This document shows positions 1 through 64,000 of a DNA stretch of 64,000 nucleotides, in pieces. Under the pieces are notes generated by a model. It did not search any database, had not been told where the DNA came from, and saw only the letters and a program-made list of their open reading frames with translations. Source of the DNA: Sphaerolaimus hirsutus (taxonomy: Eukaryota; Nematoda; Chromadorea; Monhysterida; Sphaerolaimidae). A program made the position numbers and the translations under genes. The first letter of the stretch is position 1, and each line of letters opens with the position of its first letter. The stretch lies in the NCBI GenBank assembly GCA_964036195.1, contig OZ038452.1, forward strand, positions 14,440,704 through 14,504,703, in the 5' to 3' direction.

Positions 1-2115
1 GAAAGACGGCGTGAGATACATGGTGGGTTTTTTTCCTGGATGACTAGAATTAGTGACAGGTTGAGTCGTAAATATGACTGGTCGAGTATTTATATTAGGT
101 AGGTGAAGATTTTAGGTGAAGCTTCACATGGTGTCGGTATGCGGCACCGGCACTCCTTGTATGCGTACTTTTTGTCTGCGATGACGATACACACCTTAGA
201 CTACCAGATTCAACCGAAAGTGCTTCAGTCCCACTGCTCGTCCGCTTGATGGGACGAACGACGGGATAACTTTGCTACACGTTCCTATCAAGCGAAAAAG
301 TTATAATACTTTCAAAAATACCTGCATACCTATTTTTAAGTACTTCGAATACACATACCTAATAATAACATTTCGAAGAAAAACTACGATTCACTCCATC
401 ATTAGCAGATGCATTTATTTAATCGGATCCAAATAGCCGCTAGAAAACAAGCGGCCGCGTCGCGGGGTGGGCGGCGCAGCGCCGCGGCGGCCGCCGCGGC
501 GAACGACGGCAAAAACAAGCGGCGCAAAGTTTTTCAAGTGCGCCGCACTCAACGGGCCCGCTGCGCAGCACGGCACAGCGCACGGGAGAGGGGATTCCAG
601 CGCGCGGCAGCAAAGTGTCGTCGCTGCGAGACATAAACTTGCGTAATGACACGGCTTTCTATTCATGCCGCGCTGACAAGGATCTCAGATTGTGCGGCAC
701 TTTATCCCGAGGCGTCTCTTGCCGCGGTGCCATGGAAAAGTGGGCACTATTGCGGGCGCGCGGCCACGCGTCGTCGAGCGTCCATAAAGGATTGTAGGTT
801 TGATTGCGATGGTGAAAAACGAAGCGTACTTGCTTATGCTGAACTTGATCGGGGTTTAGCGTTAATATCTGGCCGAACGAACATAATGTATTTATGCACA
901 CGTACATACAACACACAGGAATGCTGGGGCGCGTGGGATGCAGCAAAGTGTCATGGGCACTTATAGTAAACACCTATGCAAAAAAACTACAAGCACCTGA
1001 AAATGAGCAAATAAATAAACGGCAATAACCGAGCTGATTGGTATTCCAGTGGCCATTGACATTTGGACAACTGATTACCGTGTACGTGTTTTCGCATAGT
1101 TTCGACCATACGCGCATAATGAAAATAGCAACGTTATATCAAACAAGAATATTCACCTGGCCATGGCATCGGGGCCAATCGAGATAAGCGAAAAGGTGAG
1201 CGGCGCGTGCGCAACCATTTCCGATGGTTATGTCTCGCTCACGCGGCGCCAAAACTGAGCGTGCAGCTCGCAGTGCCACTAGACATCAGGAGGAACGGTC
1301 GTAAAATGGATAAACATCCCGCTGCAACGACATTGCGCATGGGATGTCTCGCTCAGCCCGATGTCCAGCGCACCGGGGCCGCGCCGCCCGGTGCCGATTG
1401 CACGCCAATTAACCCAGCGGCGAGGCGATAGTTGCTTGAGATAATTGAGATTTGCCCGCTGGACCGAACGCTAATTCGAAGCGCACACCGCGTCCCGTTA
1501 AAGGTATCGAATGGGTCAGATCCGCAATTTCGCAATTAGGCGCGCCGAGCTACCGTAAATTGTCCCTAGGGGAACCGGAATCACAGACGCACCAGTCGAC
1601 GCTGGTCCAATCCCAATGTTTCCGATGGCCGCGCTGAAACAATCGGACGTACCGTACAACCGACACGAATATAATGACCGGTGGTCCGCGGTGCACCGCG
1701 CGGCGCTGTGCGCTGCGCGCGGCATTCTACCGCCAAGTACTTACATTTCGGTGTACAACTGTTCATTGAGCAGCAGCGACAATGTAAACGCTTGGGCGGC
1801 GCGGCGCGAATGGAACGAGCCGCGGCAATGAAGACGTATCTGCCTGCCGACCGACAGAAACATATGCATCGGATCGGTGCTTTGTGCGCCGATTGTCCTC
1901 GTTGTCTGTCACTAATGAGTAAAATCGCCGCCGAGAAACGTAGATCACCTGACTCGAACATCGAGTACAACTTGCCCTGTCATTGACAGCTGCTTCAAGT
2001 GTAGATAAAAGCGGGCTGAAGCTGGTGCTAGATTATCAACTTCAGGGGAGTAACCGCAAGCTGAATATCTGACTATACAAGTTCGCGTACTGCAAAGTAC
2101 AAACAGAGTACGTAC
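1..2115. other. No gene seen; GC-rich islands
   Basis: Two GC-rich patches (about 430-620 and 1680-1830, with CGCAGCACGGCACAGCGCA and GGCGCTGTGCGCTGCGCGC) could be promoters or repeat fragments. Open frames there are short and unlike any protein I know. Confidence 0.4.
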
Positions 2116-2123
2116 AACAAAAT

Positions 2124-2666
2124 CAGGATGTCAAAAAAAATTTACCGGAAACAAAACGGAAACGCAAACGGAAACGGAAAAATTTTAGCACTTGCTTGAA
2201 AACGGAAATGGAAATGGAAAAGTTTTTGAACTTGTCGGATAACGGAAAAATGAAAGGCCGGAAAACCGAAAAATGAAAGGCCAGAAAACGGAAAAATGAA
2301 ATTTGCATGGAAAACGGAAAAAAATTGCTGAAATTTGCTGAAAACAGAAAAAATTGCTGAAATTTTAATGGAAAACAGAAAAAATTCACATGATTGAAAA
2401 CCTGCATGCATGTTTACCAGTTTGGCTGAAATGGAAAACTGAAAGTTGAGCTGGAAAAAGGGAAAAAACAAAATTGAGCCATAAGACGGGAAAAAGGTGA
2501 AAACACTGAAAATTGAGCTGGAAGATGGAGAAAAGGAAATTGAAAATTGAAAATTTAATGGAAAACAGAAAATGAGCCGGAAAAACGGAAATGGGGAAAA
2601 AATTCAGCGGCTGGAAAACGGAAACGGAAAAATTTTGTCTGCGGTAAACGTAAAGTTGACACCCTA
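2124..2666. mobile_element. hAT-like MITE with GGAAAACGG-word interior, copy 1
   Basis: Ends CAGGATGTCAAA and TTGACACCCTA form inverted termini. The flanks AACAAAAT and AACACAAG are a decayed 8-bp duplication (6 of 8). The interior is a strongly purine-biased strand of degenerate GGAAAACGGAAA words. Confidence 0.8.
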
Positions 2667-2674
2667 AACACAAG

Positions 2675-3965
2675 TTCCACACCCGGCAAATCTGTACCTG
2701 AGTGAAGTGTCTTGTAGGAATGAATTTTTAAGCAACGCAAAATAACAGCATTTGCAGTAGAGAAGTGAATCACGCTTGTCGGGTTGAATGAAGCCGACCG
2801 CAATTGAAACACGCTTCAATTCATCCAGGTGCACACAATGCGTAGTAAATTTTGTGAGCCAAAACTGCCTTTTGGTTGCCCGTACCATCGTCGAATCAGC
2901 AATCAAAACAGAGGGGGCAAAACATTGCGCAAATTGTTGTGTAGCGAGGCTCTGGGGACCGCCGACTCTGTGGGAATTGTTGCATTGATGGCGCCAGGTT
3001 CGCCCACCAAACAATTCCATTCAACGCTAGCGCTTTATCTCTGACAAAAAATCAACGTGAGCAGTGCCGCGCCCGCGCGAGCAAACGGAGAACTGGCACC
3101 AATGCGACCAAGTTCGCACTATGCCCACTTTGCAAGTTGGACTGTTGACAAGTGGGGTAGCCGTGGTGGTTGAAAAGTGAGTAGTTAATACGCACTAAAT
3201 GGACTGAATGCTGTGCAAGGTATGTTACCTAGAATTACCTAGAATTAACCCACCCTTGTAATCATCCCCTCGAAATACCCCACTAAAATTCCATTAGTAA
3301 ACTAGTGTGTGCAGCACAAGATACCACAGTGTATTGCAAGGAAAAATACAGACAGTCTTTGTTTTTTTTCAGATGGGTCGTGGTGAATCCAGTGTTAAAG
3401 TGGTAAAAAAATTTAAATTTATCGATTTAAAAATGGTTCTTCACAGTAAATACATACGGTCATTACTTTCAGCTGTAAAAGCTTTAAAATGGATTTATAA
3501 TGTTAGTATGAATTTCAAACTTCAGTTGTCATCTTATTCAGAATCACATGTAAACTTCGATATAGGTATCCAATTATGATATCCAAATATATCCAATATC
3601 AAAATATATACCTATACAATGCCCTCTTTACCATAATTGTCAACCGTCACAGTCACCGTCACACTTGTAAAGCGTCGTGGAGACATACGTTTGCAAGCAC
3701 TCAAAAGTAAAAGTTCGGACGAGCGTCCCACGGCGGGCACTTTGTGATGTCATGACGTAAATTGATGCTGTTGACCACAAGTTTCAAGCAGACCTTTGGG
3801 ATAGGATATCCTTCAAAACGACTACCACCAATCTGAGAGAAACATGACATGCCGGCTTATTTTACACGAGAGACCTCACACAGTTGGCTAGCGGATGAAG
3901 TATTGTTAGGAGAATGGCCTGTAGCGGCAACTGTGAGTGGAGTCTATTCCATTTTGATCATGTGA
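2675..3965. other. No gene seen
   Basis: Holds only a decayed TACCGTATT-family fragment near 3,222-3,300 (GAATTAACCCACCC, CCTCGAAATACCCC). The remainder shows neither splice-flanked coding sequence nor repeats that I can define. Confidence 0.4.
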
Positions 3966-3973
3966 CAGTGGGC

Positions 3974-4081
3974 TAGGGTTGGGACCGACCCGACCCGACC
4001 CGACCCGAAACCGATACCCGCACACTTTATGGAACCGAAACCCGATACCCGAACCCGAAAATTTTGAAATTCCCAACCCTA
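3974..4081. mobile_element. CCCGACCCGAAACC-word hAT-like MITE
   Basis: Ends TAGGGTTGGGACC and TTCCCAACCCTA; flanks CAGTGGGC and CACTGGGC (7 of 8). Only 108 bp long. Confidence 0.85.
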
Positions 4082-4325
4082 CACTGGGCATCAGTGGCTA
4101 AACTCAAAGGTGGCGGTTTGTTCAAAAAAAGGGGGTTGAGGCAAGTGACTATCATGTAACCACTTGATAAGAGTTTTCACGATAAAAATAAATGCTCCTG
4201 CGTTCAGGCTCGTAAATAATCCTTCATTGATGAAACCCTTCATTGTGCATACTTGCAACAACAGTAACCGGCTGTAAACTACTGTATAAGTCAATTTAGA
4301 AAGTTACCAATTAGCGAGTTGTAAC

Positions 4326-4948
4326 TACCGTATTACCTCGAAATGCCCCCAGGGGATTTATTATTTCGCCAGCAAATTTTCAGGGGGGTTTAATTCGAGG
4401 CGGGCTAATTCGAGGAGGTCTATTATTTCGCTAGAAATTTTGTGAAATTCCACATACTCACATGTAAAAACATCAAACAATTAAATACATAGATGAACAT
4501 GCGTTTATAAGACTCTAGACTTGTAAATATAAGTATGTAGACGGTACATATAAACACTGTTCTCACATAACACAGTCATTGTTTTTAACGTGTGTTCTGC
4601 ATTGCCCGGATGACAAACCGCAGCTTTAGTCATTTATGTTCTCTATACACTAAATTGGCTGGGGGGGGTATTTTGAGGGGGGTTTATCAGCCCATAGAGT
4701 CCATTTTGAGGTGGGTATTTCGAGGAAACACGGTTCGCATAAACCCTGTCCTCACGTCACCCAGTCATTGGTTTCAACGTGTGTTCTGCATGATACGGAT
4801 CACAAACCGCGGTATTTGCCGTGTACATTCTCTCTACCTCAATTTGGGTGGGGGTAATTCGAGGGGGGGTTATTATTTCCCCAGCCAAAATTTAGGGGGG
4901 TATTTCGAGCGGGTTAATTCAAGGGGGGTTATTCGAGGTAATACGGTA
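4326..4948. mobile_element. TACCGTATT-family element, double copy
   Basis: Starts TACCGTATTACCTCGAAAT and ends TCGAGGTAATACGGTA. The interior is words of the type TTCGAGGGGGGTTTATT around two AACCCTGTCCTCACGTCAC-type cores, as if two elements were fused. Confidence 0.85.
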
Positions 4949-5548
4949 GGAGAAAGTCAAGTAACAGGTGAATTTATATTTATGTGGCAAATAAATCTGT
5001 AAGCAAGATTGTAGTCACTTTATTTATGGGAAGCGACGAAACCGTTTTCATCTACGGAGGGTCACATCACCGCACTGTATATAGGTATACAGGTACACCT
5101 ATGTATTTGAAGCGGTTAGCTTACAAACAACGCAAATTCAACAGCTACCATCAAACTACCACTTCAAGCATCTCATCAAAACCGAAAAGCCCAATACAAC
5201 ACATCCGAGCACCACTTTCAGTTGACTGAAACATAGTTGTTAATGCGTAATGTACTTTTACTCAAAAAGTACGCACACTCGAGTAGGTACAAAGTACCTA
5301 GATATGCATACACAGACTTTGAAAAACTCGCATTTACGTTTACTTTTTGAGAGTACTCGAGAACAGTAGAGTAATTTTTCAGAGTCCAGAAGGAGCATTT
5401 TTCCATAACATTTTCCCAATTTTATTAAACGCTCACCATGAATTAACTACCTTTTGATAAATACATAATACTTCTTAATCAAAAGAACAAAACCTTTTGT
5501 TGTGCAGGGTAAATATTCATAATGCTCCCTTTTAAATTTTCCTGAAAG

Positions 5549-5978
5549 TACCGTATTACCTCGAATTATCCCCCCCTTGAATTAACCCCCCCCCCCTCGA
5601 AATACCCCCCTAAATTTCGGCTGAGGAAATAATAAACCCCCCTCGAAATACCCCCCCTAAAATTGAGTGTAATGTGAACGTACATGACAAATACCGCAGT
5701 TTGTGATCTGTACAAGGCAGAACACACCTAAAAACTGATGATAAAGTGACGTTAGGGTAGGGTTACTGTGTATATACAGTTTTAAATGCTTATAAACATG
5801 TATACATCCATGTAATTGCTTGTTTTTTCTACGTCTGACTGAGTATGGGGGATTTCAAAAATTTTCTGGCGAAATAATAGACCCCCCCCCTCGAATAAAC
5901 CCCCCCTCGGATTATCCCCCCTAAAATTTTGCTGGCGAAATAATAAACCCCCTGGGGGTATTTCGAGGTAATACAGTA
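5549..5978. mobile_element. TACCGTATT-family element
   Basis: TACCGTATTACCTCGAATTA to TCGAGGTAATACAGTA with CCCCCC-TCGAA words in each arm and a unique core around 5,660-5,860. Confidence 0.85.
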
Positions 5979-6175
5979 AATGTAATTTTACTAGCTTTTA
6001 CGCTTTTCTGAGAAAAAAATAGTTGAGTTTACGCTTTCTCGGGAAAAAGTACTTTTACGCTCGTTTACTCGTGAGTAAAAGTAAAAAATCTACTTAACGC
6101 TTTCTGTACTCGGGGGTGAGTAACAATAAAATACTTTACGCTTACGCATACTTTGAAAAAAGTTTGGTTATTTTA

Positions 6176-7029
6176 ACAACTGTGGACTGGAACTAGCAGG
6201 AATGAAACGGTCGATTGACGATTGTAGATGATCGGAACAGTTGCCGGCGGCGCGGCGGCATTTCGACGCCGACGCAAAGACAACATTATTACTGGCTAAT
6301 GGGCCGCCGCCTACCGTCTACAATGCGCGTCGATGTCAGCCGGTGATTTATTAGTGACAGTTCACAATTTCGTGTAGAACGAGCGCGGCCAAAACTTCGA
6401 CGTGGGCACAAGCGGGGTAAATGTGTACACGGTGGGATGGGAATGCGGAGATGCCACCCATAGAAAGCGCCAAGGCACAACTATGCACCCTGTCAAGTCG
6501 AGTGCGGCGTCAAAAACAGTTTCGGACGAATTTCCAAATCGCATGCGAAAAGCAAAGTTTCAAACATGGCGTCAGTATGTTACTCGAAGCTCACGGCAAG
6601 ACCAACTTTTCCTATTTTCTGTGGCGATTTGCACTTGAATGGTTGCGGGGTTGGTACCGCAGCAGCGAAATGGGTCATTTGAAATAAACGATGATTTCCA
6701 GCTGAAAGTCCACAACAATGCACTTGGAAGTTGGAAGACGGTCGGCTATTTAACGCTGGCAGATGTTTGCGGATAATAAAGGAATACAAGTTTATTTTTT
6801 AAACTGCACAGCTTTTCGCCATTTTTGGCGAGGCTAACAATGAACAACGAATGTCGAGTTGAGGTGGAAAGTATGTTCATGTTGCGTCCGAACGTCACTC
6901 ACATTAATCAAAGCTTAAGCCAATGTTCGTAAAAAATGAAATAATAGTAATGAAATTAAGTATCACACTCCGCGTGCACGCGCAAACGGCGACAAAGAAA
7001 AATTTTAAAAGTAAACTGAATATACCTAA
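6176..7029. other. No gene seen
   Basis: A mildly GC-rich patch at 6,240-6,330 and short open frames on both strands around 6,290-6,790 that resemble no family I know. Confidence 0.35.
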
Positions 7030-7245
7030 TATGGCAGCATACACGAGTTTACTAATGAAATTTGAAAAATTCAGTAAACTCATAAATCAGCGTTGAACGA
7101 TTTTGAATTGACACAACTGAGTTATTTGTACTCTCCGTCAACTGTAATAGACGAATATCTAATTCCAGTTTATTCAAGAGTTTACTAAATGTTTGGTTTA
7201 CCGGCAGCAAACAAGTGTGTGCAGCGCCAACGTAAATAAGTATAT
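7030..7245. mobile_element. ACACACTAG-type foldback
   Basis: GGCAGCATACACGAGTTTAC faces GTGTGTGCAGCGCC, with imperfect arms around a CGTCAACTGTAATAGACG centre. Confidence 0.7.
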
Positions 7246-7407
7246 AAAAAACGGCATGATGATGTGACACGAGCATGGTACTCAGTACAAATTAGGCTGT
7301 GTGCCAAGGGAAGTGAAATTGTCATTGCAGAAGATTGACTAGAAAAACTCATCACGCGGCCTGGTGGAAACAGCACCGCATAATACGGCAGCATGTATGT
7401 AATGAAC

Positions 7408-7648
7408 CTGGCGCCAGTTCCGCAAGTGAAGAACTGAGCAGTAAAATGGCAAAAACGGAGTGAAATGGCAAAAGCGAAATGAATTGAGAAGTAAAATGGC
7501 AGAAGCGAAGAGAAATACGTTATATTTATATTTTTTTACTTTGCTTTTGCAAATTTACTTGCCATTTCACTTCATTTTTGCCATTTCACTTGGCTTTTGC
7601 CATTTCACTTCTCATTTCTCCACTTGCGGAACTGGCACCTGGTTGCAC
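7408..7648. mobile_element. GGTGCCAGTTCCGCAAGTG foldback
   Basis: GGCGCCAGTTCCGCAAGTG to CACTTGCGGAACTGGCACC; arms of AAATGGCAAAAGCGAAATG words. The outer bases equal those of the intron-forming family. Further copies: 13115-13337, 18780-19010, 36840-37063. Confidence 0.85.
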
Positions 7649-8284
7649 TATCTAAATACAAGTAGATTTAAAAATAAACAGTTCGAAGATGTGTTCCATT
7701 TTTCACCCACACTTATGTAACATTTCGTTGGATTACCTATAGGCTGTTCGTTTATCCACAAGAGCCAAATTCTATGCCAAGGCTAGTGACGAGATAAAGA
7801 AAAAATCACAAATTTCACGTCAGTAGAAATATATTCGCGTTTAATTTTCGGTTACGTGGCATCCAATTTATATTTCCTGAGATTTTGAGATTCCTAATAT
7901 TATAGCTAGCAAAATAAAGAAATTGGCATCAGGCTTCAAGCACTCCGTCTGTGGTCAACGGACAGCTTATGAAACGAAACAATGTCTATTTATGGGGTGC
8001 TAAAATATTAATTTACCTACAATATCTCGCTCGGTAAATATTTACAATGTGTGTGACATAGTATTAAATTTTTCTAAATAATACACAAGTGAACGCATCA
8101 TTATTTTCCAGTAGTATTTAAACAAAGCCTCCCAAATGGAATACTCAAAATGGTATCTCATGTGGTTATGGAAAGTGCTTATCACAAATGTTTGAGAATC
8201 CTTTTGATAACTAAAATGTATTTACAAGCATCGATATCCATTATATTCATTATCAATCACTCCAGTGCAAAAAATGTGTTAAAA

Positions 8285-8508
8285 TGTGGCTGCACACACT
8301 AGTTTACTAACACAGGTAAACTCAATTTGGCTGCCCATAAATCAGCTTTGAACGTATTTGAGTTTACCAGAATACGTTTTTTAGATCCTCGTCAACTGTA
8401 GTTTACAGATATCTCATTTTGGTAAACTCAAATGCGTTCAAAGCGTATTTATGAGCACCCAAAATGAGTTTACTTCTGTTAGTAAACTAGTGTGTGCAGC
8501 GCCAATAC
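8285..8508. mobile_element. ACACACTAG-type foldback
   Basis: GGCTGCACACACTAGTTTAC to GTAAACTAGTGTGTGCAGCG; arms of about 100 bp with GGTAAACTCAAAT and TTTGAACG words around CGTCAACTGTAGTTTAC. Confidence 0.88.
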
Positions 8509-8604
8509 ACCATTGCCGAATGTCTTGAAAGGTTTGCATTTCTTGACATAATGTTCAACACATGCTGAAAGGGAACCCAAAGCTTTTTATCAGACAGTGA
8601 TAGA

Positions 8605-8815
8605 TATTAGGGGTATGCACTCTAAACTGCAAACTGTGTGCTGGTAAACTCATAAATCGCCTTTGAATGCATGTGAGTTTACCGAAATGAGGTATCTGTC
8701 AACAGCAGTTGATGGGGATCAAGAATAATACATTCCAGTAAACTCAAATGCGTTCAAAGCCGCTTTATGAGTTTACCAGCACACAGTTTGCAGTTTAGCG
8801 TGTGCACACCCAATA
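8605..8815. mobile_element. Foldback with CTGCAAACTGTGTGCTGG arms
   Basis: GTATGCACTCTAAACTGC pairs with GCAGTTTAGCGTGTGCAC; the inner part shares GGTAAACTCATAAAT with the 8,285 element. Confidence 0.8.
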
Positions 8816-8988
8816 AGTTGGCCAATTTACATTTGAATTTTTATAGCTTCCAATGGAAAGGTGTCATATCGAATATGTATCTGTCATTGTTAAACACAAA
8901 AAATCAGTAGTATTAGAAATTTCGGAAGCTTGTATAGCTTCGTCTCGAAGGCCCAAGACACTTGGCAATATGTGCATTTAACACAAAA

Positions 8989-9548
8989 TACAGGGTGGCC
9001 CACGTCAGCCGCACGGTTTCAATTGGCTCCCAACACGTCAATTTTGGATGGAAATGGCTGAAATTTGGTATGAGTGTAGATAAATGTACCCCATTTGTTA
9101 TGTTAAGATCACGGTTTCATATCACAATATTTCGTGTTGAACGTGAAGCACAGTTTCATATTCACATGTTGAAAACAGTCCCAATTAAGGTGGTCCTGTG
9201 GAGTCACGTTTTTTGCATATGATGTGATAAATGTGACACATCTGGTGATATGAATGTGTGCGCTTAACATACTAAATAGGGAACATTTATCTACTGCCAT
9301 GCCAAATTTGGGCTATTTTTATGAGGAATTGGTGATTTGGTAGACAATTGAAGCTCGTTCGACAGTTCAAACACGTACAAAACTGTGTTTCACGTTCCGA
9401 CATGAATTTTTGTTATGTGGAACCGTGCACTTAACACAACAAATGGGGTACATTTTTCTACTGACATACAAAATTTGAGCAGTGTTCATTCAAAAATGAT
9501 GTGTTGGGAGCCAATTGAAACCGTGCGCCTGACGTGGGCCACCCGGTA
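8989..9548. mobile_element. CAGGGTGGCCCACGT foldback
   Basis: CAGGGTGGCCCACGTCAG to CTGACGTGGGCCACCCGG with long imperfect arms (GGTTTCAATTGGCTCCCAAC). Flanking TA on both sides would fit a Tc1/mariner-type MITE. Confidence 0.75.
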
Positions 9549-9644
9549 CTTTAAGACTACATCACGTTGCCGCAGTGGACAGTGGCCCAGTGGACGCGAG
9601 ACGGAAGGAAATTGTTTGGAGTAAACCACTGCCTGTGCCGACAT

Positions 9645-10046
9645 TACCGTATTACCTCGAAATACCCCCATGAGGGTTTATTAATTCTCCGGCAAAATTT
9701 GAGGGAGTAAATTCGAGGGTGGGGCTTATTCGAGGGCGGTTATTATTTCGTCAGAATTTTCCGTAAGGATCGTAGTAAATTGTAGGCATTGTGTACCCAA
9801 AACAGGTGAAAAGTGTCCAAACAGGATATATTTGTGTTTATGTGTAGCTGCAATGCAAATTAGCAGTAATAAATAATAACATGTTCGTTGCATACATGAT
9901 ATACATCATTCCGAAGGGGGTATTATTATTTTTTATTATCCGGAGGGGGGTTTATTATTGCCCCAGGACATTTTGAGTGGGGGGGGGGGGGGGTTAATTC
10001 GAAGAGGGTTTATTAAAGGGGGGAAGGAATTCGAGGAAATACGATA
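9645..10046. mobile_element. TACCGTATT-family element with long G run
   Basis: TACCGTATTACCTCGAAAT to TCGAGGAAATACGATA. It carries a 15-base G run near 9,980. Confidence 0.82.
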
Positions 10047-10105
10047 TTTTACCAAAAATAAATACCTAGTAAAAAGTGCACTTGTTCTTGCTTCTTTATA
10101 TAAAT

Positions 10106-10735
10106 AAGTAAAGTCGGCAGACGTATCGCCCTACAAACATTTGCGTCAATCTCTCCAGTGGAGAGTGCATGACGTTTTTTTGCGTCGCAATATTTTAACG
10201 ATTGGTATGGATCGGGTCACGTATGAGAACTTGACCCTCATCCCAGTTACCAGTTGCGTATTATACAAATGAGAGTGAAATCTCAAAGTTAGCTGAAAAT
10301 CGTTAAAATTTGCTCCACTTTGTCAATTTCCACCTTCAGTATCGCTATTTTCATTTATATACATGGTTTTATAGCTAGTGTTAGCCTGTTTTATTAATAT
10401 TTTTAGCGGATTTTGAAATTTTGGCCAGCTGCCAATTTCTCTTCTGTTGGAACGGAGCCAACAAACAAAAAATAAAATAAAAACAACAACGGTAAAACGG
10501 TAGTTTTAAACTGTCAAATTCGTTCGCTTTCAACGAGCAACGTTGAAAATGTAGATAACTAGAGCGTGGCACGCACGCACGCGGCGAAACGTCCATTTTT
10601 TAAAAATATGATTTTCTTTTTTCAATTCCTCGCGTCCGCTTGGGACACAAGTTTTGTTGTTCGCTCTATTCACGAGCGAATTCTAACTCTCCGATTTTGT
10701 AGGGTGAAATGTCCGCCGACTTTAGGTGAGATAAA
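10106..10735. mobile_element. AAAGTCGGCAGACG element, copy 1
   Basis: TAAAGTCGGCAGACGTATCG to TGTCCGCCGACTTTA with CCCTACAAA/TTTGTAGGG inside the ends. About 630 bp; colinear with the copy at 37,312. Confidence 0.85.
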
Positions 10736-10739
10736 TACT

Positions 10740-11490
10740 TTTTTATGTATAACAAAAAGTAAATACCTACATTCGATAATAAATGCAGAATAGAACAATA
10801 TTCAAGAAAACGTTTTTGTTAAGGTAACCGCGAATTTGTTGAATGGCGCCGCGGTGCTGGCGTTTTGCGTGGCAAATATACTTTTTAGTGGATTTGCAAT
10901 TGCATGACTAATTCACCAGTTGCCATCCAAAAGGACCCGAAAATAATTTACATTAGATGCCAATTTATACGGATTCATTCTTACTCTAAACCCCACTTTT
11001 GCGCCATTTTCAAAATTGTTTTCTTTTATAGAAAAGTGAAGCAGATAAACTAACATTTTTTCCCACCTCTAGCATTATTGATTACGAATTTGACTGTTTA
11101 GTTCACAATCTGGATCAATTTCGGCGCCTTTTAAGGAAATTCAAGGAACAAAAAGCATCACAATGAACCAATCAGAAAAAGTTATACGAAACATCCGAGG
11201 AAACGCAAATGCTTGAATAACGACAAACACTTTGCCACTTTGCAAGGTGCGAAATTTATCCGCATTCCTAGTAGTGTTGATTGTAAAGTGCTAATGAAAA
11301 TACAATGCTAATGCGATGAAACCTTGTAAAACATAACCTAGAGGTGCATAACGTGTCCTAGAAGCATATGGGGCAGTAAATACATTGAAATGAAATTTAA
11401 TGGCAGCATCAGTAAAAGTTATTAAAACACTTGTGTCATATGTAAATGTGTAAGTATATACCGTATATATGTAAATATATATATCGTATC
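10740..11490. other. ERC downstream region, no gene seen
   Basis: AT-rich and without defined repeats. On the minus strand ATTAAA at 11,401-11,396 is a possible variant polyadenylation signal about 230 bp after the ERC stop. Confidence 0.35.
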
Positions 11491-11495
11491 CTATC

Positions 11496-11608
11496 TAGGG
11501 TGGGCAACGCGACTGTACCGTAAATCCTGAAAATTGCGTAAAAATAAACGGTTCGGTACAGTAATTTACCATATTTCACTGTAATTACGGTTCCGGTCGT
11601 TTGCCCAC
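11496..11608. mobile_element. TAGGGTGGGCAA-ended MITE
   Basis: Starts TAGGGTGGGCAACGCG and ends CGTTTGCCCACC; words CGGTACAGTAATTTACC and GTAATTACGGTTCCGG. The last bases and the duplication are missing. It sits just beyond the ERC stop codon and may be in the 3' UTR. Confidence 0.6.
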
Positions 11609-11630
11609 CGAAGCTGGAGCACCAAGGACA

Positions 11631-11792
11631 CTAGGCCCAGATGCCCTCGGCGTCGTCGTCGTTGTCGAGCTGGGCGCCGGCGCGCACGCCGCCCATGGAG
11701 TCCATGTGCCCGCTGCCCGGCCCCTCGGCCGCCGACACGCCGAAGGGGCCTTCGAGCGCCGCTTGCTGGCTCAGACGCGCCCGGTCCTCATT
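11631..11792 (-). CDS. ERC: ERC terminal exon with RIM-PDZ ligand
   Basis: The acceptor is AACCACCCAG and the reading frame closes with TAG. It encodes NEDRARLSQQAALEGPFG..., an acidic Asp run, and the C-terminal residues EGIWA. In vertebrate CAST/ERC2 the terminal Ile-Trp-Ala binds the PDZ domain of RIM1. Drosophila Bruchpilot, as I know it, has a long replaced C terminus without this motif, so this gene is of the ancestral type. Confidence 0.94.
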   Translation of the reverse strand, partial: NEDRARLSQQAALEGPFGVSAAEGPGSGHMDSMGGVRAGAQLDNDDDAEGIWA

Positions 11793-14700
11793 CTGGGTGG
11801 TTATAAAGGGGCGTTTCACAGTTACAGTACAATTACAGTTACAATTGCAGTTACACGGGTTACGAAGAGATAAGTTCTCGATTTAAAAAGCTTTACATGG
11901 CTGGGGTCGTGGTCGGTCGGTCGGTGAGTTTTTGTTTCAAAGGGGTTTTTTAAACCGCAGCCGCAGGCATCGAAACAGTTTTTTTAACCCCAGCAAAATT
12001 AGCAGGGTTATAAATACAGCAGAGAGCTCGCTATTTCAGGGCACTTACTTTTTCATCGGTAATTATGTCATACAGGGTGTTATTCTTTGAAAAGCTATTC
12101 AGCAGCTTGTCACATCCAAGAATTCACGTTAAAATAGCCATTCTTTCCGCAATCAATAAGACGTGGGAAAACAGTAAACAGCGCCACCGACCTCGTCTTT
12201 CAACTTGCGCATCAGATTGTCCTTGTGTCTCCTGAGACTTCTCAACTCATCCGGATTCTTGCCAGTCGCCTCTAGCAGCGCGATGTGAGCGTCCTTCTCG
12301 CTGATGGCGGCGACGATGGCTTCGTGCTTCAGCTGCAGCACCTCCTCCACGTGTTTCTGCCGCTCGTGACGCATGGCTCGTATCAAGGAATCCTTATCAG
12401 CCGCTGTCGCACTGGCCGACGCGGTGCTTTTTGCGTTCATGTCGCGGAACTGCGACTGCAGCATCTCCAGCTGCTCGCGGTAGGCGCCGGCGCGCGCCTC
12501 TAGCTGCTGGGATACCTGCACGTGGAACGAAGTGAGAGACTTATCATTATTCAGCCATTTATTACCCGAACCGACACACAATTATTTTTAACCGGGAACA
12601 AATTTTTTGGACATTTTGGAGCCGAAAGAACCGAACCGGAACCGAACTTAAGAACCCGAACCGAGAACCGGAACCAAAAATTTTGAAAAACGGAAAACCG
12701 ATAACCGAACCGTAATCTTTTTGAACCGAAAATTTTTCTAAATCCCCAGCCCTACGGCCAAGTACACACCAAACAATGTGCCGACCTGCTTGTGCTGCGC
12801 AATGGCCAGTTCTCGCTCAGCGGTAATACTGACGCTCTCCCTCAACGCCTCCTCCAGTTCCTCGATGCGCTGCTCCTTGGCGCGGGTGACCTCCTCGTCG
12901 GCGGCGCGTCTGTACGTGGCCGCCAGCGAGTCGTCCGCGTACGGCTTGCTCGAGCTGGTGTACACGCCGCGGCCCCGCTTGAAGTCGTCCAGTTGGCTGC
13001 GTCGGCCATGTAAATATTTACACTTTTGCAAGGTTCACATTCACAATCATATGGGATGTGTGTCAAATGAAATAGGTAAATAGTTACAGTGCATTCTGCG
13101 TGCGCTGCAAACTAGGTGCCATGTGAAGTATTGAAACATTGAGTTATGTTCAACATTAATGTTTAACATTTGGTAACATTAAGTTTCTACTTGACATTTC
13201 ACTTCTGAATTCACTTCTCATCTCTGATTTCATATTGCTTTTGCCAAGTTACTCTCAATTCACTTCTTACTTTTCATTTCACTTTGCATTTGCCATTTTA
13301 CTTCTCACTTCTCAATTTGCGGAACTGGTCCCTGGTCATAGTTTGTATCCATACGCCATTTTGAAAAATAAGTGCAAACTGAAACTCCATTTTATTTTCA
13401 AATAACTTTTTAGAAGAAAAAAATCAGTGCATAGAGGTACCACTCCCAAGTAGGTATTTGTACACTTCATGCCTGCAATATGTTTTTTAACACACCGTTG
13501 TGAGTCCTTCAACTTTGTCTTCATGGTGTCCCGTTCTTTCTCCAAATTTTTCACCATCTGCAGCAGCTTGTCGACCTCCTCGCGCGCAGTGTCCAGTTCG
13601 TTGCTCAGGCGATCCAGTTCAGAACCATCACTCTGCAAAACGAAACCACAATAGATACAGCTGTTGATTACAGCATACATTGTTGTTTAAACAAATATAC
13701 TTTTACTCGCAAAATACGTATACTCGAGTACTGAGTAAATATGTTTACGTTTCCTCTGAAAAAGTACCAGTGTCGTTTTACATACTTTTTGGAAGTACTC
13801 GAGTACAGAAAACGTATTTCAGATGGTTTTTTATACAGACTAGAAGAAGGGAAAAAGGCAGAATGGTCATCATGAGTAAAAGTGAAAAACTTTTGCTCAT
13901 GATGTATACATTGAAAAAAGTTCGGTACTTTGAACAACTCTGCATTACCGATCACAGTTAACACAGACCTTGTCACCCGAATCCCCCCTGGCAGACTTGC
14001 GCAGCATGTTTAGCTCCCTGGTCATGTCGGCGATTTTCTCGCCCTGCGACTCAATGAGCACCTGCCTGTCGGCGATCTCCTTCTGCAGGGAATCGATCGC
14101 TAATCGGAGGTCCTTGGCATCAGCACGATGTGATTCTAGCAGATCCTGTCTGCATGGTAAAAAAAGCGCAACGGCTAGCATTCCATTCAGAATTACGTGT
14201 TTGCTGAAAAAATTCCCGCTTGAATAATTTCCCCTCTTGAATAATTTCCCCCTGTTAGATGAGTGCGGAAAAATAACTCCCACCTTGAGGCATATGATTC
14301 ATTGTGTATAATTTGAACAAAAATTTCATGCTATGTTATTAATAAAACATATTTCATGAAATGAGTTGATAGAAACATGCTTGAAAGATTATTATTAACC
14401 TTATATATCGAAAATAATGACTCCCCCTTTAATAACACCCTCTTGAATAGTTCCCCCTCAAAAAGTCTGATAAAAAATAATGGCGCAGGGGAATTGAGCC
14501 AACACAGTACCGTATTACCTCGAAATACCCCCATGGGGGTTTATTATTTCGCCAGCAAAATTTGAGGGGGGGTTAATTCGAGGGGGGGGTTTATTCAAGG
14601 GGGGGTTTTATTATTTCGCCAGAAATTTTCGTAAGTTTCGTAGTAAATAGTAGGCATTTGCATACCAAAAACAGGTAATAAATGTGTCCAAACAGGAGAC

Positions 14701-17700
14701 ATTTCTACAATAAAACGTTGATAGCTACACAAACTAGTCTATGTGTAGTTGCAATGCAAATTAACAGTAATATACATCATGTATACATTGCATACATGAC
14801 GTATTTATTGTGTACTCGACGTACATCATTGCAAGGGGGGGGGGTATTTCGAGGGGGGGGTTTATTATTTCCCCAGCCCATTTTGAGGGGGGGTTTATTC
14901 GAGGGGGGGGTTAATTCAAGGGGGGGGATAATTCGAGGTAATACGGTACATACATTGTTTCAATTCGCGCCAACCACTACAAACATTCTCATAACAGTTT
15001 CAGGACAAAGAGCAGTACGCAACCAACCTATCCTGTTCACTCATTTCAGCCTGATCCCTGAATTCCCTCTGCAGTCGCTCCTTGTCCCTAACCAGCTGTT
15101 CAATCTGGTCCTGCATCTGTCGCTGCTGCTGGACGGCGGGCGTCTGCAACAGGCGCTGCTTCAGCTGCTCCACCTGCTGAGACTTCTCATTGACCACCTC
15201 CTCCAGGCCGTCGATCTTGCGCTGCAGCATCTGAACCTTGGACTCGCGGATCTGCACGTTGAGTTTAAATAGGTTGAGTGTGTAAGGGTGCCCTGAAAAA
15301 ATGTACCGTATTTGCTCGAATAATCCCCTGTGAAATGGAGGGATTATTCAAGGGGAGGAATTATTTTTCATCAAAACTTTCAAACTTGTTTCTATCAACT
15401 CATTCCACCAAACATGCTATTTTTGTTCAAATTAGACACGACAAATGCATCATATGCCTTAAGGGGGAAATTATTCAAGGGGGATTATGTTTCCTCACTC
15501 ATCTTACAGGAGGAATCATCCGAGGGGGAAATTATCCAAGGGGAAGCAAATATTCAAGCAAATGTGGTACTTTTTAAATGCTTAACCAATTCACCTTGAC
15601 TTGTTCCTTCATGTCATTCGCATCGCCGACCGCCTTTGTGCACTGCGTTTGGATATTGTTGATTTGCACCTGTTTCTGTTCGATTGTCTCGTTTTTCGAC
15701 TCCAGCTTGCTCCGTAGTGCCTCGATCTTCAAATGCACAAAAAAGTTTAGGTATGCAGAACCTATAGACAAGACAAAAAGCGGTGCTAAATATGCAGCAC
15801 TCACATCTCCCTGTAGAAGGTTGAGCTGTTGCTCCTTGGCTTGGTTGGACTCCTTCACAACGGTCAAGTGCCTCTTGAGGTCGCGCAGCTGTTCTTCAGC
15901 TGCCATGAGTCTCGTCTGTGCAGATTGTAGTTCTGTCTGCTTGTGTGATAGTTCCAGTTCGGTTTTCTCCATCTGAAATTTGTAATTTATTTTATAAAAA
16001 AAGTGGCAAACACTGGGGCCACTCCCATACCCAGTAAAAAGAGACACTGTGCCCAGTTAAAATATTTATAAAATGCTCCATCGAATGTCAAATGTCATGC
16101 AAAGTATCAACACTCATGTAAAATGCCCTGCAAAATGTTAATTGACTGGTAATAAAAAGAAATGTTACATTTTCCCGGGCATTTTACATGACATATGACT
16201 AGTGATGTAAAGGCACCGGGGCACCGGTGCCCCGGTGCTGGGCACCGAAGGGCACCAGCACCGGTGCTGGTGCGGTGCCATTGCAATCTTCAGGGGTGCC
16301 ATGCCGGTGCCGGTGCCATTTTTTTCAGAATAGCACCGGTGCCGGTGCGGTGCGGTGCCATTTTTTTGCCGGTGCCAAAGCACAGGGAATAGTACCTTGC
16401 TGACAACTCGCTGCCAGCTCGCTTGCCAAGCAGCAAAAATCAGGCCTAGCTCGCTGACAACGTTTTTGCACCTCGCTGCCAGCTCGCTGACATGTTTTTT
16501 TAAATGCTGTAATGTGTTTATTTAATAAGTGCTTTCAGTAAGCTGACAGCTCGCTGCCAACTACACTGCAGCTTTTTACAGCTAGCTGCCAGCTCGCTGC
16601 CGCACGCTGCCAGCTCGCTGCCAAGTGTAAACAACTGCTTGTCAGCTTGTTGTCTCCTAGCTGGCAGCGATTTGGCAGCGAGGTACTATTCCCTGTGAAG
16701 GTGCTAGCACCAGGGCCAAAGTAAAAGGCACCGGGAAAGGCACCGGCCAAGGCTTCATGTGCTGTGCAATTTTGTCGACAGTATGTGCTTACCGTATTAC
16801 CTCGAAATACCCCCTGGGGGTTTATTATTTCGCCAGCAAAATTTGAGGGGGGATAATTCGAGGGGGGGGGTTTATTCGAGGGGGGGTCTATTATTTCGCC
16901 AGAAATTTTCGGAAATTCCCCATACTTGGACGTAGAAAAATCGAACAATTACAGAGATGTATATGTCTTTATAGGCATATATAACTGTATATAAACACAT
17001 AAACCCTTCCCTAACGTCACTCAATCTTCAGTTTTAACGTGTGTTCTCCAGTGTACAGATCACAAACTGCGGTATTTGTCATGTACGTTCTCTTTACACT
17101 CAATGTTAGGGGGGGGTATTTCGAGGGGGGGGGTTATTATTTCCTCAGCCGAATTTTAGGGGGGTATTTCGAGGGGGAGGTTAATTCAAGGGGGGGATAA
17201 TTCGAGGTAATACGGTATTCATATTTCAAAAAACAGCTATATATTTACCCAACCGTTTTTGCCTATTTTGTAACCCTCCCATCAAATAAATATATCTACT
17301 GTGAAATCCTTTACACCCGATACGTGATCTGATGAGCGAATCTTAAATTTTGTTGTATTTTAAATCATTTTTATATTTTATATTTATCTTATTTTTTTAG
17401 TTCAAAATTTGTTGTCAGTTTATGCCAGAGATAGTTCCATTCTCTGTACAGCAACGACTCCGATCAGTAGACAATAGTGGCCAATGGACATTGTAGTAAA
17501 TTAAATATTTTATCTTTCATTTGTAATCATTGTAATTGCTTCATAAAAGTGATTGCCACATCATTCTGATCATTTTAAGTGCTCAACCATCAAAATCGGT
17601 TGAAAATTCATGGAAATATGCACTTCCAAATGTGAGACCACTGAGAAACTGCCCGATATTTACTTCAGAAATTCCAGCCCGGTGGGGTGCCTTTCGGTGC

Positions 17701-20700
17701 TAGCACCGGCAACCCGCCGGTGCCCTTCGGTGCCGGTGCCATTTTTTCCAAAAAGCACCGGTGCCGGTGCGGTGCGGTGCCATTTTCTGGCCGGTGCCCC
17801 AGGGTGCCAGGTGCCCTTTTCATGCGTTGGCAAAGGTGCCGGTGCGGTGCGGTGCCGTTTTTCCCGGTGCCTTTAACATCACTACATATGACTAGTGAAG
17901 TAAAAGCGCCATGGCGCTGGCGCCAAAGCAAAAAGCGCCATGGCGCTTTTGGCGCTTGGCGCCTTTTTGCTGTGGTGCCATTGGCGCTTGGCGCTCACAT
18001 GCCAAAAGCGCCATGGCGCTTTTTACATCACTACTTATGACACATTTGACATTTTTACAGATCATTTTACACAAATGTGCAGATCATTTTACAGGTCTGT
18101 GAGTGGCATCAGAAGTGATCATACCTATCTCACATGCAAAAACGATTCAACGTGACCCACCTTCAATCTCATCTCTTGATACTCGGCCACACTGACGCTA
18201 GTATCGGTGAAATTGCGCGGCGCAGTAGCCGCCTGGTCTCTGAGCAGTCGGACCTCATCCTCATAATACAGGACCTGCTTCTCCAGGTGGCCGATGCGCG
18301 CTTCCTTCGCCTCGAGCAGCCCGGTCATGGCCGCGTAAGTGCTCGCATCGGCACCGCCGGCGGACGTGCCCGCAGAGGCGGCCGACTTCTGCAGCCTGGG
18401 GGCAGTCCCAGACCCTGTAAAACGCTCTGTAAAATGTCAAATGTCGTGCAAAGTGTCAAAAGTCACGTAAAATGCCTTGCAAAATGGCATACGTGCGTAT
18501 GCCATTTTGCGGGGCATTTTACATGACTTTTGACACTTTGCATGACATTTGACATTTTACAGGACATTTTACAGGGTCTGGGACTGGCACCAGTCTGTCT
18601 GCTGCTGCGACTGGCGCAGCTTCTCGTTGGCAGTGTTGCATTCGTCCTGCGCCGTGCGAGCCTCCTGCTCCTTGGTGTTCAGCAGAGATTCTAGGTGTCT
18701 GAGAAGGCAAACCATGGGGATTTTTTACTCCGCGGTATTGGCAGCAGATAAACTGCACGCCACTGGCGCCACAGCCCACAGTTGCCAATTTCGCAAGTGG
18801 AGAAGTAAAATACCATTTTTGAAATGAGATTCAGAATTCATAATGAATTTGAATTCAGAAGTGAGAAGTTTAAATAAAAATTATCTTTTAGCTTCTTACT
18901 TTCAGTTCATTTCTCTCTTCTACCTTGACTTTTATTTTAACTGTTTACTTAACTTCTCAACTTTAACTTCTCATTTCACCTTTCACTTCTCAACTTATTT
19001 CGCTATTAATTTTTTACATAATTTTTTTACAGGCTCATGCGGCACGCACCTGCATCTATTCTCCAGTTCAATAACTCGTGCCCTGCTCCGTTCTAGTTCC
19101 ATGCGTTCAGCATCTAAGTTGGGCAGGTGCGCCTTGCCCTGGAGCATGTCGAGCAGCTTGCGGATGGAGTCGTCGCGGGCGGCGAGCGTTTGCCGCTGCG
19201 TCTCCACTTGCAGCTCGTACTCGCGCACCGTGTCGCGCACCAGCTGCAGCTCGCCCGACAGCCTGTAGTTGAGCATTGGAGCTATTGATGTAGTGCACAA
19301 ATCCTGTGTCCAAATAGGATATATCGATCTAGAAACGACACGGGCGAGATGATTTAATTCCCTCAATATTTACGTCGTATTTAAAATCATCCGCTGCAGG
19401 ATTATGTGTGTTTTTCGCATTATTTAGCGGGCTAAGAAAAGAGATATGGCAGCGCATATACAGTGTGGACCGTATGCCTTGCTTTTTTCTATATGAAACC
19501 TTCCATCATGACGTCACTCATCAATAATAATTTGTACTCTCCAAAAAATAAAGGAAATGATTTCAGGCTCGAAAAATTCATCGGTTCGGTTGTACTCGTC
19601 TCTGAATTTTTCCTTTTACAATGTTTTTCAATTTTTGGTAAAGAGCGTAAATACATAAGTATCCTAGACGCGCGTTATCGACTAAGACTTATGTCTAGGT
19701 CTAGGACTTAGGTATCGAGTCAACAGAGTATACGCGCAAATACGATGAATCAAGGAGCCAGACAAACTCGTCCCGATGATCATTTTTATAACATCTCGCA
19801 CATGACGTTGTTATCCGCCAGAAAACTGTAGAAACTCACCGATCTCGTTCGTTGCGCACCGCCTCCCAGTCGTGTCTGCCGCTGGGCCCGTCGAGCGTCC
19901 GTTGCTGATCGTAAAGGCACTGGAGATCCGACTGCAACTGTCGGATAAGTGAGGCCGATTTCTGCGTGGCACAGTGGCACGCAGTTGGACAATAGGCGTA
20001 ACGAAGGTACTTGTCAAGTGGAAAAACACCCATTGAGCATCTCGAAAACTTGTGACTGCTAAAATTGCGCACCTGAGTCTCGGCTTGGCAGGCGCGCAGC
20101 TGCTCGTTCACCATGGCATACTTCTGGCTCTCCTCCTTTCTCATTGCCCTCTCCCTCTTCAACTCGGGCGACCAAAAGGTCTTGATGCTGCCCATGGTTT
20201 GGTTCAATTTATTCACAGCCGATTCGTACTCTCGTCTGAGGGCGTCGTATTCCCGCTGCAGCGCGGGCACCGGCAGGGAGTAGGGGTCGCGCGCGAACGG
20301 CACCGGCGCCTGGGTCGAGTGCGACGGCGACACGCCCGACGGCATGGGCGCCGTGCACGTGATCGGCATCATGTGCGACGTGCCCGCAGCGCCTGAACAG
20401 TGTCCGGTGTTATGGCTACATTGGCAAAAAAGTGCCACGGAACACAGTCACACCGACCGTAGGAGGAGACATTGTGCTCAGTGGTGCCGGGCCCGATGGA
20501 CATGGGCAGCGTCTGCTGCTGGAAGGCGGCCAGCGCGCCCGGCCCCGACAACGGCCCGGCGCCGTACTGGCTCAGGTTCATGGTGGTCACGTTCAACGGC
20601 GCCATCTGCCCGCCCGCCGCCGACGCGTAAGGCATGGAACCGCCGCCGCCCGCGCCGTACGACATGCTCAAGCCGGCCGCGCCGCCGCCCGATTGGTGCT

Positions 20701-22355
20701 GCTGCTGCAGACGCGACTGCTGCTGCGCCATGCCGCCGAAGCCTGTCAATATTGCATGTACCATATTTTTTCTAATAGAACGGCATACCTTTAATAGAAG
20801 GGCACCTCCAATAGAACGGCAGGTTTTGTCTCGTTTTTACACTCACGAAAACAAAAGAACGGCTGCCTCAAATTGAACGACAGTCTCCAATAAAACGGTA
20901 GGTAGAAATTACGTTGTGAGTGTATGGTAAAATAAACACAAAAATATATTAAATTTATAGTGAGAACATTCAAAGCATTCAAATATTGATATAAAATTTT
21001 ATATTGATGCGGTGATATCAAAATTTTGCTTAAGTTTAGTAAAAATCAAACTGTTTTGGAACGAAACATGTGTAAAAAATAAAACGACCGCGTCAAATAG
21101 AACGGCAGGTAAAAAAGTTGACGAAAAAATAGTACGTAGTAGTATTCCGAATTTAACGCTCTTCTAGTAGTATTCCGAACTTTACACGGTGTGTGTAAAC
21201 ATTAACATTAGACTCCTTGCACAGAATCCTACCATGTTTTGCTGAATAAAGTCCTGTCATAGTTTGTCGGCTAAATCGTTCCATTACGAAAGTAACGTAT
21301 TGTGATCAATTTGCGAATGACATTTCGAAACAATTCTGGACCATCATTCAGATGAAATATGGTAAATTTGCGTGCATAGTGTGCAGTCGGGAGACTTTTA
21401 CCTGCGACAAACGCGCGCGCACACAAACTTTACACGGAGTTTACAGCGCGCCGTGTAGTTCGTGTAAATATGCGCATGCGGACAAGGCGCCGTTTAAACA
21501 AAATGTATTCACCAGTCCTCTTGGCGCAGTGGACAGCGCGTTGGACTTCTAATCCAAAGGTCGCGGGTTCGACCCCCGCAGGGGATAGTAATTTTTTTTG
21601 CGTTTTTTTGCATTAAGGAATTTAACGGCCAATTACAAACAATATTTAGGTAACCAGTAAAGATCGGTTCAATCCAGTTCACTTTCAGAGAAAACTTCAT
21701 AACTAGATATGCAACGAACCCATGACATGCTGCGGGTGCGTCGGCGCTCTGGGCGACGGCCCGTAGTTGACGTTGGGCGATAGGCCGGCGCCCGGGTTGC
21801 CCGACCCGCCCGCCGACGTGCTCGCGTAGGCGGGGAAGTCGGTCGTGCCGGCGGCCTATAATAGGGCACTCAATAGTTAGTCTGGTTGCGGTCGACCCTG
21901 TAAAGTGTAAAATGTCATGTAAAGTGTCAATCATAACAAAAAAAGAACTGAATTTTATTACTGAACTTTGCATGACAATTGACATTTACTTTACATTTGT
22001 CATGGCAATTGACACTTTACATGACATTTTACACTTTACTCTACAGGGTCTGGAACTGGCACCTGAATCATGGCGCCAATCCCGGACCCTGTAAAAAGCC
22101 CTGTAAAAGGTCAAATGTCATGCAAAGTGTCAAAAGTCATGGAAAATGCCCTGCAAAATGGCAACTCGGTTGACTTTTGACACTTTGCATGACATTTTAC
22201 AGGGCTTTTTACAGCGTCCGGAATCGGCACCAGGGCAGAGTGGAAGTCGCACCTGGAAGTATGAAGCTGGTGCGCCGCTGCCGCCGGCCGCCTGGCTGTA
22301 GTCCATGTTCGGCCCGGGCGTGTTGCCGTCGGCCGCGTCCAGCGACCGGTGCTGC
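11631..22355 (-). CDS. ERC: ELKS/CAST/ERC (Bruchpilot-family) active-zone scaffold, 16-exon core and C terminus
   Basis: ERC proteins are long coiled-coil scaffolds of the presynaptic cytomatrix; they bind RIM, liprin-alpha and Bassoon-type partners and position calcium channels and vesicles. Exons on the minus strand: 22355-22253, 21855-21720, 20742-20458, 20392-20073, 19961-19840, 19262-19050, 18698-18591, 18395-18161, 15972-15805, 15726-15595, 15251-15028, 14149-13969, 13632-13496, 12996-12786, 12515-12192, 11792-11631. All junctions are GT-AG and all phases agree, giving 1,019 residues. Family signatures seen: SIKTFWSPELKRERAMRKEE (about residues 243-262), DDSIRKLLDMLQGK, IEELEEALRES, HVEEVLQLKHEA with AAISEKDAHIALLE, and a final GIWA. 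From about residue 215 almost everything is heptad coiled coil; the first 200 residues are Gly/Ser/Ala/Pro-rich. About 25 residues of the vertebrate protein between exons 8 and 9 are not accounted for, so a short exon may be missing or may not exist here. Human ERC proteins are about 950-1,120 aa. Confidence 0.95.
12192..12515 (-). CDS. ERC: ERC core exon 15
   Basis: The acceptor is CCACGTGCAG and the donor GAG/GTCGGT; phase 0 at both ends. It encodes VSQQLEARAGAYREQLEMLQ and RHERQKHVEEVLQLKHEA with AAISEKDAHIALLE. The latter matches the RRKHLEEVLEMKQEALLAAI block of ERC. Confidence 0.96.
12590..12755. mobile_element. CCGAACCGGAACC-word hAT-like MITE, one end lost
   Basis: Degenerate GAACCGAACCGG words end in CCCCAGCCCTA; the opposite terminus is not recognisable. 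It lies in the intron between ERC core exons 14 and 15. Confidence 0.65.
12786..12996 (-). CDS. ERC: ERC core exon 14
   Basis: The acceptor is GCCGACGCAG and the donor CAG/GTCGGC. It encodes a variable linker (QLDDFKRGRGVYTSSSKPY...) and then RIEELEEALRESVSITAERE, almost identical to vertebrate ERC. Confidence 0.95.
13496..13632 (-). CDS. ERC: ERC core exon 13
   Basis: The acceptor is GTTTTGCAG and the donor CAACG/GTGTGT. It encodes SDGSELDRLSNELDTAREEV and DKLLQMVKNLEKERD, corresponding to the AEVDRLLEILKEVENEK segment of ERC. Confidence 0.92.
13690..13945. mobile_element. ACTCGAGTAC-word element
   Basis: TACTTTTACTCGCAAAATACG words and GTACTCGAGTAC, ending CAACTCTG. Relatives: 5250-5370 and 5990-6175, 54950-55725, 62100-62400. 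It lies between ERC core exons 12 and 13. Confidence 0.65.
13969..14149 (-). CDS. ERC: ERC core exon 12
   Basis: The acceptor is CCATGCAG and the donor GACAAG/GTCTGT. A nearer AG four bases downstream would break the phase, so the first is chosen. It encodes coiled coil (QDLLESHRADAKDLRLAIDS...). Confidence 0.88.
14508..14948. mobile_element. TACCGTATT-family element in ERC intron
   Basis: TACCGTATTACCTCGAAAT to TCGAGGTAATACGGTA; intron between ERC core exons 11 and 12. A decayed relative with CTTGAATAATTTCCCC words lies just before it (14,215-14,505). Confidence 0.87.
15028..15251 (-). CDS. ERC: ERC core exon 11
   Basis: The acceptor is CAACGTGCAG and the donor GATAG/GTTGGT. It encodes IRESKVQMLQRKIDGLEEVV, corresponding to the VKERKVNVLQKKIENLQEQL segment of vertebrate ERC, followed by a Gln-rich coiled coil. 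Confidence 0.93.
15304..15570. mobile_element. TACCGTATTTGCTCG-family element in ERC intron
   Basis: TACCGTATTTGCTCGAATAA opens words such as GGGGAAATTATTCAAGG. It lies in the intron between ERC core exons 10 and 11. Confidence 0.75.
15595..15726 (-). CDS. ERC: ERC core exon 10
   Basis: The acceptor is CATTTGAAG and the donor AAG/GTGAAT; phase 0 at both ends. It encodes IEALRSKLESKNETIEQK..., the counterpart of the LRLRLEEKETMLNKKTKQ segment of ERC. Confidence 0.92.
15805..15972 (-). CDS. ERC: ERC core exon 9
   Basis: The acceptor is ACAAATTTCAG and the donor GAT/GTGAGT; phase 0 at both ends. It encodes MEKTELELSHKQTELQ through QQLNLLQGD, matching the IEVLKESLTAKEQ...LQTEVD stretch of ERC. 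The Met at its start is internal, not a start codon. Confidence 0.93.
16386..16695. mobile_element. GCTGCCAGCTCGC-word palindromic element
   Basis: Bounded by CACAGGGAATAGTACCT and AGGTACTATTCCCTGTG, an inverted pair, with interior words CAGCTCGCTGCCAGCTCG on both arms. Confidence 0.75.
16790..17217. mobile_element. TACCGTATT-family element, nested
   Basis: TACCGTATTACCTCGAAAT to TCGAGGTAATACGGTA inside the GGCACC-word element of ERC intron 8. Confidence 0.87.
17893..18033. mobile_element. GGCGCCATGGCGC-word hAT-like element
   Basis: Starts TAGTGAAGTAAAAGCGCC and ends GGCGCTTTTTACATCACTA; flanks CATATGAC and CTTATGAC (7 of 8). It shares termini with its left neighbour but has a different interior word. 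Related copies lie at 50395-50513 and 56945-57107. Confidence 0.88.
18161..18395 (-). CDS. ERC: ERC core exon 8
   Basis: The acceptor is GCCCCCAG, the last bases of the foldback repeat; the donor is TTGAAG/GTGGGT. The first base completes a Trp codon with exon 7. It encodes a Ser/Ala/Gly linker and then EAKEARIGHLEKQVLYYEDE and VAEYQEMRLK, aligning with the ISSMERGLRDLEEEIQMLK region of vertebrate ERC. Confidence 0.93.
18396..18590 (-). mobile_element. Foldback element that is exactly an ERC intron (introner-like)
   Basis: The whole 195-bp intron 7 of ERC is a near-perfect inverted repeat. On the coding strand it begins GTGCCAGTCCCAGACCCTGT and ends ACAGGGTCTGGGACTGCCCC followed by CAG. The arms of about 95 bp are built of TGTAAAATG and CAAAGTGTCAAA words. 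The outer GT and AG are the splice sites, and the phases of the flanking exons fit only this boundary. Further copies occur at 21885, 22072, 29662, 45194 and 54392. Confidence 0.88.
18591..18698 (-). CDS. ERC: ERC core exon 7
   Basis: The acceptor is CTTCTCAG and the donor GACTG/GTGCCA. It encodes HLESLLNTKEQEARTAQDEC through QQQTD, matching the HLESLLEQKEKEN stretch of vertebrate ERC. The donor GT is also the first two bases of a foldback repeat that fills the whole next intron. Confidence 0.93.
19050..19262 (-). CDS. ERC: ERC core exon 6
   Basis: The acceptor is ACTACAG and the donor TGCAG/GTGCGT. It encodes LSGELQLVRDTVREYELQVE, then the conserved DDSIRKLLDMLQGK, which corresponds to DESIKKLLEMLQSK of vertebrate ERC. 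Confidence 0.95.
19840..19961 (-). CDS. ERC: ERC core exon 5
   Basis: The acceptor is CCACGCAG and the donor GATCG/GTGAGT, a full consensus. It encodes KSASLIRQLQSDLQ through AVRNERDR, coiled coil that follows the SIKTFWSPELK block directly, as in other ERC proteins. Confidence 0.9.
20073..20392 (-). CDS. ERC: ERC core exon 4, conserved SIKTFWSPELK block
   Basis: The acceptor is TGTTCAG and the donor CAG/GTGCGC, leaving in phase 0. It encodes the end of the low-complexity N-terminal part and the start of the coiled coil, with the invariant ERC block SIKTFWSPELKRERAMRKEE. This block is near-identical in vertebrate ERC and insect Bruchpilot and is the strongest single identifier of the gene. 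Confidence 0.95.
20458..20742 (-). CDS. ERC: ERC core exon 3
   Basis: The acceptor is TTGACAG and the donor TACG/GTCGGT. It encodes a Gln/Gly-rich low-complexity region (GFGGMAQQQSRLQQQ... MAPLNVTTMNLSQYGAG...). The intron that follows is only 65 bp, the shortest in the gene. Confidence 0.85.
20761..21110. mobile_element. TAGAACGGC-word element in ERC intron
   Basis: ATTTTTTCTAATAGAACGGC with repeated AATAGAACGGCAG and AATAAAACGG words on both sides of a unique core. Ends are eroded. It lies between ERC core exons 2 and 3. Confidence 0.65.
21515..21587 (+). tRNA. tRNA-Arg(TCT)
   Basis: A 73-base cloverleaf folds fully: acceptor stem GTCCTCT/AGGGGAT (two G-U pairs), D stem GCGC/GCGC, anticodon stem TTGGA/TCCAA with loop CTTCTAA (anticodon TCT), T stem GCGGG/CCCGC with loop TTCGACC. 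The A box TGGCGCAGTGG and B box GGTTCGACCCC are present, and a run of eight Ts follows as pol III terminator. No intron. It lies inside the intron between ERC core exons 2 and 3, on the opposite strand. Confidence 0.95.
21720..21855 (-). CDS. ERC: ERC core exon 2
   Basis: The exon begins after TATTATAG and ends ATGG/GTTCGT. It runs in from phase 0 and leaves one base. It encodes a disordered Gly/Ser/Pro stretch starting AAGTTDFPAYAS and ending HVMG. The phases match both neighbours. Confidence 0.8.
21885..22063. mobile_element. GTGCCAGTYCC foldback copy in ERC intron
   Basis: An inverted repeat with the right end ACAGGGTCTGGAACTGGCAC and a decayed left end (GACCCTGTAAAG). It lies between ERC core exons 1 and 2, adjacent to a second copy. 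Confidence 0.75.
22072..22231. mobile_element. GTGCCAGTYCC foldback copy near ERC splice donor
   Basis: Runs from GGCGCCAATCCCGGACCCTG to GCGTCCGGAATCGGCACC. It starts about 21 bp downstream of the donor of ERC core exon 1. Confidence 0.75.
22253..22355 (-). CDS. ERC: ERC core exon 1
   Basis: The acceptor follows GCACGCAG and the donor is CAG/GTGCGA. The exon enters with one base of a split Arg codon and leaves in phase 0. It encodes QHRSLDAADGN through SYFQ; the RSLD motif resembles the YQSLDRG stretch near the N terminus of insect Bruchpilot. It is very GC-rich compared with the flanking introns. Confidence 0.75.
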
Positions 22356-23896
22356 CTGCGTGCGTGCCCGCCGCGCTAAACACGCGCTTCAGAGTGCTAC
22401 ACGCGCCGGGCGCATTCTTGGAGAGTGGCACTGGGATCGTCCGTTTCTTTTGTTGTTATATATTTACAGTGGGGAGCAGTCTTCGAGCAGCTCACAAACC
22501 AAGCCAGATAGTATTTTAGACACTGACTAATGATAAAATAGAACTAGTATCTATAGATGCGTAAATATTACATACACTGATGGAAATGATTATTGCAGAG
22601 GCGAGCTGCAAATGCAAGTTATCATTTTACTCAGAACCGTGGGCGTTTTCATGCGCAGCTCATAAATATGCATATATTTAAAGGTCTAAGAAGAACGGTT
22701 CAGTTCCATCACCTACAATAAAAAAGGCCGAAAATAAACACCCCGCTGTTAGAGATCCACGATTTACAGCGAAAGCACGTCGCGAGGAACGGGAAAAACA
22801 TGCAGTAACGCGGCACAATTCCGCCGGGAAACGACTGAAAAATAGTGTAGAGGGGGCAGAATCGATCAATTAAGCGTGGCAAAGGGAGCGCGGGCAACAA
22901 GCGAGGCGGCAGCAATGCATCATGGCGGCCGAGGGAACGGGAGCAGCCGACTAAAATAAAGAGCCAGTGACAGGCGCGAGGCATGTGCTCATCGCCGGGC
23001 CTCGGCACTAGCTGCGAGCTTGTTTCAGCCGCCGCGGCGCACACGCACCGCGTTGCGTGAGGCCGGCCGCACGCATACCCCACCCAACTGCCATTACCCG
23101 TACATAAGCACGTCACACGAGCATTCATGACCATCCGCACACTGCGGCCGCGCTTGGTGGCCCGCCGCTCGCCGCCGCCGCCCCGCCAATCTCCGGCCGC
23201 TTTGAGCCACTTCCGATCCACGTTTTATTCGTCCATGTGTGCATCAAGTACTTATGTCTTTCAGCTATGTCGTTATGGCGCTCTTAGTTGATTTCGCCGC
23301 TAGTTATTGCTCAACGAAACGGCAGAAACGTCACACGGATGGCGACGTGCGGCTGGCACGAGTGCCATGGGGTTTAGCGTACTCAGGGGGGCGTATTTAT
23401 TCCAAAAGTATGTGGACACAATTGTCCTGTGAACACTAGTTGGCCCCCAGTTAATTAAAAAATGAGCAAACTCGTTAATCAACTTTGAACGGAGTTTACC
23501 GGAATGACGTGTTCGTCAATTACATTACAGTGTAGTGGGATTTAAAATAACTCATTCCAGTAAATTAAAATGGATTCCATACTGATTTATGAGTTTTCTA
23601 CGTTTTAAAATTTCATGCAGGTTTTTTAATTATTAGACTTTTTTGTTTTAGTAATTTTTTTGTCATTTCCGGCAAAATCTCTCAATTTTTTTCTTTACTG
23701 AAAAATTTCTGGCAAAATTTGTTTAAAATTTCATGCAGGTTTTCCAATGATTCAAATTTTTGTCTGTTACAGCAGGGGGAATCATTCAAAAGTGGAATGA
23801 TTGAAGGCAGTGGGATTATTCGAGTATATACAGTATCCTTCAATGTTACCAGTTATGTTCAATAGTGATAGAAATAAAACGACCTAAAACTTCATG

Positions 23897-24290
23897 TAAT
23901 GAATTTTAATAAAGTAATGTGCAGTTCGCTCAGTGAACTGCACACGACGTGAGGGCACTGTGCCACTCAAGAAGCGATGAGTGGCCCAGTGATCACCACC
24001 CAGGTGAAACTGATGCTCAGCTGCCGCTCAACCATTGTCACTCACTGCTCACATGCACTCGCTGAGCCACTCACTAGCAAATGTGAAGGCTCAACTACTG
24101 AGCACAGTGACTTGCCACTCAAAACTGATATGGCAAAGTCACATGGGCCACTCAGCTCCTGACAAGTGGTGGGTGAGCGCCGCGAGCAGTTGAGTTGCTG
24201 TGGGAACTGATCTGAGGGCTGAGGACTGAGTTGATCCGATTTCTGAGCTGTAACTGGTACTCAAATCTCAATATTGAACTTCATTTCTCA
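23897..24290. repeat. CACTGAGC-word stretch
   Basis: Dense degenerate GAGTGGC, CACTCACTG and CTGAGCAC words (for example GAGCCACTCACTAGC). Probably another word-type element, but its ends are not clear. Confidence 0.4.
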
Positions 24291-26446
24291 GTGGCTTATG
24301 AAGATCTTGTATTCCACTCAATCAGACTGAACTAACAATACAAGAATTATGAGGATAGTCACCAAAAAGTGAAACATAACATTTGCAGGTTTGGTGCAAC
24401 CAAACTACACACCTTATCAATGATACATATATTTCACATCACCAACAGTAAGAATTGCATACGCTGTCAAGTAATGTTAATTTTTTCAACACAGTCAAAG
24501 ATAGTTTGCGATATGAGGTTGCTGAGTTTGAGCCACAGAGTTGCAGATAAAAAAGTCATTTATCCTGTATTTTACGTATGCGCTGAACGTTGAACACGAA
24601 ACATTGAAAACCTCAAACATGAAAAACTGATAACGATAAAAAGCCAGTCTTTCAAACGTCACAATCGTCCGGATACTTTAATGACACGCAGCGCGCCAGC
24701 ATTACGTTGCAGGCTGGCGGGCGGGCATGTTGGGCCTATTTCGGCATACAGTGCGCACGCGCGCGCCGCTCACAGCGAGGCACGGGGGCGCGGGCTCGAA
24801 CGCGGCCGCAGCTGCACGGCTGGGCGGCTGAAAGCTGTCGCTGTCCCCGTCGTTCCAGCAGCGTAGCTAACAGCAGCGCCAGTACGGCCAGAGCACTGAC
24901 GGAGCGTTCGCTTCACTCCGCCGAGCAATGCGCACTGGCGAGCTCGTGTGTTGCGCCGCAAAGCGCGGCTCGAGTAGTGCGCCGCTACCAGTGCATTGGG
25001 AGTGGCGTGACGGCGACGCGCGGCTACAATAGCGCCGACTATCGGCCCAACCTGTGCGCGCGTCCACCGACTGCGGGAGAACGCAACGAAAGCGATCAAC
25101 CGCATTACGCGAACGTGCAGTTGATCATGTGCTGCACTGCGCGGCTGAGCGAGCGATCGTTTCAACGCAAAGTGCTTGTGATAGTGTAAAAAGGCCCCTC
25201 CCTATAAGTGCACGCAGATATGTATTTATGTACCTAGGTATGTATTTATGTATGGTCCATACGCGCAATGCGATCATGTGTAGGAAATGGACGGACACCT
25301 GAGCGCGCATTAACCGCAGAGGCAGACAGCACTCGCACCGGAATGGTGGCGGATGCAGCCACCGCGCTGCAACAACGCACGGGCGCGTTTTACGTATATT
25401 TACAACTGTAGCTGGCGCTAAGTGCCGCCGCGCGCATGCCAAATGTACCCCCATTCGTATAGATTACACTGCTAATTCAACCGACTTTTATCATGCAAAC
25501 GCTGCATGGAACGAATAAAAAAGCATGAGACAAAAATCGTGCGGGACGCAGTGCACTGCAATTTGCACGGGGCACTGGAAAACTAAGACGGATGGCCGCT
25601 CGGAAACGCCGTCTGCCTGAAATGGCTTCGCGTGCGTAGCTGCAGCAGCGGAAAAGTTATAATATCGTTGCGAGTTCGGTCACGCACGGGTGCAGTGCGA
25701 GCGTCTGGCAGCGGCGAGCCATGCATCAATGACGCCGGGCGAGCCGCGGGGGCAAGACGGGGACCATAGCGCGCCGGGGTCGCGTACACCGGCCCAAGCA
25801 TGTACGATTGCAGCGGCAAAAACCTCCGCAGTCGCCGGTGCCGCGGCACCACGCTGGCACCGATCCAACACCGTGTCAAGTGACAAACTTCAAACGGTGT
25901 TTCTAAATTTCCGATAGGATGTCTACAGAGAATGCTGAGCGTTACGTGTGACTTGACGGAGAATTTGAATCTTACCGCGCGACAGTTTAATTAGGTAAAC
26001 TTCTTCTGGAATTGGTAAATAACTTGACGGCGCGCGGGATTGGCCCCTGTTCGCATCCTACCACATGTGCAGTCGGCCCAGCCCAGGGACGAGGCTCGCA
26101 ACTAAGCAAGGCAGCGACTTAAAGAGGATTGCCACTACATATTCAGTGTGTATCGCCGAGTTGGACTCTCACGCGTACGGGCCGACATGCTTTCCACACT
26201 CGAACGCATTTTCTTGGCATTACGTGCACTGGCTGGTGCTAGTGGACTTGTTTCTGTTTGTGTATGGCTGTATTTTAAACAGAAAAACGCCTTTTGAAAT
26301 ACAGCTCTACCAAAAATATATTCAAAGCGACAACAAAACGTGCCACAAACGTTAGAATCGTAAATATATTTATGGTTCACCACCACGATGAAAAACTGTC
26401 GTGACAACAAACTCAAAAAACTCAGGTATTCAAAAGTTTCCAAAAA

Positions 26447-26584
26447 TACCGTATTACCTTGAATTATTCAACCCCTCGAATAAACCCCCCCTCGAATAAC
26501 CCCCCCCCCCTCGAATTAACCCCCCTCCAAATTTTGCTGGCGAAAAAATAAACCCCCATGGGGGTATTTCGAGGTAATACGGTA
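26447..26584. mobile_element. TACCGTATT-family short element
   Basis: TACCGTATTACCTTGAATTA to TCGAGGTAATACGGTA; only 138 bp, words with no unique core. Confidence 0.85.
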
Positions 26585-26748
26585 GTCAAACGTTCTGCTG
26601 TTCAACGTATTTCAACGAACAGAATGGTGCGATTCCCTCATTTAGATAGATATTGACCTGCTTGAGTAAAGAGTTTTCGCTGCTTTTTCAGGAGCAAAAT
26701 GAGAGAAGACTTACAAAAGCGGCGGGAACTTCTTTCTTTCTCAACCGA

Positions 26749-26895
26749 ATACCGTATATCCTCGAAAAAGTTCCCCGGGGAGTTATTTTTTAGTCAGAAT
26801 TTTTGAGGGGGACTTATTGGAGGGGGAGTTTTTTCCTCATGCTCACAAGAGGGAGACTTATTCGAGGGGGTTATTCAAGGGGGGACTTTTTCGAG
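26749..26895. mobile_element. TACCGTATATCCTCG variant element
   Basis: ACCGTATATCCTCGAAAAAG followed by GGGGACTTATTGGAGGGGG words; the right end is not clear. Confidence 0.55.
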
Positions 26896-28877
26896 TCGAA
26901 ACTTATCAAACATCGGTCGAAAAATCGAGGGACATCTACAAACCAGAAGAAGTTTCTAGTATGTACATCGACATTCCACATTCCGATCGAGTTGGAAAAC
27001 TTTTCAAAGAGTTTCCGGTGAACCACTCTGTAGCATATCAGCGCCACAGCGAGGCACAGCAACACACAAAAGCGCACGCATGCTGTCGCAACTTGTAAGC
27101 CAGACGCGACATAACATGGATAGTATCTACGAGTATTCAGTGCAGCATTAGCTGCGGGCTTTCAGAAACTGTGATGAGTGTAACCACAGCATGCAGTAGT
27201 GACGACTGAATTGTGGACACTCAAAATTGGTTAAACTCTAAACTGACACTACAGTGCGCTTACTCCCAACAGGTGTAATTGCCCACAATGTTTGAGATAT
27301 GTGTATTTACTTGGCTTGCACCTGTCTGTACCCCCTCAGCAAATTGTGAACTTATTGTCCTTTGGAGTTTAATGTGGCCGACACCCACAGCATGATCGAC
27401 ATTATTGCTGTTTTTGTCTGTAATAAAACAGTCACAAAACCAAACTTATCGAATTATTGACCGAATCGTGTTACAAAATCATTCAAATATAAAGTGTAGT
27501 TTCAATCTTGGTAAATATCAATTAAATTTGGATCGGCTGGGGAACTTTTATCCCCGCACTGGGAAAAAGTGTTTTGGGAATTGGCTGGATTCCAAGAAAA
27601 TGCTAAAAATAGTTATTTAAGTGCCAGTGGTGCCTCGCGGCAACCCTGAGCGCTTCACCGAAACCGATTATGTAGCCATGAAGCGAAAACCAAGTAATTT
27701 TAAAATAGGGTAAAATATTCAACAATAAAAAAGTCAAATCCTCCAGAAACACTTTGGCCCTCTCCTCTAGTAGGCCAGTAAAACATACCCGAAAGTCACC
27801 CCAGTTTTTTCTTTGAGCCGCCGAAATCGATCCTTCACCAACACGGAAATTTGAGTCAATAGTTTGCGGACAACTGTCAAAATTGATAAGACCCAATTCA
27901 CGTTTCGGGCTTAACTAAGTTTTGATATTTTTGAACTCCTCTGCTTCTAGGTATATACCTAGTAATTGAACGCAACAAATGTAGTGAACTTGCATTGATA
28001 CTTTATTTGTCTTGAGTGTGGTACTTATGCATCAGAGCTAAAATGCGAAAACAGAAGAAACCACAAGGCTTGCCGTTACAGCGCAAAACCGAAACGCTAT
28101 GCAAGGTAGCAAAAAAGCTTTCTTAAGACCAGAAAAGGTTGTTCTCAAAAGGATATACCTATTTTAAGTTACGCCCAATTCTATATGTGGCTAAGTAGGA
28201 AATACTACCAAATGGGTCGGCTAATTTCAATGACCAACAATTGAGGCATCGACTTTTAACTCGTGTCTTCTAAGCAAAAAAATGCATTTTGAGCAAATTG
28301 AGTTTAAACTTTCAAGACCATTTTTAGGAGTTGGTGTCCAACATGGACTTGACTCATTTCTTGGTATTTTTCCCGCAAAAAAAGTACTGCAAGGTAGACT
28401 TCTACAATTTTAGCACGATTCTGAGTGGGCTCGACATCTCGCTCAATTTTAGTGAATTTTTAAGTGTTACAATTGGACACTTCAAAAATTGGCAAACGAA
28501 TTCTATTAGTTATACTCGGCAGACACGATACTCTGCCCTCGCACTCATTTATGTCTCACGTTGGAAGCGTGCCAATGATGATAAAGCATGCGATTTTTGT
28601 ATAAAAATGTAAAAAAATTGTTTTTGTGAAAAAGTTAACGTATAGAGTTATAACAGAGTTGACTTCTTGCAACTTTTGATGGAAATCGCTTAAGTAAAAA
28701 AATCGTTGGCACGCTTCCAGCGGGAACCACGCGTGCAGGGTGTAAAGTGACTGGAGTATATGAACAATGCTGAAAATTGAATGGCACAAAATACTACAAA
28801 ATGACATTTTCAAGCATATGGACTACAGAAAATGTATCATTATCAACTATCAAAACTCTTATTCTGCAGCTAATCAC

Positions 28878-29638
28878 CAGAGTTGTTAAAATACTGGTAT
28901 TTTTGGAAAGTGTAAGTGTAAGTGTAAATACACTTTCCAAATTTTGAGTATGGATACCAAAAGTGTAAGGTATTTTAAAAATACCTAGGAAAGTGTAAAA
29001 AAAAGTGTAAGTGTAAAAAACTTTTTTAGAAAGCTCTCACTGTTGAGCATTAGAAAACACCGCTGTTCTCACCTTTAGATCAATTTATTTATCATTTTCA
29101 TGCATTATTTCACATTTTACAGCCTTTTATGAAACATTTCAGACTGTAACAAATACTGTAGTGGTATGAAGTTCCCTAATAATGACACTTTTTCAGTGTT
29201 GATATTTTACTGATTAAGCAATGTGATACACACTGTTTAAATGCACGAATGGACATGCAGCAAATGTCAATGCAAAAGTTGACTTTGTGTCCAGCTGGTG
29301 AATTTCCATTGATCTTGTCCTTGTTATAAAAGTATGATGAAACTGTAGAATACCATGAGTATTGATCAAAGGTTGTAGATCAAATGCTAGTTTGTACATT
29401 TGCCATATTTTCTACATTCAATGCATTTTTTGTACATGACCCTATTTTATGCTTTCTCGAAAGCATAAAACAGGGCCACCTGAAAGAAAAAAATACACTT
29501 TCTGTACCCGGGTATTTTGCCCAGGAAAGTGTAAAAAAAGTGTATGGGTATTTTTTGAAAGTGTAAGTGTAAGTGTAAATATAAATACCCATTTACCCGG
29601 GTATTTCGGGTAAGTGTAAATACACTTTCGCAACTCTG
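28878..29638. mobile_element. GTGTAAGT-word hAT-like element
   Basis: Ends CAGAGTTGTTAAAATAC and CACTTTCGCAACTCTG; exact 8-bp duplication CTAATCAC. The interior has AAGTGTAAGTGTAAGTGTAA arms around a unique core. Confidence 0.92.
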
Positions 29639-29661
29639 CTAATCACCCCCCTGTTCATCGG

Positions 29662-29815
29662 GTGCCAGTCCCGCACCCTTTAAAGTGTAAAGTCAAGAAT
29701 CAAATGTCATGTAAAATGTCATGCAAAGTGTAAAAATTTACATGATAAAGTCTTCTCAGTTTTTTTAATTGACATTTTACATGACATTTGACACTTGACT
29801 TTACAAGGGGGGGTA
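29662..29815. mobile_element. GTGCCAGTYCC foldback copy
   Basis: Left terminus GGTGCCAGTCCCGCACCC, arms of AAATGTCATGTAAAATG words, right end truncated after GACTTTACA. Confidence 0.65.
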
Positions 29816-30094
29816 TTTATGCCATACAGCTATCCTATCCAGCGACTCAGAAAATGTCCACAAACTGATGAATCCTGACCATACTCGGCGGACAGCACAC
29901 TTAGTATGGAAACCTACCATAACCCATCTGAATAATGAACCAAAAGTATGCAGTTTTTATCATTATATTTCGTTTTTACTATAGGATGATTAATTATGAA
30001 ATTCATCACGAGATTTTATTCATCAAATTATGGTAAGATTCCCTGCATACTTTGCGGTCCGCCGAGTATAATTAAAACCAGAGCACCCGCAAAC

Positions 30095-30150
30095 CTGTTC
30101 AGCAGCGGTCGATTTCTGCGGATCATTTGGCCAGAAGGCGAAGTCGTCGG
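30095..30150 (-). CDS. Candidate upstream ERC exon (part of a frame-neutral pair)
   Basis: On the minus strand a good polypyrimidine tract and acceptor (CAATTTTCAG) precede 56 bp that end AACAG/GTTTGC. Entered in phase 0 it reads PTTSPSGQMIRRNRPLLN and leaves AG, which completes Arg with ERC core exon 1. Entered from the 32.0-kb exon it hits a stop, so it needs the 31.7-kb exon (40 bp) before it; together they add 96 bp and keep frame. The TSPSG stretch loosely recalls the TSPAG of the insect Bruchpilot N terminus. Inference from splice signals and phase only. Confidence 0.4.
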
Positions 30151-31707
30151 CTGAAAATTGTGGCAGTGTCGCTGTTTTGAAATTGATGAAAGTCTTTCTG
30201 GCGCGGATAGGTATTTGGTTTGTGTATGCAGAATGTACGGGCGGCTCTATAAGTAAGTATTTTTCCTGGATGAATGAGTGATGTGGATATCACTTTACCC
30301 GACAGTTTTTCTACCGGCTCATCTTGGCTGCCATAATGACATTGGATGTTTGTAGCGCACGCTGTCAGATGAATTAATAGGGCTTACGAATAAAACCTGT
30401 CGGATCGGTTAAATTCCACACCCAGTTATGACAAAAACTACTTAAAATTTACAAAAATGCACTAGACAGACACACAACCACTTTAAATACGATGATCACA
30501 CAAGTGAAATTGAGCCCGCAAATGACGGCAAAAATGGCACAAGGCACCAGCTAAAATGGAGGCTGCTTTCAGAGACTCGCACGCAAGACGGGAGGAAATT
30601 ACCGTAGTTGCCCGATAAGAACGGCTCGGTTATATTTTTTCGAATGGTGTTTTACATGTCACTTAGTGTCACTTAGTGTTGCTTTTCTAAAAGAGAGTGC
30701 AGCGTGCATTATCATCACTCTAATTTCTGCATTCTTTGTCATCACATGTTTGTAATTTCTGTCCCATTCACACACATCTAAATAAATGAAATGAATCTAC
30801 CTAATCTACCTATTGCGTGTCAAAGAAAGAGGTGTCGTTCAATTATTTAGCACGGGCACCACGGTGCCAAAATCGTTCTTCTAAATGGTACCTTCTGATG
30901 AGAAAGCAGTATATTCTATAAGAAAAGAAACGGTAGCGCCAGGACGGGTAGGCCGGCGACCGGTTCAATTTCAATGCAAACAGTGCTGCGGCCCGACGGC
31001 GGGCGTGTGCGCGTGGCCCAGCTATGTGACTGCGCCATCCATCAAACGACGAGCGCCCGTCGACGCACGTCGTACTACATTATTTGGTCCACTCGCAGTC
31101 CAGACGCAGGTAGAGCTAACTGGGTCCTCTTAGCGCTGCCATATATTTAGCTGTCTATTTAGCATATACTCTTAGCACCACACCTAGGCTGACGCATGCA
31201 AAGTCCTAATTGCGGCTAATTTGAATACGTAAAATGGTGCCATTTTTGGTGTCCATCGCGCCACTTGATGAGAATGGCGCCATTTTGGAGTCAATAGCAT
31301 GACTCCATGAAAATGGCACCGTTTTGGAGTCCAGTAAACAAAACAATGGCTAGGAAAAATTGAATACCACACGTATTATAGAACCTTCAGAAAAACTCTG
31401 GGCACAAGTTCTGCGAGTGATTAAGCAGCGAGAAAAGTGATGTGGTAATTAAAGTGACGGGCTCGTAAATGAAACTTTTTATCAATTTACCACCTGTCGC
31501 TTCGCTGCATCCCCAGCAGCCCATCAAAAAAATGGAAAAACGACCAGCCAACTCTATCCGAACACATCCCTATGCACCTTACGAAAAACGGTAGTTTTTT
31601 TCTTAGGGGGGTGTCTCAACGCTCGCCCCCCCACCTACTACACGCTTTCGAAAAAAACCCACCGATTGTAGCAGGTGCGCGTGTCGAGGGTGCAGCTCGC
31701 CCACAAC

Positions 31708-31747
31708 CCCCGCAGCGTGCTGGTCGAACATCGAATACTGCGGCCGT
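31708..31747 (-). CDS. Candidate upstream ERC mini-exon
   Basis: Forty bases between an acceptor-like CCACGGCCAG and a weak donor GGGG/GTTGTG. In the frame set by the 32.0-kb exon it reads (R)PQYSMFDQHAAG. It resembles the QSSLDSYMD and HRSLDAADG peptides of its neighbours. It leaves phase 0, exactly what the 30.1-kb exon needs. The donor is weak. Confidence 0.33.
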
Positions 31748-32003
31748 CTGGCCGTGGCAGCACACAGCGCACGCGCCGCTCGTCCCACTCTGCTGGCGGT
31801 TCGATCGCCGTTTGATGGATATCCTAGTATTTACGGGGTGCGAGTGATAGCCCTATACTCAACGTGATGAGTGCATTCCTGTCGCTGATTCATACAGATC
31901 AAGAGCTATGTAAACTTGGGTACTCATTCATAGTGCTGCGAGCTATCTGTTCGCTAGAACCGCCGAGTGCGAACTGCGGCGTGCGCTGTGTGCGTGCGCT
32001 CAC

Positions 32004-32051
32004 CGGCTGCAGTCCATGTAAGAGTCCAGCGACGACTGCGGCTGCATCGAC
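32004..32051 (-). CDS. Candidate upstream ERC exon
   Basis: Forty-eight bases with acceptor CGCCACAG and consensus donor CAGCCG/GTGAGC on the minus strand. It enters and leaves in phase 2 and reads SMQPQSSLDSYMDCS with split Arg codons at both ends. It fits in phase between the 36.0-kb exon and ERC core exon 1, with or without the 31.7/30.1-kb pair. Confidence 0.5.
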
Positions 32052-33446
32052 CTGTGGCGGGGACGATAAAAATATCAAATTTGACATTGAAGTAGATCGA
32101 CCGATGAAACATTAAAAAACCATCGAACCTCGTACCGGATGTATGAAGAGGGCTGAGTTATTTATTTACACGAGCAATTACTTGATAGAAATTTGTTTAG
32201 CCGCTCTGACTGTTGGAAACTATTATTTTTGTGTTGCGAGAGGAGCAAGCTTTGCTTACGTTACATACTGATCTATCAGTCTGTCATAGGGATAAATTCA
32301 TCATATTGGTTTCGGTTTTGGTGTACTAAACGGTTTGTCATATTGGTAGTATGAAGTTGATCATACACAACATAAGATTTGATATGAACATTGCAGATTT
32401 ATCATAATTTTACATACAGACAGATAAACATAGGTTTTTTGTTTGCATTTGGAACATTTGCCTATTGCCCACTGATGCACAGAGGTAGCGTCACTTCACA
32501 TCCTAGTCATTTTACATTCCTCTGTATTGCAACAGTTTACATTCCACAGTAATGTGTGTCTACCACGCCAATTTACATCCTGTTAAAAATTGTTGCATCC
32601 CACACTTTTTGTACACTCCACATTCCATTAAAAAGCGGCACTTTACATCCCACGAAAAAACCGTCAAATGTCAAGCAACAGAAGTCTATACTCTGCATGT
32701 GAAGTCACACAAAGGTCAACACATATACCAAGCAATTGGACTGTAAGGGGTTGCCGCGACCCCACAATTCATGCGAAGTAGAGGGGGCTCGCACCAATAT
32801 CTCTTCCAAGCTTCAGCTTCTGGTGTGCCCTAGAACTGAAGATATGATGTCACAAGTGGAATCAAAAATAGGGTGTTGGACATGACTGGGAAGGTGTTTA
32901 GAAACGTGTGCTCATGAAATACATATTGAATATTGTATAATGAATATTGAATATTGTAAAATGAATATTGTATAATGTATAAAACCAACAATGAAATGTG
33001 GCATCTAATATATGGCATCTGACATGAATATGTGTAACTGTAAGACAGGAGAATGGTAACTGAAGATGCACCTGCAGAATGTAAAGTGTCGCAAAGGTGA
33101 TACATTTTCACACAGAATGTAAACTGAAACACTATATGATGAAAACTGTCACATTGTGGAAGAATGTAAAACTTTTTTGGGAGAATGTAAACTGTCCAGA
33201 ATGTAAAGTGGCCTGGCCTTGATGCACAGCATGCCTGACTGATGCCATGAAAATCCTAACATGCTACTCTTGTACAACTGTAAACTGTGCATTTGCAATG
33301 TAATATGTGCTGCAACTATTGTTGTGCACATTTATTTTGGAAAGTGCTGTGACATGGTGGCAAAATGCAGGCAGTAGGGCTGTCAAACATGTTTGTCAAA
33401 CATGTGGCACCTGTGACTTAGATGTAAACTGAGTGCAATTGTCTTA

Positions 33447-33898
33447 AGCCCGGATTACAGCTCAACAAAAAATTATGATGCAATGGAGAATTATTTTTCA
33501 CCGCACAATTATTTACAGAAGAATGGAGAAAAATACAGTGTTGTAATTTTAGAGTTTAATAGTCCTATTAATTGTCTTTTATGTGTGTAAAAATTGTTTC
33601 ATTATCCTTATTATTTAGGTAGTAGATAATTTTGCAGTAAATTTTTGTCATCATGAAACATTCCAACAGAAAATTCTAATGGAAAATTACAAAAAATTCA
33701 CTGCAAAATTATTTACTACACAAATAGGTAATGAAAATAATGAAACAATTTTTACACACATAAAAGACAATTAATAGGACTATTAAACTCTAAAGTTACA
33801 ACACTGTATCTTCCTCCATTCATCTGTAAATAATTTTGTGGTGATAAATAATTCTCTATTGTGTCATAATTTTCCATCAAGCTGTAATTCCAGCTTAA
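33447..33898. mobile_element. AAGCCGGATTACAGC foldback
   Basis: AAGCCCGGATTACAGCTCAA pairs with AAGCTGTAATTCCAGCTT; arms of about 200 bp rich in AATTATTTAC. Confidence 0.88.
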
Positions 33899-34403
33899 AG
33901 CCAGAGTTACAGCATAACGATAAATAGAAGATGATACGACAAATAAAACATCACTGATCAATCCATTATTTTCATGTTTACAAGTTTTTTATTGAAAATA
34001 AATGTTCATTACTGAGTTAAAAAGAAAAAAAATTCATATGGGAGATGTTAAATTAGAATTTGAATGAAAAATGTTCAATGAAAAATGGTCCGCATGCACA
34101 AATCAATTTCACGGTGATGCCCAAAAATCAATTTGTCGATGGCCATTTCATGCAATGACTGTTGGCAAATTGATTTTAGGGCATCACCGTGAAATTGATT
34201 TGTTGGCGGACCATTTTTCATCGGACATTTTCATTCAAATTCAAATTTAACATCTCCCATATGGAAATTTTTTTCATTCAAATTTGAGTATTGAACATTT
34301 ATTTTCACTAAAAAAACTTGAAAACACAAAAAATTGGATTTATCGTTGATGTTTTATTTGTCATATCACCTTCTATTTATTGTTATGCTGTAACTCCAGC
34401 TTA
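33893..34403. mobile_element. AAGCCAGAGTTACAGC foldback, abutting
   Basis: AAGCCAGAGTTACAGCATAA pairs with TTATGCTGTAACTCCAGCTT. It shares termini with its left neighbour and overlaps it by a few bases, but the arms are unrelated. Confidence 0.88.
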
Positions 34404-35679
34404 ACAAACAAATTCAAGAGTAGACCCACTGAGTGCAGATGTCTGCATCTGCTGAGACATCCAAACAAAAAGGCTTTTTCAAGGTGTAAATGGTAAAAAC
34501 ATGAAAAAAATTGTTCAAAATAAGTTCAAAATAGTTAAAATAGGTATATATTAGTGAAAAATGATGAAAATAGGCAAATGACACATGAATAAGTTATTAA
34601 GGGTGAAAATACACTAAAATGCTTGAAAATTAGTGATTTTGATGTTAAATTTGCAAAATCACTCAAACTTTGCTTGAATTGGGGTGGTTTCGGGGGTAGT
34701 GGCCAAAAAAATTCACATAGATAGATAGCTGAGAAGTATCTGGAATAGAAAGTTTGGTAGATGGAGTATTTGGGGAGTGTCACCCACCCTTCTACCATAC
34801 TGGACTCATTTGAAAATTAATTTAAGCTCACTTATCTCATAACTGAATTAAATTCAATAAAGATTGATTTTTAAAATTTCTATGCGTTTTGTTAGAAATG
34901 CCCATAAGTTAAAGCTATGCCAGTGATGTCTGTCTTCTGTAACCTATACAAAAAAATGATCAACTTATTACAATGATAAAAATGAGGTGTTTATGACAAA
35001 CGCATAGGGAAAGCGCAGAGGTAATCTATTTCTGATGATTGACTACACGCGAAGACACTCTGTACTTAGTATACAAACAAATTTTCCGTTTCCAGTGTTA
35101 CTACTCTCTGTAAGTTAAAATAGCTCACCTAATTTGGTTAAAGTTGTCCAACGTAAATAAGATCGATAGTGCAGAATTTTGTCTCCTCTCCGGAGTAGAA
35201 ACATCATCTAAATTTGGCACGCTGAGGCTAAACTCTATTTTAGACATGTTGCAACTGAAAATGCACTCATACATCAAGATTAATTTTACTCCAGTGACCT
35301 TATTCGCAAATAAAAGCTAGGTAGATAGTATAGAACTGGAAAAGCGCGGCCCATTTGGCCGGCTTCAAATTTCACTACTGGCACTCAATTTTGCATTCTC
35401 CGCTCTGTCAGCGGCACGTCAACCACTGTTTCCCACATATTTAGGTAAATAGCAATAAAAAATACTGCAGAACAGCAGTTAGGACAGGATGTTAGAGCGA
35501 AAGCGACCGCACAAAAATTTGAAAAAAGAGCGCGTCAGTCACGGCAGCTTATCGACAGCTATTTCAAACGCAAAGTACCAAAATAATTAATTTTTGTGGG
35601 TGTGATTCAAAAAAAAACATTAGAACAGTCTGGATCAGATTAGAACGGTCAGCGTCCGAACAGTCAATCATTGTGCCTG

Positions 35680-35873
35680 CGCAATAGTTTTCATACGAAA
35701 TTTCGAAAACTCACAAATGAGCTTAGAATGCAGTTGAGTTTTCTACAATGAGGTGGCCGTCAACTATAGTTGACGAAGATAAAAAATGACTTATTGTGGA
35801 AAACTCAAACATGTTCAAACCTCATTTATGAGTTTTCGAAGTTTCGTGTGAAAACTAGTGTGCGCAGGGCCAT
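35680..35873. mobile_element. ACACACTAG-type foldback
   Basis: CGCAATAGTTTTCATACGAA pairs with GTGTGAAAACTAGTGTGCGC; centre CGTCAACTATAGTTGACG. Confidence 0.85.
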
Positions 35874-35928
35874 TGGGACGCGCCGGCGCCGGGTCAAAAC
35901 TACAAATAAAATACACTTATCAACGAAC

Positions 35929-36134
35929 CTGGTGGGCAGTCCAAGCGGCCTGGCGGCGGTGCGCCTGAACGTGGGCGGCGAGAACAGCGCCGAGCCGGCC
36001 ATCAGCCGCAGCCGGTCGCCGGCGATGGGCGACCCCCGCGCCGACGTCGGGTTAGAGACGCACACGATGCCGCCGCCGCTGCCAGAGTCTCTCTCCCGCT
36101 GGCCCGCTGCCAACCAGCGCTGCTGCAAGTATTT
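35929..36134 (-). CDS. Candidate upstream ERC exon, basic/disordered
   Basis: A GC-rich block on the minus strand with acceptor ATTTGCCCAG and donor CACCAG/GTTCGT. It reads KYLQQRWLAAGQRERDSGSG, later ARGSPIAGDRLRLMAGSALF and SPPTFRRTAARPLGLPT. It enters in phase 0 and leaves AG, in phase with the 32.0-kb exon. I recognise no domain. Assignment to ERC rests on strand, phase and order only. Confidence 0.5.
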
Positions 36135-36451
36135 CTGGGCAATTTGTCGGGTACGTAGTGGGCAGTGGGGCACCGCACACTGGGATTTTGAGTTACCTGA
36201 CTATGCGTTCGAACGTTTTTTTTTTGGACGCGAAAGCGGAACTCATATCCTCAAAAATTCTAATTTATGGATGCAAAAGCGGGCACACCAAAATGTACTG
36301 GGTCTTTAAGCATATAGGTAGGTCTAACATTTGGTCCTTAAATCTACCTAGGTACATGTTTCCATTTCTGTAGATTTCTTATTACCGCATTTTTGTTCCG
36401 CTTCCAAAAACTTTCGGGCACATAACTTTAAATTCCAGTGTGTAGTGTGGT

Positions 36452-36703
36452 CAATGGCGCTCCACACACAGCGCTGTTAAAAATAAGTTCGAACGTTTTT
36501 TGGCAAAGTATGAATACCGTATTTCTTATAATATAAGAGCGCCGTTCTATTTTTTTGGTCAACTTGTTTACCTGCCGTTCTATTGGAGGTTGACGGAAAA
36601 AAAATAGAACGGCGCTCTTCTATTAGAAGAAATACGGTATTCATACTTTGCCAAAACACGTTCGAACTTATTTTAAGAAACGCTGTGTGTGGAGCGGAAA
36701 TAC
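36452..36703. mobile_element. GGCGCTCCACACACAGCG foldback with nested TAGAACGGC element
   Basis: The outer arms GGCGCTCCACACACAGCG and CGCTGTGTGTGGAGCG pair, followed inward by AAATAAGTTCGAACGTTTT. A TACCGTATTTCTTATAATA element with GAACGGC words (36515-36639) sits at the centre. Confidence 0.8.
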
Positions 36704-37311
36704 CTCGGGCTAGTTTCCACTATTTTCGTTGCTTTCTAAAAAAATATTAAAAGCGACGGGTCAAGAAATACGCAGTTTCTACCGGTGGCGCGTTGATAGG
36801 CATGCAGCTATGCTGTTTGTCTGTCAGACGCGATAGCAGGGGCCAGTTCCGGAAGTGAAAGCGCAAATGGCAAAAGCGTAGTGAATTGGCAGAAGCGAAG
36901 TAAAATGGCAAAGTCAAGTTAAAAAAACAAATGTGCCATTTCACTTCTGACTTCTCATTTTGCGTCGCTTTTGTCAATTTTCTTGCCTTCACTTCGCTTC
37001 TGCTATTTTATTTCGCTTTTGCTATTTGCGCTTTCACTTCTCCGCTTGCGGAACTGGCACATGAAATAGCGATGCGGCCGCCCGGCTCATTCAAGCATCG
37101 CTAAAAGAAAGCATGTGCTTCCACCTCACTGCGCTGCAAGCTAGAAAAGGCAGCGTAGAAAAAGCACTCCTTTCATATTGCCGCGGCCGGCAAGCAATAA
37201 GTTCTTTGCAAGAGCATGAATCGGTATGCGCGCACCTTTGATGTTAAGCGTCCCCGGCAATTTCAGGGGATTTGTGTGCCTGACAAGGACACAAAAAGTT
37301 GATGGTATCGG

Positions 37312-37943
37312 TAAAGTCAACAGACGTATCGCCCTACAAACATTTGCGTCAATCTCTCCAGTGGAGAGTGCATGACGGCATTAGGTATTGTGATTTGTGA
37401 CGCAATATTTTAACGATTGAAATAGATCGGGTCACGTATGAAAACTTGGCCCTTATCCCAGTTACCAGTTGCGTATTATACAAATGAGAGTGAAAACTGA
37501 AAGTTAGCTAAAAATCGTTAAAATTTGCTTCGCTTTGCCAATTTCCACCTTCATCATCGCTATTTTTGTTTATATACATGGTTATATAGCTATTGTGAGC
37601 CTATTTTATTCATATTAATAGCGGATTTCGAAATGTTGGCCGGCTGCCAAGTTCTCTTCTGTTGGAACAGAGCCAACGAATGAAAAATAAAATAAAAACA
37701 AAAACGGTAGTTTGAATGGTAAAACGGTAGTTTGAATGGTCAAATTCTTTACGAGCAACGTTGAAAATGTAGATAACTAGGGCGTGGCACGCACGGACGC
37801 AGCGAAACGTCCATTTTTCTTTTAATATGATTTTCTTTTTCAAATTCTAGCGTCCGCGTGGGACACAAGTTTCGTTGTTCGCGCTATTCACGAGCGAATT
37901 CTAACTCTCCGATTTTGTAGGGTGAAATGTCCGCCGACTTTAC
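37312..37943. mobile_element. AAAGTCGGCAGACG element, copy 2
   Basis: TAAAGTCAACAGACGTATCG to TGTCCGCCGACTTTA; colinear with the 10.1-kb copy over its full length with scattered substitutions and small indels. Confidence 0.85.
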
Positions 37944-38139
37944 CAATATGTATTTACCGTATTTCCTCGAAATACCCCCAGTGGGTTTATTTTTCAGAGT
38001 GAGATTTTTGAGGGGGGGGGGGGTTAAACGAGGGGGGTATTCCGACGGGGGTTATTATATCGCCAGAAATTGTTTGAAATTCCAGTACTAAATTGTTGTC
38101 TGTAACGTACACAGACGTCGATAAATGCAACAAAAACCG

Positions 38140-38710
38140 GGGGGTACCCACGGGGAACCCCCCAAAAATGGCACCCGCTGAGAACTGGCCAAAAATGGGA
38201 CCCCCTAGGGACCCCACAGAAATGGCACCCCCCTGAGGACCACCAAAAAATGGCACTCCCTAGGGACCCCCCAATAATGGCACCCCCCCTAATGACCCTA
38301 GGGACCCCCCCCCCCCAAAAAAAATGGCACCCCCCTGGGGACCCCCCAAACATGGCACCCCCTTGGAACCCCCACAAAAATGGCACCCCCTGGGTACCCA
38401 CCCAAAGATGGCCCCCCCTGGGGACTCTCCAAAAATGGCACCCCCTGGGTACCCACCCAAAGATGGCCCCCCCTGGGGACTCTCCAAAAATGGCACCACC
38501 CTGGGGACCCCCCCCCCAAATGGCACCCCCTATGGACCCCCCCCCAAAAAAAATAGCACCCCCCTGAGGACCAGCAAAAAATGGCCCCCATGGGGACCAC
38601 CCAAAAAATGGCATCCCATTGGGACCCCCTTGAAATGGCACCCCCATATGTACCTCCAAAAAATGGCACCCCCTGGACACCCCCCAAAATGGCACCCCAT
38701 GGGGACCCCC
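38140..38710. repeat. Minisatellite of AATGGCACCCCCTGGGGACC words
   Basis: Irregular tandem repeats of about 27-36 bp, each with AAAATGGCACCCCC and GGGGACCCCC. Long accidental reading frames on both strands arise from it. Confidence 0.9.
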
Positions 38711-38729
38711 TCTAAATCCTGTAAATGCA

Positions 38730-39352
38730 GCCCCTGGTTTGGAAATACCTGTCAACTCAGCCCCTAATTTGGAAACTCCCATAAACTCAGCCCCTAATTT
38801 GGAAACTTCTGTAAACTCAGCCCCTAATTTGCAAACTCCCATAAACTTAGCCCCTAATTTGGAACCTCGTGTAAACTCAGCCCCTAATTTGGAAACTCCC
38901 ATAAACTCAACCCATAATTTGGAAACTGCTGTAAACTCAGCCACTAATTTGGAAACTCCCATAAACTCAGCCCCAAATTTGGAAACTTCTGTAAACTCAG
39001 TCCCTAATTTGGAAACCCCTGTAAACTCAGCCCCTCACTTGCAAACTCCCGTAAACTCAACCCCTAACTTGCAAACTCCTGTAAACTCAGCCCCTAATTT
39101 GTAAGCTCCCATAAACTCAGCCCCTAATTTGGAAACTCCCGTAAACTCAGCCCATAATTTGGAAACTGCTGTAAACTCAGCCCCTAATTTGGAAACTCCC
39201 ATAAACTCAGCCCCTAATTTAGAAACTCCCATAAACTCAGCCCCTAATTTGGAAACTCCCTTAAACTCAGCCCTTAATTTGGAAACTCCCATAAACTCAG
39301 CCCCTAATTTGGAAACTCCCATAAACTCAGTCCCTAATTTGGAAACCCATCG
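38730..39352. repeat. 30-bp tandem array
   Basis: About 20 copies of a 30-bp unit of the form CCCCTAATTTGGAAACTCCC plus ATAAACTCAG. The unit length is a multiple of three, so frames stay open; a short remnant recurs at 40,925-41,100. Confidence 0.95.
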
Positions 39353-39399
39353 CTATCATCAATCAACAAATGCATCAATTCACAATTTTCAATTTTTTA

Positions 39400-40915
39400 G
39401 CCCCGGGGGTTAGACTTAAAGGTTATGGTAATGTAGAGTAAAAATGGAGTGCACATCTCAAATCACTGCAATAAAAACCCACAAATGCATCATTTCACAA
39501 ATTGAAAGTTTTTGGTTCATTATCAGGGTTTTAGTAATGTGGTGTCAAAATGGAGTGCATATTTGAAATGGCTACAATCAGAAACCCACAAATGCATCAT
39601 TTTATGATTTGAAAATCTTTGGCCCTGGAGGTTCATTTTCAGGGTTATGGTAATGCAGTGTCAAAATCAAGTGCATATTTCAAATGAAGGCAATCAAAAA
39701 GCCACAAATGCATCATTTCACAATTTCTTATTTATTAGCCCCAGGGGTTCAATTTAAGGCTTACAGTAATGTAGAGTTGAAATTGAGTTATTTCAAATCA
39801 GTGCAATTAGAATCCTGCAAAATGCATCATTTCACAATTTGAAATTTTTGGGTCTAGGGGTTCAATTTCAGGGTTTTAGTAATGGAGTGCATATTTGAAA
39901 TCACTACAATCAGAAATCCACAAATGCATCATTTTATGATTTGAAAGTTTTTGGCCCAGGGGGTTCACTTTTAGGGTTATGGTAATGTAGTGTCAAAATG
40001 AAGTGCATATTTCAAATGAGTGCAATCAGAAACCTGAAAATGCATCATTTCTCAACTTGAAAGTATTTGGCCCCATGGGTTCATTTTTAGGGTTATGGTA
40101 ATGTAGTGTCAGAATGGAGTGCATATATCAAATCCGTGCAATTAGAAACCCACAATGTATCATTTCACAATTTGAAAGTTTTGGCCCCAGGGGTTCAATT
40201 TCAGGGTTATGGTAATGTACTGTCAGAATGGAGTGCATATTTCAAATCATTGTAATCAGAAACCCAAATGCATCATTTCACAATTTGAAATTTTTGGGTC
40301 TAGGGGTTCAATTTCAGGGTTTTAGTAATGGAGTGCATATTTGAAATCGCTACAATCAGAAACCCACAAATGCATCATTTTATGATTTGAAAGTTTTTGG
40401 CCCAGGGGGTTCATTTTTAGGGTTATGGTAATGTAGTGTCAAAATGAAGTGCATATTTCAAATGAGTGCAATCAGAAACCTGAAAATGCATCATTTCTCA
40501 AATTGAAAGTATTCGGCCCCATGGGTTCATTTTTAGGGTTATGGTAATGTAGTGTCAGAATGGAGTGCATATATCAAATCAGTGCAATCAGAAACCCAAA
40601 TTTGAAATCAGTGCAATCAGAAACCCAAAAATGCATCATTTCACAAATTGAAAGTTTTTGGCCCCAGTGGTTCATTTTCAGGGTTATGGTAATGTAGTGT
40701 CAAAATGGAGTGCATTATATATCAAATCAGTGCAATTAGAAACCCACAATGTATCATTACACAATTTGAAAGTTTTGGCCCCAGGGGTTCAATTTCAGGG
40801 TTATGGTAATGTACTGTCAGAATGGAGTGCATATTTCAAATCATTGTAATCAGAAACCCACAAATGCATCATTTCACAATTTATATTTTTTAGCCCCGGG
40901 GTTAAGGGTTATGGT
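39400..40915. repeat. 115-118-bp tandem array
   Basis: About 12 diverged copies of a unit containing GGGTTATGGTAATGTAGTGT, AATGGAGTGCATATTTCAAA, AATGCATCATTTCACAATTT and GGCCCCAGGGGTTCA. Some units are shortened, consistent with unequal exchange. Confidence 0.9.
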
Positions 40916-41627
40916 AATGTTATTGTCAACTCCCATAAACTCAGCCCCTAATTTGGTAAACTCACATCAACTCAACTCCCATAAACTCAGCCTCTAATTT
41001 GTAAACTTTTGTCAACACAGCTCCTTTTTTTTAAACTTCAGTCAACTCAACCCTAATTTATAAACACCTGTCAACTCAACCCTGAATTGTAAACTCAACC
41101 CTTAAAAACTCAAGCCAACCCCCTATACATGTGCAATTGCATTCTTGGAAAGCTACTCTGCCATATGTGAACCCTGTTTGTCAAGATTGTAACGGGATCG
41201 TGTTTGTAAAGGGCATTTTGTGCTGATAAAAAATGTCCACTTTGTGTGTAAAAACACACACGAATTGGGCAGAAGCAGAAACGTCCTATCTTTTACGTTG
41301 GAGCATCCTTTCCACACGAATAAATAGTGGCTTTATAATATGGTATTGATAATATGTACGTGGACGGTATCAACCCTGTTCTAACATAACACAGTCATTG
41401 TTTTTCACCTGTGTTGTACGTTTCCCGGATCACAAACCGTAGCTTTTGTCATTTACGTTGGGGGGGGGTAGTTCGAGGGAGGGGGGTATAAACTCATAGT
41501 GTCCATTTTGAGAGAGGTATTTCGAGGGGGGGTATATCGAGGAAATACGGTATGGTGATGGTGGAGAAGCGCCAAGCCTAGGTTGGCGCTGCACGACATT
41601 TTCGGATGCCCCGCTAGGGGTAATTTA

Positions 41628-41863
41628 TTGGCGCTGCACGCACTACCTAGTTTACTAACAATAAACTAAGAATTTGATGAACTCATTTTTCAGCTTCTGA
41701 TCTGAGCGCATCTGAGTTTACCGGAATGTGTGATTTTTAATTTCCGTCAACTGTAGTTGACGAATAGCTCATTCCGGAAAACTAAGATGCGCTCAGAAGC
41801 TGAAAAATGAGTTTACCAATTTCTTAGTTTACGTTAGTAAACTAGTGTGTACAGCGCCATTGA
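41628..41863. mobile_element. ACACACTAG-type foldback
   Basis: TTGGCGCTGCACGCACTACC faces TAGTGTGTACAGCGCCA; arms contain GCTTCTGATCTGAGCGCATC. Confidence 0.87.
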
Positions 41864-42123
41864 CGTTTTTCCATCACTGATCCGTAAAAACGGCGGTGGG
41901 GGGGGGGGGGTGCATCGTGCTATCATGCCATGTATTTATGTGCTCACTCCGCATTGCGCAATGATCTCGTTGGGGCATTTCTCATTTCCATCATTTTATC
42001 TTAGACGGAAATTACTGGGCGTCCCTCGGAGACGGAGAGCCCACTTTTATAGATTAATTTCTGACGTGGCACCGCATGTGAATGTCATTAAGGGGTCACC
42101 GCTCCTAGAAAAATTGTGCCGAT

Positions 42124-42731
42124 TAGGGTGTCAAAAAATTTTTTTTACGGAAAACGGAAACGGAAACGGAAAAATTTTTTCAGCAGCCGGAAAACGGAAC
42201 GGAAAACGGAAAAAAATTTTGACTTGGCGGAAAACGGAAACGGAAAAATTTTTTCGGTGGCCGGAAAAACAGAAACGGAAAAATCAAATTTGCACGGAAA
42301 TGGAAAAACTTGCTGAAATTTTGCCGGAAAACGGATAAAATTTGCTGAAATTTTGCTGGAAGTGGAAAAAATTTGCAGTAATTTTGCTGGAAACAGGAAA
42401 TTTTTTACATCATTGACAATCTGCATGAATTTTTACCAGTTTGGCAGATCAGAAAACAGAAATTTGAGCCAGAAAAGGGTAAAATTAGGCGGAAAAATGA
42501 AAAATTGAGGCGGAAAATGAAAAAATGCGGAAAAACTGGAAATTGAGGCGGAAAACGGAAAAAAGGCGGAAAAACTAAAAAATTTGCCGGAAAACGGAAA
42601 CTGAGCCGGAAAAACGGAAACGGAAAAAAAAGTTGCCGGAAAACGGAAAAAAAATTTCAGCAGCCGGAAAACGGTAAAAATTTGCCTGCGGAAAACGGAA
42701 ACGGAAAACGGAAAACGGAAATTTGACCCTA
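42124..42731. mobile_element. hAT-like MITE with GGAAAACGG-word interior, copy 2
   Basis: Starts TAGGGTGTCAAA, ends TTTGACCCTA, and is flanked by the exact 8-bp duplication GTGCCGAT. All copies share a non-word middle segment (TTTACATCATTGACAATCTG). Confidence 0.92.
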
Positions 42732-42806
42732 GTGCCGATATATTTATATACAAAAAGAAACTACACCACGCTGGCACTCAGAACAACTAAAACATGCTAA
42801 AATATG

Positions 42807-43261
42807 TACCGTATTTCCTCGAAATACCCCCCCTCCCTCGAAATACCCCCCCCCCTCGTTTGACCCCCCCCCCCTCTCGAGACCACTTTGAAACAATCAC
42901 CCCCCCCCTCGAAATACCCCCCCCCCAGATTGAGTGTAAAGAGAACGTACATGACAAATACTGCAGTTTGTGTTCTGCGTAGTGCAGAACACACGTTTAA
43001 ACAATGTCGTAATCACGTTAGAACAGTGTTTATACCGTTTACATACTAATATTAGTCTACATAACCTTATAAATGGCGGTTTTTGTTGTATTTTCTGACG
43101 TCTGCGTACGTTTCAGACGACAATTTCGTACTGGGATTTGAAAAATTTTCTTGTGAAATAATAACCCCCCCTCGAAATACCCCCTCTCGTTTAACCCGCC
43201 CCCCTCTCGGGACCACTATGAAACAATCACCCCCCGGGGGGTATTTCGAGGAAATACGGTA
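42807..43261. mobile_element. TACCGTATT-family element
   Basis: TACCGTATTTCCTCGAAAT to TCGAGGAAATACGGTA with CCCCCCCTCGAAATACC words. Confidence 0.87.
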
Positions 43262-43460
43262 TTTTGATGCGTAATAAACGTATGTACCTAGTTCCCGCTA
43301 TAAATACCTAGTGTAGTAGTCGATTGAACTTTTGCAGTAAGTTCAATCAACTACTACGCTAGGTAAAAGCAGCTCTAACTAAACCACAGTTATTCTGAGT
43401 ACACGGTCACATTGTGTTTCCTTCAATGTTTAAACGAATAAAATCAAATCGAAAAATAAT

Positions 43461-43891
43461 TACCGTATTACCTCGAATTACCCCCCCCCCCTTGAATTAA
43501 CCCCCCTCGAATTAACCCTCCCTCAAAATGGGCTGGGGAAATAATAAACCCCCCTCGAAACACCCCCCCCCCCAAATACAGTGTACACAGCATGTACACA
43601 ACAAATATCACAGTGGATGAACTGTATTATGCAGAACACACGTTAAAACCGATGACTGAGTGACGTTAGGGAAGGGTTTAGGTGTATAGACAGTTGTATA
43701 TGCCTATAAACACTTATACGTCTCTGACAATGTTGTATTTTTCTACGTCTGAGAATGGGCAATGTCGTAAAATTTCTGGCGAAATAATAGACCCCCCTCG
43801 AATAACCCCCCCCCCTCGAATTACCCTTCCCCCTCAAAATTTGCTGGGGAAATAATAAACCACCATGGGGGTATTTCGAGGTAATACGGTA
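43461..43891. mobile_element. TACCGTATT-family element
   Basis: TACCGTATTACCTCGAATTA to TCGAGGTAATACGGTA; core similar to the 16,790 copy in inverse orientation. Confidence 0.87.
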
Positions 43892-44130
43892 AATTTAAAA
43901 AAAAACATATCATGTTAAATTATGGGACCCCCACGACCGTCATCAATGGCGGCCCACACACTAATTGACACAAATAGGTATTTGTATCAATTGGTCTGTG
44001 TCAACTCGCACTGTGTCACTTAACATGTCGCAGAGCGATCTCCAAATGCACATGCGGAAATATTCAGAAATAAATATTACGGCAAGTTCATTGGAAGATC
44101 GCTCTGCGACACGCGAATCTGAGTTGACAC

Positions 44131-44951
44131 CAGAGTTGTTTAAATACCGGTATTTTTGGAAAGCGTAAGCGTAAGCGTAAATACACTTTCCAAATTTTGA
44201 GTATGGATACTAAAAGCGTAAGGTATTTTCAAAATACCTAGGAAAGCGTAAAAAAAAGCGTAAGCGTAAAAATTTTCTAGAAAGTGCTGCTGCTGTTGAG
44301 CATGGGGAAACACCCTAGCTCTCACTGTTAGACGACTTTACATATCATTTCCATTCATTTTTTCACATCATTTCATCAACACGATCACCACATAACAACA
44401 CAACTTCATCTAACTGGGACCCACTGTATTACCTTGAATTATCCAGCCCCCTTGAATTAGCCCCCTCAAAATTGGCTCGGGAAATAATAAAAACCCCTCG
44501 AATAACCCCTCCTCGAATTAACCCCCCTAAAATTTTGCTGGCGAAATAATAAACCCCCACAGGGTTTTTTCGAGGTAATACGGTAAGTGCTGTTGACGGA
44601 ATCCATCGTCGCCCAAAAAACTCCTAGTCTGATGCCACGATATTGCAGGCGACAGAATTTTAGCACAATTTGTACATGTGCCACCATTTTCAGTGTGTTT
44701 ATGCACACACGCAGTAATTTTTTTGGTACGCATTGTCGTTCATATTGTTTTTTTTGTAGTTTCACGCTTTTTGAAAACCGTAAAACTGGGCCGTGTGAAA
44801 AGTTTTTTACGCTTTTAGTACCCGGGTAATTCGGCCGGGAAAGCGTAATAAAGCGTACAGGTATTTTATGAAAGCGTAAGCGTAAGCGTAAGTATAAATA
44901 CCCATTTACCCGGGTATTTCGGGTAAGCGTAAATACGCTTTCGCAACTCTG
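44131..44951. mobile_element. GCGTAAGC-word hAT-like element
   Basis: Ends CAGAGTTGTTTAAATAC and CGCTTTCGCAACTCTG; exact 8-bp duplication GTTGACAC. It is the sister of the 28.9-kb element with GTGTAAG changed to GCGTAAG throughout. A TACCGTATT-family element is nested at 44421-44584. Confidence 0.92.
44421..44584. mobile_element. TACCGTATT-family short element, nested
   Basis: CACTGTATTACCTTGAATTA to TCGAGGTAATACGGTA, inside the GCGTAAGC-word element. Confidence 0.8.
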
Positions 44952-45034
44952 GTTGACACAGACTAGTTGACACACATGTGTCAACTAGTGTGTGAGCCGC
45001 CAATGTGTAAAATGTAACTGGGGCCAGAACGTGC

Positions 45035-45193
45035 CTCGTGCAGGTCGGCTCTGGCAGCGAGCATGTCGCGCGGCTTCGGTGGCGGCGGCGGCGGCGTTTT
45101 ATCCATCCGCCGGCCGCGCTGCTTCAGCCGGCGCTCGGGTGAGCAGAGCACACCGACGGCGCCCAAACCGGACGACCGCCGCACCGGGCGGTA
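45035..45193 (-). CDS. Candidate upstream ERC exon, proline-rich
   Basis: The minus-strand reading is YRPVRRSSGLGAVGVLCSPE, then a run of six prolines followed by KPRDMLAARADLHE. The acceptor AG lies in the end of a foldback repeat (GGTCTGGGAG). No GT donor keeps phase; the best is a GC donor, CACGAG/GCACGT, leaving phase 0. The reverse strand also has a donor-like CTCGG/GTGAGC, so strand is not certain. Confidence 0.45.
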
Positions 45194-45946
45194 CTCCCAG
45201 ACCCTGTAAAATGCCCTGTCACGTGTAAAATGTCATGTAAAGTGTCAAAAGTCATGTAAAATGCCCATGGAAATCTTCATTTGCTATTTTACACGGCTTT
45301 TTCATTACTTTTGAGACTTTGCAAGCAGGGTTGGCAAAATCTCAGAAAAAAATAAAAATAAAATAAAAATATAATGGAATATTCAAGAATAAAAATAAAA
45401 ATTGTATACAAATTTGAATTTTTGTAAATGTTTTGTAAAATTGTATCAAAATTCATATTTTTGTAAAATTGTATAAAAATTCATATATTTTTTGTAAAAT
45501 TTTGTCTCATTGCTTGAGTCTCTACGTGTCTATTCATGGATCTGGGGGCAGTCCCAAGCATTGTAAAGTGTCAAATGTCATGTAAAATGTCATGCAAAGT
45601 GTAAATTGTCATGACATCTAAAAATTAAAGTATCAATTGTCAAGCAAATTGTGCATGTTTCTGATTTTTTGTAAAATTTTTGTACAATTTTTGCAAAATG
45701 TGTCATTTTATTTTATTAATGACTTTTGGGAATAAAATAAAATAAAATAAAATGAAACATGAATAAAATTAAAATAAAATAAAATTTTTATTCAATTTTT
45801 ATACAATTTTACTAAAATGAATTTTTATAAAACCAACCCTGTTTGCAAGAGATTTGACAGCTTACATGAACATTTTGCATGCCTTTTGACACTTTGCATG
45901 ACATTTTACATTTTACATGGTAATTTACATAGTCTTGGAGTTGCAC
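45194..45946 (-). mobile_element. Second foldback element delimiting an intron, with a nested insertion
   Basis: The interval between the candidate exons at 46.0 and 45.1 kb begins GTGCAACTCCAAGACTATGT and ends TTTACAGGGTCTGGGAG on the minus strand, the degenerate termini of the same family as the ERC intron 7 element. An AATAAA-word element (45326-45841) is nested inside it with an exact 8-bp duplication. Confidence 0.65.
45326..45841. mobile_element. AATAAA-word hAT-like element, copy 1
   Basis: Ends CAGGGTTGGCAAAATC and ACCAACCCTG; exact 8-bp duplication TTTGCAAG. The outer parts are AATAAAATAAAAT words; the middle carries a GGGGCAGTCCCAAGCATTGT fragment of the foldback family. Confidence 0.92.
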
Positions 45947-46006
45947 CGGGTCGCCTTCGCCTCGTTCCGCCCGCCGCATGTCCCTTATGGCGATCCCGTT
46001 GACGTA
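45947..46006 (-). CDS. Candidate upstream ERC exon
   Basis: Sixty bases after acceptor CTACAATCAG, ending GACCCG/GTGCAA. It reads YVNGIAIRDMRRAERGEGDP, phase 0 to phase 0, and continues in frame into the 45.1-kb exon. The donor GT lies in the first bases of a foldback repeat. No family recognised. Confidence 0.45.
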
Positions 46007-46288
46007 CTGATTGTAGCCGTAAGTGAATAATAGTGTGGTTCGATTGCTATGCACTGTGCAAGAGATGCTCAATGATAATGGGGCTGCGCCTGCTGGTTTA
46101 CACTTTACTTGCAGCTGACGGACGGAAAATGAATAAATATATATTAATCTGTTTGCATCGTTTTTTAATTATTTAAGGCAATTTGGCGATTGAAATGGCT
46201 TTCAGCTGTTCAGCGGAAATGCTTCAACGAAAACACACATCATCCCAGTCAATTACCGATACTACAAGTGCAGATTCGGTCTCACAAG

Positions 46289-46912
46289 TAGGGTGTCAAA
46301 TTTCTATTTTCCATTTTCCGTTTCCGTTTTCCGCAGGCAAATTTTTTTCGTTTTCCGTTCAGTTTTCGGGCTGCTGCAATTTTTTTTCGTTTACCGTTCC
46401 GTTTTCCGGCAACTTTTTTTCCGTTTCCGTTTTTCTGGCTCATTTTCCGTTTTCCGGCTAAATTTTCAGTTTTTCCGCCTTTTTCCATTTTCCGCCTCAA
46501 TTTCCAGTTTTTCCACCTCAATTTTCCATTTTCTGCCTCATTTTACATTTTTCTGGCTCAACTTTCTGTTTTCTGTATCAGCCAAACTGGTAAAAATTCA
46601 TGCAGATTGTCAATGATGTAAAAAAAATTTGTGTCCAGCAAAATTACTGCAAATTTTTTCCACTTCCAGCAAAATTTCAGCAAATTTTATCTGTTTTCCG
46701 GCAAAACTTCAGCAGATTTTTTCATTTCCGTGCAAATTTCATTTTTCCATTTTCTTTTTTCCGGCCCCTTTTTCCATTTTCCGGCCGCTGAAATTTTGTT
46801 TCTGTTTACGTTTCCGTTTTCCGCCAAGTGCAAATTTTTTTTGTTCCGTTTTCCAGCCGCTGAAAATTTTTTCCGTTTCCGTTTTCCGTAAAAAATTTTT
46901 TTTGACACCCTA
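46289..46912. mobile_element. hAT-like MITE with GGAAAACGG-word interior, copy 3 (inverted)
   Basis: Starts TAGGGTGTCAAA, ends TTGACACCCTA, with the exact 8-bp duplication CTCACAAG. The pyrimidine strand is on top here, so the orientation is opposite to the other copies. Confidence 0.92.
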
Positions 46913-47664
46913 CTCACAAGCACGCAGCGAGAGCAGCCAGATCCTTTGCGGCGCGCACTGCACTGTGGTCTATAGAACAGAGCAATGCAATGCAACTACA
47001 GAGGGCGCTCGACGAACATCGACCATGCGCGCATGCAAGCTGACATGAAACACTATTTTGGATGCGATTAATGTTTCGCTTAATTCAATTTATTAACGAT
47101 GTCATGTCTTTTGCTCATGCGATCATTATGCTCATAATGCTGGTCGGAACTAATGGCGGCCGCGATGCGCACCTCCGTCCTGGGCATTGTTGCGCCGCGG
47201 CGCACGGCACAGCGCACTCCGGCACCAGTTGATGCGCGTCGCCCCGCTGGCAGCATCGACACCGGTGCGCAATTCCTAGTAGCGCGCGGCCGCAGCGCTT
47301 CCCGGCCATAAGCCGCACCGCGTTGCATGAGCTCGGCTGGCAGTCAGAACAGACGCCCTCCTCACTTTATTAAAACATGCATTTGGAATACAGCGTGTCC
47401 AGCAATGTATGGAACCGAACTTTTCATATACGCCAGCTTATGGGAAAATTTATTCATTTATTTTTTGCATTATTATAAACAAATACTTAAAATTGGTGTA
47501 AAAGCCACCTCCAGAATTTTTAAATCCGTGCAAGTGCCCAGTCCTCATTTATGTGAAATTTCAGTTTGTCTCTACCTTCATTCATTTGAATAATCATTGA
47601 ATGGAAACATTACTTTGAACAGAAATTTTTCACTGTGGAAGAAAACAAACTGTCAAATCAAATT

Positions 47665-48079
47665 ACCATATTTCTCCATTTATAACACCTGGGTGTTATA
47701 CAAAATTGGAGCTATTTTCAGCGATTTTTTTAAAAATTTGTATAACACCCGGGTGTTACGTCAAGGAGGTGTTATATATGGGAACTTCATTAACAAAGTT
47801 ACTAACGTTAAAATGGTATAAATAGCACTTAATAAACATTGTATTTATGACGTTTTACATTGAGATGGTAACAATAGCATTTATGCAACATTATATCTAG
47901 GTATGACTTTTTGTAATAAGTGATGGAAAAGCGCAAGAAAAATGGCACATTTATTTAAATCTGTTCAAGTCGAGCTTATTTTTTTGAAACCTAGCATAGC
48001 ACCCTCAGGGTGCTATAAAACTGTGTAACACCCCGGGTGTTATGCACGAGGGGGGTGCTATAAACAAAGAAATACGGTA
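47665..48079. mobile_element. TATAACACCCGGGTG-word element
   Basis: TTACCATATTTCTCCATTTA to AACAAAGAAATACGGTAA with ATAACACCCGGGTGTTA words. The same outer end as the TACCGTATT group with another interior word. Confidence 0.8.
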
Positions 48080-48961
48080 ATATACCAAATACATTACCTT
48101 CAAATGTAGGTGTACCTATATTCATTATTTTTTCTGTACCATGAGTTACCTCTTATTAGAGGGATGCACACTACTAGCTTACCAGGTTTTGCAAACTCAA
48201 CCAACTCAATCCATTTTATCAAACTGAAATGTAACAAAATGATGAACCAGGCCCAATACAAGATGGCACGGTGATGTCTGGGTGAGCTTTGGCACCATTT
48301 TCATTGTTGTCCTCCATGTTTGGTCACTGTTTTGATGGTGTCATGTTTTTCTGGCATGCTGGCTCTTATTAGAGGATACCTTTAATTGGAGGTATGCCTA
48401 AAATTGCAGGTTATACAGTAATATGGACATTATGTGCACCTACATAAATATTTATTAGTTAAATGTAAGTATGAGCTGAAATAAAAAATACTGTGGTCCT
48501 TGACAACATGCCTCATCATACGGAAATTTTCACATCCACTGGAACTTTACTTTTAGTTTGAGCTTTATTTTCAACTTTTAACTTTTCCATCACTTGCCAT
48601 TTATCATTTCACTTTACTTTTAACATTTAACTTTTGTTGTTTTTCGTTGCTTCTAGTGGAACTGGCACCAGTACAGGTTGTTGGCTCTTGAAAACTATTT
48701 GACAATCTTTTTTTGTTTAAAAATATGTGGTTCCATTTTTTGCTTGACACCCTGTAGCTGATCTGGGCTTCCTGTATTATAATAAACTGCGCCTGGCACT
48801 GGAATCCCAAACTTGCCCTTGTATCAAGCCGGAAAGGCAAATAAAATTATGCTTGAAAAATGGACATTCAAATCCCTGAAGGTGCAGTCAGTGGACAATC
48901 AATCGTGGTATTTATATGCTATCCAGTTGCGCCAAACCTGCATCGATAATTCTCCCACTAA

Positions 48962-50032
48962 CAGGGTTGGCAAAATCTCAGAAAAAAAATAAAAATAAAA
49001 TAAAAATAAAATGGAATATTCAAGAATAAAATAAAATAAAATAAAATGGAAAATTTAAGAATAAAAATAAAAATTGTATAAAAATTCGAATTTTTGTAAA
49101 ATATTTGTAAAATTGTATAAAAATTCATATTTTTGTAAAATTGTGTAAAAATTCATATTTTTTTGTAAAATTTTGTCTCATTGCTCGAGTCTCTACCTAT
49201 TTATTCATGGATCTGGGGGGTGTCTCAAGCATTGTAAAGTGTCAAATGTCATGTAAAATGTCATGCAAAGTGTCAATTGTTATGACAAATGTAAAGTACA
49301 GTGTAAATTGTCATGACATGTAAAAATTAAAGTATCAATTGTCAAGCAAATTGTGTTCAAATCTCATGTTTTATTTCGAAATCTTATGTTTTGTATCCAA
49401 ATTATGTTGTTGTTAACTCCAAAACTTTATGTGAACATTTGGATACAAAAACATAAGATTTGGATATAAAACATACTATGGATACAAAAACACAAGATTT
49501 GGATACACAATTTACACTTTGCATGACATTTGTCATGACAATTGCCACTTTGCTTGAAATTTTACATGACACTTGACATTTTGCATGACAATTGATACTT
49601 TACTTTACATTTGTCATGACAATTGACACTTTGCATGACATTTTACAAATGTGCCCAGCACACTCCAGTAGTCCTTCCTCTGAAAATGCAAACCATTCTT
49701 ATCAATAATTGTAACTTTACACTTGCAGCTAGCTAACAATACATATTGCATACAACTTTTGAAAAGTAAGGGAAAAATTTGTCACAGGTTTTTCATGTAA
49801 GGTCTAATTATAACATTTTTCTGGCCTTGCATGCATGTTTCTGATTTTTTGTAAAATTTTTGTAAAATTTTTGTACAATTTTTGTAAAATGAGTCATTTT
49901 ATTTTATTAATGACTTTTGGGAATAAAATAAAATAAAATAAAATGAAACAAGAATAAAATAAAAATAAAATAAAATTTTTATACAATTTTTATACAATTT
50001 TACTAAAATGAATTTTTATAAAACCAACCCTG
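48962..50032. mobile_element. AATAAA-word hAT-like element, copy 2 (full length)
   Basis: Ends CAGGGTTGGCAAAATC and ACCAACCCTG; exact 8-bp duplication CCCACTAA. It contains a long foldback core with CTTATGTTTTGTATCCAAAT arms and the same internal foldback-family fragment as copies 1 and 3. Confidence 0.93.
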
Positions 50033-50330
50033 CCCACTAAGTATCGCTCTACGCAAATACTTAGTCACCTCTCGTTCGCATGGGAAATTTCGCGCTTCTG
50101 GTAGGTAATGCTGGTGAAACGTGAGCTTGTTGCATTCCAGTGCAATAAATATCGGCGTACCTAAAAAGCGATAAGCGGACACTGGCACCGACGCGGCACC
50201 AGAAGAGAAAAAACGACCGGAGGAATGCGATTGCCGTCCCGGCGCCGCGCCTCACAATGCATGTATACGTATATATTGCAGTGCAGCGCATGACAAACTT
50301 GGTTCGGGTTTGCATGCGCCGCGACCGCAC

Positions 50331-50373
50331 CTTGTACATGGACGTATCCGTTGTCCGATGCTCCCACGTACGG
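50331..50373 (-). CDS. Candidate first coding exon of ERC
   Basis: On the minus strand, acceptor-like GCGCGGCAG is followed by RTWEHRTTDTSMYK and donor TACAAG/GTGCGG, phase 0. The ATG at 50339-50337 (MYK) could be the translation start; the frame stays open further upstream, so a longer or different start is possible. A GGCGCCATGGCGC-word element abuts it upstream. Weak evidence, inferred from chaining. Confidence 0.3.
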
Positions 50374-50394
50374 CTGCCGCGCGAAGCAATGCTC

Positions 50395-50513
50395 CCGGCG
50401 ATGTGAAAGCGCCACGCCATGACGCGCTTTGGCGCCATTTTGCCGCGCCGCTGCCAGTAGTGAAACACTCGGCCGCCGCGGTGGCCCAATTCTTTGGCGC
50501 TTTTTACAGCACC
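50395..50513. mobile_element. GGCGCCATGGCGC-word element, diverged
   Basis: Between GATGTGAAAGCGCC and GGCGCTTTTTACAGCAC, with degenerate GGCGCC words inside. Confidence 0.55.
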
Positions 50514-50599
50514 TAACGTGATGCCGACGTGATATTTGAAGAATACCTACAATATTAGGTATACACATTTAAACGCCTATACATGAGTACACCTCCAGG

Positions 50600-51780
50600 A
50601 GGCATACGCGAGTGTTCAAAGTTATGACAAAAATGACACCGCACAACCTTTGGCAAACAATCAAGACATTAGCGGTGGGCGATAAAAGCGGGGTGCGTGC
50701 CGCCCGAGCGCCGGGCGATCGCCGCTCAAAACACACGGGAGTAAAAGGCGGCGCCGACTCGCCGCCGCGGCGGCTAGCGTGTCGTCTGACCGGAGCTTCC
50801 AGCGCTGCCATTAGCTATCGGCCTTTTTGCTTTTGTTTTGCCAGCACACGCATTCACGTGGCGAGATGTTTGCTTGACTGGGCGGTCGACCGCCGCCGCC
50901 TACTTTCACTCGACTCAATCCATCGGCTATTTCACTTTCTTTTCAATGTATTTACACGCGGCTAAATGTGTAGGCATTGGCAATTGTGACGTTCTCGTAT
51001 TTATCGGGTGCGTTCTTGCATGTGCTTCCATTGTCGCCGGTTTGTGGCTGTGCACCGGATGGACTTTTGATGCGAAGCAAACTGTTGCGCGGTTGACCCT
51101 TCAAAAACTCTGCTCGTGATAAATATTGTGAGTGACATGACGTTTCTCACAAGGGCTTTACTTGACGGACACACGCATAAAATTGGAAAACATCCTGCTG
51201 TGATGAATTTGCACATGAAACCAGTATTGTCGTTTCCGAAGCATTGACACCCGTTGTGACCATTTTCACGAATGAACCCGGTTTCATAGTTCTTGGCGGG
51301 GGGTGCATCATTTAGTATGCTAGTCACTTAGTATGACTGGGAAATGCACGGTTGGTATGCTGTAGTGCCTCATTTCAAGTGCTACTGTGCTAGAAGTAAA
51401 TTGAGAAGTGAAATGAAAAGTGAATTGAGGAATAAAAAGTATAAAAAAACACATGACAAGTGACAAGAAAATGCTAAAAAAATATTTAACAAATTCAATT
51501 CACTTCTAATGCTCATGAAATCCATCTTAAGTGTCGCATTTGATGAGCAAGCATGAGATGATTTAATGGTGGCATACAACGTGTAGCTAGTTGTCATGTC
51601 AAGTGATGCTTTACAGCATCCTAAGTGAGCTTTTTTGGCAGCATACCAAACGACTAGCATCCTAAGTGGTCTGGCCTCTTCTTGGCGTGAATGCTACTTT
51701 AATGGGGATAAAATGGAAGCGATTATCGCGGTTAGGCATCTCTTGGAAATATCGTTGTTGGTGATATCGCAAATGTACAT
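50600..51780. other. GC-rich island, possible ERC promoter region
   Basis: A GC-rich block at 50,690-50,800 lies just upstream (on the minus strand) of the candidate first ERC exon and could be its promoter. No TATA or initiator stands out. 51,370-51,700 is AT-rich without recognisable content. Confidence 0.3.
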
Positions 51781-51794
51781 ACATAAATAAACAT

Positions 51795-51965
51795 TACCGT
51801 ATTTCTTCTAATAGAACGGCATACTTCCAATAGAACGGCACCTCCAATAGAACGGCAGGTTTTGGCACCTTTTTACACCCACGAAAAGAATAGAACGGCA
51901 GCATCCATTAGAACGGCACCTCCAATAGAACGGCAGGTAGAAATTACATTGTTAGAGTGCCAAAA
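51795..51965. mobile_element. TAGAACGGC-word element
   Basis: TACCGTATTTCTTCTAATAG then AATAGAACGGCACCTCC words; interrupted downstream by the element at 51,999. Confidence 0.75.
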
Positions 51966-51998
51966 CACAAAAATATTTAAACCATTGGTGGTGAGAAG

Positions 51999-53054
51999 GG
52001 GCGTGCACTGATACGCACACGTGCCCGATACGCACATATGCCCGTTTTTTACACTTGACACTTTTTCAAGTGATTTTCAGATATGAGTAAAGTGAAAAAA
52101 AGTTGCGCAATGACATTAGTAAACTTTTTCACTTCACTCATATCTGAAAATCACTTGAAAATGTGTCAAATGAAAAACAGTGGAAAATGGCTATTTTTCA
52201 CTGTTTTTTTTTTTCACTTGACACATTTTCAAGTGATTTTCAGATATGAGTGAAGTGAAAAAAGTTCACTAATGTCATTGCGCAACTTTTTTTCACTTTA
52301 CTCATATCTGAAAATCACTTGAAAAAGTGTCAAGTGAAAAAAACAGGCATATGTAGGGTGTCAAAAAAATTTTTTTACGGAAAACGGAAACAGAAAAAAA
52401 AATTTTCAGCGGCCGGAAAACGGAACGGAAAACGGAAAAAAATTTGCACTTGGCGGAAAACGGAAACGGAAACGGAAAAAAAATTTCAGCGGTCGGAAAA
52501 CGGAAAAAGAGGCCGGAAAAACGGAAACGGAAAAATCAAATTTGCACGGAAATGGAAAAACTTGCTGAAATTTTGCCAGAAAACAGATAAAATTGGCTGA
52601 AATTTTGCTGGAAGTGGTAAAAATTTGCAGTAATTTTGCTGGAAACAGAAATTTTTTACATCATTGACAATCTGCATGAATTTTTACCAGTTTGGCTGAT
52701 CAGTAAACAGAAAGTTGAGCCAGAAAAAGGTAAAATGAGGCGGAAAAATGGAAAATTGAGGCGGAAAATGGAAAAAAGGCAGAAAAACTGGAAATTGAGG
52801 CGGAAAACGGAAAAAAGGCGGAAAAACTGAAAATTTAGCCGGAAAACGGAAAATGAGCCGGAAAAACGGAAACGGAAAAACATGTTGCCGGAAAACGGAA
52901 CGGAAAACGGAGAAAAAAAATTCAGCAGCCGGAAAACGGAACGGAAAACGGAAAAAATTTGCCTGCGGAAAACGGAAACGGAAAATGGAAAACGGAAATT
53001 TGACACCCTAGGCATATGTGCGTATCGGGCACGTGTGCGTATCAGGCCTGCCCC
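51999..53054. mobile_element. GATACGCACACGTGCCC element with nested insertions
   Basis: The ends GGGCGTGCACTGATACGCAC and GTATCAGGCCTGCCCC are inverted and flanked by the exact 8-bp duplication GTGAGAAG. Inside are a foldback of TTTTTCACTTGACAC arms (about 52,047-52,345) and the GGAAAACGG-word element. A degenerate relative lies near 62,500-62,620. Confidence 0.8.
52354..53010. mobile_element. hAT-like MITE with GGAAAACGG-word interior, copy 4 (nested)
   Basis: Starts TAGGGTGTCAAA, ends TTGACACCCTA, with the exact 8-bp duplication GGCATATG. It sits inside the 51,999-53,054 element. Confidence 0.92.
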
Positions 53055-53107
53055 GTGAGAAGTTCTCACTGAGAACATCAACGGTGTTCAGAACTATGAT
53101 TCAGGGG

Positions 53108-54160
53108 CAGGGTTGGTTTTATAAAAATTCATTTTAGTAAAATTGTATAAAAATTGTATAAAAATTTTATTTTATTTTAATTTCATTCTTGTTTCATTTT
53201 ATTTTACTTTATTTTATTCCCAAAAGTCATTAATAAAATAAAATGACACATTTTACAAAATTTTTACAAAAATTGTACAAAAATTTTACAAAAAAATCAG
53301 AAACATGCATGCAAGGCCAGAAAAATGTTATAATTAGACCTATACATGAAAAACCTGTGACAAATTTTTCCATTACTTTTCAAATGTTGCATGCAGTATG
53401 TATTGTTAGCTAGCTGCAAGTGTAAAGTCACAATTATAGATAAGAATGGTTTGCATTTTCAGTAGAAGGACTACTGGAGTGTGCTGGGCACATTTGTAAA
53501 ATGTCATGCAAAGTGTCAATTGTCATGACAAATGTAAAGTAAAGTATCAATTGTCATGCAAGATGTCAAGTGTCATGTAAAATTTCAAGCAAAGTACCAA
53601 TTGTCATGACAAATGTCATGCAAAGTGTAAATTGTGTATCCAAATCTTGTATTTTTGTATCCATAGTATGTTTTATATCCAAATCTTATGCTTTTGTATC
53701 CAAATGTTCACATAAGATTTGGAGTCAACAACAACATAATTTGGATACAAAACATAAGAAGTCGAAATAAAACATGAGATTTGAACACAATTTGCTTGAC
53801 AACTGATACTTTAATTTTTACATGTCATGACAATTTACACTTTACTTTACATTTGTCATAACAATTGACACTTTGCATGACATTTTACATGGCATTTGAC
53901 ACTTTACAATGCTTGGGACTGCCCCCAGATCCATGAATAAACAGGTAGAGACTCAAGCAATGAGACAAAATTTTACAAAAAATATGAATTTTTATACAAT
54001 TTTACAAAAACACGAATTTTTATACAATTTTACAAAAAAATTACAAAAATTCAAATTTTTATACAATTTTTATTTTTATTCTTAAATTTTCCATTTTATT
54101 TTATTTTATTTTATTCTTGAATATTCCATTTTATTTTTATTTTTTTCTGAGATTTTGCCT
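53108..54160. mobile_element. AATAAA-word hAT-like element, copy 3
   Basis: Starts CAGGGTTGGTTTTATAAAA and runs, inverted relative to copy 2, to a decayed end GAGATTTTGCCTGG. The interior is colinear with copy 2. No duplication is recognisable at the damaged end. Confidence 0.82.
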
Positions 54161-54254
54161 GGTTTTGTTTAAATTGATGCTCTGACATTAAAATGTCGGT
54201 CATGTCTCACTAAAAATACCATGTTCAAATGAAAATCGTGTGAAAAAGTTTGAC

Positions 54255-54366
54255 GAAAAAAAATAGAACGCTAGCCTCCAATAGAAAGGCACCTCTAATA
54301 GAACGGCAGGTAAAAAAGTTGACCAAAAAATAGAACGGCGCCGTTCTATTAGAAGAAATACGGTAG
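54255..54366. mobile_element. TAGAACGGC-word element, partial
   Basis: AATAGAACGGCAGG words leading to CTATTAGAAGAAATACGGTA; the left terminus is decayed (AATAGAACGCTAG). Confidence 0.75.
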
Positions 54367-54391
54367 TTGGGTTTAGCACAGCACGGTTTCG

Positions 54392-54549
54392 GCACGTGGC
54401 AAGTCAAGTGTCAAATGTCAATTTAAAAAAATTATTATTGAACTTTTAACACTTTTCATGACAATTGACAAATTTGTATGACATTTTACCATTTTATTGA
54501 TATTTCACACTTGACTCAACACTTTACAGGGTGCGGGATTGTCTCGTAC
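54392..54549 (-). mobile_element. GTGCCAGTYCC foldback copy abutting a candidate exon
   Basis: On the minus strand it begins GTACGAGACAATCCCGCACC directly at a possible splice donor. The distal terminus (near ACTTGACTTGCCACGTGCC) is eroded. Confidence 0.55.
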
Positions 54550-54726
54550 CCCGAAAAACGCATCCCATCCAATCGACACTTCCTTATCAAGTGACGATGA
54601 ACTTTTCGAAAAACAAGAATTTATCACTAGGCACAGCGTAATCAGCTCGACGTAAAGGAACACACACACTGCTTTTCCACCATGGACGAAATCAATTGAG
54701 CCCGACAAATTTTTTCCCGGCATCAT
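54550..54726 (-). CDS. Candidate first exon with signal peptide, unknown gene
   Basis: Fifty-nine codons from ATG: MMPGKNLSGSIDFVHGGK, then a hydrophobic stretch AVCVFLYVELITLCLVINSC that looks like a signal peptide or anchor, then FSKSSSSLDKEVSIGWDAFF, then donor GGG/GTACGA in phase 0. The donor is the first base pair of a foldback copy, as in ERC intron 7. I found no second exon and recognise no family; it may be chance. Confidence 0.3.
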
Positions 54727-54949
54727 GATTAATTATCTGATAAGGTATCTGACTGAACTCGTACACGACCCGATTGAACTTGATGCCGTCTGACAGATTG
54801 AAATCCAGTCCATGAATTGAATGCCAATAAACAAATTGAATAGGACTGCGTGCGGTTACGGATATAATCGGTCGGGCAGCCCGGAAAACAGACAAATGAT
54901 TGTCGGGCTAACTTAGACCAGCGCCATAAGCGACAAAATCACAGCTGTT

Positions 54950-55725
54950 AAAACGTATTTACGTTTACTCGAAAAATACGTTTACTCGAGTACAGACTTG
55001 TTATCAATACTGAACTTTTTCAAAGTATGGTGTATGTGAAATACTTTTTACTCACCCCCGAGTACAGGAATGTAAAATACTTTTTACTCACCCCCGAGTA
55101 CAGGAATGTAAAATACTTTTTTACCTGTACTCATGAGTACAAGTGAGTAAATTAAATGTAAAATTGAGTACTTTTTCCTTGGAAAATGTAAAAGCTAGTG
55201 CTTTTCTTCATAGAATACGTAAAAGTGGGTACTTTTTTCATGGAAAATGTAAAAGCTACTACTTTTTACATGTGAGAGCAATTTGTGCATACTGAGTAAA
55301 TACATTTATGTTTTCTGTGACAAAAATCCCCTTACTCACCTTAACGCATACTTTTTGAAAGTACACCAGTGCAGAAGACATGATTCAGAAAATTTATGGG
55401 GTGCATAAAAAGCAAAGATGATCGAAATGAATTGGAACAACTGTAAAAATGGCAGTTGAAATGATCAAACTTGTGATGGGTAGGGAAATCGATTACTGTT
55501 ACTTTTACTGACTTTTATGTTTTCCTCAGTACACAATCTGAAAATATTCACTTTTATGTTTTCCCTGAGTAAAAATACTGGTTTTTACATTTACTCACCT
55601 TTCACAATGTATAAAAGAAATTTTTTTTGTAATACTTAACATTTTATGTAATCACGTAAAAATAAAAAAGGTACTTTAGATTTAAGTTTACTTTGAGAAA
55701 AAGTTAATTACTTTTAACAACTCTA
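54950..55725. mobile_element. ACTCGAGTAC-word element upstream of RRM2
   Basis: AGCTGTTAAAACGTATTTACG to TTTTAACAACTCTAG with TACTTTTTACTCACC words. It ends about 30 bp before the RRM2 promoter sites begin. Confidence 0.7.
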
Positions 55726-55754
55726 GACAAGACATGCGAGCGGGCGGAAGAGCG

Positions 55755-55874
55755 ATGCAAATGAATGGTACGAGTGTGTCTGTGGCTCCGCCCAACTCGA
55801 CTGCGATTGGACATTCAATTCAAATTCTGGCGCGCAAACAGCCCGTATAAAAATACCGCAAAAAGGGCGCGCAA
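55755..55874 (+). promoter_or_regulatory. RRM2: RRM2 S-phase-type promoter
   Basis: In order: ATGCAAAT octamer (55755-55762), a GC box GCTCCGCCC, an inverted CCAAT box ATTGG (55806-55810), an E2F-like TTCTGGCGCGCAAA (55825-55838), a TATA box TATAAAAAT (55846-55854) and a second GGGCGCGCAA (55865-55874). Transcription would start near 55,880. E2F and CCAAT control is established for animal R2 genes; use of these sites here is inference. Confidence 0.75.
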
Positions 55875-55949
55875 CAAAAATCGAGTGAATCGCACCCGCC
55901 TGCCTGCCAAATCCCGTGATCGATCTGAAACCCCTGAAACGTGCAAGCG

Positions 55950-56021
55950 ATGGCTTCAACCGCAACCAAGACGCCTCTGAAGGAGCAGCAGCTGGCGCAG
56001 CCGGCCGGCGCCAATTTCAAG
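55950..56021 (+). CDS. RRM2: RRM2 exon 1
   Basis: The ATG opens [20 protein letters not shown] and the exon ends TTCAAG/GTGCGT in phase 0. It lies about 95 bp below a TATA box. No earlier in-frame ATG fits the promoter, so this start is chosen. Confidence 0.93.
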
Positions 56022-59000
56022 GTGCGTCTGAGTGCTCCTTTTGCCGCGTCTCTTTTTTTGGCGAAGTGCCAAATTCAGTGTTAAGTGCTGTTTTTCAATC
56101 GCAGAGTCCGAGCGCAAAGTTGAATGAGCTGGAGCTGGTGTCGCCGGCTAAGGTGCAGCGAGTGGACGATGCGTCGCCCTTGAAGCGAAAGCTGGACCAG
56201 GAACCGGTTGAAGGCACTGCGGTGAGTGTTGTGGGTTTTGGGCGTTGATTTGGTCGCCATGGGTGATTGTGTACGTTTTGTCGTTGTTTGTGGATTCATG
56301 GAGTTCGTGGTGAAAATGCTGTACATTTTTACGTGTACTCGGCGTACCGCAAACTACGCGCAGAATCCTGGCATAATTTAATGAATAAGATCTTGTGCTA
56401 TTTTGTCGTAATTAATTATTGCATAGTAAAAACGAAATATTGATGAAATAGTAAACTGTATGATTTTTGGTTTATTATATGTAGGTATTATATAGATGGG
56501 TTATATGAGGTTTCCATACTAAGTGTGATGTCCACCGAAGTTACCAGTACTCGCTTTTTTAATAATAACCAATTTCGCCACGCTGCAGGCTGCCAGTGAG
56601 GTGTCCGAGCGCGAGAGCGAGCCGTTGTTGAGGGAGAACCCAAACAGATTCGTCATATTCCCGATCAAGTACCATGACATTTGGCAGATGTACAAGAAGG
56701 CCGAGGCGTCCTTTTGGACAGTGGAAGAGGTTGGTCAATGATCATCACTGGCCGTTGTTTTTCATTCTTTGTCTGGGCTTGTCCATCACTATTTTCACAT
56801 TTTTAAGTTTATGAATATGAGAAAATGCCTTTGTAATCGGTTTTGCATAGGTTTTTGATATTTGATGATACTCGAATTTGAATTGGACACTTATAAACGC
56901 TTGATAAATCTTTCCAAATTTACTTGGAAATAGGCGTCAGCGTCAGATAGATGCGCCATGGCGCTTTTTACTTTGGCGATAGCGCCAGGCATTTTGTTCC
57001 TGGCGCGATGGATAGATAGGGGCAAAAATCATGGCTCTTTTCATGGGTGTGGCGCCAGGCGCTAATGGCACCACAGGTAAATAGCGCCATGGCGCTTTTC
57101 CATCACTATATGGTAATCACACGGATACGTTAGTGGGTGACGCTGCTCGATACATCCCTTCGAACGTGCATCATTTCCAGGTGGACCTATCGAAGGACCT
57201 CATCGACTGGGCCAAGCTGAACAGCAACGAGCAGCACTTCATCAAGCACGTGCTCGCCTTCTTCGCCGCCTCCGACGGCATCGTCAACGAGAACCTGGTC
57301 GAGCGATTCATGCAGGAGGTGCAGGTGCCCGAGGCCAGGTGCTTCTACGGCTTCCAGATCGCCATAGAGAACATTCACTCGGAGATGTACAGTTTGCTGA
57401 TTGACACGTACATTAAGGATTCTGCAGAGAAGTGGGTTGATTTGATGTGGAGTTTTTGGGCTGATTGTATTAGGTTTTTCTCGTATCTTGTGGTTCTAGG
57501 GGTGGCGAACATGTCTGTTTATACAAAGTGAGTGTGATGTGAGGCGTGTGGAAGCGCATTCCGTGTTCTTGTACGCACAAACATCTGTGTGTGAAAATGC
57601 GTCCTTGGACGCGTGTTTGCAAAATTCCCGATAAATCGGTACTGAAATTTTTTCTGAACTGAAAGTACTTTCGATGTTTTCGTTTTTTATTTAAAAAATC
57701 TCCGGCCGTTCCTTTTTCATAGATAATTGTAATGTTCGAAACTATTCCTTTGTCAATTTCCCACCGAAAATCCATCCATTTGCCTCCCACACAACTTTCC
57801 ATCCCCGCCACGCAGGCAGAAACTGTTCAATGCAGTGGAAACGTTGCCGTGCGTGTCCAAGAAGGCCAACTGGGCTCAGAGGTGGACCGCCGACAAATCG
57901 AGCACGTTCGCCGAGCGAGTGGTCGCCTACGCCGCCGTTGAAGGCATTTTCTTCTCCGGGAGCTTTGCCAGCATTTTCTGGCTCAAAAAGAGAGGTTTCA
58001 TGCCTGGATTGACCTTCAGTAATGAGATGATTTCGAGGGATGAGGTGCGTGTGAATGTCTTTTTTTTGATGTTTCGGGTTTTTTTGTCATTGTGTAGTTG
58101 CCCTATCAATTATCCCGTGTGTTGGCATTATATCTCCAAGCCAGTTAAATTTGCCCAGAAAACTTACCATTGTGTGCTACGCGATTGCGATTTTTGTCGT
58201 TTCGTCCCCAGGCATGATATAATTTAGCTTTTTGGGTTATTATTGACCCTGCGCACACCAGTTCACGACCGGTAAACTCTAAATTCAGTTAACTCTTGAA
58301 TCAGCTTGGAACGACATTTGAGTTTACCGGAATAGTGTTCGTCAACTGTAGTAAATTAACAATCACCTAATGAGTACCCATGCACAATTCGCTCCCCATC
58401 GCAGTATACGTCCCTATTCACATCGTCCCAATGTGCCTACACACACTAGTTTTCACCGTGACTTCGTGTGAAAACTGAAAATTTTAAAAGTGCAAATTAT
58501 TGAACACGGTTGAATGATTAAATTTAATTTAAATTTGAATTTTAATGAAAGTTAAAGTTTGAAAATTTGAAAACTAAAACATGTATAACATACAAACAGT
58601 AGGCTGAATGTCGCCATGTCGCCATTTCAGTTTTCACACAAGTCACGGTGAAAACTAGTGTGTGTGGGCCATTATTCTGTCGGTTTATTGTCTTCAATGC
58701 TAAATACATCCTACGCAGGGTCTGCACTGCGACTTCGCGTGTCTCCTGTTCAACCACCTGGAGAACAAGTGCAGCGAGGCGCGCGTGCACGAGATCATCA
58801 CCGACGCCGTGTCCATCGAGCAGGAGTTTTTGACGGACGCGCTGCCCTGCGACATGATCGGCATGAACTGCAGGCTCATGGCCCAGTATATAGAGTATTG
58901 CGCCGACAGGCTTTTGGTTGAGCTGAACTGCTCCAAGGTGGGTGCGCTCTGTTGTTTGGTGCTAATCCCATCAGTTTGGCGCTAACATTCTATGGATAGG

Positions 59001-59826
59001 GGTGGGAATAGCGTTCGTCATTTTTAATATAAATCTACCTTTTCAAATTGGACCTACTTTTCTTCAAAGTCACCTTGGAGGGTGGTATCGATTAATTTCA
59101 AAAGATAACCAGCGTACTTTGGTAATAAATATAGTCACTGTGGAGCAGTCGGCATATGACCCTCACTTTTTTTTTTGGGGGGGGGGGGTGGCGTTCCATA
59201 TCCATCCGTTTTGCACAGGGTCCAGAATTTTTGATCTGGGTTGGGGTCTGCTTGTTTACGGAGGCCGGCAAACGGTGGGGGGCTCAGCCCCCCTAAAATT
59301 TTAGCCACGGACGAAATTGCGTTTTGGCGCTAGCGCCATTCATAGGCGCCATTGGTGTTAGCGCTGGCAATGGAAACTTCTCGAAATTACATACATATAG
59401 TGCGGATGGCACAAAATTGAGTGTATTGAATGGGGTTTTTCGACTGCAGCGATTGATTTACTTAAAATACCTGCGCTTACTTAAAAGATTTACCTCCGCT
59501 TGCGGGTAAAATTTTTTCACAATCAGTTCAAAAATTGGTACCGAAAGTTGTAATTTCATTCACTTTGTTATGCCTCATCCCCCTGGATACGTCCTTGGTT
59601 TTGCGTTATATTGCGTCTCCTGTCCCTGCTTATTCAAGGTTAATGTTCAATCATTGTCAAGCTTTCTTTGCAGTTGTTCAAGAAGGAGAACCCATTCGAC
59701 TTCATGGAGCACATCTCGCTGGAAGGCAAGACCAACTTCTTCGAGAAAAAAGTCGGCGAGTATCAGAAATGTGGCGTGATGAATTCGCCCGACCAGCGTG
59801 TGTTCACTTTGGCGGCTGACTTTTAA
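55950..59826 (+). CDS. RRM2: Ribonucleoside-diphosphate reductase small subunit (R2), 7 exons, complete
   Basis: Class I RNR beta subunit; it carries the diiron-tyrosyl radical that lets the large subunit reduce ribonucleotides to deoxyribonucleotides in the cytosol. Exons: 55950-56021, 56105-56221, 56589-56729, 57181-57431, 57816-58044, 58719-58937, 59674-59826. All are GT-AG and in phase, giving 393 aa (human 389). Iron ligands Asp142, Glu173, His176, Glu236, Glu270 and His273 and radical Tyr180 are all present, as are [42 protein letters not shown] and the R1-docking tail FTLAADF. The N-terminal SPAK and SPLKRK sites look like cyclin-dependent kinase targets. The radical and ligand set plus the N-terminal tail argue for a functional R2 rather than a pseudogene. 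Confidence 0.98.
56105..56221 (+). CDS. RRM2: RRM2 exon 2
   Basis: Acceptor CAATCGCAG, donor ACTGCG/GTGAGT, phase 0. It encodes [20 protein letters not shown] and [14 protein letters not shown], the variable regulatory tail with two Ser-Pro sites. Confidence 0.93.
56589..56729 (+). CDS. RRM2: RRM2 exon 3
   Basis: Acceptor CGCTGCAG, donor GAAGAG/GTTGGT, phase 0. It encodes [20 protein letters not shown] and [12 protein letters not shown], the conserved entry to the R2 fold. Confidence 0.97.
56945..57107. mobile_element. GGCGCCATGGCGC-word element in RRM2 intron 3
   Basis: GATGCGCCATGGCGCTTTTT and GCGCCATGGCGCTTTTCCAT face the intron interior; the right end CCATCACTA matches the family terminus. 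Confidence 0.65.
57181..57431 (+). CDS. RRM2: RRM2 exon 4, iron ligands and radical tyrosine
   Basis: Acceptor CATTTCCAG; the donor is GAGAA/GTGGGT, which splits a Lys codon. It carries Asp142, Glu173, His176 and Tyr180. The reading frame happens to stay open into the intron to 57,531, but that extension matches no R2 sequence. Confidence 0.97.
57816..58044 (+). CDS. RRM2: RRM2 exon 5
   Basis: Acceptor CCACGCAG, donor GATGAG/GTGCGT. It encodes [20 protein letters not shown] through [10 protein letters not shown] with Glu236 and, as its last residue, ligand Glu270. Confidence 0.97.
58430..58671. mobile_element. ACACACTAG-type foldback in RRM2 intron 5
   Basis: GCCTACACACACTAGTTTTC pairs with GAAAACTAGTGTGTGTGGGC; just 48 bp upstream of RRM2 exon 6. 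A partial relative lies at 58,243-58,375. Confidence 0.85.
58719..58937 (+). CDS. RRM2: RRM2 exon 6
   Basis: Acceptor CCTACGCAG, donor TCCAAG/GTGGGT, phase 0. It starts [11 protein letters not shown], with iron ligand His273, and ends LLVELNCSK. Confidence 0.97.
59674..59826 (+). CDS. RRM2: RRM2 exon 7 (terminal)
   Basis: Acceptor TTTCTTTGCAG; it encodes [20 protein letters not shown] and ends FTLAADF, TAA. The last seven residues are the docking peptide for the large subunit. Confidence 0.97.
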
Positions 59827-59947
59827 GTTTTTGCAGGGATTAGTGCCCAAATTTCATTGTGGAGGCGACATTTGGGCATTCGCGTCATGCATTGTATACT
59901 GTAGATCACAACAAATTCAAATTCACGGTTTTCAATGAATTTTCGAT

Positions 59948-59953
59948 AAATAA
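59948..59953 (+). terminator. RRM2: RRM2 polyadenylation signal
   Basis: A canonical AATAAA lies about 120 bp after the RRM2 stop codon. Another lies near 60,449. Confidence 0.6.
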
Positions 59954-60247
59954 ATAGCTGATTCTATTCTGTCTTTGATTCATAATGCACTTTCGCGTGA
60001 CGCCTTTGCAATGAAATCTGAGTGTTCAATACGAGCGCCCTCACACCGTGCTCGTGCTACATGATAACTATTGTACGTCTACCGACTACCACCCATCATT
60101 GCTATTGCCACTGCGGTAGCTGATCTCCGGCATTTATTCACTTCGATATTTGTTGCATTTCTAATTTAGCATTTTGCGACCTAGAGATTTTTGCTAACGG
60201 TGATTTTTTACATTTCGTTTTTTTACGACATTTCTTGTTTTGACTTG

Positions 60248-60415
60248 TATGGCCCCACTCACGCTAGTTGACATTGACACCAAATGTCAATTGGTTCCGT
60301 TCCCAATTCAAAGCATGCGTTTGAACGTCATTCGTCGGCTCGTCAGCAAGCTTTGAATCTGGATCGGCACCAGTTGACATTTGGTGTCGATGTCTACTAG
60401 CGTGTGGGGACCCAA
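60248..60415. mobile_element. Foldback with CTAGTTGACATTGACACC arms
   Basis: GGCCCCACTCACGCTAGTTG pairs with CTACTAGCGTGTGGGGACC; arms include ACACCAAATGTCAA. Confidence 0.83.
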
Positions 60416-60620
60416 TCTTGTATGTCACTTGTATATTTACAATTGTAAATAAAATTATTTCTGACCGTTTATAAAAAGTTGGTTGATGTGTATCCGTGCA
60501 TTATGTTGCGAACTGCTTTAAAAACCCATTAACTTAAATGACCATTCGCTGTGCTAGTTACTTTTATCGGCGTTGGGCGAGTAAATATTGTCATACATGG
60601 CAATCTTTTAAACCTTCCGT

Positions 60621-61038
60621 TAGGATCCAAACGGGATTGACTTTTCGGGATCGGGATTGGCTTTTTAAGATTTCGGGATCGGGATTGTTATTTTCATATT
60701 TCTGGATCCGGATTGGGGCCACGTGATCGGGATTGGCAATTTTCCGGGATTGGGATTGGGGGTCAAGATTTTGGCCATAATTGTGGAATTCGGTGTTGTT
60801 CACAAAGCTTTAAAAACACTCGAATGCCAGAAAAGTGGCATAACATAGATGATGGAGGTTTCCGTACGCATTTTTAGAGCAAAAACGTCATTTTTTCACA
60901 TTTTATTATTTCCACTGATTTTTACGGGATCGGGATTGGGTTTTCAAAACTTTCGGGATCGGCTTTTTTTTTGGGAATTCGGGATCGGGACCACATAATC
61001 TCGAAATTTCTGGGGATCTGGATCCCGTTTGAATCCTA
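60621..61038. mobile_element. CGGGATTGG-word hAT-like element
   Basis: Ends TAGGATCCAAACGGGAT and ATCCCGTTTGAATCCTA; flanks CCTTCCGT and CCTTCCAT (7 of 8). The interior is degenerate TCGGGATCGGGATTGG words. Confidence 0.88.
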
Positions 61039-61074
61039 CCTTCCATAATTATCAAGAACTAGATTTACCACGAA

Positions 61075-61360
61075 TTATTTACCGACAATATACTGGTCAC
61101 TTGTCATGTTGCCAGTGATGTCAGTGTGGTGCTGTTGATTGTAATATTGTACAGGTGTCCCGGCAATCGCTGGCGACGGTCGCGCTGCCGAGTTTCTAGT
61201 TTCCAGAAAGTACGATGGCCGGCTTTGTCGTGGTTGGTTCACTTGATTGTCCTGCCCTTGGGGTTCGGCTTGGATTACGCGTTGATTTCTGCCGCTCGTT
61301 CGTGGCAAGCGGCGGTTGTTCTGAGTAAGGTGGCTAGGTGCCTGTCGCGCATGTTGACGA
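61075..61360 (-). CDS. Candidate internal exon of unknown protein
   Basis: After acceptor AAGTCAAGCAG the minus strand is open for about 94 codons, rich in Gln, Asn, Arg and Pro (RQHARQAPSHLTQNNRRLPR ... SRPSYFLETRNSAARPSPA ... QYYNQQHHTDITGNM). Possible donors are CCA/GTATAT and GTCG/GTAAAT just before a stop. The composition looks like a disordered protein region; no family recognised, no neighbouring exon found. Confidence 0.35.
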
Positions 61361-62099
61361 CTGCTTGACTTTGCTCTTGACTTACCTTGCTTCTTAACTT
61401 GTCACTTGCGGAACCGGCATGTGACAGTTCAGAGTTCAGCACTTGTCAACTAGCGCCCAAGAAAGGTAACAATCATTATGTGGCTATCAGCGATAGTAAG
61501 CTTTGAACAGTTTATTTTCTAGCGTTGATTCTGATTTTTTCATTTACCGCAAATCCTCTAGTAAGTACCCCTTCGAATGACTCCCCTCTGTTGGCGAGGT
61601 TGGGAAAAAAGAAGTCTTCCCCTCTTGATCAAAAGGATAAGATACAAAAGAATGCAGCGACAGCAGAGACATGATGTGTATGCATTGTATACACATTGTT
61701 TTATTGTTGTTGGACAATAAAATACCTGAATCACATGAGTTGACAGACCGAATCCATACAAAGTTTTCTGAGGAAGAAATACCCCCCCCCCCCCAATTGG
61801 TCAATACCAAGTGGTCAAGTTACAATAAAATTCGAAATTTCGATTTTTTGCAGTTCACTGAGCAGTCAAATGACAATACATTTTCATAAATTGAAAATGC
61901 CCTATAAAATTCAAATTTATTGTCTCATTGGCTGCTCGGTTGACTGCAAAACGTCAAAACTGAATACAAAGGGCTAGGCATTTGTTTCCTGTTTTTACTA
62001 CTGTTATCAGCCCGTTCTGTTTGCCGCAGCCACTGTCATGTGCACACAGCCAGCGGCGAGATCTCGGCCGTAAAGTAAATCCGGCCGTAGTGCATGGTT

Positions 62100-62400
62100 G
62101 TACAAACGTATTTACGTTTACTCGATAAATACCTATACTCGAGTGCTGCGTAAATACGTTTACGTTTCCTCCGAAAAAATACCGGTACTCAGTTACTCGC
62201 GTACTTTTTGAAAGTACGCGAGTACAGAAAACGAGTTTTTACAGATATTTACGTTTACTCACCTTTTACACAGCGTAAAAGTAGAAAATTTTTACTTTAC
62301 GTTTTCTGTATTCAGGTGTGACTAAAAATAAAATACTTTACGTTTACGTTTACTTTGAAAAAAGTTCAGCACTTCAACAAAGCAAAGTTCAACTCTGCCG
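62100..62400. mobile_element. ACTCGAGTAC-word element
   Basis: ACGTATTTACGTTTACTCG and TACTCGAGTGC words, ending near GTTCAACTCTG. Confidence 0.6.
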
Positions 62401-62619
62401 TAATGATGCCCGGCCTAAAGTAGCACCCTCTACTTTACGGCCGGGTTTACTTTACGGCCGGACCATCCCCACAGCCAGCCCCGTGGCCACCCCTCAAATC
62501 CCCTGCCCAGCGCGCACATACGCCGGTTACGCACATAGGCCCAGCTCGCACATAGCGCCAGTCATGTGCGTATCGGTCCTATGTGCGTGCCGGGTTTATG
62601 TGCGAAATAGACCTGTCCC

Positions 62620-63820
62620 GGCGGGGAAATTTTGGCTCGGAAAGGTCGAAGTTCAAGACACATGGCTTCGCGACTGTCCAATTCCTGATCAATGTTGTAA
62701 TAATTCAGCTGGGCGACAAATCGATGTACTGACATTGTAACACTTAGCAATTTGTTGCCGCAGCTGGGCGGCAGTTTAGTCGCGCCGGATGGTCACCGCC
62801 TATTTTACAAAATCAGAGAAAACTTCCCCGTAGCGAGCAGACGCGACCTTGCCTCGCCGCGGCTGCTGCATGTACTTACTCGAAAATTTGATAAATTTTG
62901 GCTTACGTTTTCCTTGTAAAGGCACCGTTGACACAAAAATTTCTGTCATTTACAGCCATTATGGTGTTTTGTTTGTCGTTTTATTACGATTCTCGTATGT
63001 TCGCTTCAGTTGATAAGAAAACAATCCGCAGTGTCGACCGGGGCGAGGCGGAAATTCGCATGAATTTCGCTTGTTTACCTTAGCCATAATTCGCTTGAAG
63101 CCGATTGCGCGCCGTATTTGTGCCAGAAACTTTCCATTACCCAACATTATTGACGCCGTACTTTTTATGTAACTTTATTCACACCTCAAGCATTTGCACC
63201 GCGATAAGTCCAGAAAATGACCACTTGAAGGGTGTCTTGAAAATCCACAGAAAAATCTGGGGTGGTGTTAAAGGGGGTGGGGGGGGTGACAGTGACACCA
63301 TACTTCTAATATAGCTTGATTGTGATTGTGACGCTGTTCAACTATATTGAGGTTCAGGAAAGGTGCCGCGACATTTTCTCTCGAACAACCCCTCCCCCAC
63401 CCTCAGTCCCAACATAATGTAGTACTCCAATAAAATCGACTGTAATTTTTCAACTGCGTCCAACATTCAGCGATGCCGATGTGACCCTGTTTTTTAACAC
63501 TTTTTTGTTTTGAAATTAGCATAAAATATATCAGACAGGCCACAAGAGGTCCAATGTCCGCCTTTTTTAAGATGTGTGTTTATGGGCGCTTATACTGTCT
63601 GTTGTGCTCTGATAACTTTGTTATGCTGGAAATTGGGTGGCCTTTGTTGTTTAGCTGTTTTACAGATGGAAATTAGAGAAAAAATACCACTACCAGTGTT
63701 TAATGATATGAAAACCTGTAAATATGTGATTCAGAAGAGGCACAAACTAGATATTGCCCCTTGTTAATATGATCATTCGGGGCTGAGCTCTGTTTTTTCG
63801 CACAAAATAACTGGCGTAGT
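62620..63820. other. No gene seen
   Basis: Short open frames only, with a G run near 63,280 and no defined repeat. Confidence 0.4.
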
Positions 63821-63821
63821 C

Positions 63822-64000
63822 TAAAGCTGAGATTACAGCTCAGCGTGAATTTGATGTAAAATGATGACATAAAATTACGTCGTAAAATTAATTACATGAG
63901 TGTGGACGATGCTACAGCCTACAGGTCTACAATTTTTTATGGATAATATATGAATCAATACATTAATCGTGTCCATTACTGAGTGTGATCAGCCACAGCT
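63822..64000. mobile_element. AAGCTGAGATTACAGC foldback, cut by window end
   Basis: AAAGCTGAGATTACAGCTCA opens a third member of the 33-kb terminus group; the other arm lies beyond the window. Confidence 0.55.

Follow-up and report, generated by a model that had tools for sequence, protein, structure and literature searches.

An intron of the ERC gene consists, from donor to acceptor, of a palindromic transposable element and one copy of its flanking triplet, and comparison with other copies indicates that the element is very likely an introner, that is, a MITE that makes introns through insertion into exons. We propose, with a probability of roughly 0.88, that it is a NuwaI-like (PHIS, PIF/Harbinger-like), palindromic and non-autonomous MITE, which inserts as an introner at CWG triplets in exons; its splicing, its transposase and the duplication of its target are what we infer from the copies. 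The position of the element, its boundaries, the exact restoration of conserved proteins in the sense orientation and the asymmetry of its two arms are direct observations.

According to the proposed mechanism, a palindromic CWG triplet in an exon would serve as the insertion target and would be doubled by the insertion. The left CWG copy would close the upstream exon (CWG|GT), the donor would come from the element through one altered end base (GGG to GTG), and the right CWG copy would act as the acceptor, its CAG form being a normal AG. With a CAG right copy, excising the element plus one triplet would therefore restore the mRNA exactly. The hairpin may assist splicing.

Position and boundaries of the ERC intron

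In the window, the whole 64,000-nucleotide stretch of DNA analysed here, the predicted ERC intron, numbered 7 in the original prediction, occupies 18396..18590 on the minus strand and is 195 nt long, with the donor GT at 18590-18589 and the acceptor AG at 18397-18396. On this strand it begins GTGCCAGTCCC and terminates GGGACTGCCCCCAG. The element proper (GTGCCAGTCCC...GGGACTGCCCC), delimited by an alignment of 40 copies and their consensus, is a 192-nt foldback at 18399..18590 on the minus strand, to which the intron adds one 3-bp flank copy. The 5' flank triplet CTG (18591..18593, minus strand) is the target triplet and remains exonic. The 3' flank triplet CAG (18396..18398, minus strand) supplies the AG acceptor and is presumably the second copy of the target triplet, with T changed to A. 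The upstream ERC exon (HLESLLNTKEQEARTAQDECNTANEKLRQSQQQTD-W) extends over 18591..18698, its start being predicted from CAG|ACAC, and the downstream exon (LQKSAASAGTSAGGADAS...EYQEMRLK) over 18161..18395, its end being predicted from AAG|GTGGGT, both on the minus strand. Dense GGTGCC/GGCGCC-rich repeats (such as AAAAGCGCCATGGCGCTTTT) are found near the ERC exon, at 17801-18030 of the window.

The original prediction described this intron as a palindromic foldback running from splice site to splice site, and on this point the coordinates, the inverted repeat and the fold agree. The two arms of the inverted repeat, 18392-18493 and 18496-18597, pair over 102 nt and are 90% complementary, and the RNA fold of the intron reaches -146.8 kcal/mol, compared with -44.7 +/- 3.8 for 200 shuffles (z -26.9). 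The identification of the host gene as ERC/CAST also holds, as the Pfam Cast domain matches the exon translations, joined by eye, at 2.4e-39 in two stretches, the best of which lies in an upstream exon. The further claim that the exon phases fit only this boundary is not correct: the ERC frame stays open with eight GT-AG pairs of the range scanned. The frame alone is therefore insufficient to fix the boundary of the intron, and the GT-AG pair at the element ends is preferred because of the evidence from the family.

Copies of the element and their predicted splice junctions

With the ERC intron as query, the genome to which the window belongs (348 Mb, 762 contigs) gave 80 scored matches in at least 40 places, the window's own included, with only 40 of the 3916 first-look candidates being scored. 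The 40 copies from this search were read with 1500-bp flanks. A second query, a copy with GT at both ends, yielded 32 new places, 12 of which were read; the full set thus comprises 52 copies, 40 found by similarity to the ERC intron and 12 by the GT/GT query. In a random sample of 160 kb (16 stretches at round-number positions), eight stretches cover more than 90% of the family model, and five of these eight are at least 179 bp long. Five per 160 kb would correspond to roughly eleven thousand copies genome-wide, as estimated from this small sample.

Within the window, a related copy with diverged ends is located at 22071..22230 (model positions 2-193, 143 bits), beside a more diverged relative at 21896..22065 (71.5 bits), and a partial relative is located at 45187..45325 (model positions 50-194, 105 bits). 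Together with the places found genome-wide, such partial or diverged copies bear out the earlier view of a dispersed family with further members in the window. The family has the characteristics of a MITE: a length of ~190 nt, no coding content, inverted repeats, a probable target duplication and a high copy number. Other long inverted repeats in the window lie at 33444-34402, 49233-49643, 52034-52354 and 53557-53908. Those at 49 and 53 kb have modules such as AAAGTGTCAAATGTCATG in common with the ERC-intron family, which suggests related MITE families.

For each copy, the element and one flanking triplet were removed, the frames open across the joint were translated on both strands, and the translations were scanned with Pfam. 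Sense and antisense could not be told apart by the length of the reading frames alone (median shorter arm 45.5 vs 38.5 codons), and domain matches were therefore used instead. In the sense orientation (testable open frame at 49 of 52 loci), a Pfam domain spans the joint in seven of the first 40 copies and in three of the 12 further copies, whereas the antisense joints of the same 52 loci, 49 of them with a testable frame, gave no Pfam domain (10 to 0, two-sided binomial p 0.002). One more copy, L035, was counted through a PDB match to PDE1B, a test applied to the sense strand only, giving 11 of 52 copies (11 to 0, p 0.001).

Among the first 40 copies, the domains found across the joint, with Pfam E-values that refer to packs of several loci, are M23 (L006, below the family cut-off), 7tm_1 (L008), eL40 (L011), P4-ATPase (L012), a kainate-type glutamate receptor (L033), M13 (L038, below the family cut-off) and a kinase (L040). 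The 12 further copies contributed UCH (L078), a receptor guanylyl cyclase (L080, below the family cut-off) and CUT_N (L085), and L035 is PDE1-like by PDB only. Three other loci were not counted: the PAX match of L026 ends short of the joint, the match of L004 starts at the joint, and that of L005 lies beside it. No domain crosses the joint in the remaining 41 of 52 copies. The coincidence of genomic copies with introns, which the original prediction had proposed as a check, is seen as a domain restored at the joint in 11 of 52 copies, always on the GTGCC-first strand, in a set selected by similarity in which exonic copies may be over-represented.

MITEs are frequent inside introns. An ordinary MITE could therefore reside within an older intron whose splice sites happen to be close to the element ends, and in one copy (L004) the only recognisable domain is indeed downstream of the element. 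Several observations argue against this, and we find such an origin hardly credible. The domain-supported copies sit in different genes at different positions, and the element ends coincide with the predicted splice sites in 11 different proteins, the whole intron being the element plus one triplet in each. Intron phases were determined for 11 copies (L001, L005, L006, L008, L011, L012, L032, L033, L035, L038 and L040), and each is 0 or 2. When compared with the best solved structures, the joint is free of gaps in six of seven cases, namely eL40, the glutamate receptor, PDE1B, the P4-ATPase, the natriuretic peptide receptor and UCH. Identity is low near the P4-ATPase joint, and the natriuretic peptide receptor has a gap further downstream; in the sodium/calcium exchanger (L032) a 2-residue gap lies beside the joint. 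Excision of the element and one triplet therefore restores the protein in those six, as insertion into an exon would predict.

The M13 locus (L038) carries three family copies in ~2 kb, at 53-239, about 1501-1690 and 1870-2057. The second copy splits the M13 peptidase domain, and the third comes after the next stretch of that frame and is flanked by CAT/CACATG instead of CWG.

Asymmetry of the arms and orientation

The two arms of the consensus, whether derived from 40 or 52 copies, are identical except for element bases 2 (T/G) and 4 (C/G). As a result, one end presents a GTGCC donor, and the other presents GCCCC before the triplet, that is, a C-rich acceptor. The ERC copy, like the consensus, has unlike ends when each is read from its own side, GTGCC at one and GGGGC at the other; the reverse strand is therefore without a terminal GT. 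Of 52 elements oriented by their ends, 50 begin with GT and the other two with AT and TC, a count that is partly given by construction because orientation was itself assigned from the ends. Read from its own side, the far end starts with GG in 44 of the 52 and with GT in one. In the 12 copies obtained with the GT/GT query, the far ends are GGGGC (7), GCGGC (3), GGGAA (1) and GTGGT (1). Replacement of one G by T in a GGG end of the NuwaI type would create the donor, and the change presumably took this direction.

Folded together with 30 nt of exon, the 40 copies have a mean unpaired value of 0.30 at the donor and 0.44 at the acceptor, compared with 0.07 in the interior. A hairpin that leaves both splice sites free was considered and rejected, as these values indicate only a partial opening. 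The pairs lost at the two asymmetric positions may loosen the foot of the hairpin.

The original prediction held that a palindrome with a shared internal motif offers splice sites on either strand and is splice-ready both ways. The shared motif is confirmed, TTTTACAG being present on both strands of the consensus, but the terminal GT occurs at one end only. If the palindrome were spliced equally well either way, the orientation of insertion would be irrelevant. The near identity of the arms and the motif on both strands would suit this, as would a short 95-bp relative (L036:1198-1292) that bears GTGCC at both ends, and a copy at L052:691-882 with GT at both ends, apparently an intron in the reverse orientation. 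However, domains were restored in 11 sense and 0 antisense cases among the 52 copies, and the far end is GT in a single copy even though the query that brought in 12 of these copies had GT at both ends. We therefore regard equal splicing in both directions as unlikely, and both-way splicing as a property of the family is not supported by these sequences.

The copy at L052:691-882 is probably an individual reverse-orientation intron. On the strand that runs against the family orientation, it is embedded in a frame that stays open for 106 and 77 codons, and a repeat of one Cys-rich module (NCG..G.NCPD.MCV) is located on each side of it. A Pfam search with this protein gave no family match, and the support for a reverse intron consequently comes from the internal repeat alone. 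A long antisense frame was also noted at L007, with no Pfam domain in it.

The CWG triplet, possible CTG acceptors and known systems

CWG is found on both sides of the element in 37 of 52 copies, and 15 are without a clean CWG pair. In the triplet table, which contains 50 loci after the duplicated loci L014 and L031 were dropped, the left/right triplets are CAG/CAG in 19, CAG/CTG in 1, CTG/CAG in 9 and CTG/CTG in 7, with 14 of 50 falling outside these classes. A looser reading, in which C-CAG right ends are taken as CAG, changes these counts to 20, 1, 13 and 7; the strict count is preferred. The surroundings of the triplet are approximately palindromic (G at -6 in 20/36, C at -4 in 19/36, G at +1 in 24/36 and C at +3 in 15/36), and codon periodicity contributes to these mirrored bases. 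A target duplication of 8 bp, suggested by L005 and L006, was rejected, as the 40 copies share CWG only.

It is conceivable that CWG belongs to the inverted repeat of the element (CTGGKGSCAG) and is not a target duplication, and the triplets of the consensus, a left CTG and a right CAG, do form an inverted pair. Conversely, the left triplet consists of native codons in conserved proteins and adds no residue, and the left and right W are associated, being identical in 26 of 36 copies (Fisher p 0.012). This makes an origin of CWG within the element quite unlikely, and we favor a duplicated target. CAG resembles the protosplice context. Insertion at CWG would therefore provide a simple reason for a transposon to yield exact introns.

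The NuwaI group of PHIS, described in 16 animal genomes, has CWG target duplications and terminal repeats that usually start with GGG (PMC4482050). The family studied here resembles it in the CWG flanks and in its GGGGC end, and differs from it in having GTG for GGG at the other end and in being ~190 nt long and palindromic throughout (PMC4482050). Judged solely by the CWG triplets and the GGG end, membership in NuwaI is likely. An autonomous partner would be expected to encode a DDE transposase (PF13359) and a Myb/SANT ORF, and to have GGGGCAGTCCC terminal repeats adjoining CWG.

Introners of Micromonas, Aureococcus, Symbiodinium and others carry inverted repeats and/or target duplications and generate introns by insertion into exons (Gozashti et al. 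2022, PMC9860276). Their splice sites come from the element or the duplication in several ways, including both sites on the element, and this survey found introners in two animal groups only (PMC9860276). An introner with inverted repeats and target duplications is an established kind. Unlike those surveyed, the present family is a near-perfect palindrome that would bring its own donor, take the acceptor from the CWG duplication and restore the mRNA exactly (PMC9860276). The introner elements of Amoebophrya are similar in their inverted repeats, hairpins and direct repeats, 3-5 nt long, where intron meets exon, but they belong to a dinoflagellate and have highly variable splice sites (PMC7789003). 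In the literature searched, which includes few papers of subscription journals, the terms introner and Harbinger occur together in one paper, a fungal study, and no intron paper stood among the eight listed of 82 matches to a search that included NuwaI. Within that scope, an introner of NuwaI type that takes its acceptor from CWG appears to be new.

The 3' ends of the 11 domain-supported copies are AG in six and TG in five. The five CTG-ending copies (L012, L033, L035, L080 and L085) interrupt conserved genes, and the exons on either side of them are open. In none of the five does a GT-AG or GC-AG pair, over the range scanned, yield the exact protein; the nearest such products are 3 to 11 residues longer. 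In the consensus, the internal TTTTACAG stops 19 nt short of the triplet's end. Either TG is accepted by the spliceosome in these five copies, or they are damaged alleles, or splicing relies on a different site.

The gene-borne CTG...CTG copies may be broken or polymorphic alleles, or users of another site, instead of GT-TG introns. In human genes, TG acceptors have been reported exclusively where an alternative AG lies within 28 nt, and they were judged incapable of constitutive use (PMC2374985). L035 is in keeping with this, as an AG 9 nt upstream would make a product 3 residues longer. Conversely, CTG/CTG copies make up five of the 11 with domain support, and the failure of all GT-AG and GC-AG pairs to give the exact protein in these conserved genes argues against the use of another site. 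Young age was considered for the CTG/CTG copies but is not clearly borne out: the mean divergence from the consensus is 0.055-0.060 in the three main classes, with no clear difference, and the divergence between arms (0.058 vs 0.063-0.072 in the other classes) does not make them clearly younger than the CAG copies. Damaged alleles or other sites are a serious possibility, somewhat short of an even chance.

The right triplet is CAG in nine of the 16 copies with a left CTG. Among 2652 cases of an interior T, 21 (0.8%) show A instead, and at this rate the chance of at least nine in 16 is ~1e-15, assuming that the triplets began equal. The mismatches are also directional, with nine CTG/CAG vs one CAG/CTG (p 0.02). 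This excess of right-hand CAG at CTG insertions appears selection-like, resembling the footprint expected from selection for an AG acceptor, with intergenic controls too few for comparison. We tentatively suggest that both targets may give working introns, CAG leading to GT-AG at once and CTG leading to a GT-TG intron accepted by the spliceosome, in which T to A would often be selected later. The first and last G would be retained in such an intron, and its end would be presented by the hairpin.

In Fritillaria borealis, also an animal, YAY triplets are often repeated at both intron borders, AG/AC and AG/AT introns are the most frequent, and introner transposons with weak splice sites are mentioned as well (PMC13326754). 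This shows that an animal spliceosome is capable of shifting to non-AG ends. The two cases share the triplet at both borders and possibly the non-AG ends, whereas the family described here uses CWG with GT/AG and possibly GT/TG (PMC13326754).

The origin of new introns is a long-standing question, and animal introners have rarely been described (PMC9860276). The present family appears abundant and still recognisable. Differences between the acceptors of its copies would allow successive steps of intron birth to be read side by side; if the GT-TG reading is true, the genome holds frozen intermediates of this process, and the GGG to GTG change committed a symmetrical transposon to splicing in one direction. 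The two-base asymmetry and the TG acceptors are the points that most deserve testing.

Two open frames were also noted among the loci. That at L053:2-2467 is long and by eye resembles a retroelement reverse transcriptase, and that at L054:7988-9433, of 482 residues, is by eye possibly virus-derived.
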